Shown here piece after piece: positions 1 through 64,000 of a stretch of 64,000 nucleotides of DNA. Position 1 is the first letter of the stretch, and every line of letters starts with the position of its first letter. Location: NCBI RefSeq assembly GCF_001399755.1, contig NZ_LJCP01000006.1, positions 124,001 through 188,000 of the forward strand. Reading direction: 5' to 3'. The notes below the pieces were generated by a model. The model saw only the letters and a program-made list of their open reading frames with translations. It was not told where the DNA came from and searched no databases. A program made the position numbers and the translations under genes. The stretch comes from Thiohalorhabdus denitrificans (GTDB lineage Bacteria; Pseudomonadota; Gammaproteobacteria; Thiohalorhabdales; Thiohalorhabdaceae).

Positions 1-41
1 GGGATTACGGGGACCACCAGGAACGTTGAAAGGGGTACAAC

Positions 42-746
42 ATGCGCTTACGGGGAGGCGCCAGGCTCGCTATGGCCGGGGCGGTAGTTAGCGTTGTTTT
101 AGGGGCTGGTCTTACGGGCTGCGGGGATGCGGATGAGAGCTCCGGGGATCCCGCCTACATTGTAATGTCGGGCGGGACCCATGTAGTGAAGGAAGGCTCG
201 GAGGGAAACCTCCGTTATAAGGATCCATGGACGGTTCTGGTCACCTCAACGGATGGGCAGCCTGTGGAAGGGGCAGTGATAAACCTGCGAGTGGTGACAA
301 CAAGCTATACGAAGGGGGTGAGAGAGTGGGACACAGAAAAAGAATTCTGGAAGATTGAGCCAACCGCTGGCCCCTGTGCGAACGAGGACCGGAACCTTAA
401 CGGAACGCTGGATTCCGGGGAGGACGCAAACGGCAACGGGGTGCTCGATCCTCGCAATGTGGCCACATTCTCGGGCAATGTGGAGACAACGGAGGAGAGC
501 AACGATTCGGTGACGGTGGGCCGAATCACCACCGATGAGCGAGGCTATGCGGACTTCTTCGTGGTGTACGGCACCGAATTCGGCCATTGGGCCACGGTCA
601 GCCTAACCGCAGAAACACAGACCACCGGTACCGAGGGATCGCAGAGCCGGGCCTTTGGGCTCCCGGTGGCGCAGGAGGATGTGGAAAAACAGGACGAACC
701 TCCGGTAGGGGAAATCAGTCCCTTTGGGGATGGGGCCAGTTGCTGA
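42..746 (+). CDS. Lipoprotein with Ig-like fold and calcium-loop-like segment
   Basis: Predicted 234-residue exported lipoprotein. The N-terminus has Arg residues, a hydrophobic stretch (about 10-24) and a lipobox L-T-G-C with Cys27 as lipidation site. Residues about 60-90 and 155-205 look beta-rich, like an Ig/Big-1-type domain. Residues 116-137 are rich in Asp/Asn/Gly in a D-x-N-x-N-G-x-L-D pattern typical of EF-hand or dockerin-like calcium loops. A Cys near residue 113 and a terminal Cys234 could form a disulfide. A GAAAGGGG-type ribosome site precedes the ATG. It ends 9 bases before aroK, where many gammaproteobacteria have pilQ, so a pilus or envelope role is possible but inferred. Function unknown. 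Confidence 0.7.
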   Translation: MRLRGGARLAMAGAVVSVVLGAGLTGCGDADESSGDPAYIVMSGGTHVVKEGSEGNLRYKDPWTVLVTSTDGQPVEGAVINLRVVTTSYTKGVREWDTEKEFWKIEPTAGPCANEDRNLNGTLDSGEDANGNGVLDPRNVATFSGNVETTEESNDSVTVGRITTDERGYADFFVVYGTEFGHWATVSLTAETQTTGTEGSQSRAFGLPVAQEDVEKQDEPPVGEISPFGDGASC

Positions 747-755
747 AGGTTTTCA

Positions 756-1298
756 ATGCATGAATGTGGGCCGGACAAGCCTTTCTTGGTGGGCCCCATG
801 GGCTCGGGCAAGTCCACCGTGGGCCGGGCTCTGGCCCACCGCCTGGGGGTCGAGCTGGTGGACCTGGACGCCGTCATCGCGGAACGGGCCGGCTGCGCCA
901 TCCCGGAGATCTTCGCCGCCGAGGGCGAGGCGGGCTTCCGCGACCGCGAGCAGGCGGCGCTGGAGGAGGTGGTTGCCCGCCCCGGGCCCCTGGTGGTGGC
1001 CACCGGCGGCGGGGTGGTGCTGCGGGAGGCCAATCGCCGGACCATGGCGGCGAACGGCACCGTGGTCTATCTGCGCGCCGACGTGGAGACTCTGCTGGAG
1101 CGAACGGCCGGGGACGCCAACCGTCCCCTGCTGCAGGTGGACGACCCCCGGGCGAAGCTGGAGGCCCTGCAGGCCGAGCGCGAGCCCCTCTACCGCCAGG
1201 CCCACCTGATTGTGGACACCCCCGGCCGCACCGCCCAGGAGGTGGCCGAGGAAATCCTCGCCCGCCTGGATTCCGCCGATCCGGGCGCGGTAGACTAG
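756..1298 (+). CDS. aroK: Shikimate kinase
   Basis: Phosphorylates shikimate with ATP, the fifth step of the chorismate pathway, in the cytosol. The 180-residue protein has the P-loop GPMGSGKST near residue 13, the shikimate-binding D-x-D region (VDLDAVI) and the GGG of the shikimate pocket (ATGGGVV, near residue 85). LID-type Arg residues follow (NRPLL). Length is normal. The ATG at 756 is taken because the P-loop then sits at the usual distance from the N-terminus. aroB follows after 115 bases, the classic aroKB arrangement. Confidence 0.95.
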   Translation: MHECGPDKPFLVGPMGSGKSTVGRALAHRLGVELVDLDAVIAERAGCAIPEIFAAEGEAGFRDREQAALEEVVARPGPLVVATGGGVVLREANRRTMAANGTVVYLRADVETLLERTAGDANRPLLQVDDPRAKLEALQAEREPLYRQAHLIVDTPGRTAQEVAEEILARLDSADPGAVD

Positions 1299-1413
1299 CC
1301 CTCAAGCGGCCCGCATCTAGAGCCCGGCTCGGCTTCCGCCATAGGCGCACCCGCTGGGCCCGCCTCCTGCGGTACCAACCACGACCCTATCCCCACCCCA
1401 AGCTCCAGAGCCC

Positions 1414-2499
1414 ATGAAGACCCTCACCGTCGACCTCGGCGAGCGCAGCTACCCCATTCACATCGGCCCCGAGCTCCTCGGCGCGGGCGAGCTGATCGCG
1501 GCGGCCCTGCCGACCCCACGGGCGGTGATCGTCACCAACGAGACGGTGGGGCCCCTGTACGCGCAGCGGCTGGCCGAGGGGCTGGAGGCCGCCGGGATCA
1601 AGGTGGTGGCCCGGACGGACCTGCCCGACGGGGAGCAGCACAAGAGCCTGGCGACCCTGGAGACCGTGTACGACCGGCTCCTGGAGAGCCGAGCCGATCG
1701 GCAGACGGCTGTTATCGCCCTGGGCGGCGGCGTGGTGGGGGACCTGGCCGGCTTCGCCGCGGCCACCTACCAGCGCGGGGTGCCCTTCGTCCAGGTACCC
1801 ACCACCCTGCTGGCCCAGGTGGACGCAGCCGTCGGCGGCAAGACGGCGGTGAACCACCCCCGGGGCAAGAACATGATCGGCGCCTTCTACCAGCCGCGGG
1901 TGGTGGTGGCCGACATGGATACCTTGGCCACCCTGCCCGACCGGGAGCTGCGCGCCGGGTTTGCCGAGGTGGTCAAATATGGCCTGATCCGGGACCCGGC
2001 GTTCTTCGCCTACCTGGAGGAGCAGGCCCCGGCCATTCTGGGGCGGGACCCGGGGGCCCTGACCGAGGCCGTCTACCGCTCGTGCCGCAACAAGGCGGAG
2101 GTGGTGGCCGCCGACGAGCGGGAGGCCGGCCAGCGGGCCCTGCTCAACCTGGGGCACACCTTTGCCCACGCCATCGAAACGGGGACGGGTTACACCGATT
2201 GGCTCCACGGCGAGGCGGTGGCGGCGGGCATGGTGATGGCCGCCGAGACCTCCCGGCGCCTGGGCTTTCTCTCCGAGAACGCCGTGACCCGCACCCGGGC
2301 CCTGCTGGAACGGTCCGGGCTGCCGGTGGCGGGCCCCGCCGGCCTGTCCACCGACCGCTACCTGGAGATCATGGGAGTGGACAAGAAGGCCGCCGGGGGA
2401 AGGGTGCGCTATGTCCTCCTCGAGGATATCGGGCGGGCCTTTGTCACCGCGGAGGTTCCCGAGGCCACCGTGCGCGAGGCCATCGAAGCCTGCCGCTGA
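1414..2499 (+). CDS. aroB: 3-dehydroquinate synthase
   Basis: Converts DAHP to 3-dehydroquinate using NAD and a divalent metal, the second step of the shikimate pathway. The 361-residue length is typical. The NAD-binding [11 protein letters not shown] motif is near residue 107, followed by the family stretch [19 protein letters not shown]. Metal ligands are visible as a Glu in [10 protein letters not shown] and His residues in [11 protein letters not shown] and WLHGEAV. It follows aroK on the same strand and is probably cotranscribed. The 128 bases after the stop hold no recognisable gene. Confidence 0.96.
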
Positions 2500-2627
2500 C
2501 CCTCCGCCTCTGCCCGCCCCGCTTTGACTCCCGTCAACGCACCCCGGTTGGGCAATGGTAGCCTGGGACTGCGGGTAGTGGAGGAGCGTTGACACCCCAG
2601 CCCCGCCAACCGTAGGTTGAATCGCAA

Positions 2628-2843
2628 ATGATCCAGGACTTCTTTCATGGCGTCGGCAATGGACTCCTGCTGCTGATCGGCATCGCCTTGACGGCGCTGT
2701 TCATCCTCTGGGTGACCCTGCCGTTTCTGGTGCTTCAGCTGGTGCGCTCCAACCGCGCCTTGACCGAGGAGGTTCGCCGCCTGCGCCTCCTGCAGGAGAA
2801 CGACGAGGAGGAGGCGGAAGACGGCCCCCAGAGCCACCAATAA
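2628..2843 (+). CDS. Small single-span membrane protein with charged tail
   Basis: A 71-residue protein of unknown function. Residues about 10-40 form one hydrophobic segment rich in Leu and Ile. The remainder is a charged, heptad-like helix (RSNRALTEEVRRLRLLQEN) with an acidic end, which suggests a short cytosolic coiled coil. The ribosome site is weak. It ends 10 bases before the DUF465 gene, and the shared terminator suggests a two-gene unit. Family not recognised; the codon use matches a real gene. Confidence 0.6.
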   Translation: MIQDFFHGVGNGLLLLIGIALTALFILWVTLPFLVLQLVRSNRALTEEVRRLRLLQENDEEEAEDGPQSHQ

Positions 2844-2853
2844 GGAGGGTCTA

Positions 2854-3078
2854 ATGGCGACCGAGGTGGACTACCTGGACGAGGAGCTGGCCCGGCAGAA
2901 CGGGCACTTCCAGAACCTGCTGGAACGCCACCGCAGCCTCGATGACCGGATCGACGAGCTCGAGGACGGGCGCGGGCACGTGGACGACCTGGAGCTGAGC
3001 CGACTCAAGCGCGAGCGGCTGTACGTGAAGCAGCAGCTGGAGTTCATGCGAAGTAGGCTGCGGGCACAGGCCCAATAG
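2854..3078 (+). CDS. DUF465 / YdcH-family protein
   Basis: A 74-residue highly charged protein resembling the YdcH/DUF465 family: almost all helix, with an L-x-x-R-H-x-x-L-D-x-x-I-x-x-L-E segment (residues 20-37) and an L-K-x-x-x-L-x-x-K-x-x-L type second helix (residues 49-66). The family forms short antiparallel coiled coils; its role is not established. A consensus AAGGAGG ribosome site 6 bases upstream fixes the ATG. An intrinsic terminator lies just downstream. Confidence 0.8.
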   Translation: MATEVDYLDEELARQNGHFQNLLERHRSLDDRIDELEDGRGHVDDLELSRLKRERLYVKQQLEFMRSRLRAQAQ

Positions 3079-3095
3079 GGACACGGATCCAGAGG

Positions 3096-3125
3096 AAAAA
3101 GGGCGCATTACGCGCCCTTTTTTTG
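3096..3125. terminator. Rho-independent terminator after DUF465 gene
   Basis: A-tract, six-base stem GGGCGC, five-base loop ATTAC, stem GCGCCC and a run of T residues. The flanking A and T runs make it potentially bidirectional. It sits 18 bases after the DUF465 stop. Confidence 0.9.
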
Positions 3126-3192
3126 TACACTCGGGGGCCTTGCGGGAACCTCCCGACCGACCCGACCACCATGTTTCCGGCAGGGGTGAGCC

Positions 3193-3663
3193 ATGCTGGC
3201 GCGCGACGTTATGAGCACCGATTTCTTCATCCTGACTCCGGACGCACTCGTCCACCAGGCGCTGGAGCCGGTCTGGGAGAACCGCCGGCGGGAGCTGCCG
3301 GTGGTGGAGGAGGGGCGCTTTCTCGGGGTGCTGACCATGCGCGAGCTGATCCGTCAGGCGCTGCCCTCCTACATCCGCAACGACCGGCATTTCGCCAATC
3401 TCACCTTTGCCCCGGACCTCCACCAGGTCACCGACCGTCTCCAGGAGTTGGGCCAACGGACGGTGCGCGAGGTCATGAGCCGGGAGGTGCGCAAGGTGGG
3501 CCCCGACACGGCCCTCCTCGCCGTGGCTACGGCCCTCATCCGGGACGAGGACAAGGAGGCCCGCAATGTCTGGGTGGTGGACGACGGCCACAAGCTGGTG
3601 GGGCAAATCTCCGAATGGGAGGTGATGCGCCACATCTTCGGGAGGCTGGATTTCAGCAGCTAG
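3193..3663 (+). CDS. CBS-domain pair protein
   Basis: A 156-residue stand-alone CBS pair. The first CBS starts at residue 1 (ARDVMSTDFFILTPDA) and the second near residue 90 (VREVMSREVRKVGPDT), each with the usual 'V-V-x-x-G-x-x-x-G' strand-helix pattern. CBS pairs generally bind adenine nucleotides and regulate an attached or partner protein. The next gene, 57 bases downstream, is an ion transporter, so regulation of that transporter is a reasonable inference. GGGGTGAG precedes the ATG. Confidence 0.85.
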   Translation: MLARDVMSTDFFILTPDALVHQALEPVWENRRRELPVVEEGRFLGVLTMRELIRQALPSYIRNDRHFANLTFAPDLHQVTDRLQELGQRTVREVMSREVRKVGPDTALLAVATALIRDEDKEARNVWVVDDGHKLVGQISEWEVMRHIFGRLDFSS

Positions 3664-3720
3664 CAAGGACCGCCCGCCAGGGCGCCCACCAGGAACCACA
3701 GAGCTAGGGAATCACGGGCA

Positions 3721-5088
3721 ATGCAAACCAGCCACGGGGGAAGCCACGACAGCACCTCACAGGTCCTTCTCGGCCTGGATCCTTTCTGGATGGCCACCGC
3801 CGTCTTCGTGCTGAGCTACGTGGTCATCATGACCGAGCGCATCAACCGGGCGGTGGTGGCCCTCATCGGCGCCGGCCTCCTGATCGTCCTCGGCATCCTG
3901 CCCCAGAGCACGGCGGTCGCCGGCATCGACTTCAACACCATCGGCCTGCTCACGGGCATGATGGTGATCGTGGCCATCAGCCGGCAGAGCGGCGTGTTCC
4001 AGTACCTGGCCATCAAGTCGGCGAAATGGGCCCGGGGCCGACCGTGGGGCATCCTGGTGATGCTTTCCATTGTCACGGCGGTCCTGTCTGCGCTGCTCGA
4101 CAACGTCACCACCGTGCTCCTGATCGTGCCGGTGGCGCTGCTCATCTGCGACGAGCTGGAGATCAACCCCTACCCCATTTTGCTGGCCCTGATCATGGCC
4201 TCCAACGTGGGCGGCACCGCCACCCTCATCGGCGACCCGCCCAACATCATGATCGGCACCCAGACCGACCTGACCTTCAACGACTTCCTGTTCAATCTGG
4301 CTCCCATCGTGCCGCTGATCTTCGCAGTCACCCTGGTTCCCCTGTACCTCATCTACGGGCGCTACATGGGGGCCAGCGAGGAGGGCATGCAGCGGGTCAT
4401 GGCCTTCCGCGAGCGGGACGCCATCACCGACCCGGGCCTGCTCAAGCGCTCCCTGCTGGTGGTGGGGCTCGTGGTGGTCGGCTTCATGATGCACCACAGC
4501 CTGGGCCTGCAGCCGGCCACGGTAGCCATGTTCGGCGCGGCCCTGCTCCTGCTCCTCTACACCGTGGGCCTGGCCCCCGACGAGGCCAGCGAGCGCGTGC
4601 ACAACATCTTCGCCGAGGTGGAGTGGGTCACCATTTTCTTCTTCGTGGGCCTGTTCATGCTGGTGGCCGGCATCGAGCACGTGGGCCTGTTGGAGCTGAT
4701 GGCGGACAAGGTGCTGGCCGCCACCGGCGGGGACTTCATGGCCACCAGCTTCGCCATCATGTGGGTATCGGCCGTCGCCTCGGCGATCGTCGACAACATC
4801 CCCTTCGTGGCCACCCTGATCCCCATGATCAAGTCCATGCTGCCCGCCTTCCAGGAGGCGGGCCTGCAGGGCGCGCCGGAGAGCGCCATCTGGTGGTCCC
4901 TGGCCCTGGGAGCCTGCCTGGGCGGCAACGGCTCCCTGATCGGGGCCTCGGCGAACCTCATCACCGCGGGCTTCGCGGAGCGGGCGGGCCACCCCATCCG
5001 CTTCCTGCCCTTCCTGGCCGTCGCCTTCCCCCTGATGCTCCTGCAGGTGGCGATCGCCAGCTTCTACGTCTGGTACCGTTACTTCTAG
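3721..5088 (+). CDS. ArsB/NhaD (IT superfamily) ion transporter
   Basis: A 455-residue polytopic membrane protein with about 11-12 hydrophobic segments. The two halves show the internal repeat typical of the ion-transporter superfamily: [16 protein letters not shown] in the first half and [16 protein letters not shown] in the second, each followed by a Gly/Asn-rich re-entrant segment ([33 protein letters not shown]). This places it with SLC13, ArsB and NhaD permeases. The substrate cannot be read from sequence; a Na+/H+ antiporter or an anion permease both fit. The upstream CBS protein may regulate it. Confidence 0.85.
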
Positions 5089-5131
5089 ATCCCGGCGCCG
5101 CCCGCGGGCCGGCGCCCCTTTCCCGTCCAGG

Positions 5132-6199
5132 ATGCAGCGAATGACGCGCCCCGAGAACGACACCTTCCTGCGCGCCTGCCGGCGCGAGCCCACCCCCTAC
5201 ACCCCGGTCTGGCTCATGCGCCAGGCGGGGCGCTACCTGCCCGAGTACCGCCGGGTGCGCGAGCAGGCCGGGGACTTCATGAGCCTGTGCCGCAGCCCGG
5301 AGCTGGCCACCGAGGTGACCCTGCAGCCCGTGGACCGACTGGGGGTGGACGCTGCCATCCTGTTCTCGGACATCCTCACCATCCCGGCCGCCATGGACCG
5401 GGGCCTGCGCTTCGCCCCCGGCGAGGGCCCGGTGATCGACTACCCCGTGCGCAGCGCGGCCGATGTGGATGCCCTGCCCATCCCCGACCCCGGCGAGGAG
5501 CTGCGCTACGTCCCGGACGCGGTGGCCGCCATTCGCAAGGCCCTGAACAACCGGGTGCCGCTCATCGGCTTCGCCGGCTCGCCGTGGACCCTGGCCACCT
5601 ACATGGTGGAGGGCGGCTCCTCCAAGACCTACGGCACCATCAAGCGGCTCGCCTACGACGAGCCCGCCGTGCTGCACCGCCTGCTCGACAAGCTGGCGGT
5701 GGCGGTCACCGACTACCTGAACGCCCAGATCGAGGCCGGGGCCCAGGCGGTGCAGATCTTCGACACCTGGGGCGGCGTGCTCACCCCGCCCGCTTACCGG
5801 GAATTCAGCCTCACCTACATGCAGCGGATCGTGAACGGCTTGAGGGCGGTCAACGACGGGGAGCGGGTGCCCGTGATCCTCTTCACCAAGGGGGGTGGGC
5901 CCTGGCTGGGGGACATGGCCGCCACGGGCGCCGACGTTCTCGGCCTGGACTGGCAGACCGACCCCGCCGACGCCCGCCGCCGGGTGGGCGGCCGGGTGGC
6001 CCTGCAGGGCAACCTGGACCCCACCGTGCTCTACGCCCGCCCGGAGCGCATCGAGCGCGAGGTGGCCCGCACCCTGGACGCTTTCGGTCCCCAACCGGGG
6101 CACGTGTTCAACCTGGGCCACGGCGTGAACCCCGACGTGCCTCCGGAGCACGCCGAGGCCTTCGTGGCGGCGGTCCACCAGCTCAGCCGGCGGGACTAG
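5132..6199 (+). CDS. hemE: Uroporphyrinogen decarboxylase
   Basis: Decarboxylates uroporphyrinogen III to coproporphyrinogen III in heme synthesis. The 355-residue length is normal. The signature [16 protein letters not shown] is near residue 26; FSDILTIP, the G-F-x-G-x-P-W-T substrate-pocket motif and GLDWQTD follow in family order, with [11 protein letters not shown] at the end. The first ATG (5132) and another three codons later are both possible starts. hemN follows 94 bases later, so two heme steps are probably cotranscribed, matching the heme demand of the two oxidases in the window. Confidence 0.96.
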
Positions 6200-6293
6200 G
6201 CGGGCCGCCCCGCCGAACCGGCGGGGAACGTCCCGCCCTCCGCCCGGGTCCATACAAGCGGGCCCCGCACAGCGCAGCGCAGGAGACACGGCC

Positions 6294-7688
6294 ATGGCCG
6301 ACCAGCAGGTGGAATTCGCCCTCGACCTGATCCGGAAGTACGACAAGAGCGGCCCCCGCTACACCTCCTACCCCACCGCGCCGCAGTTCCACGAGGATTT
6401 CGGCCCTGAGGCCTACGAGGAGGTGGCCCGGGCCACCAACGCGGAGGCCCCCAAGCGGCCGCTGTCGCTGTACTTTCACATCCCCTTCTGCGACACGCTG
6501 TGCTTCTACTGCGCCTGCAACAAGATCGCCACCAAGGACCGCTCCAAGGCGGTGACCTACCTGGACTATCTGTTCAAGGAGATCGAGCTGCAGGGGGCGC
6601 TGTTCGACGGCGACCGACCGGTGGATCAGCTGCACTGGGGCGGGGGCACCCCCACCTTCCTGAATCCCGACCAGATGCGGGCCCTCATGGCCAAGACCGC
6701 CGAGCACTTCCGCCTGCGCGACGACGACAGCGGCGAGTACGGCATCGAGGTGGATCCGCGCGCGGCGGACTCGGCCACCATCGCCGCCCTGCGCGAGGTG
6801 GGCTTCAACCGCCTGTCGGTGGGGGTGCAGGACTTCGATCCCAAGGTGCAGGAGGCGGTGAACCGCATCCAGCCGGCGGAGCAGACCTTCGCCGTCATCG
6901 ACGCCGCCCGCCGCGAGGGCTTCCACTCCCTGTCCCTGGACCTCATGTACGGCCTGCCCTTCCAGTCGCGGAAGACCTTCGCCCACACCCTGGAGCGGGT
7001 CCTGGAGGCCCGCCCGGACCGGCTGGCGGTGTTCAACTACGCCCACCTGCCGGACCTGTTCCCGCCCCAGCGCCGCATCCGCGACGAGGACCTGCCTGCG
7101 CCGGAGGAGAAGCTCGAAATCCTCCAGTACACCATCGAGCGCCTCACCGCGGCCGGCTACGTCTACATCGGCATGGACCACTTCGCCCTGCCCGACGACG
7201 AGCTGACCCGGGCCCAGCAGCAGGGCCAGCTGCACCGCAATTTTCAGGGCTACTCCACCCACGCCGATTGCGACCTGGTGGCCATGGGCGTCACCGCCAT
7301 CGGCAGCGTGGGCGCCACCTACAGCCAGAACGTGCGCACGCTGGAGCCCTACTACGCGGCCCTGGAGGCCGGCGAGCTGCCGGTGTTCCGCGGCTACGAG
7401 CTGACCGGCGAGGACCGCCTGCGCCGCGCCGTGATCACCCGCCTCATGTGCGACTTCGCCCTGGACTTCGACCGGGTGGAGGCGGACTGGGGGGTGGACT
7501 TCCGGGAGCACTTCGCCGCCGAGCTGGCGGACCTAGCGGAGATGGCCGCGGATGGGCTCATTGAGCTGATGGAGCGGGGTCTGACGGTGACGCCGCGGGG
7601 CCGGCTGCTCATCCGCAACATCGCCATGGTCTTCGACGCCTATCTGCGGGCCAAGGAAGGCGCCCAGCGCTACTCCAAGGTCATCTGA
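6294..7688 (+). CDS. hemN: Oxygen-independent coproporphyrinogen III dehydrogenase
   Basis: Radical-SAM enzyme converting coproporphyrinogen III to protoporphyrinogen IX without O2. The cluster motif C-x3-C-x2-C is seen as CDTLCFYC (near residue 64) with the extra Cys typical of HemN. The SAM-binding GGGTPTFL and the C-terminal HemN domain (RGYELTGEDRLRRAVI) are present; 464 residues is usual. Presence of the anaerobic enzyme beside hemE fits a bacterium that respires at low oxygen, as the cbb3 oxidase also suggests. GGAGACAC precedes the ATG. Confidence 0.96.
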   Translation: MADQQVEFALDLIRKYDKSGPRYTSYPTAPQFHEDFGPEAYEEVARATNAEAPKRPLSLYFHIPFCDTLCFYCACNKIATKDRSKAVTYLDYLFKEIELQGALFDGDRPVDQLHWGGGTPTFLNPDQMRALMAKTAEHFRLRDDDSGEYGIEVDPRAADSATIAALREVGFNRLSVGVQDFDPKVQEAVNRIQPAEQTFAVIDAARREGFHSLSLDLMYGLPFQSRKTFAHTLERVLEARPDRLAVFNYAHLPDLFPPQRRIRDEDLPAPEEKLEILQYTIERLTAAGYVYIGMDHFALPDDELTRAQQQGQLHRNFQGYSTHADCDLVAMGVTAIGSVGATYSQNVRTLEPYYAALEAGELPVFRGYELTGEDRLRRAVITRLMCDFALDFDRVEADWGVDFREHFAAELADLAEMAADGLIELMERGLTVTPRGRLLIRNIAMVFDAYLRAKEGAQRYSKVI

Positions 7689-7709
7689 GCGGTAGCGTGG
7701 CTCCGCCCT

Positions 7710-7740
7710 CCCCCGGCTCCGTTGGTCGGACCGGGGGTTT
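7710..7740 (+). terminator. Probable terminator after hemN
   Basis: Stem CCCCCGG...CCGGGGG with an inner TCCG/CGGA helix, one bulged C, loop TTGGT, then TTT and a T/C-rich stretch. It lies 21 bases after the hemN stop and before the HAD gene. Confidence 0.65.
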
Positions 7741-7785
7741 GCTTTACCCTTGCCTTCCCCTTTCCAGCCGAGCGGTAGCGCGCCT

Positions 7786-8481
7786 ATGGACCTCCCCCTG
7801 CAGGCCTTCGTCTTCGACTTCGACGGCGTGATCGTGGACAGTGAGCCGGCTCACTACCGGGCCTTCCAGGCGGTGCTGGAGCCCCTCGGACAGGGCTACG
7901 GCTGGGACGAGTACCTGGCGCACTACATCGGCTTCGACGACCGCGACGGGTTCCGGGAGGCCTTTCGCCGGGGCGAACGGGAGCTCGCCGAGGCGGATCT
8001 GGAAGGCCTGATCGAGGCGAAGAGCGCGGCCTTCGACCGCGAGCTAGCCGCCGGCCTGGAGCCCATCCCGGGGGCGGTGGAGTGCGTGCGGCGTCTGGGG
8101 GAGCTCCTGCCCCTGGCGGTATGCAGCGGGGCGCTGCGCCAAGAGATCGAGCCCACCCTGGCGGCCCTGGGCATCGCCGAGGAATTCCGGGTGGTGGTTT
8201 CCGCCGAGGACGTGGCCCACAGCAAGCCGGACCCGGCCAGCTACCGTCTGGCCGTGGAGCGCCTGGGCGAGAGCCTGGGAAAGCCCCTGGAGCCGGCCGC
8301 CTGCGCGGCCATCGAGGATACCCCCACGGGGGCGGCCAGCGCCCGGGGCGCTGGCCTGTGGGTGGTGGGCCTGGACCGCGGGGGAGACGCGGGGCTGGAG
8401 CAGGCCCACCGCGTGGTGCGGGAACCGGCCGAGGTGGACGCCGACCTGCTCGCCGCCCTCGGCCGGGGGGAGCAGGCCTAG
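7786..8481 (+). CDS. HAD-family hydrolase (beta-phosphoglucomutase / phosphoglycolate phosphatase-like)
   Basis: A 231-residue HAD-superfamily phosphatase or mutase of the DhaA/Gph group. Motif I DFDGVIVDS gives the nucleophile Asp11 and acid/base Asp13. A helical cap follows (about 20-90); motif II is CSGA, motif III is the Lys in SKPDPASY, and motif IV is IEDTPTG. The ATG at 7786 is chosen over an upstream TTG at 7750, which would add a Pro/Ser-rich extension without family support. The substrate cannot be assigned. Its stop codon overlaps the stop of the opposite-strand gene in a shared CTAG. Confidence 0.85.
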   Translation: MDLPLQAFVFDFDGVIVDSEPAHYRAFQAVLEPLGQGYGWDEYLAHYIGFDDRDGFREAFRRGERELAEADLEGLIEAKSAAFDRELAAGLEPIPGAVECVRRLGELLPLAVCSGALRQEIEPTLAALGIAEEFRVVVSAEDVAHSKPDPASYRLAVERLGESLGKPLEPAACAAIEDTPTGAASARGAGLWVVGLDRGGDAGLEQAHRVVREPAEVDADLLAALGRGEQA

Positions 8482-8894
8482 CCTTCTCCCTTCCCGTGCT
8501 CGCGGGGGACCACCACCAGGTGGATGGCCTCCAGCTGGCGCTCGGGCCCCTGCTCGTCGGCCACCTCGAAGGAGCGGTGCTCCACCTCCTGGTAGATGGC
8601 CGCCACCTGATCCCCCTCGCGGATTTCCCCCAGCTCGACCGGGCTTCCGTCGGGCCAGCGGATGTCCGTCTTGTTCGTTACGTAGAGGTGGGTGCCGCCC
8701 ATGCCCAGGATGCCGCCGATGGTCAGCTCGTGGGTCAGCGGCCGAATTTCGTGGACCGCCGCCGAACAGGCCCCCACCTTGCCGGTGGCCCGGGCCCAGC
8801 CGGCGTCCTCATCGGGCACCATATCCCGTCGTACCCCCGCGTTCGGGTCGCGGTTCACCTCGAAACCGGTACCCCAATGCTCGTTGATCGCCAT
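8478..8894 (-). CDS. Uncharacterised cytosolic protein
   Basis: A 138-residue protein without signal peptide or membrane segment. The first half includes a Pro/Asp-rich segment. The second half looks like a beta barrel (KTDIRWPDGSPVELGEIREGDQVAAIYQ), with 'E-x-x-E-G-D-x-V' spacing reminiscent of DUF5666/OB-like folds, but this is only a resemblance. A strong ACGGAGG ribosome site precedes the ATG at 8894, which fixes the start over an upstream in-frame ATG. Converges tail to tail with the HAD gene. Confidence 0.65.
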   Translation of the reverse strand: MAINEHWGTGFEVNRDPNAGVRRDMVPDEDAGWARATGKVGACSAAVHEIRPLTHELTIGGILGMGGTHLYVTNKTDIRWPDGSPVELGEIREGDQVAAIYQEVEHRSFEVADEQGPERQLEAIHLVVVPREHGKGEG

Positions 8895-9050
8895 GCCAGT
8901 CCTCCGTATATGGTCGGAATCGAGCGAGCTCCGTATGCCGTTCATGAATTAGACACCGGCTTCGGGGGGAAGCTCCGGGCAGTGCCCCCGTCCGGCCGGG
9001 GGTAGTACAATCGCCCTGCAGTCTGGACCCGGGTCAGCGGAGGGAGCCCA

Positions 9051-10292
9051 TTGAGCGAACGAGTGGACGTGGCGGTGGTGGGCGGCGGCATGGCCGGCGC
9101 GACGCTGGCCTGGGCCCTGCGCCAGCGCGGTTTGGAGGCGGCCCTGGTGGAGCCGGGCGAGCCGCCCGAGCCCGGGCCGGAGCCGGCGCCCCTGCGGGCG
9201 AGTGCCATCAACGCCGGCTCCCGGGCCATCCTGGAGGAGTGGGGCCTGTGGGCGGACATCGCGGACCAGGGCGGCGCCCCCATCGAGCGGATCGAGGTCA
9301 CCGACGGCGACCGGGGCGGCCGAACCGTCCTCGACCGGCACGAGGCCGGGGTGGAGGCCCTGGGCCACGTGGTGCCCAACCGGGCGGTGGTGGCCGCCGC
9401 TTGGCGGCACCTGCGGGAGGACGGGGGCGTCCGTTTGCTTCAGCCGGCAACGGTGCACGGCCTGGAGCGGGACGCCTCCGGGGCGCGGCTGCTGGTGGAG
9501 CGCGGTAACGGGACCGAAACCCTGGAGGCCCGCCTGGTGGTGGGGGCCGACGGCGAGCACTCCCGCGTCCGCCGGGCCGCCGGCATCGGCACCCGCGGTT
9601 GGCACCACAACCGCCACGCCCTGGTGGCCGTGGTGGACTGCGCGCGGGACCTGGACGGCTGGGCCTTCGAGCGCTTCCTGCCGGAGGGCCCGTTGGCCTT
9701 CCTGCCCCTGGGGGGGCGGCGGGCCTCCATCGTCTGGACCCTGACCCCCTCGGCGGCGGCCGAGGTCGCCGCCCTCGACGATGCCGCCTTCCTGGCCCGC
9801 CTGCGTGCACGCTTCGGGCCCGCCCTCGGTGCCCTGGAGGGGGTGGGCGAGCGGGCCCTGTTCCCCCTGGAGCTGCGCCTCGCCGAGCGGTTCACCGCCG
9901 ATCGGGCCGCCCTGGTGGCCAACGCCGCCCACCTGGTGCACCCGGTGGCGGGCCAGGGCTTCAACCTTGGCCTGCGCGACCTGGCGGCCCTCGCCGAGGA
10001 GCTGGGCAACGCCCGCGCCCGGGGCTGGGACCCCGGCAGCCCCGCCGTCCTGCAGCGCTACGAGCGCCGGCGCCGAGGCGACACGGCGCGGGTGGTGGCC
10101 TTCACCGAGGGCCTCAACCGCCTGTTCGCCAACGAGGCCCCGCCCCTGGCCCTGGGCCGGCAGCTGGGGCTGCGCCTCCTGGACCGGGTGGGTCCCTTGA
10201 AGCGGCTGCTGATGGACCAGGCCCTCGGCCGCAGCCCGGCCCTCCCCGCCCGCCTTCCCGTTCCCCCCTTCATCGAGGAGGCCCGGCCATGA
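9051..10292 (+). CDS. ubiH: UbiH-type ubiquinone biosynthesis FAD monooxygenase
   Basis: Aromatic-ring hydroxylase of ubiquinone biosynthesis. The 413-residue protein has the Rossmann motif GGGMAGATLA near residue 12, the DG motif VVGADGEHSRVR and a third FAD motif, AHLVHPVAGQGFNLGLRD. The residue before the AAH is Asn (ANAAH) rather than the GD of most paralogues; Escherichia coli UbiH likewise has GNAA there, which favours UbiH over UbiF/UbiI. The start is TTG with a GGAGGGA ribosome site. The stop overlaps the ATG of the second hydroxylase (ATGA), so they are translationally coupled. Confidence 0.85.
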   Translation: MSERVDVAVVGGGMAGATLAWALRQRGLEAALVEPGEPPEPGPEPAPLRASAINAGSRAILEEWGLWADIADQGGAPIERIEVTDGDRGGRTVLDRHEAGVEALGHVVPNRAVVAAAWRHLREDGGVRLLQPATVHGLERDASGARLLVERGNGTETLEARLVVGADGEHSRVRRAAGIGTRGWHHNRHALVAVVDCARDLDGWAFERFLPEGPLAFLPLGGRRASIVWTLTPSAAAEVAALDDAAFLARLRARFGPALGALEGVGERALFPLELRLAERFTADRAALVANAAHLVHPVAGQGFNLGLRDLAALAEELGNARARGWDPGSPAVLQRYERRRRGDTARVVAFTEGLNRLFANEAPPLALGRQLGLRLLDRVGPLKRLLMDQALGRSPALPARLPVPPFIEEARP

Positions 10293-11542
10293 GCGGCAAT
10301 CCTTCCGGCGGCGACCCCCGTCCCTACGACCTGATCGTCATCGGTGGCGGCATGGTGGGCGCGGCGGTGGCCGCCGCCCTGGCCCCCACCCCCCTGCGGG
10401 TGGCGGTGGTGGAGGCCCGCCCGCCGGAGGGCCAACCGGCCCGTGACGGCCGCCGGGTGAGCGCCCTCACGGCCGGCTCCGTGCGCATCCTGCGCGCCCT
10501 GGGGGTCTGGGAGCAGGTGCGCGGCGGGGACACCGAGTCCATCCAGGGCATGGTGGTGTGGGACGGCGACCACGCCGGCACCATCGCCTTCAGCGCCGAG
10601 GAGGTCGGCCTGGAGTCGCTGGGGGCCATGGCCCCCAACGCCGCCATCGCCGGCGCCCTGCAGACGGCCACCGCCGAGGCGGAGAAGGTGGATTGGTACT
10701 GCCCCGCGGAGTGGACGGCCCTGGAGCGCGGCGGGGACCGGGCGGTGCTCACCCTGACCGTGGACGGGGAGCCCCGCTGCCTCAGTGCCCCCCTGGTGGT
10801 GGGCGCCGACGGCCGGGACAGCGCCCTGCGGGCCGAGGCGGGCATCCCCACGGTGGGGTGGAGCTACGGGCAGAGCGCGGTGGTGGCCGAGATCCATCCG
10901 GAGCGCCCCCACCGCGGCCGGGCCTTCCAGCGCTTCCTGCGCGGCGGGCCGGTGGCCCTCCTGCCCCTGTCCGAGGGGCGCAGCTCCCTGGTGTGGTCCG
11001 TGCCGCGGGCGCGGGCGGAGGGGCTGCTGGACCTGGACGATGACGCCTTCGCGGACCGCCTGCAGCGGGCCTTCGGGCCGGAGCTGGGCCGCCTGACGGT
11101 GGGCGGTCCGCGCGGCGCCTTCCCGCTGCGCCTGGAGCACGCCAAGCGCTACGTGGACCGGCGCGTGGCCCTGGTGGGCGACGCCGCCCACGCCGTCCAT
11201 CCCCTCGCCGGGCTGGGCCTCAACCTGGGCCTGCGCGACGCCGCCCAGCTCGCCGAGGTCCTCGCGGAGGCCCACCTGGCCGGCGAGGACCTGGGGGGCG
11301 AGGCGGTGCTGGGGCGCTACCAGCGGGCGCGCCGCCCGGACAACTGGCTGGTCTCCGCCTACACCGACGGCTTCCACCGGCTGTTCGCCAACGACAGCCG
11401 GGTCCTCGGCGACCTGCGCAGCCTGGGCCTGGGTCTGGTGGACCGCTCCGGGCCGCTGAAGAAGCTGCTCATGCGCCAGGGCATGGGCGTGCTCGGTGCG
11501 CCGAACCGGCTGGCCCGGGGCAAGCCGCTCGGGGCGGGGTAA
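10289..11542 (+). CDS. Second UbiH/COQ6-family FAD monooxygenase
   Basis: A 417-residue paralogue of the preceding protein: FAD Rossmann motif GGGMVGAAVAAAL near residue 21, DG motif VVGADGRDSALR, and LVGDAAHAVHPLAGLGLNLGLRD with the canonical GD. A GLGLNLG replaces the usual GQGxNLG. Probably hydroxylates a different ring position in ubiquinone synthesis (UbiF-, UbiI- or UbiL-like); which carbon cannot be decided from sequence. The ATG overlaps the upstream stop by four bases. The gene ends against a repeat-rich convergent junction with trmL. Confidence 0.8.
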   Translation: MSGNPSGGDPRPYDLIVIGGGMVGAAVAAALAPTPLRVAVVEARPPEGQPARDGRRVSALTAGSVRILRALGVWEQVRGGDTESIQGMVVWDGDHAGTIAFSAEEVGLESLGAMAPNAAIAGALQTATAEAEKVDWYCPAEWTALERGGDRAVLTLTVDGEPRCLSAPLVVGADGRDSALRAEAGIPTVGWSYGQSAVVAEIHPERPHRGRAFQRFLRGGPVALLPLSEGRSSLVWSVPRARAEGLLDLDDDAFADRLQRAFGPELGRLTVGGPRGAFPLRLEHAKRYVDRRVALVGDAAHAVHPLAGLGLNLGLRDAAQLAEVLAEAHLAGEDLGGEAVLGRYQRARRPDNWLVSAYTDGFHRLFANDSRVLGDLRSLGLGLVDRSGPLKKLLMRQGMGVLGAPNRLARGKPLGAG

Positions 11543-11553
11543 CGGAAAAGACA

Positions 11554-11615
11554 AAGCCAAGAAGCCAAGACGGCGAACCGCCAAGGACGCCAGGAACGCC
11601 AAGAAAGAAACAGAA
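11554..11615 (+). repeat. Degenerate CGCCAAGGACGCCAAG repeat, arm A
   Basis: Imperfect tandem units of about 9-10 bases (GCCAAGAAG, GCCAAGACG, GCCAAGGAC, GCCAGGAAC, GCCAAGAAA). It starts 11 bases after the hydroxylase stop and is matched in inverted orientation by 11677-11757, so the transcript could fold into a long hairpin. Confidence 0.8.
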
Positions 11616-11676
11616 CAGGAGAATACCTGAGCACTCTCCGATCGGGCGTCTCAGGCCCTTAATGAAGTAACTGTTT

Positions 11677-11757
11677 GTCTTTTCGCCGTACCTTGGCGGT
11701 CTTGGCGTCCTTGGCGGTTATTCCTTCTGTTTTTTCTTGGTGCCTTGGTGCTTTCTA
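11677..11757 (-). repeat. Degenerate CGCCAAGGACGCCAAG repeat, arm B (inverted)
   Basis: Reverse complement of the same unit (CCTTGGCGG, TCTTGGCGT, CCTTGGCGG, TTCTTGGTG, CCTTGGTG). It reaches the trmL stop codon. With arm A it brackets about 60 bases between convergent genes. Confidence 0.8.
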
Positions 11758-12219
11758 TTCGCCGCCGGCGAAGCCCTGCTGCCGCCAGGCCTCGAACAGG
11801 GCGATGGCGATGGAGTTGGAGAGGTTCACGCTGCGGTTGCCCGGCACCATGGGGATCCGCAGGCGGTGCTCCGGGGGGAAGGCGTCGCGGCTCTCCGCCG
11901 GCAGGCCCCGGGTCTCCGGGCCGAACAGCAGGGCGTCGCCCTCCGCGAACCCCGCCTCCGTGTAGCGCCGCTCGGCGTGGGAGCTGAACACCCAGATCCG
12001 CGCCGTGCCGAGGGCCTCCAGGCAGCTCTCCAGGTCCCGGTGCTCGTGGACGTGGGCCAGCTCGTGGTAATCGAGGCCGGCCCGCTTGAGGCGGGTACTG
12101 TCCATGGAGAAGCCCAGCGGGTGCACCAAGTGCAGGCGGGCGCCGGTGTTGGCGGCCAGGCGGATGGCGTTGCCGGTATTGCCGGGGATCTCGGGCTGGT
12201 AGAGAACGATATGGAACAT
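11755..12219 (-). CDS. trmL: tRNA (cytidine(34)-2'-O)-methyltransferase
   Basis: SPOUT-class enzyme that 2'-O-methylates the wobble base of tRNA-Leu isoacceptors. The 154 residues cover the whole family: N-terminal VLYQPEIPGNTGNAIRLAANTG, motif FGPETRGLP near residue 99 and the knotted C-terminus RIPM...NRSVNLSNSIAIALFEA. The size equals E. coli TrmL. It reads toward the Ubi hydroxylases and away from pyrD, and its 3' end abuts a long inverted repeat arm. Confidence 0.93.
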   Translation of the reverse strand: MFHIVLYQPEIPGNTGNAIRLAANTGARLHLVHPLGFSMDSTRLKRAGLDYHELAHVHEHRDLESCLEALGTARIWVFSSHAERRYTEAGFAEGDALLFGPETRGLPAESRDAFPPEHRLRIPMVPGNRSVNLSNSIAIALFEAWRQQGFAGGE

Positions 12220-12299
12220 TCGTACGATTCTGGAGCGGACGACGTGGTGACCGGACGGATTCCGAGGCGGCCCCTCAATCGGGGCGGGTGTGAGCAGCC

Positions 12300-13244
12300 A
12301 TGACGGCCGGGACGGAGCACGGCGACGCGCTGCGGGTGCGCTTCGCCGGGATGGATATGGCCAGCCCGGTGGTGCTGCTCTCCGGCTGCGTCGGCTTCGG
12401 CGAAGAGTACACCCGGGTGGCGGGCTTTTCCAACGCCGATGTGGGCGGCATCTGCCTCAAGGGCACCACCCTGGAGCCGCGCCTGGGCAACGCCCCGCAC
12501 CGGGTCTACGAGACCCCCGCCGGCATGCTCAATGCCATCGGTCTGCAGAACCCGGGGGCCCGGGCGGTGGTGGACGACATCCTGCCGGGGCTGGACCTGG
12601 AGGAGACCCGCTTCATCGCCAACATCTCCGGCTCCACGCTGGAGGAGTACGTGGAGGTGGCGCGCGTCTTCGACGCCTCCCCCATCCACGCCCTGGAGAT
12701 CAACATCTCCTGCCCCAACGTGAAGGCCGGTGGGGCCTCCTTCGGCAACTACCCGGACATGTCGGCGCGGGTGGTGGAGGCGGTGCGGGAGGTCACCGAC
12801 AAGCCGCTGATCACCAAGCTGTCCCCCAACCAGACCGACATCGCCGAGAACGCCCGGCGCTGCATCGAGGCGGGCAGCGACGCCCTGTCGGTGATCAACA
12901 CCCTGATGGGCATGGCCGTGGACCTGGAGCGCCGCGCCCCGGTGCTGGGCAATCGCCAGGGCGGGCTCTCCGGGCCGGCCATCAAGCCCCTGGCCCTGCT
13001 CAAGGTGCACCAGGTCCATCAGGTGGCGGCGCCGCACGGCGTCCCCATCCTCGGCCAGGGCGGCATCGCCTCCGCCGAGGACGCCCTGGAGTTCCTGGTT
13101 GCCGGCGCCACCGCCGTGGGCGTGGGCACCGCCCTGTTCTACGATCCCCTGGTGGTGCCGGATATTAACGCCGGCATCGCCGACTACCTGGCCCGCCACG
13201 GCTTCGCCTCGGTCCGGGACCTTACCGGCACCCTGGAGCCTTGA
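12300..13244 (+). CDS. pyrD: Dihydroorotate dehydrogenase, class 1B-type catalytic subunit
   Basis: FMN enzyme oxidising dihydroorotate to orotate in pyrimidine synthesis. The 314-residue protein lacks the N-terminal membrane helix of class 2 enzymes and has the cytosolic class 1 active-site segment NISCPNVKAGG with catalytic Cys138; 'VKxGG' after the Cys-Pro-Asn is class 1B-like. Other motifs are KGTTLEPR, NAIGLQNPG, KLSPNQTD and the phosphate site GQGGIAS...GATAVGVGTALF. Class 1B enzymes normally work with the Fe-S/FAD subunit PyrK, and none is adjacent. GTGTGAGCAGCC precedes the ATG. Confidence 0.88.
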   Translation: MTAGTEHGDALRVRFAGMDMASPVVLLSGCVGFGEEYTRVAGFSNADVGGICLKGTTLEPRLGNAPHRVYETPAGMLNAIGLQNPGARAVVDDILPGLDLEETRFIANISGSTLEEYVEVARVFDASPIHALEINISCPNVKAGGASFGNYPDMSARVVEAVREVTDKPLITKLSPNQTDIAENARRCIEAGSDALSVINTLMGMAVDLERRAPVLGNRQGGLSGPAIKPLALLKVHQVHQVAAPHGVPILGQGGIASAEDALEFLVAGATAVGVGTALFYDPLVVPDINAGIADYLARHGFASVRDLTGTLEP

Positions 13245-13253
13245 GCATCGGTT

Positions 13254-13279
13254 CCACCGCAGAGCCGCGGAGGGCGCAG
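13254..13279 (+). repeat. Degenerate CCGCAGAGNCGCGGAGGGCGCAG repeat, arm A
   Basis: CCGCAGAGCCGCGGAGGGCGCAG, 10 bases after the pyrD stop. It has an inverted partner at 13390-13423 and near-identical relatives at 58751-58785 and 59029-59063. Confidence 0.8.
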
Positions 13280-13389
13280 CCCGGCGAGGCGTTATAAGCT
13301 TCCCGGCCCGAACCGTGCCGGGCCTGGCTGTTCTTGATGGGTCCGGATCCCAAAGAGGCCTACCCGGGGTCAGCTTGAGCCGGTAATCC

Positions 13390-13423
13390 ACTTTTTTCTC
13401 CGCGACCTCGGCGTCTCTGCGGT
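13390..13423 (-). repeat. Degenerate CCGCAGAGACGC repeat, arm B (inverted)
   Basis: Reads TTTTTCTCCGCGACCTCGGCGTCTCTGCGG on the + strand, the reverse complement of the arm-A type. It ends 16 bases from the comF stop. Confidence 0.8.
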
Positions 13424-13439
13424 CCCCCTTCGGGATCCC

Positions 13440-14168
13440 TCAGGCCCGCGCCACCGCCACCACGCCCACCTTCTCCGCCCCCGCCTCGAGCAGCGCCCGC
13501 GCCGCCGCGTCCGCGGTGGCGCCGGTGGTGACCACGTCGTCCACCAGGGCCACCCGGCGGTCCGCCACCGGCCACCGGCGGGCCCGGAAGGCATCGCGCA
13601 CATTGGCGGTGCGCTGCCGATCCGCAAGCCCTACCTGGGTGCCGGTGGGTCGAGTCCGGGCCAGGGCGAAGGCGCGCACGGGCAGGCCATGGCGGGCGCC
13701 GAGGAGCCGGGCGAGCAGCAGCGCCTGGTTGAAGCCCCGGTCCGCCATCCGGCGCCGATGCAACGGAACGGGCACCAGCAGGTCGAAGCGGTGCAGGTGG
13801 AGCCAGTCCCCCAGGTCCTGGTCCGCCACCGCCGCCAGGGTGCGGGCCAGTCCCAGATGGTGGCCGTACTTCAGCTCCCGGATCCACCCCGCCAGGGGCT
13901 CCCGGTAGGCCCCCGGCGCATGCACCGCCTGAAAGGCAGGCGGCCGGCGCTGACAGCGCCCGCAGGGCCGGTCGGGGGCCGCGCCGGGGTAGGCGCAGCG
14001 GGGGCAGCGCCGCTCCGGGCTCCGGGGCAGCCCGGCCCGACAGGCCGGGCAAAGCCGTATCGGCCCGGGGACGGCCTCCCCGCAGACCAGGCACCGCACC
14101 GGGTAGAGCAGGTCCACCAGGTCCCGCAGCCGTCCCGGGAGGAGGGCGCCGGGAGTTTTAAGTTGCAT
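13440..14168 (-). CDS. comF: ComF-family phosphoribosyltransferase-like protein
   Basis: A 242-residue ComF homologue: an N-terminal zinc ribbon region with several CxxC pairs (CLVCG, CPAC, CPRC, CGRC) over residues 26-73 and a C-terminal PRTase domain with the PRPP-binding loop VALVDDVVTTGAT near residue 208. In naturally competent bacteria ComF is required for uptake of transforming DNA; elsewhere its role is unclear. The type IV pilus cluster in the same window makes a competence role plausible. bioC lies two genes away across a divergent promoter region. Confidence 0.88.
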   Translation of the reverse strand: MQLKTPGALLPGRLRDLVDLLYPVRCLVCGEAVPGPIRLCPACRAGLPRSPERRCPRCAYPGAAPDRPCGRCQRRPPAFQAVHAPGAYREPLAGWIRELKYGHHLGLARTLAAVADQDLGDWLHLHRFDLLVPVPLHRRRMADRGFNQALLLARLLGARHGLPVRAFALARTRPTGTQVGLADRQRTANVRDAFRARRWPVADRRVALVDDVVTTGATADAAARALLEAGAEKVGVVAVARA

Positions 14169-14177
14169 GTGAAATCT

Positions 14178-14208
14178 TACTTTATTAGGGTTAGAATTCC
14201 GTTATACT
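14178..14208 (+). promoter_or_regulatory. Candidate promoter in the comF divergent region
   Basis: The AT-rich stretch between comF and the next gene carries TATACT (14203-14208) with TTTATT 16 bases upstream. The -35 is weak; the AT content contrasts with the surrounding DNA. Confidence 0.35.
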
Positions 14209-14242
14209 CTTGACAGCTTCTACACTGCTCGGGGTGAGTCCG

Positions 14243-14710
14243 ATGGACCAGGCGAATCGCGAAGACATCCAGTTCATGTCCCCCTCCCGGATCCGCTTCC
14301 GGGCGGCCCTCTTCCACGTCGGCAACCTGGTCTGCATGCTGGCGGCCATCGGGGCAGGCGTGGCCTACTTCCTGGACTCGGGTCTGTTGAGCACGGTGCT
14401 TTCGGTGGCCCTGATCCTGCCCACCATCCTGTGGTTCGGCGCCTCCATGGCCCTGTACTCTTTCTTCGCCGAGGACCCCCACAGCCTGGTGGCCCGCCAC
14501 ACCCGGCGCGCCGGCTACCAGTTCTACGGCGCCGCCGGTGCCGGCCTCATGACGATCGCCTTCCTGCAGAAGGTTAGCATGGCCTACCTGCTGCCCATCC
14601 CCGCCCTGGTGGTCGGCGTGATCATGGTCATGGGCCTGCGGGACCTGTGGGAGATCTGGCAGGCGGACCTGGACAGCGAGGCCATCTCCCTGGAGACCGA
14701 GGTCGCCTGA
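14243..14710 (+). CDS. Four-helix membrane protein, unknown function
   Basis: A 155-residue integral membrane protein. About four hydrophobic segments (residues near 24-44, 50-70, 85-105, 110-130) sit between a polar N-terminus and an acidic C-terminus. The ATG at 14243, preceded by GGGGTGAG, is preferred over an upstream TTG at 14210 that lies in the promoter-like region. No family recognised. Transcribed away from comF and toward bioC. Confidence 0.65.
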   Translation: MDQANREDIQFMSPSRIRFRAALFHVGNLVCMLAAIGAGVAYFLDSGLLSTVLSVALILPTILWFGASMALYSFFAEDPHSLVARHTRRAGYQFYGAAGAGLMTIAFLQKVSMAYLLPIPALVVGVIMVMGLRDLWEIWQADLDSEAISLETEVA

Positions 14711-14815
14711 CGGGCCCGGTTGGCGAATCATTCTCGGTCGAGGGCCCGGCGGCAGCCGGGCCCTCTGCGTTCCGGGGTTGAACGGGCCGTTGGGGGTCCC
14801 CATCTACATACCGTC

Positions 14816-15736
14816 ATGACCCGAGACGAGCCCATGCCCCCTACCTCAGCCCCCGATGCGGATCCCACGCCCGCGGTGGACCCCGCGGCACTGCGCCGCG
14901 CCCTCCGACGCGCGGCCCCCACCTACGACGGCGCCGCCTTGCTGGCCCACGAGGTGGAAGGGCGCCTGCTGGAGCGCCTGGAGCTCATGCGGGTGGAGCC
15001 CACCCGCATCCTCGTGGTGGACGCCCGCGGCGGCGCGGGGGGGCGGGCGCTGGCCAAGCGCTTCCCCGGGGCCGAAAAGGTGCAGGTGGACCCCGCCCCC
15101 GCCATGATCCGGCAGGCCCGAAAACGCCGCGGATGGCGTCGGCGGCAGCATTTCTGCGCCGCCTGGAGCGGGGGCCTGCCCTTTCCCGCCGCAAGCTTCG
15201 ATCTGATCTGGTCCAACCTCGGTCTGCCCTGGGCCAACGATCTGGACGCCGTGCTCGGCGAGCTGCACCGGGTCCTGGCCCCCGAGGGCCTGGTGCTGTT
15301 CTCCTCCCTGGGCCCCGACACCCTCGCCGAGCTGCGCGCCGCCCTCCCCGCCGGCTATTCCCGGGCCCCCGATATGCCGGTGTTCCTGGACATGCACGAT
15401 GTGGGGGACGCCCTCTCGCGGGCCGGCTTCGAGGGGGTGGTGATGGAGAACGAGACCCTCACCGTGACCTACCCGGACCTCCGGACCCTGCTGGCCGACG
15501 GCCGCGCCACCGCCAGCGGGGCGCTCCTGGCCAACCGGCCGCGTGGCCTGCTCACGCCCCGGCGGCTGGCCGCGCTGGAGGCGGCGCTCCCCCGGGAGGA
15601 CGGTCTTTTGCCCGTGCGTTTCGAGGTGGTGTACGGCCACGCCTGGCGCCCGGAGCGCGCCGGGGTGGCCGCCGATGCCTCCGGTACCGCCCGCATCGGC
15701 CTGGACCAGATCGGCCGGGCGCCGGGGACGTGGTAG
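14816..15736 (+). CDS. bioC: BioC-type malonyl-ACP O-methyltransferase
   Basis: SAM-dependent methyltransferase that would methylate the malonyl group of malonyl-ACP to start pimelate synthesis for biotin. In the 306-residue protein the class I SAM fold is seen: motif I VVDARGGAG (near residue 62), the acidic strand KVQVD, then LIWSNLGLPWANDLDAVLGELHRVLAPEGLVLFSSLGPDTLAELR, which resembles the BioC 'F-S-T-L-G-P-x-T-L-x-E-L' segment. Motif I lacks the usual GCGTG. The start is uncertain: ATG 14816, or ATG 14834; no strong ribosome site is visible. No other bio gene is adjacent. Confidence 0.72.
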   Translation: MTRDEPMPPTSAPDADPTPAVDPAALRRALRRAAPTYDGAALLAHEVEGRLLERLELMRVEPTRILVVDARGGAGGRALAKRFPGAEKVQVDPAPAMIRQARKRRGWRRRQHFCAAWSGGLPFPAASFDLIWSNLGLPWANDLDAVLGELHRVLAPEGLVLFSSLGPDTLAELRAALPAGYSRAPDMPVFLDMHDVGDALSRAGFEGVVMENETLTVTYPDLRTLLADGRATASGALLANRPRGLLTPRRLAALEAALPREDGLLPVRFEVVYGHAWRPERAGVAADASGTARIGLDQIGRAPGTW

Positions 15737-15803
15737 GCAGGGCTGTAAGGGAATGCTACAAGGATAGGAGGTTCGCGAGCCCAACGCTTACCAGGGGGAG
15801 GTA

Positions 15804-18299
15804 ATGAAGGCAGTGATCATGGCGGGCGGACAGGGGTCCCGCCTCCGCCCGCTCACCGAAGGCATGCCCAAGCCCATGATCCCCATCCTGGGCCGGCCCA
15901 TGATGGAGTACATCCTGGAGGCCGTGCGCGATGCGGGGATCACCGACATCCTCGTCACCCTCCACTACCGGCCCAACCTCATCCAGGATTACTTCGGCGA
16001 CGGCGCCGACTGGGGAGTGAACATCGAGTACGCCATCGAGGAGCGCCCCCTGGGCACCGCCGGCTCGGTGAAGAACGGCGCCCACTTCCTCGACGAGCCC
16101 TTCCTGATCATCAGCGGCGACGCCCTGATGGACTACGACCTCCCCGCCCTTATGGACTACCACCAGCGCAGCGAGGCGCTGGTCACCTTCTGTTTGGCCC
16201 GGGTCCAGGATCCCAGCGAGTTCGGCATCGTGGTCACGGACGACGACGGCCGGGTGCAGCGCTTTCAGGAGAAGCCCGGGCCCTCGGAGGTGTTCACCGA
16301 CACGGTGAACACCGGGATCTATGTGATGGATCCCCGGGTCCTGCAGGATGTCCCCCGCGACACCGAGTTCGATTTCTCCCATGACCTCTTCCCCGCCCTG
16401 CTGGAGCGGGGCGAGCCCCTCCGGGGCTACGTGGCCAAGGGCTACTGGAACGACATCGGCAACGTGGACCAGCTCGCCCAGTCCACCTGGGACCTCCTCG
16501 AGGGCCTGGTGGACCTGCCCATCCCCGGCGAGGAGATCCGGCCCAAGGTCTACGTGGAGGGCACCGCCCATGTGGAGGACGGCTGCACCCTGCAGGGGCC
16601 CGCGTGGATCGGCCGGGACGCCATCCTCCGCAGCGGCTCGGTGGTGGGCCCCTACGCGGTGGTGGGGCGTCACTCGGAGGTGGATTCGGGGGCGCGGATC
16701 CGCCGCTCCATTCTGCTGGATTCCTCCTACGTGGGCGAGCACGCCGAGGTGCGCGGTTCCTTCTGCGGCAACCGCGTGCTCCTGGAGCAGGAGGTGGAGG
16801 TGGAGCAGGGCGCCGTGCTCGGCGACGACGTTCACCTGGGCCGGCGGGTCTCCATCGAGGCCGACGTGCGGGTGTGGCCGCATCTGGAGGTGGAGGCCGA
16901 CAGCCTCATCGACCAGAACGTGGTGTGGGAGTCGGTGGGCCGGCCCGCCCTGTTCAGCGAGTACGGGGTGGCCGGCCTGGCCAACCTGCGCCTGACCCCC
17001 GAGACCGCCGCCCGCATCGGCAAGGCCTTCGGCAGCTGGCTGGGCCGCAACCAGCGCGTGGTGGTGGGCCACGGCTCCCACGCCTTTTCCCACGTGCTGG
17101 AGAAGGCCTTTGTCTCCGGCCTGCTCTCGGTGGGCATCGAGGTGGAGGCCCTGGGGGTCTCCGCCCACGCCATCACCCGCTTCGCCGTGGCCCGCAACAT
17201 CGAGTTCGAGGGCGGTGCCTTCGTGCGCCAGGGTCCGGAGCACGCGCAGGTGGCGGTGATCGAGCTCTACGACCGCAACGGCCATCCCCTGCCCCGCAAG
17301 GCCCGCCGCAAGGTGGAGGCCACCTACCGGCGGGCCGACTTCCCCAAGGTGGACGCCGACCACGTGGGCCGGCTGCTCTCCACCGGCGACCACGAGGCCC
17401 GCTACGTCAGCGAGCTCATGGCCGAGCTGGACCGCACGGCCCTGGTGGCCATGGAGCCCAAGCTCGCGGTGCTGTCGCGCAACCGCTGGAGCACCCGGGT
17501 CCTCGACATCCTGCTCGACGAGATCCAGACCGAGGCGGTCACCGTCTCCGGAGAGACCGGCACCCAGGGGCGGGACACCGAGGATCCCGGCCAGCGGCTG
17601 CGGGAGATCTACGCCCTGGGTGGCGAGCACCGCCGCATCGGCCTTTACCTCTCCGCCGACGGCCGCGGCATGTGGCTCCTCGACGAGTACGGCCACCTCT
17701 ACGACCCCGATGCCGCCAACCACCTGCTCACCATGGCCTACCTCCTCGACGGTCCCCCCGCGGACCTGGAGCGGGGCACGGTCTTCCTGCCGCCGCAGGC
17801 CCCCGACGCCATCCGGGAACTGGCCGGGGCCCAGGGCTTCGAGGTCCGCGAGCGCCGGCTGGGCCTGGCGGAGACCATCACGGAGAACCGGGGCCCTCGA
17901 CCCTACCGCTGGCTGGACTTCGAGCACTTCTACCTGGGCATGGCGGCGGTGCCGGCCTTCTTCCGCCTGCTCGACTTCCTGGCCCGTCACGGCACCGACC
18001 TGGCGGATCTGGCCGCCTACCTCCACGACAGCCATACGGGGGGCATCGACGTGGAATGCCCCTGGCGGGACATGGGCTGGGTCATGCGCCATCTTACCGA
18101 GGAGTACGCCGACCACCTGGAGGGGGTCTCCGACGGCGTCAAGGTGCGCCACCCCGAGGGAGGTTGGACCTACGTGGTCCCCGCCAGCAGCGAGCCCGTG
18201 CTGCGGGTGTACGTGGAGGGGGACAACGAGGCGGAGGTCCAGGAGCGCCTGGAACGGACCCGCCGCAACCTGGTGCGGATGATCCGGGAGGCGGGATGA
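15804..18299 (+). CDS. Mannose-1-phosphate guanylyltransferase-like / LbH / phosphomannomutase-like fusion
   Basis: An 831-residue three-part protein. Residues 1-235 are a nucleotidyltransferase with the signature GGQGSRLRPLT, the KPM lysine motif and metal-site SGDALMDYD. Residues about 250-375 are left-handed beta-helix hexapeptide repeats (IGRDAILRSGSVVGPYAVVG). Residues about 385-831 align in layout with phosphohexomutases, but the catalytic TASHNP serine loop is absent: the corresponding place reads GGAFVRQGPEHAQVAVIEL. Similar fusions occur in cyanobacteria. Likely makes an NDP-sugar, GDP-mannose by family, for the glycosyltransferase two genes downstream. GGGGGAGG precedes the ATG. Confidence 0.85.
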   Translation: MKAVIMAGGQGSRLRPLTEGMPKPMIPILGRPMMEYILEAVRDAGITDILVTLHYRPNLIQDYFGDGADWGVNIEYAIEERPLGTAGSVKNGAHFLDEPFLIISGDALMDYDLPALMDYHQRSEALVTFCLARVQDPSEFGIVVTDDDGRVQRFQEKPGPSEVFTDTVNTGIYVMDPRVLQDVPRDTEFDFSHDLFPALLERGEPLRGYVAKGYWNDIGNVDQLAQSTWDLLEGLVDLPIPGEEIRPKVYVEGTAHVEDGCTLQGPAWIGRDAILRSGSVVGPYAVVGRHSEVDSGARIRRSILLDSSYVGEHAEVRGSFCGNRVLLEQEVEVEQGAVLGDDVHLGRRVSIEADVRVWPHLEVEADSLIDQNVVWESVGRPALFSEYGVAGLANLRLTPETAARIGKAFGSWLGRNQRVVVGHGSHAFSHVLEKAFVSGLLSVGIEVEALGVSAHAITRFAVARNIEFEGGAFVRQGPEHAQVAVIELYDRNGHPLPRKARRKVEATYRRADFPKVDADHVGRLLSTGDHEARYVSELMAELDRTALVAMEPKLAVLSRNRWSTRVLDILLDEIQTEAVTVSGETGTQGRDTEDPGQRLREIYALGGEHRRIGLYLSADGRGMWLLDEYGHLYDPDAANHLLTMAYLLDGPPADLERGTVFLPPQAPDAIRELAGAQGFEVRERRLGLAETITENRGPRPYRWLDFEHFYLGMAAVPAFFRLLDFLARHGTDLADLAAYLHDSHTGGIDVECPWRDMGWVMRHLTEEYADHLEGVSDGVKVRHPEGGWTYVVPASSEPVLRVYVEGDNEAEVQERLERTRRNLVRMIREAG

Positions 18300-18363
18300 G
18301 CCGGCCTGGCCCCGCAGACCGCGGCCGCCGTGCCCGTTCCCCGGGTTCGGAACGGGGGTAGCC

Positions 18364-19155
18364 ATGCCCGCGGGGCTGCTGGCCACCGACATGGATCGCA
18401 CCCTGCTGCCCAACGGTCTCCAGGACCCCGAGCCCGGCGCCCTGGACCGGTTCCGGGAATGGGCCGGGCGCCGCTCCCCCCATCAGCTGGCCTTCGTGAC
18501 TGGACGCCACCGGGCCCTGGCCCTGGAGGTGGTTGCGGAGTACCGCCTGCCCGAACCGGACTGGCTGGTGTGCAACGTGGGCACCGAGATCTACGCCGCG
18601 GGGGAGGAGCGGCCCCTGGGCCCCTGGGAAGAGGCCCTGGAGCGGGGTTTCGATCCCGAGGCGGTCCGGGAGTGGGCCCGGGGGGCCCTGCCCGGGGCCC
18701 GGCTGCAGGAGGCCGCCAAGCAGTCCCCCCTCAAGGTGAGCTTCTACCTGGACGAGGAGCCCGATGCTTCGGCCCTGCAGGAGCGGTTGGAGGCGGGGCT
18801 GCGGGAGGGCAGCCGGGCGGCCCGGGTGGTGGTCTCCTTCGACGAGACCGAGGAACGGGGGCTGGTGGACTTCCTGGCCCCCGGCTCGGGCAAGGCCAAT
18901 GCCCTCGACTTCCTCCGCCGGCATCTGGGCTTGAGCCAGGAGCAGGTCCTGTACGCCGGCGACAGCGGCAACGACGCCGACGCCCTCCTTTCCGGGGTCT
19001 GCGGGGTCCTGGTGGGCAACGCCACCGAGTCGGTGCGCGACCAGCTGCGCGCCGAGCTGGGGAACCACCCGGCGGCCCGGCTGTATTTCGCTCGCCGGCC
19101 CTACACCGCCGGCATCCTGGAGGGCATGGCCCACTATGGCTGGGAGGAGCCTTGA
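18364..19155 (+). CDS. Sucrose-phosphate phosphatase-like HAD hydrolase
   Basis: A 263-residue HAD IIB phosphatase of the sucrose-6-phosphate phosphatase / mannosylfructose-phosphate phosphatase group. Motif I is ATDMDRTLLP (Asp9, Asp11), motif II the Thr of FVTGRHR, the substrate-pocket strand KVSFYLDEEP follows, and motif IV is YAGDSGNDADAL. It lies 64 bases after the fusion gene and 4 bases before the glycosyltransferase, so the three form an operon. It would remove the phosphate from the disaccharide phosphate made by its partner. Confidence 0.85.
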   Translation: MPAGLLATDMDRTLLPNGLQDPEPGALDRFREWAGRRSPHQLAFVTGRHRALALEVVAEYRLPEPDWLVCNVGTEIYAAGEERPLGPWEEALERGFDPEAVREWARGALPGARLQEAAKQSPLKVSFYLDEEPDASALQERLEAGLREGSRAARVVVSFDETEERGLVDFLAPGSGKANALDFLRRHLGLSQEQVLYAGDSGNDADALLSGVCGVLVGNATESVRDQLRAELGNHPAARLYFARRPYTAGILEGMAHYGWEEP

Positions 19156-19159
19156 TCCC

Positions 19160-20407
19160 ATGAAGATCGCCTTCGTCAGCCCCCACAGCGATCCCCTGGC
19201 GGAGCCCGGGGAGCCGGACTCCGGGGGCCAGTGCGTCTACGAGCGGCGCCTGGCGGCCACCCTGGGCGAGGCTGGGGACACCGTGCGCGTCTACACCCGC
19301 CGCTGGGGCGGCAAGGAGCCCCGGCGCGAAATCGCCGAAAACGCCCAGGCCCTGCGCGTCGACGCCCACGGGGAGGAGTTCGTGCGCAAGGAGGACATGG
19401 CCCCGGTCCTCCCCGCCTTCCTGGAGGAGATGTGGCGGCGCGACGGCGAGTGGCTGGAGGGCGCGGAGGTCTTTCACGGCCACTACTGGGACGGCGGCGC
19501 CGCCGCGCTCATGGCCAGCCTGCGTACCGGGCGGCCCCTGGTCTTCACCTCCCACTCCCTGGGCCGGGAGAAGCGCGACCGGGTGCCGGAGGACGGCACC
19601 CTCAACTACGCCCTGCGCATCGCCAACGAGCACCGCGTCATGGCCGCCGCCGACCGCATCATCGCCCTCACCGAGATGGAGAAGGGCGTCCTGGAGCGGC
19701 GCTACGGCGTGGATCCCGCCAAGGTGGCGGTGGTCCCCGCCGGCGTCGACACCGAGGCCTACCGCCCCACCGGCGACCCGGAGGCCCTGCGCGAGCGGCT
19801 GGGGCTCGCCGAAGACGAGCGCCTGGTGTTCACCACCGGCCGGCTGGATCCGCGCAAGGGCTACGAGCTGCTCCTGGACGCCATTCCGGAGGCCTCCCGG
19901 CGTCTCTCGGAGCAAGGGGTGCGGGCCCGCTTCCTGCTGCCCGCCGGTGGGGAGGAGTTGGACGACAACGAGCGCGCGGTGCGCGCGACCATGGAGGAGC
20001 GGATCGCCCGCCACGGCCTGGAGGACCGCGTGACCCTCTTCCCGCATCTGTCCTTCGACGAGCTCAAGGCCTACTACACCGCCGCCGACCTGTTCGTCCT
20101 GCCATCCCCCTACGAGCCCTTCGGGCTGGTGGCGGTGGAGGCCATGGCCTGCGGCACCCCGGTGCTGGCCACGCGCAACGGCGGTCCCCCCGAGATCATC
20201 GATCCGGGCAAGGAGGGGGACCTGGTGGATCCCTCCGAAGCCGGGGAGTTCGGCCGGGCCCTGGCCGACCTGCTCGGGGACGGGGAGCGGCTGGCCCGGA
20301 TGGGGGAGCAGGCCCAGCGCAAGGCCCGGGAGGTGTTCGACTGGCGGGCCGTCGCCGCCTCCATTGGCGAAGTCTATCGCCAGGCGCTGGAGAACGCCCC
20401 GGGCTGA
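19160..20407 (+). CDS. GT4 sucrose-phosphate synthase / mannosylfructose-phosphate synthase-like glycosyltransferase
   Basis: A 415-residue GT-B glycosyltransferase. The N-terminus has DSGGQCVYERRLA, the fructose-phosphate-site motif of sucrose-phosphate synthases, followed by VFHGHYWDGG and TSHSLGREKRD. The C-terminal domain has GRLDPRKGYELLLDA and the E-x7-E sugar-nucleotide motif in YEPFGLVAVEAMACGTPV. The ATG at 19160, with GGGAGGAGC upstream, is chosen over an earlier start. With the SPP-like phosphatase it should make a non-reducing fructoside: sucrose if the donor is a glucosyl nucleotide, mannosylfructose if it is GDP-mannose. Confidence 0.85.
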   Translation: MKIAFVSPHSDPLAEPGEPDSGGQCVYERRLAATLGEAGDTVRVYTRRWGGKEPRREIAENAQALRVDAHGEEFVRKEDMAPVLPAFLEEMWRRDGEWLEGAEVFHGHYWDGGAAALMASLRTGRPLVFTSHSLGREKRDRVPEDGTLNYALRIANEHRVMAAADRIIALTEMEKGVLERRYGVDPAKVAVVPAGVDTEAYRPTGDPEALRERLGLAEDERLVFTTGRLDPRKGYELLLDAIPEASRRLSEQGVRARFLLPAGGEELDDNERAVRATMEERIARHGLEDRVTLFPHLSFDELKAYYTAADLFVLPSPYEPFGLVAVEAMACGTPVLATRNGGPPEIIDPGKEGDLVDPSEAGEFGRALADLLGDGERLARMGEQAQRKAREVFDWRAVAASIGEVYRQALENAPG

Positions 20408-20961
20408 ATCCGGGCCGCCATACGGGGCGGTTCCCTCGCCCCGTCCGCATCCTTCCCGCCGGACCGGTCGCCCCATCCCCCCTGGGGCCGATCCGACCAC
20501 CATGCGCCCCCTTTTCCTGCCAACCTCTGCCGTTTGCCGGGTACGTCCACCCGGCACCGCTCCGGTGCTCAGAACCTATCGAGCGCACCGTTCCCTCTCC
20601 CGCGCACGCCGCCTCCTACCCCCTGCCCTCTATCGGCAAAGGCGCCCCTACTGCGCCTTGCCGTTCTTTTTAGGGAAAACCCTTACATAGTGTGCATAGC
20701 AAAACGATGAATACGGTTTACCCGCCCCTGTCTGCCCAGGGCAGAGGGCCGTCTTTCCCGCAAAGTGCCAGCGCGCGCCCGCGGACAGAGCGTCCGAGCG
20801 AAGGTTAGGGTTTTCTAATATTACAATCGCGTTAATTAATTCTTTAACTTTTGACTAATTAAAAGTTTCATTATTGTTTTGTTTTGTGTGGACAGCTGGG
20901 TTAGGATCGTTACAAATACGGGGAAGAGGGCCTCCGCAATGCCGGGAACGGGAGAACCTTC
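20408..20961. other. 554-base intergenic region before the aa3 oxidase cluster
   Basis: No convincing gene. The first part is C-rich, followed by a terminator-like hairpin (20639-20672). Two 12-base motifs, GAAAACCCTTAC at 20675-20686 and the inverted GTTAGGGTTTTC at 20804-20815, match 11 of 12. Bases about 20811-20885 are strongly AT-rich, unlike the neighbourhood, and probably hold the oxidase promoter; TTGACT at 20851 has no good -10 at the normal spacing, so none is assigned. Confidence 0.6.
20639..20672 (+). terminator. Probable terminator of the sugar operon
   Basis: Seven-base stem AAGGCGC/GCGCCTT with loop CCCTACT, then GCCGTTCTTTTT. It lies about 230 bases after the glycosyltransferase stop. 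Confidence 0.6.
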
Positions 20962-21462
20962 GTGGGCGAGGGCGAGCATAGTCCGGGACCCGAGGACCAG
21001 CGATTCGTCATTCGACCCAACCGCTCCCTCTCCTGGCGGGGCGCCAAGCGGTATTTCGGTCTGCAGGCCCTGGCCAGCGCCGCCGTGGCGCTCCCCCTCG
21101 CCTGGCTCGGGGCTTGGCTGATTCTGCCCTTCACGGCCGTGGCGCTGGTGGCGGTAGCGGTCAGCTTCTATCTGGTGCTGCTGCGGACCAACCGGATCGA
21201 GGTGGTCTGGCTGACGGAGAACCAAGTGGCGGTGGAGCGGGGCCGACGGGGTCCCGAGGAGCGCACCGAGTTCCCGCGCAGCTGGGTGCAGGTGGTCCTC
21301 GAGCCCGCGGAGAAAAGGCTGGGAACCAATCACCTCTTCCTGCGGGCCTACGGGCGGCAAACGGAGATCGGGGCCTTTCTTACCAACGAGGAGCGGGAGC
21401 GCCTGGCGCGGGATCTCGCCCGGGCGATCCGGTCGGGGCCGACCGGCGGGGGCCCGCGGTAA
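20962..21462 (+). CDS. DUF2244 membrane protein
   Basis: A 166-residue protein with two transmembrane segments (residues about 33-54 and 56-72, separated by a short turn) and a C-terminal soluble domain containing the pattern VWLTENQVAVERGRRGPEE and LFLRAYGRQTEIGAFL. It matches the DUF2244 layout; such genes commonly sit beside cytochrome c oxidase genes. The start is GTG at 20962 with GGGAG upstream. It is 49 bases before coxB and probably opens the aa3 operon. Molecular role unknown. Confidence 0.75.
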   Translation: MGEGEHSPGPEDQRFVIRPNRSLSWRGAKRYFGLQALASAAVALPLAWLGAWLILPFTAVALVAVAVSFYLVLLRTNRIEVVWLTENQVAVERGRRGPEERTEFPRSWVQVVLEPAEKRLGTNHLFLRAYGRQTEIGAFLTNEERERLARDLARAIRSGPTGGGPR

Positions 21463-21511
21463 GGAAGGAAAAGCCGCGCAGGATAAGCATCCATCGGAGT
21501 GGGGAGGACGC

Positions 21512-22357
21512 ATGTTCAAGATACGCGGAATGGGACGGCTCGGGACCCTGCTGGCGGGGGCGTTGCCACTGCTGGCCCCGGGATCGGCGTCAGCCGGCTG
21601 GGACGCCCTCAACATGCCGGCGGGGGTCACCCCCTTGAGCGGCGAGGTCTACAACCTGCACATGCTGATCCTCTGGATCTGCGTGGCCATCGGCATCGTG
21701 GTCTTCGGGACCATGATCTACTCGATCATTCGCTTCCGGAAGCGGAACGGCGCCGAGGCCGCCCAGTTCCACGAGAGCACCACGGTGGAGATCATCTGGA
21801 CCATCATCCCCTTCCTCATCCTCGTGGGCATGGCCATCCCCGCCACCGGGACCCTGATCGATATGGAGGATGCCTCCGGCTCGGACATCACAGTGAAGGT
21901 CACGGGCTACCAGTGGAACTGGCACTACGAGTACATGGGCGAGGGGGTGGACTTCTACAGCAACCTCGCCACCCCGGTGGCGGAGATCCAGAACCAGGCC
22001 GCCAAATCCGAGGATTATCTCCTGGAGGTGGATAACCGTCTGGTGGTGCCCACCGATACCAAGATCCATTTCCTGATCACCGCCGAGGACGTGCTCCACT
22101 CCTGGTGGGTGCCGGACCTGGGCATGAAGAAGGACGCCATCCCGGGCTTCGTCAACGAAATGTGGGCCCGGATCGACGAGCCCGGCGTCTACCGGGGGCA
22201 GTGCACGGAGCTGTGCGGGCGCGGCCACGCCTTCATGCCGGTGGTGGTGGAGGCCAAGCCTCCGGAGGAGTACCGGCAGTGGCTGGAGGAGCAAAAGCAG
22301 GAAAGCGCCCAGGCCGAAGCCGGGTCCCCGGAGCAGGTGGCCCAGACGGAGAACTGA
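21512..22357 (+). CDS. coxB: Cytochrome c oxidase subunit II (aa3 type)
   Basis: Receives electrons from cytochrome c through the binuclear CuA centre. The 281-residue protein has a signal peptide (residues 1-28), two transmembrane helices (about 47-70 and 92-113) and a periplasmic cupredoxin domain. CuA ligands are visible: His in VLHSWWVP and the Cys-x3-Cys-x3-His-x2-Met run in CTELCGRGHAFM. The aromatic electron-entry region GYQWNWHYEY is present. There is no fused cytochrome c domain. A consensus-like GGGGAGGACGC precedes the ATG. Confidence 0.96.
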   Translation: MFKIRGMGRLGTLLAGALPLLAPGSASAGWDALNMPAGVTPLSGEVYNLHMLILWICVAIGIVVFGTMIYSIIRFRKRNGAEAAQFHESTTVEIIWTIIPFLILVGMAIPATGTLIDMEDASGSDITVKVTGYQWNWHYEYMGEGVDFYSNLATPVAEIQNQAAKSEDYLLEVDNRLVVPTDTKIHFLITAEDVLHSWWVPDLGMKKDAIPGFVNEMWARIDEPGVYRGQCTELCGRGHAFMPVVVEAKPPEEYRQWLEEQKQESAQAEAGSPEQVAQTEN

Positions 22358-22409
22358 CCATAGGCGGATGAACGTGGCCGGAAGCGGCTGCGCAGGGAGG
22401 TTTTAGATC

Positions 22410-23981
22410 ATGAGCGAGGCAGTGGAGCACGGAACCCATCACGGTCCACCGAGCGGGATCCTGCGGTGGGTGTTTACCACCAACCACAAGGACATCGGCA
22501 CCCTCTACCTGGTGACCTCGTTCCTCATGCTGCTGGTGGGCGGCGTGATGGCGCTGGTGATCCGCACCGAGCTGTTCCAGCCGGGCATGCAGGTGGTGGA
22601 TCCCATGTTCTTCAACCAGATGACCACGATGCACGGGCTGATCATGATCTTCGGGGCGATCATGCCGGCCTTCGTGGGTCTGGCCAACTGGCAGGTTCCC
22701 CTGATGGTGGGGGCACCGGACATGGCCCTGCCGCGCATGAACAACCTGTCCTTCTGGATCCTGCCCTTCGCCTTCCTGCTGCTCCTGGCCACCCTGTTCG
22801 TGGAAGGCGGGGCGCCGGCCTCGGGCTGGACCATCTACCCGCCGCTGGTGCTGCAGACGGGGGACGCCTTCCCGTTCCTGATCCTCTCCATCCATCTCAT
22901 GGGGCTGTCGTCGATCATGGGGGCGATCAACATCATCGCCACCATCCTTAACCTGCGCGCCCCCGGCATGACCCTGATGAAGATGCCGTTGTTCGTCTGG
23001 ACCTGGCTGATCACGGCCTTCCTGCTGATCGCGGCCATGCCGGTGCTGGCAGGGGCGGTGACGATGCTGCTGACCGACAAGTTCTTCGGCACCAGCTTCT
23101 TCAACGCCGGGGGCGGCGGGGACCCGGTGATGTACCAGCACATCTTCTGGTTCTTCGGGCACCCCGAGGTCTACATCATGATCCTGCCGGCCTTCGGCAT
23201 CGTGTCGCAGATCATCCCCACCTTCGCCCGCAAGCCGCTGTTCGGCTACACCTCCATGGTGTATGCCACGGCGAGCATCGCCTTCCTCTCCTTCATCGTG
23301 TGGGCGCACCACATGTTCACGGTGGGGATGCCCCTGGCCGGCGAGCTGTTCTTCATGTACGCCACCATGCTCATCGCCGTGCCCACCGGGGTGAAGGTGT
23401 TCAACTGGGTGGCGACCATGTACCGGGGCTCCATGACCTTCGAGACCCCCATGCTCTTCGCCATCGCCTTCGTGGTCCTGTTCACCATCGGCGGCTTTTC
23501 CGGGCTCATGCTCGCCATCACCCCCGCGGACTTCCAGTACCACGACACCTACTTCGTGGTGGCGCACTTCCACTACGTGCTGGTGCCGGGTGCCCTGTTC
23601 GGGATCATCGCCGGAGTCTACTACTGGCTGCCCAAGTGGACCGGGCACATGTACAACGAAACCCTCGGCAAGTGGCACTTCTGGCTGTCGGCCATCTTCG
23701 TGAACCTGCTCTTCTTCCCGCAGCACTTCGTGGGCCTGGCCGGCATGCCGCGGCGGATTCCGGACTACGCCCTACAGTTCACGGAATGGAACCAGGTTTC
23801 GACCGTCGGTGCCTTCGGTTTCGGCTTCTCCCAGGTGCTGTTCGGGTACATCGTCTGGCGCGCCGTCCGCGGCGGCGAGCAGGCGGAGGCCAGGGTCTGG
23901 GAAGGCGCGCGCGGCCTGGAATGGACGGTGCCCTCCCCGGCGCCCTACCACACCTTCGAGGAAGCGCCGGAGGTGAAGTGA
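22410..23981 (+). CDS. coxA: Cytochrome c oxidase subunit I (aa3 type)
   Basis: Catalytic heme-copper subunit with about 12 transmembrane helices over 523 residues. Heme a ligand His lies in TMHGLIMIF and near HFHYVLV. CuB site: GHPEVYIMILPAF, which contains the Glu and covalently linked Tyr of A1-type oxidases, and VWAHHMFTVG. This supports a proton-pumping A1 enzyme. The ribosome site is AGGGAGG. Neighbours coxB and coxC complete the core, but the Cox11/ctaG gene that usually follows is missing here. Confidence 0.97.
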   Translation: MSEAVEHGTHHGPPSGILRWVFTTNHKDIGTLYLVTSFLMLLVGGVMALVIRTELFQPGMQVVDPMFFNQMTTMHGLIMIFGAIMPAFVGLANWQVPLMVGAPDMALPRMNNLSFWILPFAFLLLLATLFVEGGAPASGWTIYPPLVLQTGDAFPFLILSIHLMGLSSIMGAINIIATILNLRAPGMTLMKMPLFVWTWLITAFLLIAAMPVLAGAVTMLLTDKFFGTSFFNAGGGGDPVMYQHIFWFFGHPEVYIMILPAFGIVSQIIPTFARKPLFGYTSMVYATASIAFLSFIVWAHHMFTVGMPLAGELFFMYATMLIAVPTGVKVFNWVATMYRGSMTFETPMLFAIAFVVLFTIGGFSGLMLAITPADFQYHDTYFVVAHFHYVLVPGALFGIIAGVYYWLPKWTGHMYNETLGKWHFWLSAIFVNLLFFPQHFVGLAGMPRRIPDYALQFTEWNQVSTVGAFGFGFSQVLFGYIVWRAVRGGEQAEARVWEGARGLEWTVPSPAPYHTFEEAPEVK

Positions 23982-24006
23982 ACCCGGCTACGGAAGGGGC
24001 GACTCA

Positions 24007-24141
24007 ATGAGCGCAAGCATGGCCCAAAACGACGAAGAGCTCCGGAAGCGCAAACGGGCCGCCGTCCGCACCGCCTTGGTGCTGGCGGGCCTGGCCCTGG
24101 CCATCTACGTGGCCTTCTTTCTGAGCATGGGGCTGGACTGA
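24007..24141 (+). CDS. Small single-span protein of the cox cluster
   Basis: A 44-residue ORF between coxA and coxC. The N-terminus is charged (NDEELRKRKRA) and is followed by one transmembrane segment (residues about 20-40, ALVLAGLALAIYVAFFLSM). Such short proteins are found at this place in many gammaproteobacterial cox clusters, usually just before ctaG, and are annotated as oxidase small assembly proteins. The ATG is preceded by GGAAGGGGC. ctaG is not present after it. Confidence 0.75.
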   Translation: MSASMAQNDEELRKRKRAAVRTALVLAGLALAIYVAFFLSMGLD

Positions 24142-24199
24142 GCCGGGGATGGACCCGGCCCCCAGCCAAACCGGGCAGGCTCCAGGAAAGGGATGGCTA

Positions 24200-25066
24200 A
24201 TGAGTGAAGCACACGGCGGGTACTACGTTCCGCATCAGAGCCACTGGCCGATCGTCGGCTCCATAGGGCTGTTCGTGCTGATGGCGGGATTCGCCTCGCT
24301 CCTCAACGGGGCGAGCTTCGGCCCCACCCTCATGATGGCGGGCGGCCTGATCACCGTCCTGATGATGGTGGGATGGTTCGGCACGGTGATTCGGGAGAAC
24401 CAGCAGGGCATGTACCACGCGCGGGAGGACATGTCCTTCCGCTGGGGCATGGGCTGGTTCATCTTCTCGGAGGTGATGTTCTTCGCCGCCTTCTTCGGCG
24501 CCCTGTTCTACGCCCGGGTGCTGTCCGTGCCCTGGCTGGGCGGGGCGGAGCCCGAGCAATGGACCCACCAGCTGCTCTGGCAGGGGTTCGAGGCGGGCTG
24601 GCCCACGAACGGGCCCGCCGGCGTGGGCGGGGAGTTCCAGCCCATGGCGGCCTGGGGGATCCCGGCCCTGAACACCCTCATCCTGCTCTCCTCGGGCGTG
24701 ACGGTGACCTGGGCCCACTGGGGGATCAAGGAAGGCAACCGGCGGAAGCAGATCGGTGGGCTGGCCGCTACGGTGGCCCTGGGCTTCCTCTTCATGGCCT
24801 TTCAGGTCTACGAGTACGGCGAGGCCTACTCCCACCTCAACCTGACCCTGCAGAGCGGCATCTACGGCTCCACCTTCTTCATGCTGACCGGGTTCCACGG
24901 CATGCACGTGACCGTGGGCGCCATCATGCTCCTGGTCATGTTGGGGCGGGCCATCGCCGGCCATTTCACCGAGGACAACCACTTCGCCTTCGAGGCGGCG
25001 GCCTGGTACTGGCACTTCGTGGATGTGGTGTGGCTGGGCCTGTTCGTCTTCGTCTACTGGCTCTAG
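24200..25066 (+). CDS. coxC: Cytochrome c oxidase subunit III
   Basis: A 288-residue polytopic subunit III of the aa3 oxidase with about seven membrane helices. Family signatures are FRWGMGWFIFSEVMFFAAFFGALFYA (in part), NTLILLSSGVTVTWAHW, TGFHGMHVTVGAIML and the C-terminal AAWYWHFVDVVWLGLFVFVYW. The ATG at 24200, with AGGAAAGGGA upstream, is chosen over an earlier in-frame start that would add a Pro/Gln-rich leader. Subunit III stabilises proton uptake in subunit I. Confidence 0.96.
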   Translation: MSEAHGGYYVPHQSHWPIVGSIGLFVLMAGFASLLNGASFGPTLMMAGGLITVLMMVGWFGTVIRENQQGMYHAREDMSFRWGMGWFIFSEVMFFAAFFGALFYARVLSVPWLGGAEPEQWTHQLLWQGFEAGWPTNGPAGVGGEFQPMAAWGIPALNTLILLSSGVTVTWAHWGIKEGNRRKQIGGLAATVALGFLFMAFQVYEYGEAYSHLNLTLQSGIYGSTFFMLTGFHGMHVTVGAIMLLVMLGRAIAGHFTEDNHFAFEAAAWYWHFVDVVWLGLFVFVYWL

Positions 25067-25084
25067 GGCCGTCCGGCCCCGGCC

Positions 25085-25300
25085 TTACTGGGGCGGAACC
25101 GCGGGATGGGGCGAGATGACGCCGGTGGCGAACCCCAGCATGAGCAGGAGGAAGAGGGCCACGGAGAGCCCCACCCGCACGGTCAGGGCGCGGACGGTCC
25201 GGTCGGACTTGCCGTTGTCCCGGAGCAGGTGGAACAGCCCGGAGCCCAGGCTGGCCACGATGAGGAGCAGGAGGGCGATGATGAATCCCTTGACGAGCAT
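25085..25300 (-). CDS. Twin-transmembrane small protein (DUF2909-like)
   Basis: A 71-residue protein with two hydrophobic helices (residues 4-22 and 45-65) joined by a basic loop (RDNGKSDRTVRALTVR). The arrangement resembles DUF2909 twin-transmembrane proteins found in Pseudomonas cox clusters. A perfect AAGGAGG ribosome site supports the ATG at 25300. It is transcribed against the surrounding oxidase genes and lies between coxC and the SURF1 gene. Role unknown, probably linked to oxidase assembly. Confidence 0.75.
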   Translation of the reverse strand: MLVKGFIIALLLLIVASLGSGLFHLLRDNGKSDRTVRALTVRVGLSVALFLLLMLGFATGVISPHPAVPPQ

Positions 25301-25377
25301 GGGGCCTCCTTGGCGGGCACTCGAAGGTGGTTCCAGTATAAACCTGCACCTCGTTGAGACTACACCGGGGGAGCCCC

Positions 25378-26148
25378 GTGCGCATCGGGCGGTTTGAATT
25401 CCGCCCGCGTCTGGTCCCGGCGCTGGCGACCCTGGTCCTTTTGCCCGGGCTTCTTGGCCTCGGTTTCTGGCAGCTGGAGCGGGCGGAGCAGAAGCGGGAC
25501 CTGCTGGCCGGCTGGGAGGCGGCCAAGGAGGGAGCACCTCGTCCCCTTTCCAGGGCCCTGGAGGGCAAGGACACCGCCCGGTTCTCCCGGGTGGCCGCGG
25601 AGGGGCGATACGACGGCTCTCGGCAGTTCCTCCTCGACAACCGGATCCGGGACGGTCGGCCCGGGTTCCAGGTCCTGACCCCCCTCCGGCTGGAAGGGCG
25701 GGAGGCGGCGATCCTGGTCAATCGGGGCTGGGTGCCCATGGGCGAGGGCCGGCGGCCCCTTTCCGACCTTTCCGTGCCTCGGGGGCCGCAGCGGGTGGCG
25801 GGCCTCCTGGCGGATCCTCCCAGCGTGGGGCTCCGTCTGGGCCCGCCGGACGCAGGCAACGGGGAGTGGCCCCGCGTGGTGCAGTACGTGGCCCCGGAGC
25901 GCGTGGCGGACCAGCTCGGGTATCCGGTGATGGGCAGGGTCCTGCAGCTGGGGGAGGGCCAGGCCCACGGGTACCGGCGGGACTGGGAGGCCCCGGTGTC
26001 CTTCGGACCCGAGCGGCATGTGGGATACGCCGTCCAGTGGTTCGCCTTGGCCGCGGCCCTGGTCACGATCTTTCTGGTGGTGAACACGAAAGGGAGCACA
26101 CCCCGTCATGCAGACACAGTCGCAAACCGGGACAACCTCGGCGCCTGA
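25378..26148 (+). CDS. SURF1-family oxidase assembly protein
   Basis: A 256-residue SURF1/Shy1 protein: an N-terminal transmembrane helix (about 11-32) with the family motif LGFWQLERAEQKRDLL, a periplasmic domain with FLLDNRIRDGRPGFQVLTPL and ILVNRGWVP, and a C-terminal helix with GYAVQWFALA. SURF1 helps heme a insertion into subunit I. GTG at 25378 with GGGGGAG upstream is chosen over TTG 25354. Its 3' end overlaps the next gene by 41 bases. Confidence 0.92.
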   Translation: MRIGRFEFRPRLVPALATLVLLPGLLGLGFWQLERAEQKRDLLAGWEAAKEGAPRPLSRALEGKDTARFSRVAAEGRYDGSRQFLLDNRIRDGRPGFQVLTPLRLEGREAAILVNRGWVPMGEGRRPLSDLSVPRGPQRVAGLLADPPSVGLRLGPPDAGNGEWPRVVQYVAPERVADQLGYPVMGRVLQLGEGQAHGYRRDWEAPVSFGPERHVGYAVQWFALAAALVTIFLVVNTKGSTPRHADTVANRDNLGA

Positions 26149-26731
26149 GCGCGGGAGCCGCGCGCAGCTCTGGCTGCTGCTGCTGGTTTTCGTCGGCCCG
26201 GTGATCGTTGCCGGGGTCCTCTACGCCAACGCCGACCGCTGGCTCGGCGGCACCGCCACCGGCCACCACGGCCAGCTCGTTAACCCGGCCCGGCCCCTGC
26301 AGGGCCTGCCGGTGCTGGATGCCGATGGCAACCGCCTGGGCCTGGAGGCGATCCGGGGCAAATGGACCCTGGTCTACATCGGCCCCGGCCAGTGCGGGCA
26401 GGACTGCAAGTCGGATCTCTACGGTATGCGCCAGGCCCACAAGGCCCAGGGGAAGAACATCGCCCGGGTCCAGCGCCTCTTCATCGCCCGGGACGGGACC
26501 CTCCCGGACCGGGCCTTCCTGGCCGAGGAGCATCCCAATCTGGAGGTGGGGCGCTTGGCGCGGGGAGCCTCCCTGGAGCCCTTTGCCGCCGGAGACGGGG
26601 AGGAGCCGCCAACGGGGATCTACGTGGTGGACCCCAACGCCAACCTGGTCCTGCGTTATGAGCCGGGAACCCAGCCCAAGGGGATCCTCAAGGACCTGGA
26701 ATCCCTCCTCAAGCACTCCACCATCGGATAG
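26108..26731 (+). CDS. Membrane-anchored thioredoxin-fold protein of the cox cluster
   Basis: A 207-residue protein with one N-terminal transmembrane helix (about 21-41) and a periplasmic domain resembling SCO/thioredoxin folds: KWTLVYIGPGQCGQDCKSDLYGMRQ contains a C-x3-C pair where SCO1 has its copper-binding cysteines, and PTGIYVVDPNANLVLRY resembles the SCO C-terminal strand. The equivalent locus in Pseudomonas encodes an uncharacterised membrane protein. It may deliver copper or reduce oxidase thiols, which is inference. No separate SCO1 gene is seen after ctaB. Confidence 0.7.
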   Translation: MQTQSQTGTTSAPERGSRAQLWLLLLVFVGPVIVAGVLYANADRWLGGTATGHHGQLVNPARPLQGLPVLDADGNRLGLEAIRGKWTLVYIGPGQCGQDCKSDLYGMRQAHKAQGKNIARVQRLFIARDGTLPDRAFLAEEHPNLEVGRLARGASLEPFAAGDGEEPPTGIYVVDPNANLVLRYEPGTQPKGILKDLESLLKHSTIG

Positions 26732-26733
26732 CC

Positions 26734-27774
26734 ATGATCGCCCGATCCCGATACGCCCTGCTCGCCCTCCTCGCCGCCGTGCTTGCCTTCGCCGTGGTGG
26801 TGCTCGGCGGGTATGTGCGCCTGTCCAACGCCGGCCTGGGGTGCCCGGACTGGCCCGGGTGCTACGGCCAGCTCGGGGTGCCCGAGGCGGTGGGCCCGGG
26901 CAGCGGCTACGAGCGGCCCCTGGAGGCGGGCAAGGCCTGGAAGGAGATGATCCACCGCTATTTCGCCGGGGCCCTGGGAATGGTGATCGCGGCCCTGGGC
27001 CTGCTGGCGTGGCGGCGGCGCCACGAGCCGGGGCAGGCGGTGGCCCTGCCGGTGGGCCTGGTGGGCTTGGTGGTCTTCCAGGCCCTGCTGGGCATGTGGA
27101 CGGTCACCTGGCTGCTCAAGCCGCTGGTGGTGACCGCTCACCTGCTAGGAGGCATGGCCACCCTCGCCCTGCTGGTGTGGCTGGCCCTGCGCCAGGGGGG
27201 CGTACCGGCCCCCGTCGAGGCATCCGGCCCCTGGCGGAAGTGGGCTCTGGCGGCCCTGGGGGTGGTGGTTGTGCAGATCGCCCTGGGCGGATGGACCAGC
27301 GCCAACTACGCGGCCCTGGCCTGCCCCGACTTCCCCACCTGCCAGGGACGGTGGTGGCCGGAAACCGATTTCGGCGCCGCCTTCACCCTGTGGCACGGCC
27401 TGGGGATCGACTACGAGGGGGGCATCCTCGACAACGCGGCCCGCATGACTGTCCATCTGGTCCACCGGATCGGGGCGGTGGTGACCCTGCTGACGGTGGG
27501 TGGCCTGGTGGTCGCCCTATTGCGGCGGGCCCGCTCCCCCCGGGTGCGGAGGGCGGCCCTCGGCGTGGGGCTGCTGCTCCTGGTCCAGGTGGGCCTGGGG
27601 GTGGGCAACGTGGTCCTCGGCCTGCCGCTGACGGTGGCGGTAGCGCACAACGCGGGCGCCGCCGGGCTGCTGCTGTCCGTGGTGGTGCTGAACCACGTGC
27701 TGCGTCCCGTGGCCCAGCCCGTTCCCGACAACGCCCCGGCGCCCGCGGCGCAGACGGGGCTGGAATCCGCATAG
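26734..27774 (+). CDS. ctaA: Heme A synthase (COX15/CtaA)
   Basis: Oxidises the heme O methyl group to give heme A. The 346-residue protein has about eight membrane helices with the conserved early segment GGYVRLSNAGLGCPDWPGCYG and a matching second-half GGWTSANYAALACPDFPTCQG. Histidines in MIHRYFAG, TAHLLGG, TVHLVHRIGA and AVAHNAGAA fit the four heme ligands. It starts 2 bases after the thioredoxin-fold gene and 12 before ctaB, so it is part of the operon. Confidence 0.95.
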   Translation: MIARSRYALLALLAAVLAFAVVVLGGYVRLSNAGLGCPDWPGCYGQLGVPEAVGPGSGYERPLEAGKAWKEMIHRYFAGALGMVIAALGLLAWRRRHEPGQAVALPVGLVGLVVFQALLGMWTVTWLLKPLVVTAHLLGGMATLALLVWLALRQGGVPAPVEASGPWRKWALAALGVVVVQIALGGWTSANYAALACPDFPTCQGRWWPETDFGAAFTLWHGLGIDYEGGILDNAARMTVHLVHRIGAVVTLLTVGGLVVALLRRARSPRVRRAALGVGLLLLVQVGLGVGNVVLGLPLTVAVAHNAGAAGLLLSVVVLNHVLRPVAQPVPDNAPAPAAQTGLESA

Positions 27775-27786
27775 GAAGGGGAAGAC

Positions 27787-28716
27787 ATGCCGCAAGCACC
27801 GACGAAAATGGCCCTGGTGGGCGGGCAGGTCCGGGCCCACTGGCGGGATTACTACGAGCTCTGCAAGCCCCGGGTGGTGGCGCTGATCGTGTTCACGGCC
27901 ATGGTGGGCATGTTCCTGGCCTCCCCGGGCGCCGTGCCGCTGGGGGCCTTCCTGTTCGGGACCCTGGGCATCGCCCTGTGCGCCGCTTCCGGCGCGGCCA
28001 TCAACCACGTGGTGGACGAGGAGGTGGACGCCCGCATGGCCCGGACCAAGCGGCGGCCGCTGCCCACCGGCCACCTGAACCGGGCGGGGGCCCTCGGCTT
28101 CGCCTTCGCGTTGGGCCTGGCGGGCATGGCCCTGCTGATCTGGCTGGTGAACCCCCTGACGGCCTGGCTGACCTTCGCCTCCCTGGTGGGCTACGCGGTG
28201 GTCTACACCGTGTTCCTGAAGCGGGCTACGCCCCAGAACATCGTCATCGGCGGCGCGGCGGGGGCGGCGCCCCCGGTGCTGGGCTGGGTGGCGGTGACGG
28301 GGGAGGTCCAGCCGCACGCCTTGTTGCTGTTCCTGATCATCTTCGCCTGGACCCCGCCCCACTTCTGGGCCCTGGCCATCGCCCGGTACAGGGACTACGC
28401 CGAGGCGGAGATCCCCATGCTGCCGGTCACCCACGGGGTGGCCCTGACCCGGCTGCACCTCCTACTGTACACCGTGCTCCTGGTGCTGGTCTCACTGCTG
28501 CCCTTTGCCACCGGAATGAGCGGATGGATCTACCTGGTGGGGGCGATGGGCCTGGGGGCGGGCTTCCTGGGCCAGGCGTTGGCCCTACTGGTCACCGGTG
28601 ACGACGCGCGGTACGCCATGCCCACCTTCGGCTATTCCATTTTCTACTTGATGGCCCTGTTCGCCGTCCTGTTCGTCGACGCCTACCTTCCCCTCCTGGG
28701 CGGCTTACTGGCCTGA
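27787..28716 (+). CDS. ctaB: Protoheme IX farnesyltransferase (heme O synthase)
   Basis: Membrane prenyltransferase that attaches farnesyl to heme B, making heme O for CtaA. The 309-residue, nine-helix protein has the UbiA-family motifs [26 protein letters not shown] (in part) near residue 75 and [28 protein letters not shown], with [13 protein letters not shown] in the second half. It closes the aa3 operon, ahead of a terminator-like hairpin and the ccoN promoter. Confidence 0.96.
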
Positions 28717-28746
28717 CCCACCCGGCCCCGCCCTCGGCCCCCGCCG

Positions 28747-28767
28747 ACCCTGTCCCCGGCAGGGTTT
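28747..28767 (+). terminator. Short hairpin after ctaB
   Basis: Stem ACCCTG/CAGGGT, loop TCCCCGG, followed by only TT before a -35 box. Weak but well placed to separate the two oxidase operons. Confidence 0.45.
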
Positions 28768-28793
28768 GACAGGCGGGGGTCTACGCTTATAAT
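28766..28793 (+). promoter_or_regulatory. Consensus sigma-70 promoter for ccoNOQP
   Basis: TTGACA (28766-28771), 16-base spacer, TATAAT (28788-28793): both hexamers match consensus. It is about 190 bases before ccoN. No FNR/Anr box (TTGAT-N4-ATCAA) was seen. A dyad GCATAT-TCTT-ATATGC lies downstream at 28828-28843. Confidence 0.85.
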
Positions 28794-28827
28794 TCCACAA
28801 TGTTTTTGCGGGATCTCGCCGTATAAA

Positions 28828-28843
28828 GCATATTCTTATATGC
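28828..28843. promoter_or_regulatory. Dyad GCATAT-N4-ATATGC in the ccoN leader
   Basis: Perfect six-base inverted repeat with a four-base centre, about 28 bases downstream of the expected start of the ccoN transcript. Candidate operator; the binding protein is unknown. Confidence 0.4.
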
Positions 28844-28981
28844 CGAATCTATTGCCTTGGATTAGGCCATGCGCGTAGGATATTGTTCCGCATTTCCAGG
28901 GTGAGTTATTACTAACCGGAGTCGGCGGAGGCTCCGACGGACGTATATCCAGCCCAAAGAGAACAAGCCGGAGGGGAGACC

Positions 28982-30442
28982 ATGGCACAGGCGCAAGCAG
29001 CAACCGCCGGCCAGACGGGCGTCAACGAGGAGTATAACTACCACGTTATACGCCAATTCGCGGTGATGACGCTGGTCTGGGGCATCGTAGGGATGTTCAT
29101 GGGGGTGTTCATCGCCCTCGAGCTCGCGTACCCGGAGCTCATGTACGCGCTCACGGGTAGCAGCGAATTCCTGAACTTCAGCCGGCTGCGGCCTGTGCAC
29201 ACCAGCGGTGTGATCTTCGCCTTCGGCGGCTCGGCCCTGTTCGCTACCTCCTACTACGTGGTGCAGCGCACCTGCCAGGCGCGGCTGTTCGGCGACAAGC
29301 TGGCCAGCTTCACCTTCTGGGGCTGGCAGGCCATCATCGTCCTGACGGTGATCAGCTACGTCCTCGGCTACACGCAGAGCCGCGAGTACGCGGAGATGCC
29401 CTGGCCGGTGGATATCTTGATCGCCCTGGTCTGGGTCGCCTACTTCGTGGTGTTCATTGGCACCATCATGAAGCGCCGCCAGCCCCACATCTACGTGGCC
29501 AACTGGTTCTATCTCGCCTTCATCGTGACCACCGCCCTGCTCCACATCTTCAACAACCTCCAAGTGCCCATCGCCTGGAACTCCATGTGGTCCTACTCCC
29601 TGTTCTCCGGGGTGCAGGACGCCATGACGCAGTGGTGGTACGGCCATAACGCCGTGGGCTTCTACCTGACCGCCGCCTTCCTCGGCATGATGTACTACTT
29701 CGTGCCCAAGCAGGCCGGCCGCCCGGTGTACTCCTACCGGCTGTCCATCATTCACTTCTGGGCGCTGATCTTCCTGTACATGTGGGCCGGCCCCCACCAC
29801 CTGCACTGGACCGCCCTGCCCGACTGGGTGTCCACCCTCGGCGCCACCTTCTCCATCATGCTGCTCATGCCCTCCTGGGGCGGCATGATCAACGGCATCA
29901 TGACCCTGTCCGGGGCCTGGGAGAAGCTGCGCACCGACCCGATCATCAAGTTCATGGTGGTGGCGCTGTCCTTCTACGGCATGTCCACCTTTGAAGGGCC
30001 CATGATGGCGCTGCAGAACGTGAACGCCCTGTCCCACTACACCGACTGGACGGTGGGGCACGTGCACTCCGGCGCGCTCGGCTGGGTGGGCATGATCACC
30101 TTCGGCTCCCTGTACCACCTGATCCCGCGCCTGTGGAACACCGAGCTGTACAGCACCCGGCTGGCCAACGTGCACTTCTGGCTGGCGACTCTGGGCGTGC
30201 TGTTCTACATCGTCGCCATGTGGATCAGCGGCATCCTGCAGGGCCTGATGTGGCGGGCCTTCGACGAGTACGGCAACCTCGTCTACACCTTCGCGGAGTC
30301 GGTGGAGGCCATGCATCCCTTCTACGCGATGCGGGCCTTCGGCGGGATCCTCTACCTCGCCGGCATGATCCTGCTCACCTACAACTGCTATAAGACCATC
30401 GCTCAGGCCAAGGCCGCCCAGCCGGCCGCCGCCCGGGCGTAA
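28982..30442 (+). CDS. ccoN: cbb3-type cytochrome c oxidase subunit I
   Basis: Catalytic subunit of the high-affinity cbb3 oxidase, with heme b, heme b3 and CuB. The 486-residue protein has about 12 helices. His ligands are seen in [27 protein letters not shown] (with the cbb3-type cross-linked Tyr expected nearby), [15 protein letters not shown] and [21 protein letters not shown] precedes the ATG. It heads ccoNOQP and is driven by a consensus promoter, suggesting substantial expression not solely controlled by low oxygen. Confidence 0.97.
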
Positions 30443-30472
30443 GCGGCCTTTCGGCGCGAAGGAGCTCGCTAC

Positions 30473-31216
30473 ATGCGACACGAAAATATCGAGAAGAACA
30501 TTGGCCTGATGACCATCCTGACGCTGATCGTGGTCAGCGTCGGGGGGCTGGTGGAGATCGTCCCGCTCTTCTACATCGACGATACGGTGGAGGAGGTGGA
30601 AAGCGTACGGCCCTTTACGCCCCTGGAGCAGCGGGGCCGCGATATCTACGTCAAGGAGGGCTGCTACCTCTGCCACTCGCAGCAGGTCCGCCCCTTCCGG
30701 GATGAGGAGATCCGCTACGGCCATTACTCCCTGGCCGCCGAGAGCAAGTACTCCCATCCCTTCCAGTGGGGCTCCAAGCGCACCGGGCCGGACCTGGCGC
30801 GCGTGGGCGGGAAGTACTCCAACGAGTGGCAGGTACAGCACCTGATCGCGCCGCGCTCGGTGGTTCCCGAGTCGGTCATGCCCAACTATCCGCACCTGAT
30901 GGAGGAGCTGGACTACAGCCAGCTGCAGGCCCGCATGCGGGCCCTCAAGGCCGTCGGCGTCCCCTACACCGAAGAGGGTGAGGACGAGCTGTACCAGAAG
31001 AACGTGGAACGCTGGGGCGAGGACGTGGCCGAGCGGCTGCACATCCCCAACGCCGAGGAGTCCCTCAAGGCCGAGGCCGAGGAAGGCAATTTCGATGGCG
31101 ATCCGAGCAAGCTGACCGAGATGGACGCTATCGTCGCCTACCTCCAGGTCCTCGGCACCATGGTGGACTTCGACGAGTACAGCGAGCCGGAGCAGGGCCG
31201 CTCCCGGGGCTTCTAG
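30473..31216 (+). CDS. ccoO: cbb3 oxidase subunit II, monoheme cytochrome c
   Basis: A 247-residue membrane-anchored cytochrome c. One N-terminal helix (about 13-35) is followed by the heme motif CYLCH near residue 64, in the family context [17 protein letters not shown]. The Met ligand is probably in [13 protein letters not shown]. It passes electrons from CcoP toward CcoN. It follows ccoN by 30 bases, with AAGGAG upstream of the ATG. Confidence 0.96.
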
Positions 31217-31249
31217 AGCCCGGGCGGCCCCGCGCCGCGGGATAGGAAA

Positions 31250-31495
31250 ATGACCGAATTATTCGCATGGATCTCCGAAGCCCTGACGGATATGCAGACG
31301 GCGGGTCAGATCGCCACGGTGATCTTCTTCCTGACCTTCTGCGGCATCCTCATCTACGTATTCACCGGGAAGCACCGCAAAAAGCGCTTCGACAGCTATC
31401 GGTACATCCCCCTGGATGACGAGGACGCGGAAACGGGCAAGGAGAAGTCCAGCGAAGAAGAGCGCAAGGGGAGTGCCGACGATGGCCAGCAATGA
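31250..31495 (+). CDS. ccoQ: cbb3 oxidase small subunit CcoQ
   Basis: An 81-residue FixQ/CcoQ subunit: one transmembrane helix (residues about 17-40) followed by the conserved juxtamembrane segment F-T-G-K-H-R-K-K-R-F-D and a long acidic/Lys tail. CcoQ stabilises the complex. The tail is longer than in many homologues. Its end overlaps the start of ccoP by 14 bases in another frame. Confidence 0.88.
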   Translation: MTELFAWISEALTDMQTAGQIATVIFFLTFCGILIYVFTGKHRKKRFDSYRYIPLDDEDAETGKEKSSEEERKGSADDGQQ

Positions 31496-32345
31496 AAAGC
31501 ATCAGGTCCAGACCACGGGGCATACCTGGGACGGGGACCTGGCCGAGTACAACAACCCGCTGCCCCAGTGGTGGGTGTGGGTCTTCTACGCGACCGTGGT
31601 GTTCGCCGTGGTCTACTGGGTCCTCTACCCGGCCTGGCCCATGGGCGGGAGCTACACCCAGGGCGTCCTGGACTACTCCAAGCGAGCCAAGCTCCAGGAG
31701 GCCACGTCCGAGGCGACCCTGCGGGAGCAGTACCCGGAACGGTTCGACGCCCTGAACAAGATCGCCGAGATGAGCCCGGCGGCCATCGCGAAGGATGAGG
31801 ACCTCATGAACTTCGTGAACTCCTCCGGGAAGGTGCTGTTCGGGGACAACTGCTCCGCCTGCCACGGCGCCGGCGGCCAGGGAGTGGTGGGCCACTACCC
31901 AAACCTGGCGGATAGCGACTGGCTGTACGGCGGGACGCACTCCGACATCCGGCAGACCCTCATCAACGGGCGCAACGGCTACATGCCCGCCCACGAGGAC
32001 AAGCTCTCCGATCAGGAGATCGAGGCGGTGGCCACCTATGTGGGCGACCTAGCCGGTGAGGACTGGGCCCAGGATCCCCAGAAGATCGAGCAGGGCGAGG
32101 AGATCTTCCACGGGGACCAGGCCGCCTGCTACGCCTGCCACGGCCAGGACGCGAAGGGCAACCAGACCCTCGGCGCCCCCAACCTGACCGACGCCATCTG
32201 GTTCTACGGCGGCGAGAAGGAAACCGTGATCGAGACCCTCGTTCAGGGCCGCCAGGGCGAGATGCCCGCCTGGCAGGACCGGCTCTCCGAGAGCGAGATC
32301 AAGATCCTCACCGCCTACGTCCACGCCCTGGGCGGGGGCCAGTGA
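31482..32345 (+). CDS. ccoP: cbb3 oxidase diheme cytochrome c subunit
   Basis: A 287-residue subunit with one N-terminal helix (about 30-50) and two cytochrome c domains, each with a CxxCH: CSACH near residue 125 and CYACH near residue 215. The family segment W-D-G-D-L-A-E-Y-N-N-P-L-P precedes the helix. Met ligands are in GYMPAH and GEMPAW. The ATG at 31482 is chosen by the family N-terminus; it overlaps ccoQ. A strong terminator follows. Confidence 0.96.
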   Translation: MASNEKHQVQTTGHTWDGDLAEYNNPLPQWWVWVFYATVVFAVVYWVLYPAWPMGGSYTQGVLDYSKRAKLQEATSEATLREQYPERFDALNKIAEMSPAAIAKDEDLMNFVNSSGKVLFGDNCSACHGAGGQGVVGHYPNLADSDWLYGGTHSDIRQTLINGRNGYMPAHEDKLSDQEIEAVATYVGDLAGEDWAQDPQKIEQGEEIFHGDQAACYACHGQDAKGNQTLGAPNLTDAIWFYGGEKETVIETLVQGRQGEMPAWQDRLSESEIKILTAYVHALGGGQ

Positions 32346-32379
32346 ATCGGTCCCTACCCTAGCGGTGGGATGGGTACGG

Positions 32380-32410
32380 CAGGCCGGGCATGCGCCCGGC
32401 CTGTTTTGTT
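32380..32410 (+). terminator. Strong terminator after ccoP
   Basis: Perfect 10-base stem CAGGCCGGGC/GCCCGGCCTG, loop ATGC, then TTTTGTTT. It ends the ccoNOQP transcript. Confidence 0.93.
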
Positions 32411-32451
32411 TGGGCACGGGGAATCGAGGTCCGAGCCCGTTGTCCAATGCG

Positions 32452-32480
32452 GTGACCCGGCTTTTATATTAGATTATACT
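32452..32480 (+). promoter_or_regulatory. Candidate promoter for ccoGHIS
   Basis: GTGACC (32452-32457), 17-base spacer and TATACT (32475-32480) in an AT-rich stretch 49 bases before ccoG. A second set, TTGTCC at 32440 with TATATT at 32465 (19-base spacer), is an alternative. Confidence 0.5.
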
Positions 32481-32528
32481 TATATTTAGATCCCAATGCC
32501 CCGCCAGCTTCCCGCGAGAGGATAGCCC

Positions 32529-33944
32529 ATGGCCGAGCAAACCGAAGGCCTATACGCAGCCCACGAGAAAGTCTATCCCCAGTCCGTGCACGGTTTCTTC
32601 CGTCGCATGAAGACCGCCATCCTGGTGGTCGCCTACGCGGTGTACTTCCTCCTGCCCTACGTGCGCTGGGGGGATCGGCAGGCCGTGCTCTTCGATATCC
32701 CGGGCCGCCAGTTCTTCCTCTTCGGCCTGCGAGTGGCCCCCGAGGACATCATCTGGCTTTCCGGACTGCTGTTTATCGCCGCGGTGGCCCTGTTCTTCGT
32801 AACCAGCCTGGCCGGGCGCGTGTTCTGCGGCTATTTCTGTTTCCAGACCCTGTGGTCCGACCTCTTCATGTGGATCGAGGAGAAGGTGGAAGGGGGCCGC
32901 AGCCGGCGGATCCGGCTGGACAAGCAGCCCCTGAACGCCGACAAGGCGATCAAGAAGACCCTCAAGCACGCCCTGTGGCTCGGGGTGGCCCTGATCACGG
33001 GCATCACCTTCACCCTGTACTTCGCCGATGCCTTCCAGCTCTGGTACCAGTACCTGACCTTCCAGGCCCACGTGCAGGCCCTTTTCACGGCCGGGCTGCT
33101 CACCGCCACCACCTACACCATGGCCGGCTGGGCGCGGGAGCAGGTGTGTACGTACATGTGCCCTTATGCCCGTTTTCAGGGGGCCATGTTCGACAAGGAC
33201 ACTCTCATCGTCGCCTACGACCCCAACCGCGGGGAGCGCTCCCAGGGGCGCCAGCCGCCCAAGCGGGGCGAGAGTTACGAGGACCGCGTAGCGGCGGGCA
33301 AGGGCGACTGCATCGATTGCGGCTACTGCGTGAAGGTCTGCCCCACCGGCATCGATATCCGTGAGGGGCAGCAGTACCAGTGCATCACCTGCGGGCTGTG
33401 CATTGATGCCTGCAACACGATCATGGAGAGCCAGGGCTTTCCCCAGGGCCTGATCCGCTACACGTCGGAAAACGAGCTCGAGGGCGGCAAGACCCACCTC
33501 CTGCGGCCCAAGATCCTGGGGTATGCCGCCGTCCTGTTGGCGGCCACAGCGGCGCTCGGCTACAGCATCGCCACGCAGTCCCTGATGGACCTGAACGTGG
33601 CGAAGGTCCGCAATCCCAACTTCATCCTGGAGCCGGACGGCCGGATCAAGAACGTCTACGAGCTCCGGGTGAACAACAAGGACCAGGAGACCCATCGGTA
33701 CCGGCTAACCATGGAGGGCCTGGCCGGGGCGGAATACGAGATCCAGGGAGGCTTCCAGGAGTTAAGCGTGGACCCGGGAGCCAACCAGACGGTGCGCGCC
33801 TACGTCTGGGTGGATCCGGACCGGCTGGAGAGCCCTCGCAGCCATTTCACCTTCCGCGCGGTGCGGACCGACGTTTCCGGAGGCGGGGAGCCGGAGTCCA
33901 GCGAGGCCAGCGCCTTGTTCTATACCCCCGAGCAGCACCTTTAG
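32529..33944 (+). CDS. ccoG: Polyferredoxin CcoG (RdxA/FixG)
   Basis: Membrane Fe-S protein involved in copper reduction for cbb3 maturation. The 471-residue protein has about five or six helices. The N-terminal half holds GRVFCGYFCFQTLWSDLFMWIE (in part). The central ferredoxin region has CIDCGYCVKVCPTGID and CITCGLCIDACN, two 4Fe-4S motifs. The C-terminal 120 residues form an Ig-like periplasmic domain after the last helix. It opens the maturation operon behind its own promoter. Confidence 0.95.
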   Translation: MAEQTEGLYAAHEKVYPQSVHGFFRRMKTAILVVAYAVYFLLPYVRWGDRQAVLFDIPGRQFFLFGLRVAPEDIIWLSGLLFIAAVALFFVTSLAGRVFCGYFCFQTLWSDLFMWIEEKVEGGRSRRIRLDKQPLNADKAIKKTLKHALWLGVALITGITFTLYFADAFQLWYQYLTFQAHVQALFTAGLLTATTYTMAGWAREQVCTYMCPYARFQGAMFDKDTLIVAYDPNRGERSQGRQPPKRGESYEDRVAAGKGDCIDCGYCVKVCPTGIDIREGQQYQCITCGLCIDACNTIMESQGFPQGLIRYTSENELEGGKTHLLRPKILGYAAVLLAATAALGYSIATQSLMDLNVAKVRNPNFILEPDGRIKNVYELRVNNKDQETHRYRLTMEGLAGAEYEIQGGFQELSVDPGANQTVRAYVWVDPDRLESPRSHFTFRAVRTDVSGGGEPESSEASALFYTPEQHL

Positions 33945-34071
33945 CGCCTGAAGCGTCAGGCGCGGGGGTCTCCTTGGCCCCGGACCTACAGGCCGTGGGC
34001 CCGAATGGGGGCTTGCGGCCAAGGGTTTTCCAAGCGGTAATCGCGTCCCAGCCTCCAGGAGTTAGGCACGT

Positions 34072-34602
34072 ATGAGCACCCAGTCCGAGACCCAGAGCTC
34101 CGAGGCCCACAAGACCCGGCGGGCCCTGCGGTTGTGGATCCTGGCCGCCGTGGTCTTTGCCACCACGGTGCTGGGCTACAGCGCCACCATGGTCTATCTG
34201 GCCCAGCGCGATTATCCGGGCTCGGTGGTGAACAACTACTTCGAGAACTACGAGAAGTTCAACGAATACTCCGCGAGTCTGGAGGAACAGGAGCAGCTGG
34301 GCTGGCAGGTGGCCACCAGCATCGACAGCCTGCCCACGGTGGGCAACGAGCTGGAGATCGAGGTCTTTGCCCAGGACGATCAGGGCCGCACCATCCGCGA
34401 CGGGGAGGTCCTCGTTCACTTCGTGCGCAACGTGAATTCCCGGGTGGACCGCAAGGTGCGCCTGGGCGCCCGGGGCGACGGCAGCTACTTCGGCCGGGTG
34501 GAACTGCCCCGGCCCGGCAATTGGACGATCTACACCACCCTTCGCGATGACGGCAAGGAGTACACCGCCCGGCGATTCCTTTGGGTGGAGGAGGCGTTGT
34601 AG
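34072..34602 (+). CDS. ccoH: FixH/CcoH oxidase assembly protein
   Basis: A 176-residue single-span membrane protein (helix about 20-43) with a periplasmic beta-rich domain. The motif YPGSVVNNYFENYEKFNE after the helix and GNWTIYTTLRD near the end match FixH. It associates with the cbb3 oxidase during assembly. Its TAG stop shares one base with the GTG start of ccoI, so the two are translationally coupled. The 127 bases between ccoG and this gene show no other feature. Confidence 0.9.
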   Translation: MSTQSETQSSEAHKTRRALRLWILAAVVFATTVLGYSATMVYLAQRDYPGSVVNNYFENYEKFNEYSASLEEQEQLGWQVATSIDSLPTVGNELEIEVFAQDDQGRTIRDGEVLVHFVRNVNSRVDRKVRLGARGDGSYFGRVELPRPGNWTIYTTLRDDGKEYTARRFLWVEEAL

Positions 34603-37076
34603 TGCCCTCTTCCGCGGCGGGGTGCTTCCATTGCGGGCTTCCGGTCCCCGGGGGCGACCCGTGGCGGGGAACCGTTGCCGGGGAGGAGGCCTCCTTCTGC
34701 TGCGCCGGCTGCCGGGCCGTTGCCGAGGCCATTGACCGCGCCGGGCTGGTGGATTACTACCAACAGCGCACGGCCTTCCCGGAGCGCCCCGAGGAGGCCG
34801 TCCCCGCGGAGCTGGGCGGTGCCGAGCTCCTCGACCGCGAGGAGGTGCAGCGCAGCTTCGTACGCGACGATGGAGCGGCGCGCGAGGCCTCGCTGATCCT
34901 GGAGGGGATCACCTGCGCCGCCTGCATCTGGCTGAACGAGCGCCAGCTGCAGCAGACCCCAGGCATCCTCGATGCGCAGGTGAACTACACCACCCATCGG
35001 GCACGGGTCCGCTGGGATCCGGAGCGCATCACCCTCTCCCAGATCCTGCAGCGCATCGGCGCCATCGGCTACACCGCCCACCCCTACGATCCCGAGCGCC
35101 AAGAGGCGGCCATCGCCCGCGAGCGCCGCGACCTCCTCAAGCGCATCGGCGTGGCCGCCATGGGCGCGGTGCAGCTCATGATGATCGCGGTGGGCATTTA
35201 CGCCGCCGACTTCTACCCCATCGACGAGCGCTTCCTGGAATTCTTCCGCTGGATCTCCTTCGCCTTGGCGGTACCGGTGGTGGCCTATTCCGCCCGGCCC
35301 TTCTTCACGGGGGCCTGGTCGAGCCTGCGGCGCGGGCAGGGCAGCATGGACATCCCGGTGGCGCTGGCCCTGGGGCTGACCTTCGCCGCCTCCTCCTGGG
35401 CCACGGTCTCCGGGCGGGGGGACGTGTATTTCGAGACCATGGCCATGTTCGTCCTCTTCCTCCTCACCAGCCGCTACCTGGAGATGAACGCCCGCAAGCG
35501 GGCCGCCGAGGCCAACGAGGAGCTTTCCAAGCTGGTGCCCAACATGGCCCGGCGCCTGGAAGCGGACGGCGGCACCGCATGGGTGCCGGTGGGCGATCTG
35601 CAAAGCGGCGACCGGGTGCGCGTGGTGCCGGGGGAGACCATCCCGGTGGACGGCACCGTCGCCGAGGGGCACTCGGACGTGAACGAGTCGGCCCTCACCG
35701 GGGAGCAGACCCCCGTGCACCGCGGCCCGGGCGAGACCGTGCTCGGCGGCACCACCAACGGCGAGGGGCCGCTCACCATCCAGGTGGAGCGGGTGGGCGA
35801 GGAGACGTTCATGTCCGGGGTCCTGCGCCTGTTGGAGGACGCCCAGGCGGCCCGCCCGCGGATCGCCCGGCAGGCCGAGCGGGCCTCGCGCTGGTTCGTC
35901 TGGGCCCTGTTGGCCACGGCGACGGTGGTGGGCGCGGCCTGGTGGGTCTACGACCCGGAGCGGGCCTTCTGGATCGTGGTCGCCCTGCTCATCGTCACCT
36001 GCCCGTGCGCCCTGGCCCTGGCCACCCCCACGGCCCTGGTGGTGGCCACCGGCGAGTTGGCTAAACGGGGTGTCCTGGCCGCCCGGGGTGAGGCCCTGGA
36101 GACCCTCTCCGAGGTCACCCGGGTGGTCTTCGACAAGACGGGGACCCTGACCCGGGGCCGTCTGCGGCTCAGCGCCTGGAAGGGCCACCCCGGGGCCCTG
36201 AAGCGGGCGGCCGCCCTGGAGCAGGCCTCGGAGCATCCGGTGGCCGCAGCCCTGGTGGGCGCCGCGGACGATCCCGGGGAGCCGGGCGAGCGGCTGGAGA
36301 ACTTCCCGGGACGGGGAGTGAGCGGCCACCTGGAGGGCCGCCGGTACTGGGTGGGGGCCTACGGCTGGGTGGCGGAACAGGCGGGCGCCGCCCCGGAGGT
36401 CCTAGCCGCCGAGGCCACCCGCATGGACGGCCGTGGCGAGACCGTGGTGGGGCTGGCCAGCGAGACGGGCTGGGAGGCGGTGTTCGGCATCGCTGATGAG
36501 CCCCGGCCCGAGGCGCGTGCCACTGTCGCGGCGCTGCGGGAGCGCGGCTGGGCGGTGAGCATGGTCACCGGCGACAGCGAGGCGGCGGCAGGTAGTCTGG
36601 CGCGCCAGGCCGGGATCGGGGAGGTGCACGCCCGGCAGCGGCCCGAGGACAAGCTGGACCTGGTGCGGGCCTGGCAACGGCAGGGCGAGGTGGTGGCGGT
36701 GGTGGGCGACGGCCTGAACGACGGCCCGGTGCTGGCCGGGGCGGACGTCTCCTTCGCTATGGGCGCGGGGGTTCAGGCGGCCCGTGCATCGGCCGACTTC
36801 ATCCTGCTGTCCAACCGCCTGGAGCGCCTCCCCGAGGTGGCCCACATCGGAGAGGCGGCCCTGCGCAACATCCGGCAGAACCTGAAGCTGTCCTTCGGCT
36901 ACAACGCCCTGGTGGTCCCCCTGGCGGCCCTGGGCTGGGTGGCCCCCTGGATGGCCGCTATCCTCATGCCCGCCTCGAGCCTGATGGTGGTGGGCAATGC
37001 CCTGCGCCTGCGAGGGCTGGGACGGCAACGGGCCCGGGCCGCGGCTCGGGCCCCCGCCCCGGTCCCCCACGCCTAA
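34602..37076 (+). CDS. ccoI: Copper-translocating P-type ATPase CcoI (FixI)
   Basis: An 824-residue P1B-type ATPase that exports copper for cbb3 assembly. The N-terminus has CFHCG and CCAGC cysteine pairs, then an HMA domain with GITCAACIWLNE near residue 105. The transmembrane metal site is CPCALA, the phosphorylation site DKTGTLT, the hinge GDGLNDGPVLAGADVS and the actuator loop LTGEQTPV. The start is GTG at 34602, with GGAGGAGG seven bases upstream and overlap with the ccoH stop. Other in-frame starts are less well spaced. Confidence 0.95.
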   Translation: MPSSAAGCFHCGLPVPGGDPWRGTVAGEEASFCCAGCRAVAEAIDRAGLVDYYQQRTAFPERPEEAVPAELGGAELLDREEVQRSFVRDDGAAREASLILEGITCAACIWLNERQLQQTPGILDAQVNYTTHRARVRWDPERITLSQILQRIGAIGYTAHPYDPERQEAAIARERRDLLKRIGVAAMGAVQLMMIAVGIYAADFYPIDERFLEFFRWISFALAVPVVAYSARPFFTGAWSSLRRGQGSMDIPVALALGLTFAASSWATVSGRGDVYFETMAMFVLFLLTSRYLEMNARKRAAEANEELSKLVPNMARRLEADGGTAWVPVGDLQSGDRVRVVPGETIPVDGTVAEGHSDVNESALTGEQTPVHRGPGETVLGGTTNGEGPLTIQVERVGEETFMSGVLRLLEDAQAARPRIARQAERASRWFVWALLATATVVGAAWWVYDPERAFWIVVALLIVTCPCALALATPTALVVATGELAKRGVLAARGEALETLSEVTRVVFDKTGTLTRGRLRLSAWKGHPGALKRAAALEQASEHPVAAALVGAADDPGEPGERLENFPGRGVSGHLEGRRYWVGAYGWVAEQAGAAPEVLAAEATRMDGRGETVVGLASETGWEAVFGIADEPRPEARATVAALRERGWAVSMVTGDSEAAAGSLARQAGIGEVHARQRPEDKLDLVRAWQRQGEVVAVVGDGLNDGPVLAGADVSFAMGAGVQAARASADFILLSNRLERLPEVAHIGEAALRNIRQNLKLSFGYNALVVPLAALGWVAPWMAAILMPASSLMVVGNALRLRGLGRQRARAAARAPAPVPHA

Positions 37077-37093
37077 GCGACGGGAGGAACGTC

Positions 37094-37336
37094 ATGGAGA
37101 CCCTGTTCGCCCTGCTGCCCATTGTGCTGGTGCTGGTGGGGTTCGCCCTCGCGGCCCTGTTCTGGGCCATCAAGAGCGGCCAGTTCGACGACCTGGAAGG
37201 TCCCGCCTACCGCATCCTCCACGACGACGACGACCCGCGCATCCCCTTCAACCGCCAGCGGGAACAAGGCAGGGAAGAGGCGAAAGACGGCGATGGGGAG
37301 GAGCCGCGGGACGAGGACCGCCCTTCCGGATCTTGA
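37094..37336 (+). CDS. ccoS: cbb3 oxidase maturation protein CcoS
   Basis: An 80-residue single-span protein: helix at residues about 5-26 followed by the family motif W-A-I-K-S-G-Q-F-D-D-L-E-G-P-A-Y-R-I-L and an acidic Arg/Glu tail. CcoS is required for heme and copper insertion into CcoN. It is 17 bases after ccoI, with GGGAGGAACG upstream of the ATG. The tail is longer and more charged than in most CcoS proteins. Confidence 0.92.
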   Translation: METLFALLPIVLVLVGFALAALFWAIKSGQFDDLEGPAYRILHDDDDPRIPFNRQREQGREEAKDGDGEEPRDEDRPSGS

Positions 37337-37361
37337 AAAACGGAGAAAATAAATATAGATT
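37333..37361 (+). promoter_or_regulatory. Candidate promoter before the 29-codon ORF
   Basis: TTGAAA (37333-37338), 17-base spacer, TAGATT (37356-37361) within a markedly AT-rich 50-base stretch that begins at the end of ccoS. The -10 is imperfect. Confidence 0.4.
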
Positions 37362-37418
37362 AATATTTCAATCCAATTATCCTGACTGAATTTGTCGGAT
37401 TTACGGGAGACTGGAACG

Positions 37419-37508
37419 ATGGATCATACCCGCATTACTCTCGGCGTGGTGGTCGCCCTTGTGACCCTGGCGTACACCAGCTTCTTCTCCGTCGTCCTCG
37501 GCGGCTAA
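37419..37508 (+). CDS. 29-residue single-span membrane peptide, possible cbb3 accessory subunit
   Basis: A 29-codon ORF (start MDHTRITLGVVVALV) whose residues 7-27 are almost entirely hydrophobic. CGGGAG nine bases before the ATG, an AT-rich promoter-like region upstream and a strong terminator downstream mark it as a transcribed unit. The position, directly after ccoGHIS, resembles a small oxidase subunit such as the CcoM peptide seen in the Pseudomonas stutzeri cbb3 structure, but no sequence identity is claimed. It could also be an unrelated membrane peptide. Confidence 0.55.
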   Translation: MDHTRITLGVVVALVTLAYTSFFSVVLGG

Positions 37509-37544
37509 CCGCCCCGACGCGGTAGAACCTCCTCCTTTGCGCGA

Positions 37545-37580
37545 AAAAGGCCTGCTCCTCGGAGCAGGCCTTTTGCTTTC
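37545..37580. terminator. Terminator between the cbb3 cluster and fbp
   Basis: AAAA-GGCCTGCTCC then GGAGCAGGCC-TTTT, with a TC centre (the effective loop is larger). A and T tracts on both sides allow it to serve both convergent units. Confidence 0.9.
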
Positions 37581-37598
37581 CCGGGGAAATCCCCTTCC

Positions 37599-38615
37599 CT
37601 AGGCGCTTCCGTACTTCTCGTAGTATTCCCGCACCCGGTCCACCTCCTCCTTGGAGCCGATGACCACCGGCACCCGCTGGTGGAGGGATTCGGGCTGGAT
37701 GTCCAGCATCCGCCGCATGCCGTCCGTGCAGGCGCCGCCGGCCTGCTCGGCCAGGAAGCCCATGGGGTTGGCCTCGTAGAGCAGGCGCAGCTTGCCGGGC
37801 TGCTCGGGCTTCTTCAGGTCGCGGGGGTACAGGAACACACCGCCGCGCATGAGGATGCGGTGGAAATCGGCCACCATGGACCCCACCCAGCGCATGTTGA
37901 AGTTCTTGCCGCAGGGGCCGTCCTTGCCCTCCTCGCAGTCCTGCACGTACTGTTGGATGGCCGGCTCCCAGAACCGCCGGTTGCTGGCGTTGATGGCGTA
38001 CTCGGCGGTCTCGTGGGGGATCTTGAGGTCCTGGTTGGCGAGGACGAACTCGCCGACGTGGGGATCCAGGGTGAAGGCGTGCACGCCGTTGCCGGTGGAG
38101 TAGATCAGCTGGGTGCAGCCGCCGTAGACCGTGTAGCCCGCGGCCACCTGCTCGGCGCCCGCCTGGAGGAAGTCCTCCACGGTGGCGTCCACCCCCGGCC
38201 GCGGGGCCTTGAGGATGGAGAAGATGGTGCCGACGCTGATGTTGACGTCGATGTTGCTGGAGCCGTCCAGGGGGTCGAAGACCAGCAGGTACTTGCCCTT
38301 GGGGTAGCCGGCGGGGATGGCGTAGGGCTCGTCCATCTCCTCCGAGGCTAGGCCCGCCACGTGGCCCATGGCTTCCATGGACTGGAGGATCAGGGTATTG
38401 GCGAGCACATCCAGCTTCTTCTGCTCCTCGCCCTGGACGTTGGTGGCCCCGGCCTGGCCGAGCACGTCCTCGATCCCGGCGCGGTTCACCGCGCTGGAGA
38501 TGGCCCGGATGGCCGTGGTCAGGTCGCTCATCAGCCGGGTGAACTCCCCGGAGGCGTCGTTGTACTTGCGTTCCTCCTCCAGGAGGAAGTGCGTCAGCGT
38601 CGTGCCGATATCCAT
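37599..38615 (-). CDS. fbp: Fructose-1,6-bisphosphatase class I
   Basis: Hydrolyses fructose 1,6-bisphosphate to fructose 6-phosphate for gluconeogenesis or the Calvin cycle. The 338-residue protein has the metal-site motif VFDPLDGSSNIDVN near residue 113, ASEEMD upstream, and the sugar-phosphate signature KLRLLYEANPMGFLAEQAGG near the C-terminus. Fructose 6-phosphate is also the acceptor for the sugar operon at 15.8-20.4 kb. It converges with the cbb3 cluster across a shared terminator. Confidence 0.96.
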   Translation of the reverse strand: MDIGTTLTHFLLEEERKYNDASGEFTRLMSDLTTAIRAISSAVNRAGIEDVLGQAGATNVQGEEQKKLDVLANTLILQSMEAMGHVAGLASEEMDEPYAIPAGYPKGKYLLVFDPLDGSSNIDVNISVGTIFSILKAPRPGVDATVEDFLQAGAEQVAAGYTVYGGCTQLIYSTGNGVHAFTLDPHVGEFVLANQDLKIPHETAEYAINASNRRFWEPAIQQYVQDCEEGKDGPCGKNFNMRWVGSMVADFHRILMRGGVFLYPRDLKKPEQPGKLRLLYEANPMGFLAEQAGGACTDGMRRMLDIQPESLHQRVPVVIGSKEEVDRVREYYEKYGSA

Positions 38616-38670
38616 GAAGATTCCTCAGGCTTGATAGGGCTTCAAGTGCAAAATCGGGAAATGGGGGACC

Positions 38671-39426
38671 CTACAGGGTAAACCAGCCCAGGACCACGTC
38701 CACCGGCTCCGGGGAGACGGCGAGGCGGTCGGAGGTATGCAGGCCGACCCGCACCCCGGTGGGGCCGGGCTCGAAGGACGGCAGGGACGGGGCCCCGAGC
38801 ACCCGGACCTCCACCAGCCCGCTGATGGGCGCCCGGTCCCATTCCAGGGTATGGCCCTCGCCGTCCAGCCGGAGCTCCTCGCGCTGCAGGGAATCGCGCA
38901 GCAGGCGCAGGATGGTCTCCCCGGCGGTGCGCACGGGGCCCAGTAGCTCCAGCCAGCGGTCGAAGCGGTCGGCGGCATCGGGCGAGGCCGCCCAGGCCGC
39001 GCTTCCGAGCCGGACGTCGGGCTCCGCGTCCGGGCGCAGAGAGGCCCGGTAGGCCGCGATCCAGGGATCCTCCTCCAGGGCCTGGAAGTACGCGGGCCAA
39101 TCACGCGGCAGGCGATCGGCGAGCTGGTCAAGCCCGCTGCGGAGGCGTTGCACCTTGTCGGTGTCGGCCCCGGGCCGGGCGGCGAGATCCCCCAAATACT
39201 CGGTCCACCGCCGGGTCTCCCGGATGAGGCCCGTCTCCAGCCCCTCGGGGGCGATCTCCCCCAGGTACCCGGCCAGGCGCGCGGCCGCCATGTGCTGGAA
39301 GACGGGCACCTCCCAGTGGCGGGCCTCCTCCAGGGTCCGGACCACGGCCTCCAGTTCCAGAAGGCCGGCCATGGTCCCGCTCAGGGGGAATTCGTAGACG
39401 TGCTCTGCGGCGTCGCCCGGAGCCAT
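38671..39426 (-). CDS. zapD: Cell division protein ZapD
   Basis: A 251-residue ZapD (DUF1342) that cross-links FtsZ filaments at the division ring. The start of the domain reads VYEFPLSGTMAGLLELEAVV, matching the 'Y-E-F-P-L-x-E-x-x-R-x-x-L-R-L-E' opening of the family, and the C-terminus ends in the beta strand DVVLGWFTL. Length and place after coaE agree with other gammaproteobacteria. Its start overlaps the ABC ATPase gene by 46 bases; yacG, its usual follower, is absent and fbp lies next. Confidence 0.85.
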   Translation of the reverse strand: MAPGDAAEHVYEFPLSGTMAGLLELEAVVRTLEEARHWEVPVFQHMAAARLAGYLGEIAPEGLETGLIRETRRWTEYLGDLAARPGADTDKVQRLRSGLDQLADRLPRDWPAYFQALEEDPWIAAYRASLRPDAEPDVRLGSAAWAASPDAADRFDRWLELLGPVRTAGETILRLLRDSLQREELRLDGEGHTLEWDRAPISGLVEVRVLGAPSLPSFEPGPTGVRVGLHTSDRLAVSPEPVDVVLGWFTL

Positions 39427-39995
39427 TGCTCCACCTCCCAGATGGCATCGTTTGCGGCCTCCCCCACGGGCTCCCCCGTGACCAGCACAGTGGCCCCGGC
39501 GTTCACCAGCCGCTGCCGGCAGCTGCGCCAGAGGCGCTCGGCCTCCTCCCGGCCCAGGCCGGCGAAGGGCAGGTCAAGGAGGGCCAGATCGGGCGCGGCG
39601 GCCAGTACCCCCGCCAAGGCCACCCGTCGCCGCTGCCCGGGGGTGAGGGATTCCGGGGCCCGGTCCCGGAACGACCGGCAACCGGCCAGCTCCAGGGTCG
39701 CCTCCGCATCCTCGGGGGAGCGGGCGTTCATGCCGACGTCCGCCTCGACGCTCGGGGCGAGAAGCTGGTAGTCGGGGTTCTGGAAGAGCATGGCGACCCG
39801 GTCCGGTTCCGGGGCCGACCCGTTCAGAATCACCCTGCCCTCCTCCGGGAGCGCCAGACCCGCCGCCAGGTAGAGGAGCAGGGTCTTGCCGCTACCGGTG
39901 GCCCCCTGGGCCCAGCCCACCTCGCCGGACCCCAGGGCGAGGCGCACCCCGCCCAAGGGACCCAGGGAGACGTCCTCCAGGGCCAGACCGCTCAC
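39381..39995 (-). CDS. Small ABC-type ATPase with altered Walker B
   Basis: A 204-residue stand-alone ATP-binding cassette inserted between coaE and zapD. Walker A is GATGSGKTLLL near residue 34; the Q-loop is MLFQNPDYQLLAPS, which resembles EcfA/CbiO-type cassettes; the signature is LTPGQRRRVALA. Walker B reads LALLDLPFAGL: the catalytic Glu that should follow the Asp is Leu. No permease is nearby. GTG at 39995 overlaps the coaE stop (GTGA) with AGGAGGG upstream. The function is unknown; ATP hydrolysis may be slow or absent. Confidence 0.75.
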   Translation of the reverse strand: MSGLALEDVSLGPLGGVRLALGSGEVGWAQGATGSGKTLLLYLAAGLALPEEGRVILNGSAPEPDRVAMLFQNPDYQLLAPSVEADVGMNARSPEDAEATLELAGCRSFRDRAPESLTPGQRRRVALAGVLAAAPDLALLDLPFAGLGREEAERLWRSCRQRLVNAGATVLVTGEPVGEAANDAIWEVEQWLRATPQSTSTNSP

Positions 39996-40615
39996 CGCCC
40001 CCGGCCCTCCTGAGCGGCCAGGCGGCGATAGCGCTCCATGAGCTCCCGCACCTGCCCCTCGGTCTCGGCCCAGGGGCCGTTGTTGTCGATCCGGTCGTCG
40101 GCGTACCGGAGCCGCCGCTCCCGGGGCCACTGGGCGGCCATGATGGCGCGCACCTGCTCGGCGTCGCGGTCCCCCCGGGCGACGGCCCGCTGGACCTGCA
40201 CCTCGGGGTCCACGTCCACCACCGCCACCCGGTCCACCATGTCCCGGGCCCCCGATTCCAGCAGCAGGGCGGCGTCGTAGAGGACCACCGCCCCGGGGAA
40301 CCGTTCGCCGAGGGCCTGCGCCCGGGAGTGGGCCAGGGCGTTGATTCGCGGGTGGAGGATGGCCTCCAAGGTGGAACGGGCCTCGTCGTCGGAGAAGACG
40401 CGCTCGGCCAGCCGGGCCCGGTCCAGCTGCCCTTCCGCCGTTAGGAGATCCCGGCCCAGGGCGGCTACTACCTCGTCCAGGGCCCCGGAGCCGGGGGCCA
40501 GCACCTCCCGGGCCAGCTCGTCGGCATCGAGGACATGGGCCCCCAGCTCGCCGAAGGCCCGGCTCACCGAGCTCTTCCCGGAGCCGATGCCCCCGGTGAG
40601 GCCGACGAGGAGCAT
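39992..40615 (-). CDS. coaE: Dephospho-CoA kinase
   Basis: Final step of CoA synthesis: phosphorylates the ribose 3'-OH of dephospho-CoA. The 207-residue protein opens with VGLTGGIGSGKSSVSRAFGELG, the P-loop, then the D-A-D-E-L-A-R-E motif and VVLYDAALLLESG. The ATG at 40615 follows the upstream stop by one base. Placement after pilD is conserved in gammaproteobacteria; here one extra gene lies between. Confidence 0.95.
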   Translation of the reverse strand: MLLVGLTGGIGSGKSSVSRAFGELGAHVLDADELAREVLAPGSGALDEVVAALGRDLLTAEGQLDRARLAERVFSDDEARSTLEAILHPRINALAHSRAQALGERFPGAVVLYDAALLLESGARDMVDRVAVVDVDPEVQVQRAVARGDRDAEQVRAIMAAQWPRERRLRYADDRIDNNGPWAETEGQVRELMERYRRLAAQEGRGR

Positions 40616-40616
40616 G

Positions 40617-41105
40617 TCAGCGCAGGACGTAGACGGTGCGCTCTCCCTCCGGGCCCGTCCGTACGATCTCCTGTGGCAGCCCGGAGGCGCGTCCGTTCTG
40701 CTGGCGGACTTCCCGGAACCGCCAGACCACCCCGTCGGCATCCCGCAGCAGCACCGGGCGCTGGCCGTCGCGGTCCACCGCCAGCCGCATTCCCGATGCC
40801 TCTTTGCGGGCGCCGAAGAGGCGCACGGCCCCGGAGTCCTCCTCCCAGCCCAGGCCGGTGGCCTCGGGGAAGATGCCCCGCCCCAGGAAGTGGCGGTTCA
40901 GGGCGTCCGCTCCTTTAGGGCGAAGGAGCCATTCGGGCCAGTCCGCGGGACGGCCCCTCGCCCCCTCCTTCGGCTGGTAGGAAGCGCTGCCGACGCCGTT
41001 ATCGCGGAGCCACTTCCCCAGGGCTTGGTGAACGCTCACCTCCCCTGCATGGGCCAGCCAGGGCAGGAGGGTCAGCCCGATAATCCCGACAAGGCGAAAT
41101 ACCAT
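40617..41105 (-). CDS. Secreted protein of unknown function between pilD and coaE
   Basis: A 162-residue protein with a clear signal peptide (MVFRLVGIIGLTLLPWLAHA, cleavage likely after AHA at residue 20). The mature part is soluble, with no cysteine in its body and a C-terminal half rich in strands (GVVWRFREVRQQNGR). The ATG at 41105 puts the signal peptide at the N-terminus. It overlaps pilD by 34 bases and is one base from coaE, so it is cotranscribed with the pilus genes. Family not recognised; a pilus-related or envelope role is only suggested by context. Confidence 0.7.
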   Translation of the reverse strand: MVFRLVGIIGLTLLPWLAHAGEVSVHQALGKWLRDNGVGSASYQPKEGARGRPADWPEWLLRPKGADALNRHFLGRGIFPEATGLGWEEDSGAVRLFGARKEASGMRLAVDRDGQRPVLLRDADGVVWRFREVRQQNGRASGLPQEIVRTGPEGERTVYVLR

Positions 41106-41902
41106 CGGATAATCGCATCCTTCCAGAGGAACAGGATCCATCCGCCGGCCGCCAGGAAGGGCCCGAAGGGGATGGCCAAGTGCCTGTCGCCCCCCCGCAG
41201 GAGGATCAGCAGGCCACCGATTAGGCTACCCATCAGGGCCGCCAGGAACAAGGTGAGCAGAACCGCCACGGGCCCGATCCAGGCGCCGAGGGCGCCCAGC
41301 AGCTTGAGGTCGCCCCCGCCGAGCCCCTCCCGGCCGGTGGCCCGCTGGTAGGCCCAGCCCGCCAGGAACAGCAGCCCGTACCCGAGCAGGGCCCCCAGGC
41401 CGGCGGCCAGCAGGCTCGGCGGGGCCCCCGGGGCGCCGGGCGGGACGGCGGGAAGCGCGAGGAAGGCGGCGGCCAGCGCGTACAGCAGCCCCAGGGCGCC
41501 CAGCGGCAGGGTGAGCCGGTTCGGCAGGAGCTGCAGGTCCAGGTCGATACGGGTCAGCACCAGCAGAAGCCAGGTGAACACCAGGGCGGGGCCCAGGGTC
41601 CAGACCGGCCCGATGACCCAGGCTGTCACCGCGCCGAGGATGCCGGCGGCCAGCTCGGTAAGCGGGTAGGTCGCCGAGATGGGGGACCCGCAGCCCCGGC
41701 AGCGGCCGCGCAGGATCAGGTAGCTGAGCAGGGGGATGTTCTCCCAGGGGCTCAGGCGGTGGCCACACTCTGGGCAGGCGGAGGCGGGACGGACGATGGA
41801 GGCCGCGCGAGGCAGGCGGTGGGCCACCACGTTCAGGAAGCTGCCCACGATCAGGCCCAGCAGGCCGGTGGCGGCAACGAGAAGACCGGTTTCGGGGCTC
41901 AT
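41072..41902 (-). CDS. pilD: Type IV prepilin peptidase / N-methyltransferase
   Basis: Cleaves the class III leader of prepilins and methylates the new N-terminal Phe. The 276-residue membrane protein has the family start GSFLNVVAHRLP, the four-Cys zinc motif (CPECGH...CRGCGS) at about 43-71, and the two catalytic Asp sites: TRIDLDLQLLPN and GLGGGDLKLLGALGAWIG. About seven helices follow. It overlaps pilR by four bases. It is expected to process the short pilin at 51.9 kb. Confidence 0.95.
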   Translation of the reverse strand: MSPETGLLVAATGLLGLIVGSFLNVVAHRLPRAASIVRPASACPECGHRLSPWENIPLLSYLILRGRCRGCGSPISATYPLTELAAGILGAVTAWVIGPVWTLGPALVFTWLLLVLTRIDLDLQLLPNRLTLPLGALGLLYALAAAFLALPAVPPGAPGAPPSLLAAGLGALLGYGLLFLAGWAYQRATGREGLGGGDLKLLGALGAWIGPVAVLLTLFLAALMGSLIGGLLILLRGGDRHLAIPFGPFLAAGGWILFLWKDAIIRWYFALSGLSG

Positions 41903-43266
41903 TCCATCCCCAGCTTCTGGATGCGGTAGCGCAGGGAGCGCAGGCTCACCCCCAGCCGGTGGGCGGCGGCGGTCTTGTTGCCGCCGGTGGCCTCCAGGGC
42001 CTGACGGATCAGGCCGCGCTCCACCTCTGCCAGGTGGTGGTCGAGCTGGAACCCCCCGCCCATGGGGGTTTCCGTCGCGGCGGCGGCTTCCTCCGCCGCT
42101 TCCGCCTCCGAGGCGGCGCGCTCGCGGCCGCCCTGGACGTTCTCGGCGGGGATGGTGTCGCCGTCGGTCAGGCTTACCGCCCGCTCCAGGATGTTCTCCA
42201 GCTCGCGGACGTTGCCGCGCAGAGGCATGGCCCGCAGCCTGTCCAGGGCCCCCGGGCTCAGGATGGGTGGCGGCGGATCGTCCCGGCGGCGGAAACGGCG
42301 GGCGAGCAGGGCTGTGGCGATCTCGGGGATGTCCTCCGGGTGCTCGCGGAGGGCGGGAAGGTGGATCTGCAGCACGTCCAGGCGGTAGTACAGGTCCTCC
42401 CGGAAGCGGCCCGCCTCCACTTCCTCTTCTAGGTCCTTGTTGGTGGCGGCGAGGATGCGCACGTCCACCGGGATCTCGCGGGTGGCCCCCAGGGGCCGGA
42501 TGGCCCGCTCCTGGAGGGCGCGCAGCAGGTTGGCCTGCACGGACAGGCCCAGGTCCCCCACCTCGTCCAGGAACAGGGTGCCCCCTTCCGCCTCCTGGAA
42601 CAGGCCCTTCTTGTTTGTGGCGGCGCCAGTGAAGGCCCCCTTGTGGTAGCCGAACAGCTCGCTCTCGATGAGGTGCTCGGGGATGGCGGCGCAGTTCACC
42701 GGGACGAAGGGATGGCGGGCCCGCAGGCTGGCCTTGTGGATGGAGCGGGCTACCAGCTCCTTGCCGGTGCCGCTTTCGCCGGTGATCAGCACCGGGGCCT
42801 CGCTGCGCGCCACCCGTGCCACGCGGGAGCGCACGGCATCCATGGTGGCGCTCTGGCCCACTAGGTCCGAGTCCAGCTCTTCCGGCTCGGCGCTCGCCGC
42901 CTGGGTAAGGCGCAGGCCGTGCTGGGCCAAGGCGCGCAGCCGGTTGGTGTCGATGGGCTTGGACAGGTAGTCGTAGGCCCCGGCCCGCATTGCCTCCACG
43001 GCGCTCTCCGGGGTGCCATAGGCGGTTATCACTGCCACCGCCGGCGCCGGACGCAGCGCGGCGCTCTCCTCCACCAGGGCCATGCCGTTGCCGTCGGGCA
43101 GCCGCAGGTCGGTGAGGATCAGGTCCGGGGCCTCCTCAGCGAGCGCCTGCCGGGCCTCGGCGAGAGTCCCGGCCTCGCGCACCTCGAAGCCGAGCGGCTC
43201 CACGGTGAGGCCGATGAGCTCCCGTATGGAGGGCTCGTCATCCACTATGAGCAGGACCGGATTCAC
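41899..43266 (-). CDS. pilR: Sigma-54-dependent response regulator PilR
   Basis: A 455-residue NtrC-family activator. The receiver domain (1-120) has VDDEPSIRE and phospho-acceptor Asp in [13 protein letters not shown] (about 54). The AAA+ domain (about 140-370) has GESGTGKE, the sigma-54 contact loop GAFTGA and [11 protein letters not shown]. The C-terminal Fis-type helix-turn-helix is [22 protein letters not shown]. Phosphorylated by PilS, it should activate the sigma-54 promoter found in front of pilA in this window. It overlaps pilS by 29 bases. Confidence 0.94.
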
Positions 43267-44863
43267 CTGTTTCCCCCTTTGAACAGTGTCGCGGCAGTTC
43301 CACGGCGACGCAGGCTCCCCCGCCCGGCCGGTCGCCGATGGCGATTGTACCGTGATTGGCTTCCACCAGCTCCCGGATCAGTCCCAGGCCCAGGCCCGTC
43401 CCCTCGGGCGAGGTGGTGTAGAAGGGCTCGAAGACCGTCTCGCGCAGCCGCTCGGAAATCCCCGGGCCGTGGTCCAGGACCTCCAGCCGGACCCGCTCGG
43501 CCCCCGCCGCCCGGGCGCGGATCCGCCCCGGCGTATCGGCGGAGGCGCCGCCGTGCCGGACGGCGTTGACCCCCAGGTTCCACAGGATCTGCTGCAGGTG
43601 GCCCTCGTCCACGCAGGCCGTCAGCCCATCCGGGGCCTCCCAGTGGAAACAGCCCGGATTTTCCGGGCCGGACTCGCTGGCCAGCAGGCGGACGGCCCCC
43701 TCCAGCATGGGTCCCACCTCCAGCTCCCGCGCCTGTCCGTTGGGGGGGCGGAGGTGGCGGAGGAGGGTCTCCACCCACTCGTCCAGGCGTCGGGTCTCGC
43801 GCTGGATGATGCCCGTCAGGCGGCCGTCGGCGCCTTGCTCGTCCAGGAGCTGTCCGGCGTGCTGGATGGAGCTTAAGGGGTTCCGGATCTCGTGGGCAAG
43901 GTTAGCGGACAGCCGCCCGAGGGCGGCCAAACGCTCGGTGAGCTCCTGGGCGTGCTGCCGTCGCCGGGCCTCGGTGAGATCGTAGAGGCTGATCAGGGTG
44001 GTCTGGTGCCCGGGGAAGCCGAGGGGGGTGAAGCGGAAGGCGAGGACGTGGGGCTCCTGGTGCGGCTCTCCGTAGGATTCGGCCTGGAGCTCCCCGGTCT
44101 CCGGGCCGAGGCCCCGCCGCCATTGGCGAAAGGCCCGGAAAAGCCGGGGGCTGCGGCTGTCCAGCTGCTCCAGCTCGGGCGCGGGGGCGGGGGCCAGGAA
44201 GCGGTCGGCCTGGGGGTTGGCGAAACGGATGGCCCCCTGGTCCTCCACCACCAGTAGACCGTTGTCCACGCGGTCCAGAACCTGCTCGGTCAGGGCGGTG
44301 AGGGTGTGGACGTCCTGGGCCCGGCGGTGGGCCTGCTGTTGATGGCGCAGGAGCCGGGTGGTCAGGCCGTCGCTCAGCGCCGCCAGGGCAACAAGCAGCA
44401 GGCCCTGCAGCGCCAGGGCGCGGATGGCGACGTCGGGCTCCGGCCCGCCTAGGAGCAGGTAGCCCAGTCCCTGCAGCAGGAAGGCCGCGGCAGCCGCGTA
44501 GAAGGAGACCCCCGGCCCGAGCAAAAAGCTGGAGGAGACCACCACCAGGGGGTAGAGGAACACCAGGGGCCCGTCGATGGGACCGGAGAACCATACGAGG
44601 TGGGTGGCGGCCAGGAAGTCCCCGACCACCAGCGCTCCGGCAAGGCGGACGGGGTGCCCCCCGGCGCGCAGCCGGTAGAGGACCCACAGGCCCACCACTA
44701 CCTCGATCCACAGGGCCGCGGCGAGATCGCGGAGGGCGAGAGGTTCGAAGGGAGCCAGCTGCCCCCAGCGAACCGTGACGGCAGCCAACAACAGAACCAG
44801 CGCTGTCCGGTAGAGAACCGACCGCCGCAGGTTGGCGAGGGAAGGCGTCCAGCCGTTGGGCAT
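43238..44863 (-). CDS. pilS: Sensor histidine kinase PilS
   Basis: A 541-residue membrane sensor kinase. Residues about 15-180 contain six hydrophobic helices, as in PilS, followed by a PAS-like segment (LDRVDNGLLVVEDQGAIRFAN), the HisKA box ANLAHEIRNPLSSIQHAG (His about 325) and the HATPase domain with N-box LGVNAVRHGG, DHGPGI and GTGLGLGL. In Pseudomonas PilS senses pilin in the membrane and controls PilR. It lies 10 bases downstream of pilC. Confidence 0.93.
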   Translation of the reverse strand: MPNGWTPSLANLRRSVLYRTALVLLLAAVTVRWGQLAPFEPLALRDLAAALWIEVVVGLWVLYRLRAGGHPVRLAGALVVGDFLAATHLVWFSGPIDGPLVFLYPLVVVSSSFLLGPGVSFYAAAAAFLLQGLGYLLLGGPEPDVAIRALALQGLLLVALAALSDGLTTRLLRHQQQAHRRAQDVHTLTALTEQVLDRVDNGLLVVEDQGAIRFANPQADRFLAPAPAPELEQLDSRSPRLFRAFRQWRRGLGPETGELQAESYGEPHQEPHVLAFRFTPLGFPGHQTTLISLYDLTEARRRQHAQELTERLAALGRLSANLAHEIRNPLSSIQHAGQLLDEQGADGRLTGIIQRETRRLDEWVETLLRHLRPPNGQARELEVGPMLEGAVRLLASESGPENPGCFHWEAPDGLTACVDEGHLQQILWNLGVNAVRHGGASADTPGRIRARAAGAERVRLEVLDHGPGISERLRETVFEPFYTTSPEGTGLGLGLIRELVEANHGTIAIGDRPGGGACVAVELPRHCSKGETGESGPAHSG

Positions 44864-44872
44864 GGTGTCGAA

Positions 44873-46105
44873 TTAGCCGACTGCCTCGCCCATCTTGAAG
44901 ATCGGCAGGTACATGGAGATCACCAGGCCGCCCAGGACCACGCCCAGCACCACCATGATGATGGGCTCCAGCAGGTCGGTGAGGCCGTCCACGGCGGCGT
45001 CCACCTCGGATTCGTAGAAGTCGGCGATCTTGGCCAGCATGGTTTCCAGGCTTCCCGATTCCTCGCCGATGGCGATCATCTGGGTGACCATGGCGGGAAA
45101 AATGCCACTGTTCTCCATAGGGTCCGAAAGCCGCTGCCCCTGGCTCACGGCGTCCTGGGTGCTTTCCATGGCCTCCTGGATAACCCGGTTGCCTGCGGTG
45201 CGGCTGACGGTCTCCAGGATCTCCAGCATGGGCACGCCGGCGGCGGTAAGGGTGGCAAAAGTGCGCGTCATGCGGGCCACGGAGGCCTTGAGGGCGATGT
45301 CGCCGAAGACGGGAAGCTTCAATATCTGTTTATCCACAGTGTAGTGGAATCGCTCAAAGCGACGGTAGGCTTCCCGGAAGGCGAAGAAAAAGGCCGCGAT
45401 GCCCCCGAAAATCCAGTACCAGTTGGCTTGGAAGCTGTTGGAGAGGTCGATGACAAACTGGGTGGGGGCTGGCAAGGAGGATCCGAAGCCGGCGAAGATC
45501 TCCTTGAACTGCGGGATCACCCAGACCAATAGCACCGTCGTTACCAGACCAGCCACCACGATGACCGCGGTGGGGTAGAACATGGCCGATTTGACCTTGG
45601 CCCGGAGTGCCTCGGTCTTCTCCAGATAGGTGGCCAGGCGGTCCAGTACGGTGTCGAGGATGCCGCCCTTCTCGCCGGCCCGGACCATGTTCACGTAGAG
45701 CTCGTCGAAGACCTGAGGGTGGGCGGCAAGGGCGTCCTGCAGGGGCTCCCCACTCGCGATGTCGTCGGCGACCTGGTCGATCACCTTGCGCATGGAGCCG
45801 TTCTCGCTGCCCTTGGCGATGAGCCGGAAGGCCTCCACCAGGGGCAGGCCGGCATTGATCATGGTAGACAACTGACGGGTCATGACCACCACATCCTGGG
45901 TGGTGATCTTCTGTTTTTTCTGGAAAAGCGGCTGGGGCTTTTTCTTGACCCGGGCGGGGATGATGCCCTTGCGACGGAGGGCGGCGGTGGCCGCCTCCAC
46001 CGAGACGGCCTCGATCTCCCCCTTCTGCGTGGTTCCCTGACGGTCCCGTCCCTTCCACTGGAACTCGATTTGTTTAGGCTTCTCCGCCTGCTTCCCTTCC
46101 GCCAT
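44873..46105 (-). CDS. pilC: Type IV pilus inner-membrane platform protein PilC
   Basis: A 410-residue platform protein that couples the pilus motors to subunit assembly. There are two repeated T2SSF domains (about 75-200 and 280-400), each ending in a helix, with three membrane segments in all (about 180-205, 230-250, 380-400). Typical motifs are RQLSTMINAGLPLVEAF and FATLTAAGVPMLEIL. The N-terminus is Lys-rich and polar. pilB, normally directly upstream, is replaced here by aroE. Base composition is intermediate between the pil regulators and the low-G+C segment upstream. Confidence 0.95.
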   Translation of the reverse strand: MAEGKQAEKPKQIEFQWKGRDRQGTTQKGEIEAVSVEAATAALRRKGIIPARVKKKPQPLFQKKQKITTQDVVVMTRQLSTMINAGLPLVEAFRLIAKGSENGSMRKVIDQVADDIASGEPLQDALAAHPQVFDELYVNMVRAGEKGGILDTVLDRLATYLEKTEALRAKVKSAMFYPTAVIVVAGLVTTVLLVWVIPQFKEIFAGFGSSLPAPTQFVIDLSNSFQANWYWIFGGIAAFFFAFREAYRRFERFHYTVDKQILKLPVFGDIALKASVARMTRTFATLTAAGVPMLEILETVSRTAGNRVIQEAMESTQDAVSQGQRLSDPMENSGIFPAMVTQMIAIGEESGSLETMLAKIADFYESEVDAAVDGLTDLLEPIIMVVLGVVLGGLVISMYLPIFKMGEAVG

Positions 46106-46130
46106 ATGCCTGTTTCCCCTTATGGGCGGG

Positions 46131-46982
46131 TCAAGTTCCCAATTGTCCCTGTAGCCGATGGATTAACGACTCCACCACCGGCTCACTCCCGGTCCAGCGA
46201 GAATAGCTTATGGCCCCCTGGCGGACTAGCATTCCAAGGCCGTTGGCTACAGGAAGCCCAAGCTGGATTGCTGAATGAAGGAGGGGCGTCCGGGCGGGAC
46301 TATAGATAAGGTCGTAGACGATGGTTCCCTGAAGGGCATGGGTCAAATCTAATTCCGGGATGCTTTCACCCTTTAGGCCGAGGCTGGTGGTATTTACCAC
46401 GAGGCCACTCTGCTTCAATGCTGGGTTGATAGTTTGGATATCTAGCCCCATGCCTCGGCCGGATTGGGGGGCCATTTCCGAGGCAACTTGTTGGGCCCTT
46501 TTTTTATCCCGATTAGCAATGAAGATTTCCGGCAAACCCGCTTTCCGCAAAGCATAGACAACCGCCCGGGAGGCTCCCCCTGCCCCGAGTACAAGGGCTG
46601 GTTTTTCGACCCATTTCATGTCCGAAAAGCGGTGCCGAAGATCTTCTAGAAACCCGATTTGGTCAGTATTGTCACCAGTAAGCAGTTCGCCGTTGTTGAT
46701 GATGGTGTTGACTGCCCCTATGGCTCGAGCGCTTTCAGTCAATTCATCAAGGAACGGTATGACAGTTTCTTTATGGGGAACGGTAATGTTTACCCCACGT
46801 AGGCCAAGAACTGTTACGGAAGAGACGGCGGCTTCTAGATTCTCGGGAGAAATCCGAAAGGGGACGTATATAGTATCCAACCCAGAAGTTTCAGAGAAAT
46901 CCGCATGGATTATTGGGGATAGACTATGTTCCACAGGGTCCCCGAATAATCCCAGGACAGTGGTGTTTCCGGTAATTTGCAA
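46131..46982 (-). CDS. aroE: Shikimate dehydrogenase
   Basis: NADPH-dependent reduction of 3-dehydroshikimate. The 283-residue protein has the substrate motif VEHSLSPIIHADF, catalytic Lys in ITVPHKETVIP, NTI and GDNTDQIGF, and the NADP motif LGAGGASRAVVYAL. TTG at 46982 is chosen: GGAG lies 7 bases upstream and it starts four bases after the ABC gene stop, whereas an earlier in-frame start would overlap that gene. Base composition is low for this genome (25 G+C in the 60 bases from 46741), unlike aroKB, so it may be acquired with the flanking genes. Confidence 0.92.
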   Translation of the reverse strand: MQITGNTTVLGLFGDPVEHSLSPIIHADFSETSGLDTIYVPFRISPENLEAAVSSVTVLGLRGVNITVPHKETVIPFLDELTESARAIGAVNTIINNGELLTGDNTDQIGFLEDLRHRFSDMKWVEKPALVLGAGGASRAVVYALRKAGLPEIFIANRDKKRAQQVASEMAPQSGRGMGLDIQTINPALKQSGLVVNTTSLGLKGESIPELDLTHALQGTIVYDLIYSPARTPLLHSAIQLGLPVANGLGMLVRQGAISYSRWTGSEPVVESLIHRLQGQLGT

Positions 46983-46986
46983 AGCG

Positions 46987-47979
46987 CTACTCCGGCGCGG
47001 TAGAAACGTTGTTTTTAGTGGTAATGCTCCAGTCGCCAATCATCTGGGTCATAGCGTCTTCGAGGCCCGGGCCGGCGGGACGCACCTCCAGGATTTGGTG
47101 CCCGGCCTCCTCCAGTTTGTGGAGCATGGACCAGAGGGAATCCGGGTGGCTAATAGCGACCCATCGATTCCCACCTTCAAGCCGGGCCCCGACTCCGGCA
47201 GGCTCCTGTTCCCCTTTGGATCGGATTACATACTCCGAGAGGTGGTCCGCTACGATCTCGGAAGGTGATCCGACCCGCTGCAGTTCGCCCCCGTGGAGAA
47301 TTCCTATACGATCGGCCAACCGTTCAACATCGGCAAGTATGTGGGAGCTGAACAAAATGGTGCCTCCCCGGTCCCGGAAATCAACCAGAAGGTTTACCAC
47401 CTGTTTTCGCCAAATAGGATCTAAACCGCTCAGAGGCTCATCAAGAATCAAAAGGTTGGGGGTGCCAGCCAAGGCATGCCCGATTGCAGCCCGCTGAAGC
47501 ATTCCTTTGGAAAATTTTCGCAAAGGCTTCCCAGTGACCCCAGACAGGCCGAGCTCGTCCAGCAAATAGGTGATGCGTTCACTGGCTGTGCTGGTGGAGA
47601 GCCCGTGGACCCGGGCGGCTCCCATCAAGGTTTCCCATGGAGATAGGTGGCCATAGAGGGCGGGATTTTCGGGAAGGAAGCCAAGGGATTTCCGGCTCGG
47701 AGCTTGGCTAGCGGGAGCCCCATTGATCCAAGCTGCTCCATCAGATGGGAACAGCAACCCAAGAAGCAGTTTGATGGTGGTGCTTTTTCCCGCGCCGTTC
47801 GGGCCTACGAGGCCGAACGCCTCCCCCGGCCTGAGCTGCAAGCTTAAACCGTTCAGCGCTGTCACCTTGCGGGGCCGGCGGAACCACTGCCGATCCGTAA
47901 AAACTTTGGATAAGGTGCGGGTCTCGAGCGGAGGTTCCGCCGTCGTTCGGTTACCACCGAAAGAGATGAGACTAACCAT
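46987..47979 (-). CDS. ABC transporter ATP-binding protein (ABC-2 type exporter)
   Basis: A 330-residue cassette of the CcmA/NatA group. Walker A is GPNGAGKSTTIK near residue 60, the signature is the degenerate KFSKGMLQRAAIG, Walker B with the catalytic Glu is LLILDEPLSGLDP, and the H-loop is FSSHIL. A C-terminal extension of about 90 residues follows. The permease partner is encoded two genes upstream (48831-49628). Substrate unknown; placement in a pilus cluster suggests export linked to pilus or envelope assembly. It overlaps its upstream neighbour by 8 bases. Confidence 0.9.
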   Translation of the reverse strand: MVSLISFGGNRTTAEPPLETRTLSKVFTDRQWFRRPRKVTALNGLSLQLRPGEAFGLVGPNGAGKSTTIKLLLGLLFPSDGAAWINGAPASQAPSRKSLGFLPENPALYGHLSPWETLMGAARVHGLSTSTASERITYLLDELGLSGVTGKPLRKFSKGMLQRAAIGHALAGTPNLLILDEPLSGLDPIWRKQVVNLLVDFRDRGGTILFSSHILADVERLADRIGILHGGELQRVGSPSEIVADHLSEYVIRSKGEQEPAGVGARLEGGNRWVAISHPDSLWSMLHKLEEAGHQILEVRPAGPGLEDAMTQMIGDWSITTKNNVSTAPE

Positions 47980-48826
47980 TTTGACCTCGGTTCGAGGAGA
48001 GGGTCTTTGGCGGTGTGATTATGACATGGCCATCGGTATCCAGCTGGTAGCCGCGTTTGAATGGGTCCTCTGGAATTTCCTTAAGCCCTGCGAACCCGAT
48101 CAGATCAGGAAGGGTGTCAGGGGATTGACCGGTTTTCTGGCGATAGGATCTTTCGGCCTCTTGAAGGCGGATAAGCCCCCGCAATTGGTCTTGGCGCTTG
48201 TCCAGATCCCTCTTCAGTTGTCTGTGTCTGGTCGATTCCGCCATTGCTTGAACCATTTTCAGGGCCTCTTGGGGGCGGGTTCCTAGCGAAATCCATCTTC
48301 CCGCAAGAGAACGGAGGCCCGCCTTTTGGGGGTTGGAGGTCCGATCGGCCGCTTTAAGGATATAATGGGCGCCGGATTCGGGGTCTTTAGCGAAATAATA
48401 CAAGTTAAAGCCGGCGAAATAAGCGGGGAGCCAGTCCCAGGGCCGCTCCCGCGTGGCCGCCACTTGGATCCGCTGGTTGAGACGGTGGAAGCCCTCCCAG
48501 GGCAACGTTGCCTGTGCTTGATAGTAAGCGTCCTCATGGGAGGGGTTCAGAGCCATGGTGGTCTCCAGAAGGTCCCCAAACAGTTTGGTTTCTTGCCGGT
48601 TATCCAGGTGCGTGCCAACCACCATTGCCTTAAAAATGCCCAAATTTGCAGCAAGGTATGAATCCCCCGCCGCCATCCCCGTTGCAACGGGTGGGGGTAG
48701 AACGAGGGTAAGGTCCGGATCGAGCTTCCCATTCCGTGGATGTTGAAAATGAAGCCACCATCCCCCCCATAGGAAAGCGATCGCTCCCAGTAGGATCATT
48801 AACGGGATAGATGTTTTGGCCAGCAT
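47972..48826 (-). CDS. Membrane-anchored helical-repeat (TPR-like) protein
   Basis: A 284-residue protein with one N-terminal membrane segment (about 7-27), then an extended extracytoplasmic region. Residues about 65-210 are helical and alternate in the way of TPR repeats (LNPSHEDAYYQAQATLPWEG). The C-terminal part (DTLPDLIGFAGLKEIPEDPFKRGYQLDTDGHVI) resembles the end of type II pseudopilin-like domains. The ATG at 48826 is 4 bases after the permease stop. It lies between permease and ATPase genes of one exporter, so a role with that exporter is likely but unproven. Confidence 0.7.
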   Translation of the reverse strand: MLAKTSIPLMILLGAIAFLWGGWWLHFQHPRNGKLDPDLTLVLPPPVATGMAAGDSYLAANLGIFKAMVVGTHLDNRQETKLFGDLLETTMALNPSHEDAYYQAQATLPWEGFHRLNQRIQVAATRERPWDWLPAYFAGFNLYYFAKDPESGAHYILKAADRTSNPQKAGLRSLAGRWISLGTRPQEALKMVQAMAESTRHRQLKRDLDKRQDQLRGLIRLQEAERSYRQKTGQSPDTLPDLIGFAGLKEIPEDPFKRGYQLDTDGHVIITPPKTLSSNRGQNG

Positions 48827-48830
48827 GGCT

Positions 48831-49628
48831 CTAACCGAACTCGCGGCGGTTGAAAACCAGTACCGACAGACCAAGCAAAAGCAAAATATAGCCCGCTCCA
48901 TTGGCCAATGCTGCCAATATGAAATCGGTTTCCGGCCACTGGCCGTAAAGGAGCCCATCTCGGAAATCCAGTCGGCTCAGGTCAGGAAGTAGCCATCGAA
49001 TGAAGTTAAGAGGGCCTTCGAAGCCTTTTTCTAGGCCTCTAGCCTGCTCGGAGGATAGATAAGCCAAAACCGGTCCCAGCGTCCTAGCGGCCCAGGCAAA
49101 GGCCAGACCCAAGAGGAAAGGGAGAAGGGGCGAGGTGGAGACACTGCTGAGAAGCCAGGTAAAAGCGGCAACCGTCATCAAATCCACCCACAGGCCACCA
49201 ACAACACCTGCCACAGCTATTCCGTTGTTAACCGGGGTAGATTGCTGATATCCAAAACCGGCGGCGGATCCCAGTCCAGCCAATAAAAGCCCAAAGACAA
49301 CAAGAGCGGCAAGGACCAAAAGCCCCAAACCTAAAAATCGCCCTAGAACATAGCTCCTACGGGGGAGGGGGTAGGTCAGGGTGGAAAACAGGACCTTTCG
49401 ATCGATGTCCCGGGAGAACAGTTCCTGGGTCCAAAATAGAACCAACAGCACGCCCAGGATGCGAATGGCCGATACCCCGACATCCATGGCAATGGTGGCC
49501 GGGTGCCGTCCGGAAAAGAAGGAGGCGAAATAAGCCGCTACCATGGCTAAGAGGCCCACCAGGACAAGGGCGAAGAAGCTCCGACTTCGCACTCCTAGCC
49601 TGAGCCCAGTCAAAAAATGGAAGTACAT
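48831..49628 (-). CDS. ABC-2 type transporter permease
   Basis: A 265-residue membrane protein with six predicted helices, including LVLVGLLAMVAAYFASFF and IRILGVLLVLFWTQELF. The cytosolic loop SRDIDRKVLFSTLTYPLPRRSYVLGRFLG matches the 'E-R-x-x-G-T-x-x-x-x-L-x-x-P' loop of ABC-2 permeases. It partners with the ATPase at 46987-47979. It is 6 bases from the O-antigen-ligase-like gene, so the set is one operon. Confidence 0.85.
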   Translation of the reverse strand: MYFHFLTGLRLGVRSRSFFALVLVGLLAMVAAYFASFFSGRHPATIAMDVGVSAIRILGVLLVLFWTQELFSRDIDRKVLFSTLTYPLPRRSYVLGRFLGLGLLVLAALVVFGLLLAGLGSAAGFGYQQSTPVNNGIAVAGVVGGLWVDLMTVAAFTWLLSSVSTSPLLPFLLGLAFAWAARTLGPVLAYLSSEQARGLEKGFEGPLNFIRWLLPDLSRLDFRDGLLYGQWPETDFILAALANGAGYILLLLGLSVLVFNRREFG

Positions 49629-49634
49629 GATGCA

Positions 49635-51182
49635 TCACCTCGTTATAGCATCCGGGCGCGGTACTCCGTTGGATTCCCTTCCACTTCGCGTCCCAGGATA
49701 AGAATCCGTCCAGGGAGGATACTCGAGCCGCCCTTGCAGCCAGAAGCGGGGGTTACGCGGGCCGATCAGCTCTTGGTGGAGGGTCTCGGCTTTATGAAGC
49801 TGCGGAATATGCGGAAAAGTTATGGCCATGATCAGGATGGGTGGAAGAGCAACAATTCCCAAAAACGCAGCAGAACCTCCCCCCTTCAGAGAAGCTGTCT
49901 TGACGCTTTTGGGAAGAGGCTCGTAGCTCCAAAGGGAAGCGGCGATCACCGCCAAAAGGAACTGGCTTGCGGGCATGACGATTATGCCGCTAACCAAACT
50001 GTGGCCCAGCCCCGCCAGAAGGCTCGCGAGAAGGGCGGTATGGATGATTTGTGCGGCCCCGCCACCGTGCCCAACCGCCGACGATAGCTGTCCCGTTTCC
50101 TGCCGGAAGAAACGCAAGAGCCCCCAGGCGGAGAGGATCACCAATAGAAAAAGGGCCGGAAGCCCCCACTCGGAGCCAATCTGGAGGAGGCTGTTGTGGG
50201 GGTGGGCACTGCCGGGGGGACCGCCCCCCAAAGCGTAATGCATCGGCCCCTGGCCTAGCCAGGGGGCTTGGGCAATGGCATCCAAGGCATGCTCCCAGAG
50301 CTGAAGGCGGGATTCTCCGGATGGGTCGCCGCTAAGCTTGGAAGCCGTCCGCTCCACCCCTGGGCTCTGACCTGAAAAGATCAGGAAGTAGAGCAGCCCT
50401 CCCCCGGTAAGGAGGGACAGATTGACCTTTTGCCAGGCCCATGCACGGGGGAAGAACACCAGGATCACCATGGCCCCTAGGACCCCGACCCAGGTCCCCC
50501 GGGTGCCGGTAGCGAACAGCATGGCAAACCAGAAGGCGGCAATGACGGCTAACAACCAGAACAGGGTGCGGCTGAAACGGGCCGCAAGGAGGACGGTGGC
50601 AGCGAGGAGGGGCAAGGTCAGTGTCTGGACCTGGCTGAAGAAGCGTACATTGGCGAAGCGGCCAAAGGGCCCGATCCACTCGATGGAATTTCCCCGTACC
50701 CAAGTCGCCCAGACGTAGTGATCCATGAAGCCCCCGGAGTAGGCCGTGATTCCGCCCAAGAGGCCGACCATCAAGATCCCGGCCCCGGTACGGGGGGTTA
50801 GCTCCAGTGCTGCCGCAACAGCCATGCTCAATTGGAAAAGGGCGAGAAACCATGCCCACTCCAAAAGGGCGGCCTGCGGTTTGGCGGCAAGGCCGGCTGA
50901 AGGCAGGCCTAAAACGAAGAACAGGATCAGGCCCAGTCGGCCGATTCGGGGGATGGCTTGCCAAAGGGCGCGGGCTCGTTGTCGAAATAAATTCGAGGCG
51001 AGAAGGGCTAGGGAGCCAGCGGAGAAAACGGCGATCAGGTATAAGCGCTTGAGGTCATACTCAAGGCTCCCTACCGGAAAGTAGGGTTTGCTGTTCATGA
51101 GGGCAAAGAAGGCTGCTCCGACTACCCCCAAGAATAGGGAAGGAAGTAATGGGGCTTCGTAAAAATGCCGGGCGGATCCCAC
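49635..51182 (-). CDS. O-antigen ligase-like (Wzy_C) membrane protein
   Basis: A multi-span protein of the O-antigen ligase/polymerase superfamily, 515 residues from the GTG at 51182. About 11-12 helices flank a large periplasmic loop with SRLQLWEHALDAIAQAPWLGQGPMHY and the ligase-type G-x-x-x-x-x-H-P-H-N-S-L-L-Q motif. Members attach glycans to lipid A-core or, as PilO/TfpW/PglL, to pilin. The position in a pilin cluster makes pilin glycosylation a serious possibility. The start is uncertain: the frame is open to 51377, but the extra N-terminal region is basic and unlike a membrane protein. Confidence 0.8.
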   Translation of the reverse strand: MGSARHFYEAPLLPSLFLGVVGAAFFALMNSKPYFPVGSLEYDLKRLYLIAVFSAGSLALLASNLFRQRARALWQAIPRIGRLGLILFFVLGLPSAGLAAKPQAALLEWAWFLALFQLSMAVAAALELTPRTGAGILMVGLLGGITAYSGGFMDHYVWATWVRGNSIEWIGPFGRFANVRFFSQVQTLTLPLLAATVLLAARFSRTLFWLLAVIAAFWFAMLFATGTRGTWVGVLGAMVILVFFPRAWAWQKVNLSLLTGGGLLYFLIFSGQSPGVERTASKLSGDPSGESRLQLWEHALDAIAQAPWLGQGPMHYALGGGPPGSAHPHNSLLQIGSEWGLPALFLLVILSAWGLLRFFRQETGQLSSAVGHGGGAAQIIHTALLASLLAGLGHSLVSGIIVMPASQFLLAVIAASLWSYEPLPKSVKTASLKGGGSAAFLGIVALPPILIMAITFPHIPQLHKAETLHQELIGPRNPRFWLQGRLEYPPWTDSYPGTRSGRESNGVPRPDAITR

Positions 51183-51384
51183 GGTGCCTAGCGACCTCGG
51201 GTAGGGGTATCGGGAGGGGTCCGGTGGAGGCAGAATCTGAAGGGCGCGATGGCAGGCCTTAGGAATCCGCACAGCATTTGACCTGCGGTCTGCCGAGAGC
51301 GCCTTATCCGGCCGGTAGGTGCGGGAGCATGATCTCCCCGCAATGGATATTCGGGACCCGGCCAATGGTTGTCCCAAGGCGGTA

Positions 51385-51428
51385 AAACAATGAGAAAGGG
51401 AAGCCGGAGTGAGTTCCTGCTTCCCTCT
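51385..51428 (-). terminator. Terminator-like hairpin after the pilA pair
   Basis: On the minus strand GAGAGGGAAGC and GCTTCCCTTTCTC pair around a 14-base loop, followed by a T-rich stretch (ATTGTTTTACC). It lies about 20 bases after the small secreted protein gene. Confidence 0.65.
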
Positions 51429-51448
51429 CGTGAATCTATCCGCCCCTT

Positions 51449-51835
51449 TTAGGTGGCGTCGGCGTCGCTCCAGGCGGAGCTGGCGGCGGAATCAGCCCCC
51501 ACATCCTGGGGGTTGTAATCGTATTCCTGGACCGAGCTTTGAGCCGTGCTGGCCCCAAACGCCTTGGTCCCCCCCTGGTGGGCGGCGCTAACCACAATAT
51601 CGTTCGACAGGGCGGATCCGACGCCCATTTGGACTTTCACGCCGGGAGAGGCCGTTGCCTGGAAGGAGTTGCGCAGCAACTCATTCCCACCGGCGTTCGT
51701 GATATTGGTCTTATCGCACTTTACTTGGACGGCATCCGTTTCGCCAATGCCGCTAACCGCGCAGTCGGATTCTCCAGCCAGAGCAAAGGAAGGAGCCAGC
51801 ATCCCGCAAAGCATAAGGACAGTGAGCTTACGCAT
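51449..51835 (-). CDS. Small secreted protein downstream of short pilin; candidate PilA-C/Spc-like partner
   Basis: A 128-residue protein with a signal peptide (residues 1-20, cleavage after ALA). The mature chain has two cysteines (about 25 and 40), which could form a disulfide, and is rich in Ser, Asn, Ala and Gly with strand-like segments (VKVQMGVGSALSNDIVVSAAHQGG). It has no membrane helix of its own. It begins 44 bases after the short pilin stop and shares its terminator. In Geobacter the short pilin (PilA-N) is followed by a separately encoded globular partner (PilA-C/Spc); this gene has the matching place, size and export signal. Sequence homology is not shown. Confidence 0.7.
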   Translation of the reverse strand: MRKLTVLMLCGMLAPSFALAGESDCAVSGIGETDAVQVKCDKTNITNAGGNELLRNSFQATASPGVKVQMGVGSALSNDIVVSAAHQGGTKAFGASTAQSSVQEYDYNPQDVGADSAASSAWSDADAT

Positions 51836-51879
51836 TGTGATTCTCCATGGTTGAATGAAACTGGCAGCGCACCGCCAAG

Positions 51880-52077
<198 letters not shown>

Positions 52078-52137
52078 TGGTGCTCCTCCTGTGGGTTTGT
52101 CCGTAAACGGTGGGCCGTGGCCCGCGTCCGGATAGGT

Positions 52138-52155
52138 AAGCAATTGGCGTGCCAA
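52138..52155 (-). promoter_or_regulatory. Sigma-54 promoter of pilA
   Basis: On the minus strand TTGGCACG-CCAA-TTGCT: -24 TGGCACG, four-base spacer and -12 TTGC match the RpoN consensus exactly. Transcription should begin near 52128, about 50 bases before the pilA ATG. PilR in this window is a sigma-54 activator. Confidence 0.93.
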
Positions 52156-52200
52156 GGTTTTGGGTACGGCGGCGGGCGGGCTGGCGGGGCGGTGGAAGGG

Positions 52201-52264
52201 TTGGGGTGACAAGATTGGTCACCCCAAGAGACAAGGAGCGTGTCCCCATCTGGACAGAAATGTC
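52201..52264. promoter_or_regulatory. Candidate PilR upstream activating region
   Basis: A perfect 10-base inverted repeat TTGGGGTGAC-N7-GTCACCCCAA (52201-52227), centred about 86 bases upstream of the expected start, and three TGTC/GACA elements (52241, 52253, 52261). Pseudomonas PilR sites contain TGTC. The hairpin could instead help end the upstream gene, but no T-run follows it on the minus strand. Confidence 0.5.
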
Positions 52265-52268
52265 GCGG

Positions 52269-52508
52269 TCAGTCCCGCTCCCGGGTCTCCTGGAGGCAGC
52301 GGTCGGAGCAGTAGAAGTGCCCCCGGTCGTCGGTGTGGGCGCGGTCCTTGGGCACGAAGGTGCCGCAGGTCTTGCAGGGGACCACGGGCTGGGATTCGGG
52401 CGTGGGTGGGTCCTGCGGCTGCGGCGGTCGGAGCTTGGCGAGGGCCCGCCGGACGAGCCGGTAGGCGAAGTAGATCAGGACGGCGAGGGCGATCAGGCGC
52501 AGGATCAT
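52269..52508 (-). CDS. PP0621-like small membrane protein with C-terminal Cys motif
   Basis: A 79-residue protein: one N-terminal helix (residues 2-19), a Pro-rich linker, and a C-terminal motif CKTCGTFVPK...FYCSDRC, which forms a CxxC...CxxxC metal-binding knuckle. It resembles the PP0621 family of proteobacteria, whose function is unknown. It follows ispB by 86 bases on the same strand. The ATG at 52508 gives the helix at the N-terminus; longer frames run through ispB in the wrong frame. Confidence 0.75.
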   Translation of the reverse strand: MILRLIALAVLIYFAYRLVRRALAKLRPPQPQDPPTPESQPVVPCKTCGTFVPKDRAHTDDRGHFYCSDRCLQETRERD

Positions 52509-52594
52509 GGGGCGGCGGCGGTGTCCGTTCGGGGGTGGCGGCGGCCCGGGCGCGAGGGCCCGGCTTCCTGGAATGCTTGGACCGCGCCGGGCCC

Positions 52595-53563
52595 TCAGAA
52601 GTCCCGGGTGACCACGAAGTCCGCCAGGGCCTCCAGGGCGCGGCGTTCCTCGGTGTCGGGCAGGCCGGCCAGCGATTCCTTGGCGGTGTCCACCCGCTCC
52701 CGGGCCGACTGGACGGTGTACTCCAGGGCCCCGGTTCGCTCGATGGCCGTGCGCACGGGGTCGAGCAAGGCCACGCCCTCCTCTTCCAGGGCACGGCGGA
52801 TGGCGTCGCGGCCCTGGTGGTCGGTGTGGGCCAGGGCGTGGATGGTGGGCAGGGTGGGCTTGCCCTCCTCCAGGTCGTTGCCCAGCTGCTTGCCCCAGGC
52901 CTCGGCGGTGGCGCTGTAGTCCAGGCAGTCGTCGATGAGCTGGAAGGCCACGCCCAGGTGGTGGCCGTAGGCGGCGATCCGCTCCTCCTCCTCGGCGGGG
53001 CGGCCGCTGACGATGGCGGCGATGCGGGCGGCCGCCTCGAACAGCACGGCGGTCTTGGCTGTCACCACCCGCAGGTAGCTGGCTTCGTCCACCTCGGGAT
53101 CGTGCATGTTGGCGAGCTGCAGCACCTCGCCCTCGGCCAGCTCGCGGGTGGCCCCGGAGAGGATCTCCAGCACCCGCATGTCGCCGTCGGACACCATGGC
53201 CTCGAAGGAGCGGGCGAACAGGAAGTCGCCCACCAGCACCGGGGCCTGGGCCCCCCACAGGGCGTTGGCGGTGGGCCGGGTGCGGCGCTGCTCGGCGTCG
53301 TCCACCACGTCGTCGTGCATGAGGGTGGCGGTGTGGATGAACTCGATCACCGCGGCCAGCTTGAGGTGGCGGTCGCCCTCGTAGCCGAACATGCGGGTGG
53401 CCGCCAGCAGCACCATGGGGCGCAGGCGCTTGCCGCCGCTGTCGATGACGTAGTTGCCGAGCAGCGGGATGAGCGGGATGTCCGAGTCCAGGAGCCCGTG
53501 GATCGCCTGGTCCACGGCCTGCAGGTCATCGGCTAGGAGGGATTTGAGCTGTTCGATCGCCAT
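52595..53563 (-). CDS. ispB: Octaprenyl diphosphate synthase
   Basis: Makes the long isoprenoid side chain of ubiquinone. The 322-residue trans-prenyltransferase has the first Asp-rich motif in LMHDDVVDDAEQRRT, the second in LIDDCLDY, GGKRLRP near residue 48, and the KTAVLFEAAARIAA segment. Product length is inferred from similarity to IspB rather than from specific residues. It is consistent with the UbiH-family hydroxylases at 9-11.5 kb. Confidence 0.93.
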   Translation of the reverse strand: MAIEQLKSLLADDLQAVDQAIHGLLDSDIPLIPLLGNYVIDSGGKRLRPMVLLAATRMFGYEGDRHLKLAAVIEFIHTATLMHDDVVDDAEQRRTRPTANALWGAQAPVLVGDFLFARSFEAMVSDGDMRVLEILSGATRELAEGEVLQLANMHDPEVDEASYLRVVTAKTAVLFEAAARIAAIVSGRPAEEEERIAAYGHHLGVAFQLIDDCLDYSATAEAWGKQLGNDLEEGKPTLPTIHALAHTDHQGRDAIRRALEEEGVALLDPVRTAIERTGALEYTVQSARERVDTAKESLAGLPDTEERRALEALADFVVTRDF

Positions 53564-53590
53564 GGGTACCGGTTTCCGGGGGCCGGGGCA

Positions 53591-53619
53591 AACCTAGGGC
53601 GGCGGGCGGGCCGTGTCAA
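53591..53619 (-). promoter_or_regulatory. Candidate ispB promoter
   Basis: Minus-strand TTGACA (53619-53614), 17-base spacer, TAGGTT (53596-53591), about 30 bases before the ispB ATG. Good -35, poor -10. Confidence 0.45.
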
Positions 53620-53708
53620 GGCGCCAATTCTTGCAAGCCCGGCCCCGGAAGGCAAATCGGCGCCCCTTCCTTGACACGCGGCCGTTTTCCGGGCACCAAG
53701 CAGGCATT

Positions 53709-54392
53709 ATGGCCCAGACCGATCAGCAAGACCCCGTCGAGTATCTGCGCGGCCTCCTCCGGGAGAACCCGCGTCTGTTCCGCGACCACCCCGAGCTGCT
53801 GGAGGAGCTCGACCTCGGCCCGGACGCCGAGGCCACCGTGGTGGCCCTCGAGCACGCCCGCGGCCGGCGCCTGCAGCGCAAGGCCTCCGACCTGGAGGGG
53901 GAGCTCGAGCGCCTGGTGGGCATGGCCCGGGACAACGACCGCCTGGCCGCCCACCTGCACCGCCTGACCGTGGACCTCCTGGCCTGCGCGGACCGCGACG
54001 AGCTGGTGCACACCCTCCTGGAGGGGGTGCGCGACAACTTCCGCGTGGACGCCGTGGGGCTGCGAGTGGAGCGGGAGGACTTCGCCGGGCGGCTGGACGC
54101 CCGGTTCCTCGCCTCCCGCGACTGGATCCGCGAGCGTTTCGTCACCGAGGACCGCATCAGCCTGGGCGAGCTCCCGGACCCGGCGCTGGTGGGCGCCCTC
54201 TACGGCGAGGAGGCGGCCCTCCAGTCCCACGCCCTCGTCCCCCTGCGCCACGGCTCCCGGCTCTTCGGTCTGCTGGGCCTGGCCAGCCGCGACCCGCAGC
54301 GGTTCGTGGCCGGCATGGGCACCACCTACCTGGAGCGGCTGGGGGAGCTGGCCGGCGTCCTGCTGGCCGGCCCCGGGTGGCGGGCGGGTTGA
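53709..54392 (+). CDS. DUF484 family protein
   Basis: A 227-residue protein of the DUF484 family. The N-terminal domain ([27 protein letters not shown]) and central coiled coil (about 55-85) lead to a GAF-like C-terminal domain. It precedes xerC, an order conserved in Pseudomonas and Escherichia (dapF-DUF484-xerC). Function not established. The ATG at 53709 is chosen because the upstream extension is Arg-rich and not family-like. Its end overlaps xerC by 16 bases. Confidence 0.88.
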
Positions 54393-55300
54393 GCGCGGCG
54401 GACGGGTCCGCCGATCCCCTCCCCCGCTTCCTGGCCCACCTGGCCGAGGAGCGCGGCCTGTCGCCGCGCACCGTGGACGGCTACCGCCGCGACCTGGAGG
54501 CCTTCCGCGCCTTCCTGGGGGAGACGGAGCCGGACTGGGGGAGCGTCAGCCGCCAGCAGGTGCGGGGCTTCGTGGGGGACCTCCACCGCCGGGGGCTGTC
54601 GGCCCGCTCCATCCACCGCGCCCTGTCGGCCCTGCGCACCTTCTACCGCTACCTGATCCGGGAGCGCCTGGTCACCGCCAGCCCCGCCGAGCAGGCCGCC
54701 GCCCCGCGCATGGAGCGCAGCCTGCCCCGCGTCCTGGCCCCCGAGCAGGCCGCCGGCCTCCTCCAGCGCTTCCCGGAGGGCTTCGAGGGCGCGCGCGACC
54801 GCGCCCTGCTGGAGCTGCTGTACTCCTCCGGCCTGCGCGTGGCCGAGGCCGCCGCCCTGGACCTGGGCGGCGTGGACCGGACGGCGGGCGAGGCCCGGGT
54901 GGTGGGCAAGGGCGGCAAGACCCGGGTGGTCCCGGTGGGCCGCAAGGCCCGGGAGGCCCTGGAGGCCTACCTGCCCCTGCGCGCCGAGCGGGCCGCCGCC
55001 GGCGAAGCCGCCCTGTTCATCACCCGGCGCGGCCGCCGCATGGCGGTGCGCACCATGCAGGATCGGGTGCGCCGGCTCTCGGGCGGGGCCGCCTCCCCTC
55101 ACACCCTGCGCCACAGCTGCGCCAGCCACCTGCTGGAGAGCTCCGGGGACCTGCGCGCCGTGCAGGAGCTCCTCGGCCACGCCAACCTCTCCACCACCCA
55201 GGTCTACACCCACCTCGACATCCAGCAGCTGTCCGCCGCCTACGACCGCGCCCATCCCCGGGCGCGGCGCGGAACCTCCGACACTGAGAGTGAGGACTAA
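54377..55300 (+). CDS. xerC: Tyrosine recombinase XerC
   Basis: Resolves chromosome dimers at dif with XerD. The 307-residue protein has the SAM-like core-binding domain (about 15-105) and catalytic domain with Arg in SSGLRVAE, Lys in [33 protein letters not shown] and the Tyr of VYTH. The start is GTG at 54377 inside the DUF484 gene; a TTG 12 bases further could also serve. Genomic neighbours favour XerC over a phage integrase. Confidence 0.93.
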
Positions 55301-55366
55301 CCCTCTAGAAGGTATACTGGCCGGTTTCCCGCGGCTTCCGCCACCCACCCACGGTAAGGGGCAGCC

Positions 55367-55904
55367 ATGGCCGACTTCGAAGGCACCACCATCCTCTCCG
55401 TGCGCCGGGGCCGCCGCGTCGCCATGGGCGGCGACGGCCAGGTGACCCTCGGCAGCACCGTCATGAAGGCCAACGCCGTCAAGGTGCGGCGCATGTACCA
55501 GGAGCAGGTGCTGGCGGGCTTCGCCGGCTCCACGGCCGACGCCTTCACCCTCTTCGAGCGCTTCGAGGGCAAGCTCGAGGCCCACCGCGGTAACCTCAAG
55601 CGGGCGGCGGTGGAACTGGCCAAGGACTGGCGCACCGACCGCGCCCTGCGCCGCTTGGAGGCCCTGCTCGCCGTGGCCGACGCCGAGTCCAGCCTGATCC
55701 TCTCGGGCAACGGCGACGTCATCGAGCCCGAGGGCGGGCTGATCGCCATCGGCAGCGGCGGTCCCTACGCCCAGGCCGCGGCCCGGGCGCTCACCGAACA
55801 CACCGATATGGATCCGGTGGACGCGGTCCACCACGGCCTCAACATCGCCGCGGAGATCTGTATCTATACCAACGCCAACCGCACGGTGGAGGTCCTGGAG
55901 AGCG

Positions 55905-55912
<8 letters not shown>
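55367..55912 (+). CDS. hslV: HslV peptidase subunit of HslUV protease
   Basis: Proteasome-like peptidase of the ATP-dependent HslUV (ClpQY) complex. The 181-residue precursor carries a six-residue propeptide; cleavage before TTILSVRRG exposes the catalytic Thr7. GGDGQVTLG and the C-terminal VEVLE match the family. Escherichia coli HslV has no such leader beyond Met. A TATACT box at 55313 may be part of a promoter, but no clear heat-shock -35 is seen. It overlaps hslU by 8 bases. Confidence 0.95.
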
Positions 55913-58144
<2,232 letters not shown>

Positions 58145-58154
58145 GGGAAACGGT

Positions 58155-58739
58155 TTGGCCAGAAAGGGGCAACGCCGCGAGGAGATCCTCCAGGCCCTCG
58201 CGCGCATGCTGGAGAACAACACGGACGGGCGGGTTACCACGGCGGCGCTGGCCCAGGAGGTGGGCGTGTCCGAGGCGGCGCTGTACCGCCACTTCGGCAG
58301 CAAGAGCCAGATGTTCGAGGCGCTCATCGAGTTCATCGAGGAGAGCCTGTTCACCCGCGTGAACCGCATCGTGGAGGCTGAGGAGGACCCCCGCGAGCAG
58401 TGCGAGTCCATCCTCCGCCTGTGGCTGGGCTTTGCCGGCAAGAACCCGGGCCTGGCCCGGCTCATGCTCGGCGAGTCCATCCAGGGCGAGTCGGACACCC
58501 TCAAGGGTCGGGTCAACCAGCTCCTGGAGCGGCTGGAGACGCAGCTCAAGCATGTCCTCAAGCGTGCCCGGCTGGAGTCCCAGCTGTCCGGGGACACGGA
58601 CGCCCTGGCCGCCGCCAACCTCCTGGTGGCCGTGGTGCACGGCCGCATCAACCAGTACTCCCGCTCCAACTTCAAGGTGGACCCCACCCACCAGTGGTCC
58701 GCGCAGTGGGCCATCCTCGAAGACGGGCTGTTCCAGTAG
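58155..58739 (+). CDS. slmA: Nucleoid occlusion factor SlmA
   Basis: TetR-family DNA-binding protein that blocks FtsZ ring formation over the nucleoid. The 194-residue protein has the helix-turn-helix GRVTTAALAQEVGVSEAALYRHFGSKSQMFEALIEFIE (in part) near residues 22-55, and a C-terminal SlmA-type domain. The start is TTG at 58155 with AGGGGAAA upstream. ZapD, another FtsZ regulator, is encoded elsewhere in this window. Confidence 0.9.
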   Translation: MARKGQRREEILQALARMLENNTDGRVTTAALAQEVGVSEAALYRHFGSKSQMFEALIEFIEESLFTRVNRIVEAEEDPREQCESILRLWLGFAGKNPGLARLMLGESIQGESDTLKGRVNQLLERLETQLKHVLKRARLESQLSGDTDALAAANLLVAVVHGRINQYSRSNFKVDPTHQWSAQWAILEDGLFQ

Positions 58740-59060
58740 CGCCTCCTTACGAACCGCAGAGACGCGGAGGGCGCGGAGAAGAACCGCAAAAGAGGATACG
58801 GGGGTACGGAGAAAACCATAAGAGCCCTTTCGCATCCTTCCGGGAGGGTGCTTGTGGGAGGGGCTACTAGCCCCGTCTCGGACCGGGCCCCATTCTGTGG
58901 CGGCCACTGGCCGCTCCCACAAGGGCCGGGGCCGGGTTTCCCCCAGATTGCGGCCGTACGAGCTGGATCGGCCCTCCAGCGTTGCCCTTGTCTTGAAGGT
59001 CTCCCGTCTTTTTGCCGTTTTCTCCTTGCCGTTTTCTCCGCGCCCTCTGCGCCTCTGCGG
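58740..59060. repeat. 321-base repeat-filled convergent junction slmA / JAMM gene
   Basis: No gene seen. Arm A at 58751-58785 (ACCGCAGAGACGCGGAGGGCGCGGAG) and inverted arm B at 59007-59063 are near-identical copies of the element also found at 13.25-13.42 kb. Arm B runs to the JAMM gene stop. Between them lies a REP-like palindrome: CTTGTGGGAG at 58851-58860 and CTCCCACAAG at 58914-58923, with inner GGGGC/GCCCC and GCGGCCACTGGCCGC helices. Confidence 0.8.
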
Positions 59061-59480
59061 TTACCCCCCCGCCGAATCCTGTAGCACTACCAGATCCAGC
59101 TTCGCGATCTCTCCGTCCAGCCGGAACGCCCGTACCCGCCACTCCCCCGCCTCCCGGGCGAGGATCAGATGGGCCGCCTCCGGGTACTGGTTGGCGGCCA
59201 CGTCCGTGGCGCTCGGATAGGCCGGGCCGTGCGGGTGGGAGTGGTAGATGGCCACCAGCTCGCGGCCGGACTCCCGGATCCGCCGCATGGCGTCGATGAG
59301 CCCGGCGGGCTCCATGTCGAAGGCGTGGGGGCTGTGGAGGGCGTTCTCCACGGGCAGGCGGGTGTCGGCGGTATCGCCGTGGCCGGCGAGGAGGCCGCAG
59401 ACTTCTTCGTCGGGCCGGGCGGCGGCCTCGGCCCGGAGGTCGTTCAGGAGGCGGGCTGGAAGGCGGAGCACGCCGGGCAT
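59061..59480 (-). CDS. JAMM/MPN metallopeptidase (M67 family)
   Basis: A 139-residue zinc isopeptidase-like protein. The JAMM motif is complete: Glu in DEEVCGLLAG and HSHPHGPAYPSATD, which fits H-x-H-x7-S-x2-D. Bacterial members (Mec in Mycobacterium) cleave C-terminal extensions from ubiquitin-like sulfur-carrier proteins. Its start overlaps the E1-like gene by 37 bases, supporting a joint role in sulfur-carrier processing. No ubiquitin-like carrier gene is seen beside them. Confidence 0.88.
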   Translation of the reverse strand: MPGVLRLPARLLNDLRAEAAARPDEEVCGLLAGHGDTADTRLPVENALHSPHAFDMEPAGLIDAMRRIRESGRELVAIYHSHPHGPAYPSATDVAANQYPEAAHLILAREAGEWRVRAFRLDGEIAKLDLVVLQDSAGG

Positions 59481-60217
59481 TGGGGGTCCCGGGCCAGCCG
59501 GATGGTGCGGAAGTCCATGGCCAGGGCGTCCACCAGCAGCAGCCGGCCGGCTAGGCCCTCGCCGATGCCGGCCAGGCGCTTGATGGCCTCGGCGGCCATG
59601 GTGGTGCCGATCATGCCGGCGGCGGGGCCCAGAACCCCAGTGACCGAGCAGCGCTCCGTTTCCCCGGCGTCCGGGGCCTCGCGGTAGAGGCAGCGGTAGC
59701 AGGGCCCGCCCTCGGCGCCGAAGGGGAAGACCGTCACCTGCCCCTCCATGCGGATCACCGCCCCGGTTACCAGGGTGCGCCCATGGCGCAGGCAGGCGGC
59801 GTTGACGGCGTAGCGGGTGTCGAAGTTGTCGCTGGCGTCCACCACCAGGTCCGCACCCGCCACCGCCGCATCGAGGTCCTCCCCATCCAGACGCGCCGCC
59901 AGCGGCCGCACCTCCACCCCGGGATTCAGCTGGTAGAGGGCGGCGGCGGCCGACTCCGCCTTGTTCCAGCCCACCCGGCTCTCGGTGTGTAGCACCTGGC
60001 GGTGGAGGTTGGAAACCGCCACCTCGTCGTCGTCGGCGACGGTCAGCTCCCCCACCCCCGCCCCGGCCAGGTACATCGACGCCGGCGCCCCCAGGCCGCC
60101 GGCGCCGATGAGCAGCACCCGCGCGGCCAGCAGCTCCTGCTGGCCCTCCACGCCGAGCCGGGGCAGCAGGATCTGGCGGCCGTAGCGGTCGAGCTGGTCG
60201 TCGGTGAGTCCGGCCAT
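59444..60217 (-). CDS. moeB: MoeB/ThiF-family E1-like adenylyltransferase
   Basis: Adenylates the C-terminal Gly of a ubiquitin-like sulfur carrier (MoaD or ThiS). The 257-residue protein starts with the family segment LDRYGRQILLPRLG. The nucleotide motif is GAGGLGAPASMYLAGAGVG, followed by DDDEVAVSNLHRQVLH. The zinc cysteines are CYRC and CPAC, and RCSVTGVLG gives the candidate catalytic Cys. No rhodanese domain. The ATG at 60217 is chosen by the family N-terminus. MoeB versus ThiF cannot be decided. Confidence 0.88.
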   Translation of the reverse strand: MAGLTDDQLDRYGRQILLPRLGVEGQQELLAARVLLIGAGGLGAPASMYLAGAGVGELTVADDDEVAVSNLHRQVLHTESRVGWNKAESAAAALYQLNPGVEVRPLAARLDGEDLDAAVAGADLVVDASDNFDTRYAVNAACLRHGRTLVTGAVIRMEGQVTVFPFGAEGGPCYRCLYREAPDAGETERCSVTGVLGPAAGMIGTTMAAEAIKRLAGIGEGLAGRLLLVDALAMDFRTIRLARDPQCPACSAFQPAS

Positions 60218-60289
60218 GGGGCCCTCGCAGAAGGAAGGATGTACCGCGGAAACGGAGGACGGCAATTCAATCCGTGATGGGGACCGATG

Positions 60290-60362
60290 GTAGGAGCGGC
60301 GTCCCCGCCGCGACCGCTGCCTCTTGGGCCGCCGCCGATCGCGGCGGGGCCGCCGGTCCTAC
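60290..60362. repeat. REP-like palindrome between prmC and moeB
   Basis: Arms GTAGGAGCGGCGTCCCCGCC (60290-60309, continuing GCGA) and its inverted partner ending GGTCCTAC (60339-60362) match in about 22 of 24 positions. Such GTAGGAGC-type palindromes are frequent intergenic repeats in gammaproteobacteria. Confidence 0.8.
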
Positions 60363-60388
60363 AGGGGACCCTGTAAGCGCATTCCTTC

Positions 60389-60424
60389 GTTCGCTCTGCG
60401 CTTTTCGCGTCTCTGCAATTCTTT
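60389..60424 (-). repeat. Solitary partial CGCAGAGACGCG repeat arm
   Basis: TTCGCTCTGCGCTTTTCGCG then TCTCTGCAATTCTTT, a shorter inverted copy of the arms seen at 13.4 and 59.0 kb, without a partner nearby. It lies 20 bases downstream of prmC. Confidence 0.6.
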
Positions 60425-60442
60425 AGCCGTTCGGAAACGGCC

Positions 60443-61309
60443 TCAGGCGCCGGTCCCGGGCCATCGCCCCTCGACGACGCGGTCCCGCCCCCCATAATCG
60501 CGGTGCACGGCCACCTCCGTGAAGCCGTTTGCCTCGAAAAGTGCGGCGACCGCCTCCCCCTGGTCCCAACCGATCTCCACCACCAGCCAGCCGCCGGGCA
60601 CCAGGTGGGCCGGCGCCCCGGGCACCAGGACGCGGTAGGCGTCCAGGCCTTCCGGGCCGGCGGCCAGGGCCTCGCGCGGCTCAGCGGCCACATCGCCCGC
60701 CGTCAGGTGCGGGTCGGCCTCGGGGACGTAGGGCGGGTTGGCGACAATCAGGTGGTAAGTCTCCCCCGCCACGGGCTCGAACCAGCTGCCGGTTTGCACC
60801 GTGACCCGCTCGGCGAGGCCGAGGCGCTCCATGTTGTCGGCGGCCACGGCCGCCGCCTCCGAACCCGCCTCCACGGCGTCTACCCGCAGCTCGGGGCGCT
60901 CGGAGGCGAGGGCGGCGGGGATGCAGCCGGTGCCGGTGCCCAGGTCCAGGGCGCGGGTCCCCCCTTCCACGGGCAGGAGCTCCAGGGCCCGCTCCACCAC
61001 CACCTCCGTATCGGGACGGGGGATCAGGGTGTCGGCGGTGACGCGCAGGGGCAGGGACCAGAACTCCCGCTCCCCCAGCAGATGGGCCACCGGGGCGCCC
61101 TTGGCGCGGGCGCGCACCAGCTCTCGGTAGGCGTCGCGTTCGGTCTGATCCAGCGGTCGGTCGGGGTCGAGATAGAGCTGCAGGCGCTCCACGCCCAGGG
61201 CGTGGGCCAGCAGCAGTTCGGCATCGAGGCGGCCCGTGTCGCTGCCGGCCTCGTTGAGGTGGCCGGCGGTCCATTCCAGGACGGCCCGGACCGTCCAGGC
61301 GCCGCTCAT
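60443..61309 (-). CDS. prmC: Release factor glutamine methyltransferase
   Basis: Methylates the Gln of the GGQ loop in release factors 1 and 2. The 288-residue protein has an N-terminal helical domain (1-80), the SAM motif LDLGTGTGCIPAAL and the catalytic NPPYVPEAD. HLLGEREFW and IPRPDTE are family motifs. The ATG at 61309 is 6 bases after the prfA stop, giving the conserved hemA-prfA-prmC order. Confidence 0.95.
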   Translation of the reverse strand: MSGAWTVRAVLEWTAGHLNEAGSDTGRLDAELLLAHALGVERLQLYLDPDRPLDQTERDAYRELVRARAKGAPVAHLLGEREFWSLPLRVTADTLIPRPDTEVVVERALELLPVEGGTRALDLGTGTGCIPAALASERPELRVDAVEAGSEAAAVAADNMERLGLAERVTVQTGSWFEPVAGETYHLIVANPPYVPEADPHLTAGDVAAEPREALAAGPEGLDAYRVLVPGAPAHLVPGGWLVVEIGWDQGEAVAALFEANGFTEVAVHRDYGGRDRVVEGRWPGTGA

Positions 61310-61314
61310 GGCCC

Positions 61315-62388
61315 TCAGGCCTCGAGCTGGGCCAGCTGCTCGGCCTGGTCCTCGGTGATGAGGGGGTCGATGACCAGGTCCAGGTTGCCTTCGAGCACCT
61401 GGTCGAGCTGGTAGAGGGTGAGATTGATGCGGTGGTCGGTGACCCGGCCCTGGGGGAAGTTGTAGGTGCGGATGCGCTCGGAGCGGTCGCCGCTGCCCAC
61501 CAGGGAGCGGCGCTGGTCGGCGCGCTCCTGGTCGGCACGCTGGCGCTCGGCCTCGTAGAGGCGGGCCTGCAGCACCTTCATGGCCTTGTCCTTGTTCTTG
61601 TGCTGGGACTTCTCGTCCTGGCACGAGACCACCACCCCGGTGGGGATGTGGGTGATACGCACCGCCGAATCGGTGGTGTTGACGCTCTGGCCGCCGGGGC
61701 CGGAGGCGCGGAAAATGTCGACGCGCAGGTCGTTGGGGTCGACGTTCACCTCCACCTCCTCCGCCTCGGGCATTACGGCCACGGTGCAGGCGGAGGTGTG
61801 GATGCGGCCCTGGGTCTCCGTCTCCGGCACCCGCTGCACGCGGTGGCCGCCGGACTCGTACTTGAGCCGACTGAAGGCGCCCTGCCCCCGCACCTGGAGG
61901 ATCACCTCCTTGAAGCCGCCGCGGTCGCTCTCGCTGGCGGACATGACCTCCGTCTTCCAGCCCTGGGATTCGGCGTAGCGGCTGTACATCTTGAGCAGGT
62001 CGCCGGCGAACAGGGCGGCCTCCTCGCCGCCCGCGCCGGCGCGGACCTCCAGGAAGACGTTCTTCTCGTCGTTGGGGTCCTTGGGCAGCAGCAGCCGCTG
62101 CAGCTGGTCCTCCAGCTCCGAGAGCTTGGCCTCCGCTTCCTCCAGCTCCGTCCGGGCCATCTCGCCGAGCTCGGGGTCCTCGAGCATTTCCCGGCTCTGG
62201 GCGGCCTCGTCCTCCCACCGCTCGTACTCGCCGAAGGCCTTCACGATGGGCTCGAGCTCGGCGTACTCCTTGGAGCGGGCCTGGAACTCCTCGATGTTCT
62301 CCATGAGGGCGGCGTCGGAGAGCATGTGGCCCAGCTCGTCGAGCCGGTGCCGGGCGTTCTCCAGCTTGTGGCGGATCGCCTCTTTCAT
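61315..62388 (-). CDS. prfA: Peptide chain release factor 1
   Basis: Recognises UAA and UAG stops and triggers peptide release. The 357-residue protein has the codon-recognition PxT motif ([20 protein letters not shown]) and the catalytic GGQ in [19 protein letters not shown]. The N-terminal coiled-coil domain spans about 1-105. Its ATG overlaps the hemA stop (ATGA). A longer frame extends upstream through hemA but has no support. Confidence 0.97.
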
Positions 62389-63656
62389 GAATCCTCGTCC
62401 AGCCGGAAGAGCTGATGGGTGGCCTCGATCAGATCTTCGCCGTTGCCGTTCTCGCTGCAATGGCGCAGCTGCATGGTGGGCTCGTGCAGCAGCTTGCTCA
62501 CCAGGGCCTGGGAGAGCTTGTCCAGGGCGGTCTCCATCTCCTCGGGCACGTGGCCGAGGCGCTTGCGGGTGCGCTCCAGCTCCTGCTCGCGGATGGCCTC
62601 GGCCTTGGCGCGCATGGCCTTGATGGTGGGGACGATCTCCTGGTTGCGCAGCCACTGGAGAAACTCCTCCACGTTGGCCTCCACGATCCCTTCGGCGCGT
62701 TCGGCCTCCTGGCGGCGCGTCTGGAGGTTCTCCTCCACCACCGCCTGCAGGTCGTCCACCGTGTACAGGTAGACCCCCGACACCTCCTCGGCGTCCTCCG
62801 GCAGGTCCCGGGGCACCGCCAGGTCCACCAGGAACATGGCCTGGCGCTTGCGGCGCTTCTGGGCACGCTCCAGCCAGGCCCGCTCCACCACCTGGGTCGG
62901 GGCGCCCGTGGAGGAGATCACCACGTCCACCTCCCCGAGCGCCTCGGGCACCGCGTCCAGAGTCAGGGCGCGGCCCTCCAGCTCGGTGGCCAGCTCCTCG
63001 GCGTTCTCCTGGGTCCGGTTGGCCACCAGCTGGGTGGCTACGCCCGCCTCGCGCAGGTGGCGGCCGGCCAGCTGGATGGTCTCCCCGGCGCCGATGAGCA
63101 GCACCCGCGAGCGGGAGAGGTCGCCGAAGATGCGCCGGGCCAGCTCTACGGCGGCGTAGCTCACCGAGACCGCCTGGCCGCCGATGTCCGTCTCGCTGCG
63201 CACCCGCTTGCCCACCTTGAAGGCGTGGTGGAAGGCGCGGTTGAGCAGGGGCCCCAGGCTGCCTACGTTGTAGGCGGACCGGTAGGCCTCCTTGAGCTGG
63301 CCGAGGATCTGGGGCTCGCCCACCACCAGGCTGTCGAGGCTGCCGGAGACCCGGAACAGGTGGGTGACCGCCTCGCGGTCGTGGTAGGCGTAGAGGTGGG
63401 GGCGCAGCTCCTCCGGGGTCAGGCCGTGGAAACTGGCCAGCCAGGTGATAACCGCTTCCTGGTCCGCCACCGTGTCGGCGACCGCGCAGTAGCATTCGGT
63501 GCGGTTGCAGGTGGAAAGGATCGCGCCCTCCCGCACGCCCCGCTGCTGGGTGAGGTCCAACAGGGCGTCGGGGAGGGTTTCCGGACCGAAGGAAACCTGC
63601 TCGCGGATGGCCACGGGGGCCGTCTTATGGTTTACGCCTATGGCGAGGAGGTGCAT
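62385..63656 (-). CDS. hemA: Glutamyl-tRNA reductase
   Basis: First committed step of C5-pathway tetrapyrrole synthesis: reduces Glu-tRNA to glutamate-1-semialdehyde. The 423-residue protein has the catalytic Cys in [12 protein letters not shown] (about 50), the NADP motif [16 protein letters not shown], and the C-terminal dimerisation domain with [15 protein letters not shown] and [11 protein letters not shown]. It begins the hemA-prfA-prmC operon and complements hemE and hemN near the left end. Confidence 0.96.
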
Positions 63657-64000
63657 GGATTACGCAATTGGACGCTGCGTTCGACACGGGGGAATCGCTT
63701 CTCCCCAAACCTTCCCGGCCGGGGGGCAGCGTTCCGCGGTTGGATTGGGGGCATGGCAACCGGCAAATACTGCGCCATTGCCATTTCGAATGCAACCATT
63801 AGGCCCCACTGGCGGCGGGGCTTTGGACACCCTGTCCCGCCTATGGGACAATCGAAAACCAGGAACGATCCGTGCGGCCCCGCCCTGGCCTCCGCGGAGC
63901 CGCACGGTGTTTTCCGGCTTCGGTGGGCGCGGCCCCGTTCGGTCTTCGGTCCCCCGCCACTATCCCCCTCCCGGATCCCGGAATGGATGATACCCGCGTG
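63657..64000. other. 344-base region upstream of hemA
   Basis: No complete gene. It should contain the hemA promoter; a weak minus-strand TTGCAT-N17-CAGTAT is the best seen. On the + strand TTGGAC at about 63823 with GACAAT 18 bases on could drive a rightward gene. ATG at 63983 (ATGGATGATACCCGC) may start that gene, which would continue beyond the window; six codons are too few to identify it. Confidence 0.4.

Follow-up and report, generated by a model that had tools for sequence, protein, structure and literature searches.

The short type IV pilin gene pilA of this gammaproteobacterium is preceded by a sigma-54 promoter of exact consensus, and our computations show upstream of it a conserved operator, TGAC-N7-GTCA, which keeps its spacing to the promoter and is associated with pilin genes and with pilSR. 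It is highly probable that PilR activates the pilin operon from this sigma-54 promoter, a reading in which we infer PilR binding, the transcript start, co-transcription and regulation in the cell. A first-pass annotation of the same DNA had proposed that the short pilin is controlled in this way, by an NtrC-type activator, most likely PilR, at an upstream site, and this is supported here: four relatives keep the box and the operator core at a constant spacing, and among the pilin genes of the class the dyad belongs specifically to those with a sigma-54 promoter. On the other hand, the suggestion of a new recognition sequence is not borne out, since sigma-54 pilin promoters of many phyla, those of Pseudomonas included, have TGAC-N7-GTCA as well; for the same reason it is to be seen as a widespread control site and not as one peculiar to this genome. 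As a PilR/sigma-54 pilin promoter, the site is a good example but an ordinary one. With a sharp, spacer-specific operator in place of loose TGTC elements there is a site that can be tested, and PilR regulons become predictable by pattern.

The pilin promoter and its surroundings

The sigma-54 box matches TGGCACG-N4-TTGCW with zero mismatches, with GG at -24 and GC at -12, just as the annotation had claimed, and no other sequence in the window, that is, in the whole stretch of 64,000 nucleotides analysed here, comes within one mismatch of that consensus (Table 1). There are four exact matches in the 2.87 Mb of the genome, the pilA box among them; with one mismatch allowed the count is 28, against 22 for a backwards control, so that the evidence for the promoter lies in its position and conservation and not in the match alone. 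A sigma-54 box occupies the orthologous position in five genomes from two families (this genome and four relatives). The distance of about 50 bases before the ATG given earlier is wrong for the box, whose distance to the ATG at 52077 is 62-77 nt, and right for the predicted start at about 52128. The predicted 5' leader (52078-52129) contains a GGGC-CACG-GCCC hairpin near the start, identical in the related genome G001, which perhaps stabilises the pilA mRNA. On contig C1 of the same genome (L031, L035), an exact sigma-54 box precedes the gene for a 227-aa secreted protein, and a near-consensus box 1.2 kb from it precedes the gene for a 299-aa secreted protein.

Table 1. Features of the pilA promoter and of the associated pil genes (positions in the window)
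Feature	Position	Strand	Remarks
pilR, sigma-54 activator	41899..43266	-	receiver, AAA+ (GAFTGA), Fis-type HTH
pilS, sensor kinase	43238..44863	-	HisKA/HATPase; weak 6TM_PilS match
Secreted 128-aa partner	51449..51835	-	downstream of pilA; adjoins short pilin in five genomes
pilA, 65-aa short type IV prepilin	51880..52077	-	N_methyl motif; best solved relatives Geopilin domain 1
Ribosome binding site AGGAGGAG	52083..52090	-	from sequence; identical in G001 and G002
Predicted transcript start	52128..52129	-	placed from the -12 GC at 52141-52140
Sigma-54 (-24/-12) promoter TGGCACGCCAATTGCT	52139..52154	-	exact consensus; kept in G001, G002, G028 and G173
Extended perfect 10+10 inverted repeat TTGGGGTGAC-N7-GTCACCCCAA	52201..52227	-	centre 52214 = -86; outer arms found only in this genome
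Core operator TGACCAATCTTGTCA (TGAC-N7-GTCA), putative PilR dimer site	52207..52221	-	centre about -86; seen in relatives, class-wide, whole-collection and in Pseudomonadaceae
Weak second site ACACGCTCCTTGTCT	52229..52243	-	5/8 core, 22 bp upstream of main dyad
Weak third site CGACATTTCTGTCCA	52251..52265	-	5/8 core, 44 bp upstream of main dyad

The gene pair at 51449-52077 looks, from its sequence, like a Geobacter-type split pilin in a gammaproteobacterium, and the two genes are probably co-transcribed. The Geobacter geopilin operon (the PilA-N/Spc split pilin) likewise has a short pilin followed by a secreted partner gene, and the best solved matches of the present pilin are the Geobacter Geopilin domain 1 proteins 9egp, 7tgg and 6vk9 (best 1.1e-15). 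The partner, which is 112-161 aa long in the five genomes and has a shared S-G-V...H...T...S pattern, shows a suggestive likeness to Geopilin domain 2, its top PDB match, with an E value of 0.056 that is not significant and an alignment mostly over the signal peptide; a single-sequence structure model of it reached a pLDDT of 47, which is low confidence. As stated earlier, a PilR with GAFTGA is encoded in the same cluster, with pilSR 7-10 kb from pilA and not adjacent to it. When its HTH was compared by regular expression, only the window's own protein matched. The stretch between pilA and pilC-pilS-pilR (43238-51377) holds O-antigen ligase-like, ABC-2 type transporter and AroE genes, which are possibly tied to pilin modification.

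The operator in this genome, its relatives and other bacteria

A perfect 10+10 inverted repeat centred near -86 had been noticed before and was found again. Its rarity is weak evidence: such repeats are common in the window, which has 15 of them with spacers of 3-20, against 2-9 in Markov-simulated windows, and the repeat by itself therefore says little. There is no second copy of the full repeat in the genome, even with 3 mismatches, and the pilA site was the sole match in an own-genome scan for dyad plus box with a gap of 40-70 bp. For footprinting we used two genomes of the same genus (G001 and G002) and two of another family (G028 and G173), each with an orthologous short pilin and sigma-54 box. 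The core (T/C)GAC-N7-GTCA stands 52-54 bp upstream of the box in all five genomes (TGACCAATCTTGTCA, CGACCATTTTTGTCA, TGACCCGTTTTGTCA, TGACGATTTTTGTCA and TGACATTTTTTGTCA).

Further half-sites lie upstream of the dyad. The main dyad has 8/8 of the core, and weaker copies with 5/8 begin exactly 22 and 44 bp further upstream. Published PilR half-sites are of the form (N)4-6(C/G)TGTC, of which there is one CTGTC here, at -128, the better placed sites being TTGTC. The upstream TGTC elements that had been described are present (CTGTC at -128, GGGACA in reverse at about -115 and GACA at about -135), and to them must be added the best-placed one, a TTGTC at -105 that had been overlooked, 22 bp from the dyad's own TTGTC. 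Since weak copies occur at 22 and 44 bp, and the 22 bp offset is shared by a TNNGTC half-site in G001 and G002, the TGTC elements are probably half-sites of a phased array, which here would most likely consist of one strong dyad and two weak copies at 22 bp steps.

In the two genomes of the other family, pilin relics were seen between the sigma-54 box and the short pilin, in the form of a leader FSQYRERGFDASARSDARNF-stop in G028 (L060) and an open reading frame EQGFILNALMFAAATIGTLAAVVIP... in G173 (L061). The promoter in that family therefore precedes a decayed pilin copy and then a working short pilin.

Pilin genes from 369 genomes of the class were picked by protein similarity only and their upstream DNA was taken; at a cut-off of at least 10/12 for the sigma-54 box, 108 of the 165 pilin regions passed. 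TGAC-Nk-GTCA was counted for k = 0-16 in the 180 bp upstream of the box. The exact form with N7 was present at 57 of the 108 sigma-54 pilins, against 0-3 for each other spacer, and the form with one mismatch at 75 of 108, where shuffled sequence gave about 6; among the 57 pilins that lack a sigma-54 box the dyad was found at 6. As far as this sequence survey reaches, the dyad is specific to sigma-54 pilin promoters across the class, about half of which lack the exact dyad and about a third the one-mismatch form. Pilins directly downstream of pilSR gave 24/54 exact and 36/54 one-mismatch dyads (other spacers, exact, 0-3). Adjacency to pilSR served as the contrast; PilS is near-ubiquitous in the sampled pilin genomes, which makes its mere presence a weak one, and the upstream dyad is common to pilin promoters of genomes that contain PilS/PilR. 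A tandem second dyad with at least 6/8 of the core occurs at +20 bp in 26 of 78 cases, against 0-3 at other downstream offsets, and a side signal for TGAC-N15-GTCA (27/108, one mismatch) probably arises as an artefact where GTGAC sites lie in tandem at 20 bp. The distance from dyad to box is about 70-165 bp in most of the class, greater than here.

The same arrangement was recovered without reference to genes, by running the pattern TGACN5TTGTCA-N45-75-TGGCACN5TTGC over a GTDB-based contig collection. Among the matches listed, 72 of 119 lie immediately before a type IV pilin gene; a hand calculation puts the chance expectation at about 14 matches in 257 Gb of uniform sequence. The listed pilin-linked matches come from Gamma- and Betaproteobacteria, deltaproteobacterial groups, Aminicenantes, Aquificota, Acidobacteria and Mariprofundus. 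Dyad-box distances among the matches listed fall into groups of 51-55, 60-65 and 71-75 bp that are one helical turn (about 10.5 bp) apart, with a Rayleigh R of 0.77 in the pilin set versus 0.32 in the others, related genomes not being independent in this comparison. Pseudomonas typographi (L075) is among the listed matches to dyad plus box. To cover the Pseudomonadaceae further, 29 genomes were gathered by an oprL start-sequence pattern, which we take to be a marker of this family, so that membership rests on the oprL match. In these, a dyad with at least 7/8 of the core precedes the box by 61-85 bp at 15 pilin promoters, with TGACATTTTTTGTCA and TGTCAAATTTTGTCA as examples, and by 121-129 bp at another two; control genomes yielded no usable pseudomonad pilin.

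Other readings of the inverted repeat

The repeat, with a folding energy of -16.8 kcal/mol, lies about 40 nt past the stop codon upstream, as would be expected if it were an RNA hairpin terminating the genes upstream of pilA and unrelated to pilA control. Yet no T run follows the stem, no terminator was called at the repeat, and the spacing of its core to the sigma-54 box is conserved. Moreover, the hairpin is lost in G001, G002, G028 and G173 while the TGAC/GTCA core is kept, and it is this loss of outer arms and hairpin around a retained core that argues for a DNA operator. The missing T run and the unconserved hairpin led us to reject a terminator as very unlikely; the outer arms may have a dual role in this genome alone. 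Conservation also bears on the idea that PilR here has an altered specificity and recognises the entire 10+10 palindrome as an extended sequence of its own. The arms are perfect over 10 bp and the repeat is unique in the genome, but the outer six bases of each arm are unconserved in the relatives, which argues that the unit is TGAC-N7-GTCA and not the 10+10 repeat. Even the relatives of the same genus lack the TTGGGG/CCCCAA arms, and the long RNA hairpin is found in this genome alone. In the 72 listed pilin dyads, only the first flanking pair is slightly above expectation (complementary in 35/72 versus 0.36 expected), bases 2-6 being at chance. Private arms and chance-level flanks led us to reject the extended palindrome as the unit, and a PilR of altered specificity is very improbable. 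Visible constraint acts on 8 of the 20 paired letters; a striking palindrome is not the same thing as a recognition unit.

A different protein on the dyad has to be considered because the genome encodes about 13 full-length sigma-54 activators. One of these, for example of the FleR/NtrC type, could bind the dyad while PilR acted on the TGTC elements only or elsewhere, and some of the listed matches to dyad plus box do stand before genes other than pilins, among them flagellar genes of other phyla. However, across the class the dyad goes with pilin genes and with the gene order pilS-pilR-pilA, and it is present in the Pseudomonadaceae, the family for which PilR control of pilA has been established (PMC6058289). 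We regard another activator as quite unlikely. That PilR is the ligand of the dyad is, by contrast, likely, given the dyads in Pseudomonadaceae pilA promoters, a geometry like that of the NmpR site discussed below and the uniqueness of the site in its own genome.

Known PilR sites and a proposed mechanism

The present promoter resembles the PilR/sigma-54 pilA promoters of Pseudomonas aeruginosa, Geobacter sulfurreducens, Azoarcus and Myxococcus in its -24/-12 box, its upstream activator site and the PilS/PilR pair of its pil cluster. It is also similar to the RpoN consensus of G. sulfurreducens, TTGGCACGGTTTTTGCT, and to the pilA promoter mapped there by 5'-RACE (PMC2725144). Published PilR sites are characterised by a NifA-like TGT-N11 element with GTCT elements close by (PMC6058289), whereas the conserved unit here is the dyad TGAC-N7-GTCA. 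This difference is probably one of description, since the pilA promoters of Pseudomonadaceae carry the same dyad. A close parallel in geometry is offered by NmpR, an NtrC-like protein of Myxococcus that binds the tandem dyad GCGCA-N5-TGCGC (PMC11841059): like TGACA-N5-TGTCA, this site has two 5-bp half-sites around a 5-bp centre and is often tandem upstream of a sigma-54 box, but its half-site sequence differs from TGACA/TGTCA, and the target here is a pilin.

TGAC-N7-GTCA is most likely a general PilR operator, usually a tandem array, to which PilR is predicted to bind. We propose more tentatively, and with slightly less than even confidence, that TGAC-N7-GTCA (TGACA-N5-TGTCA), mostly tandem and helically phased to the box, could be the ancestral PilR operator, not described as such, across Pseudomonadota, deltaproteobacterial groups, Aminicenantes, Aquificota, Acidobacteria and others, the published TGTC elements being its half-sites. 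The generalised operator may be undescribed so far: text searches of the literature, with the primary PilR footprint literature outside their scope, returned no paper stating a TGAC-N7-GTCA dyad.

A mechanism can be proposed in which PilR binding, phosphorylation and looping follow the established behaviour of the family. Sigma-54 polymerase would wait in a closed complex at TGGCACG-N4-TTGC, and PilS would phosphorylate PilR. Phosphorylated PilR dimers would then occupy the dyad at -86, aided by the weaker copies 22 and 44 bp upstream, assemble the AAA+ ring and reach the polymerase by looping. Engagement of sigma-54 by GAFTGA, with ATP hydrolysis, would give the open complex, so that a signal to PilS would lead to production of pilA and its downstream partner.

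Several other sites came to light during this work. A second exact dyad plus sigma-54 site in G173 (L072, contig C20), with a distance of 55 bp, precedes the gene for a predicted secreted 461-aa protein, which is a candidate for a further PilR target. Outside the class, dyad plus box was seen upstream of flagellar basal-body-like genes (L122 and L160). In one genus, sigma-54 boxes precede FliL-like genes (L066, L067 and L068) with TGTCA...TTTGTCA about 41-51 bp upstream, and sites of this type may serve a flagellar activator.
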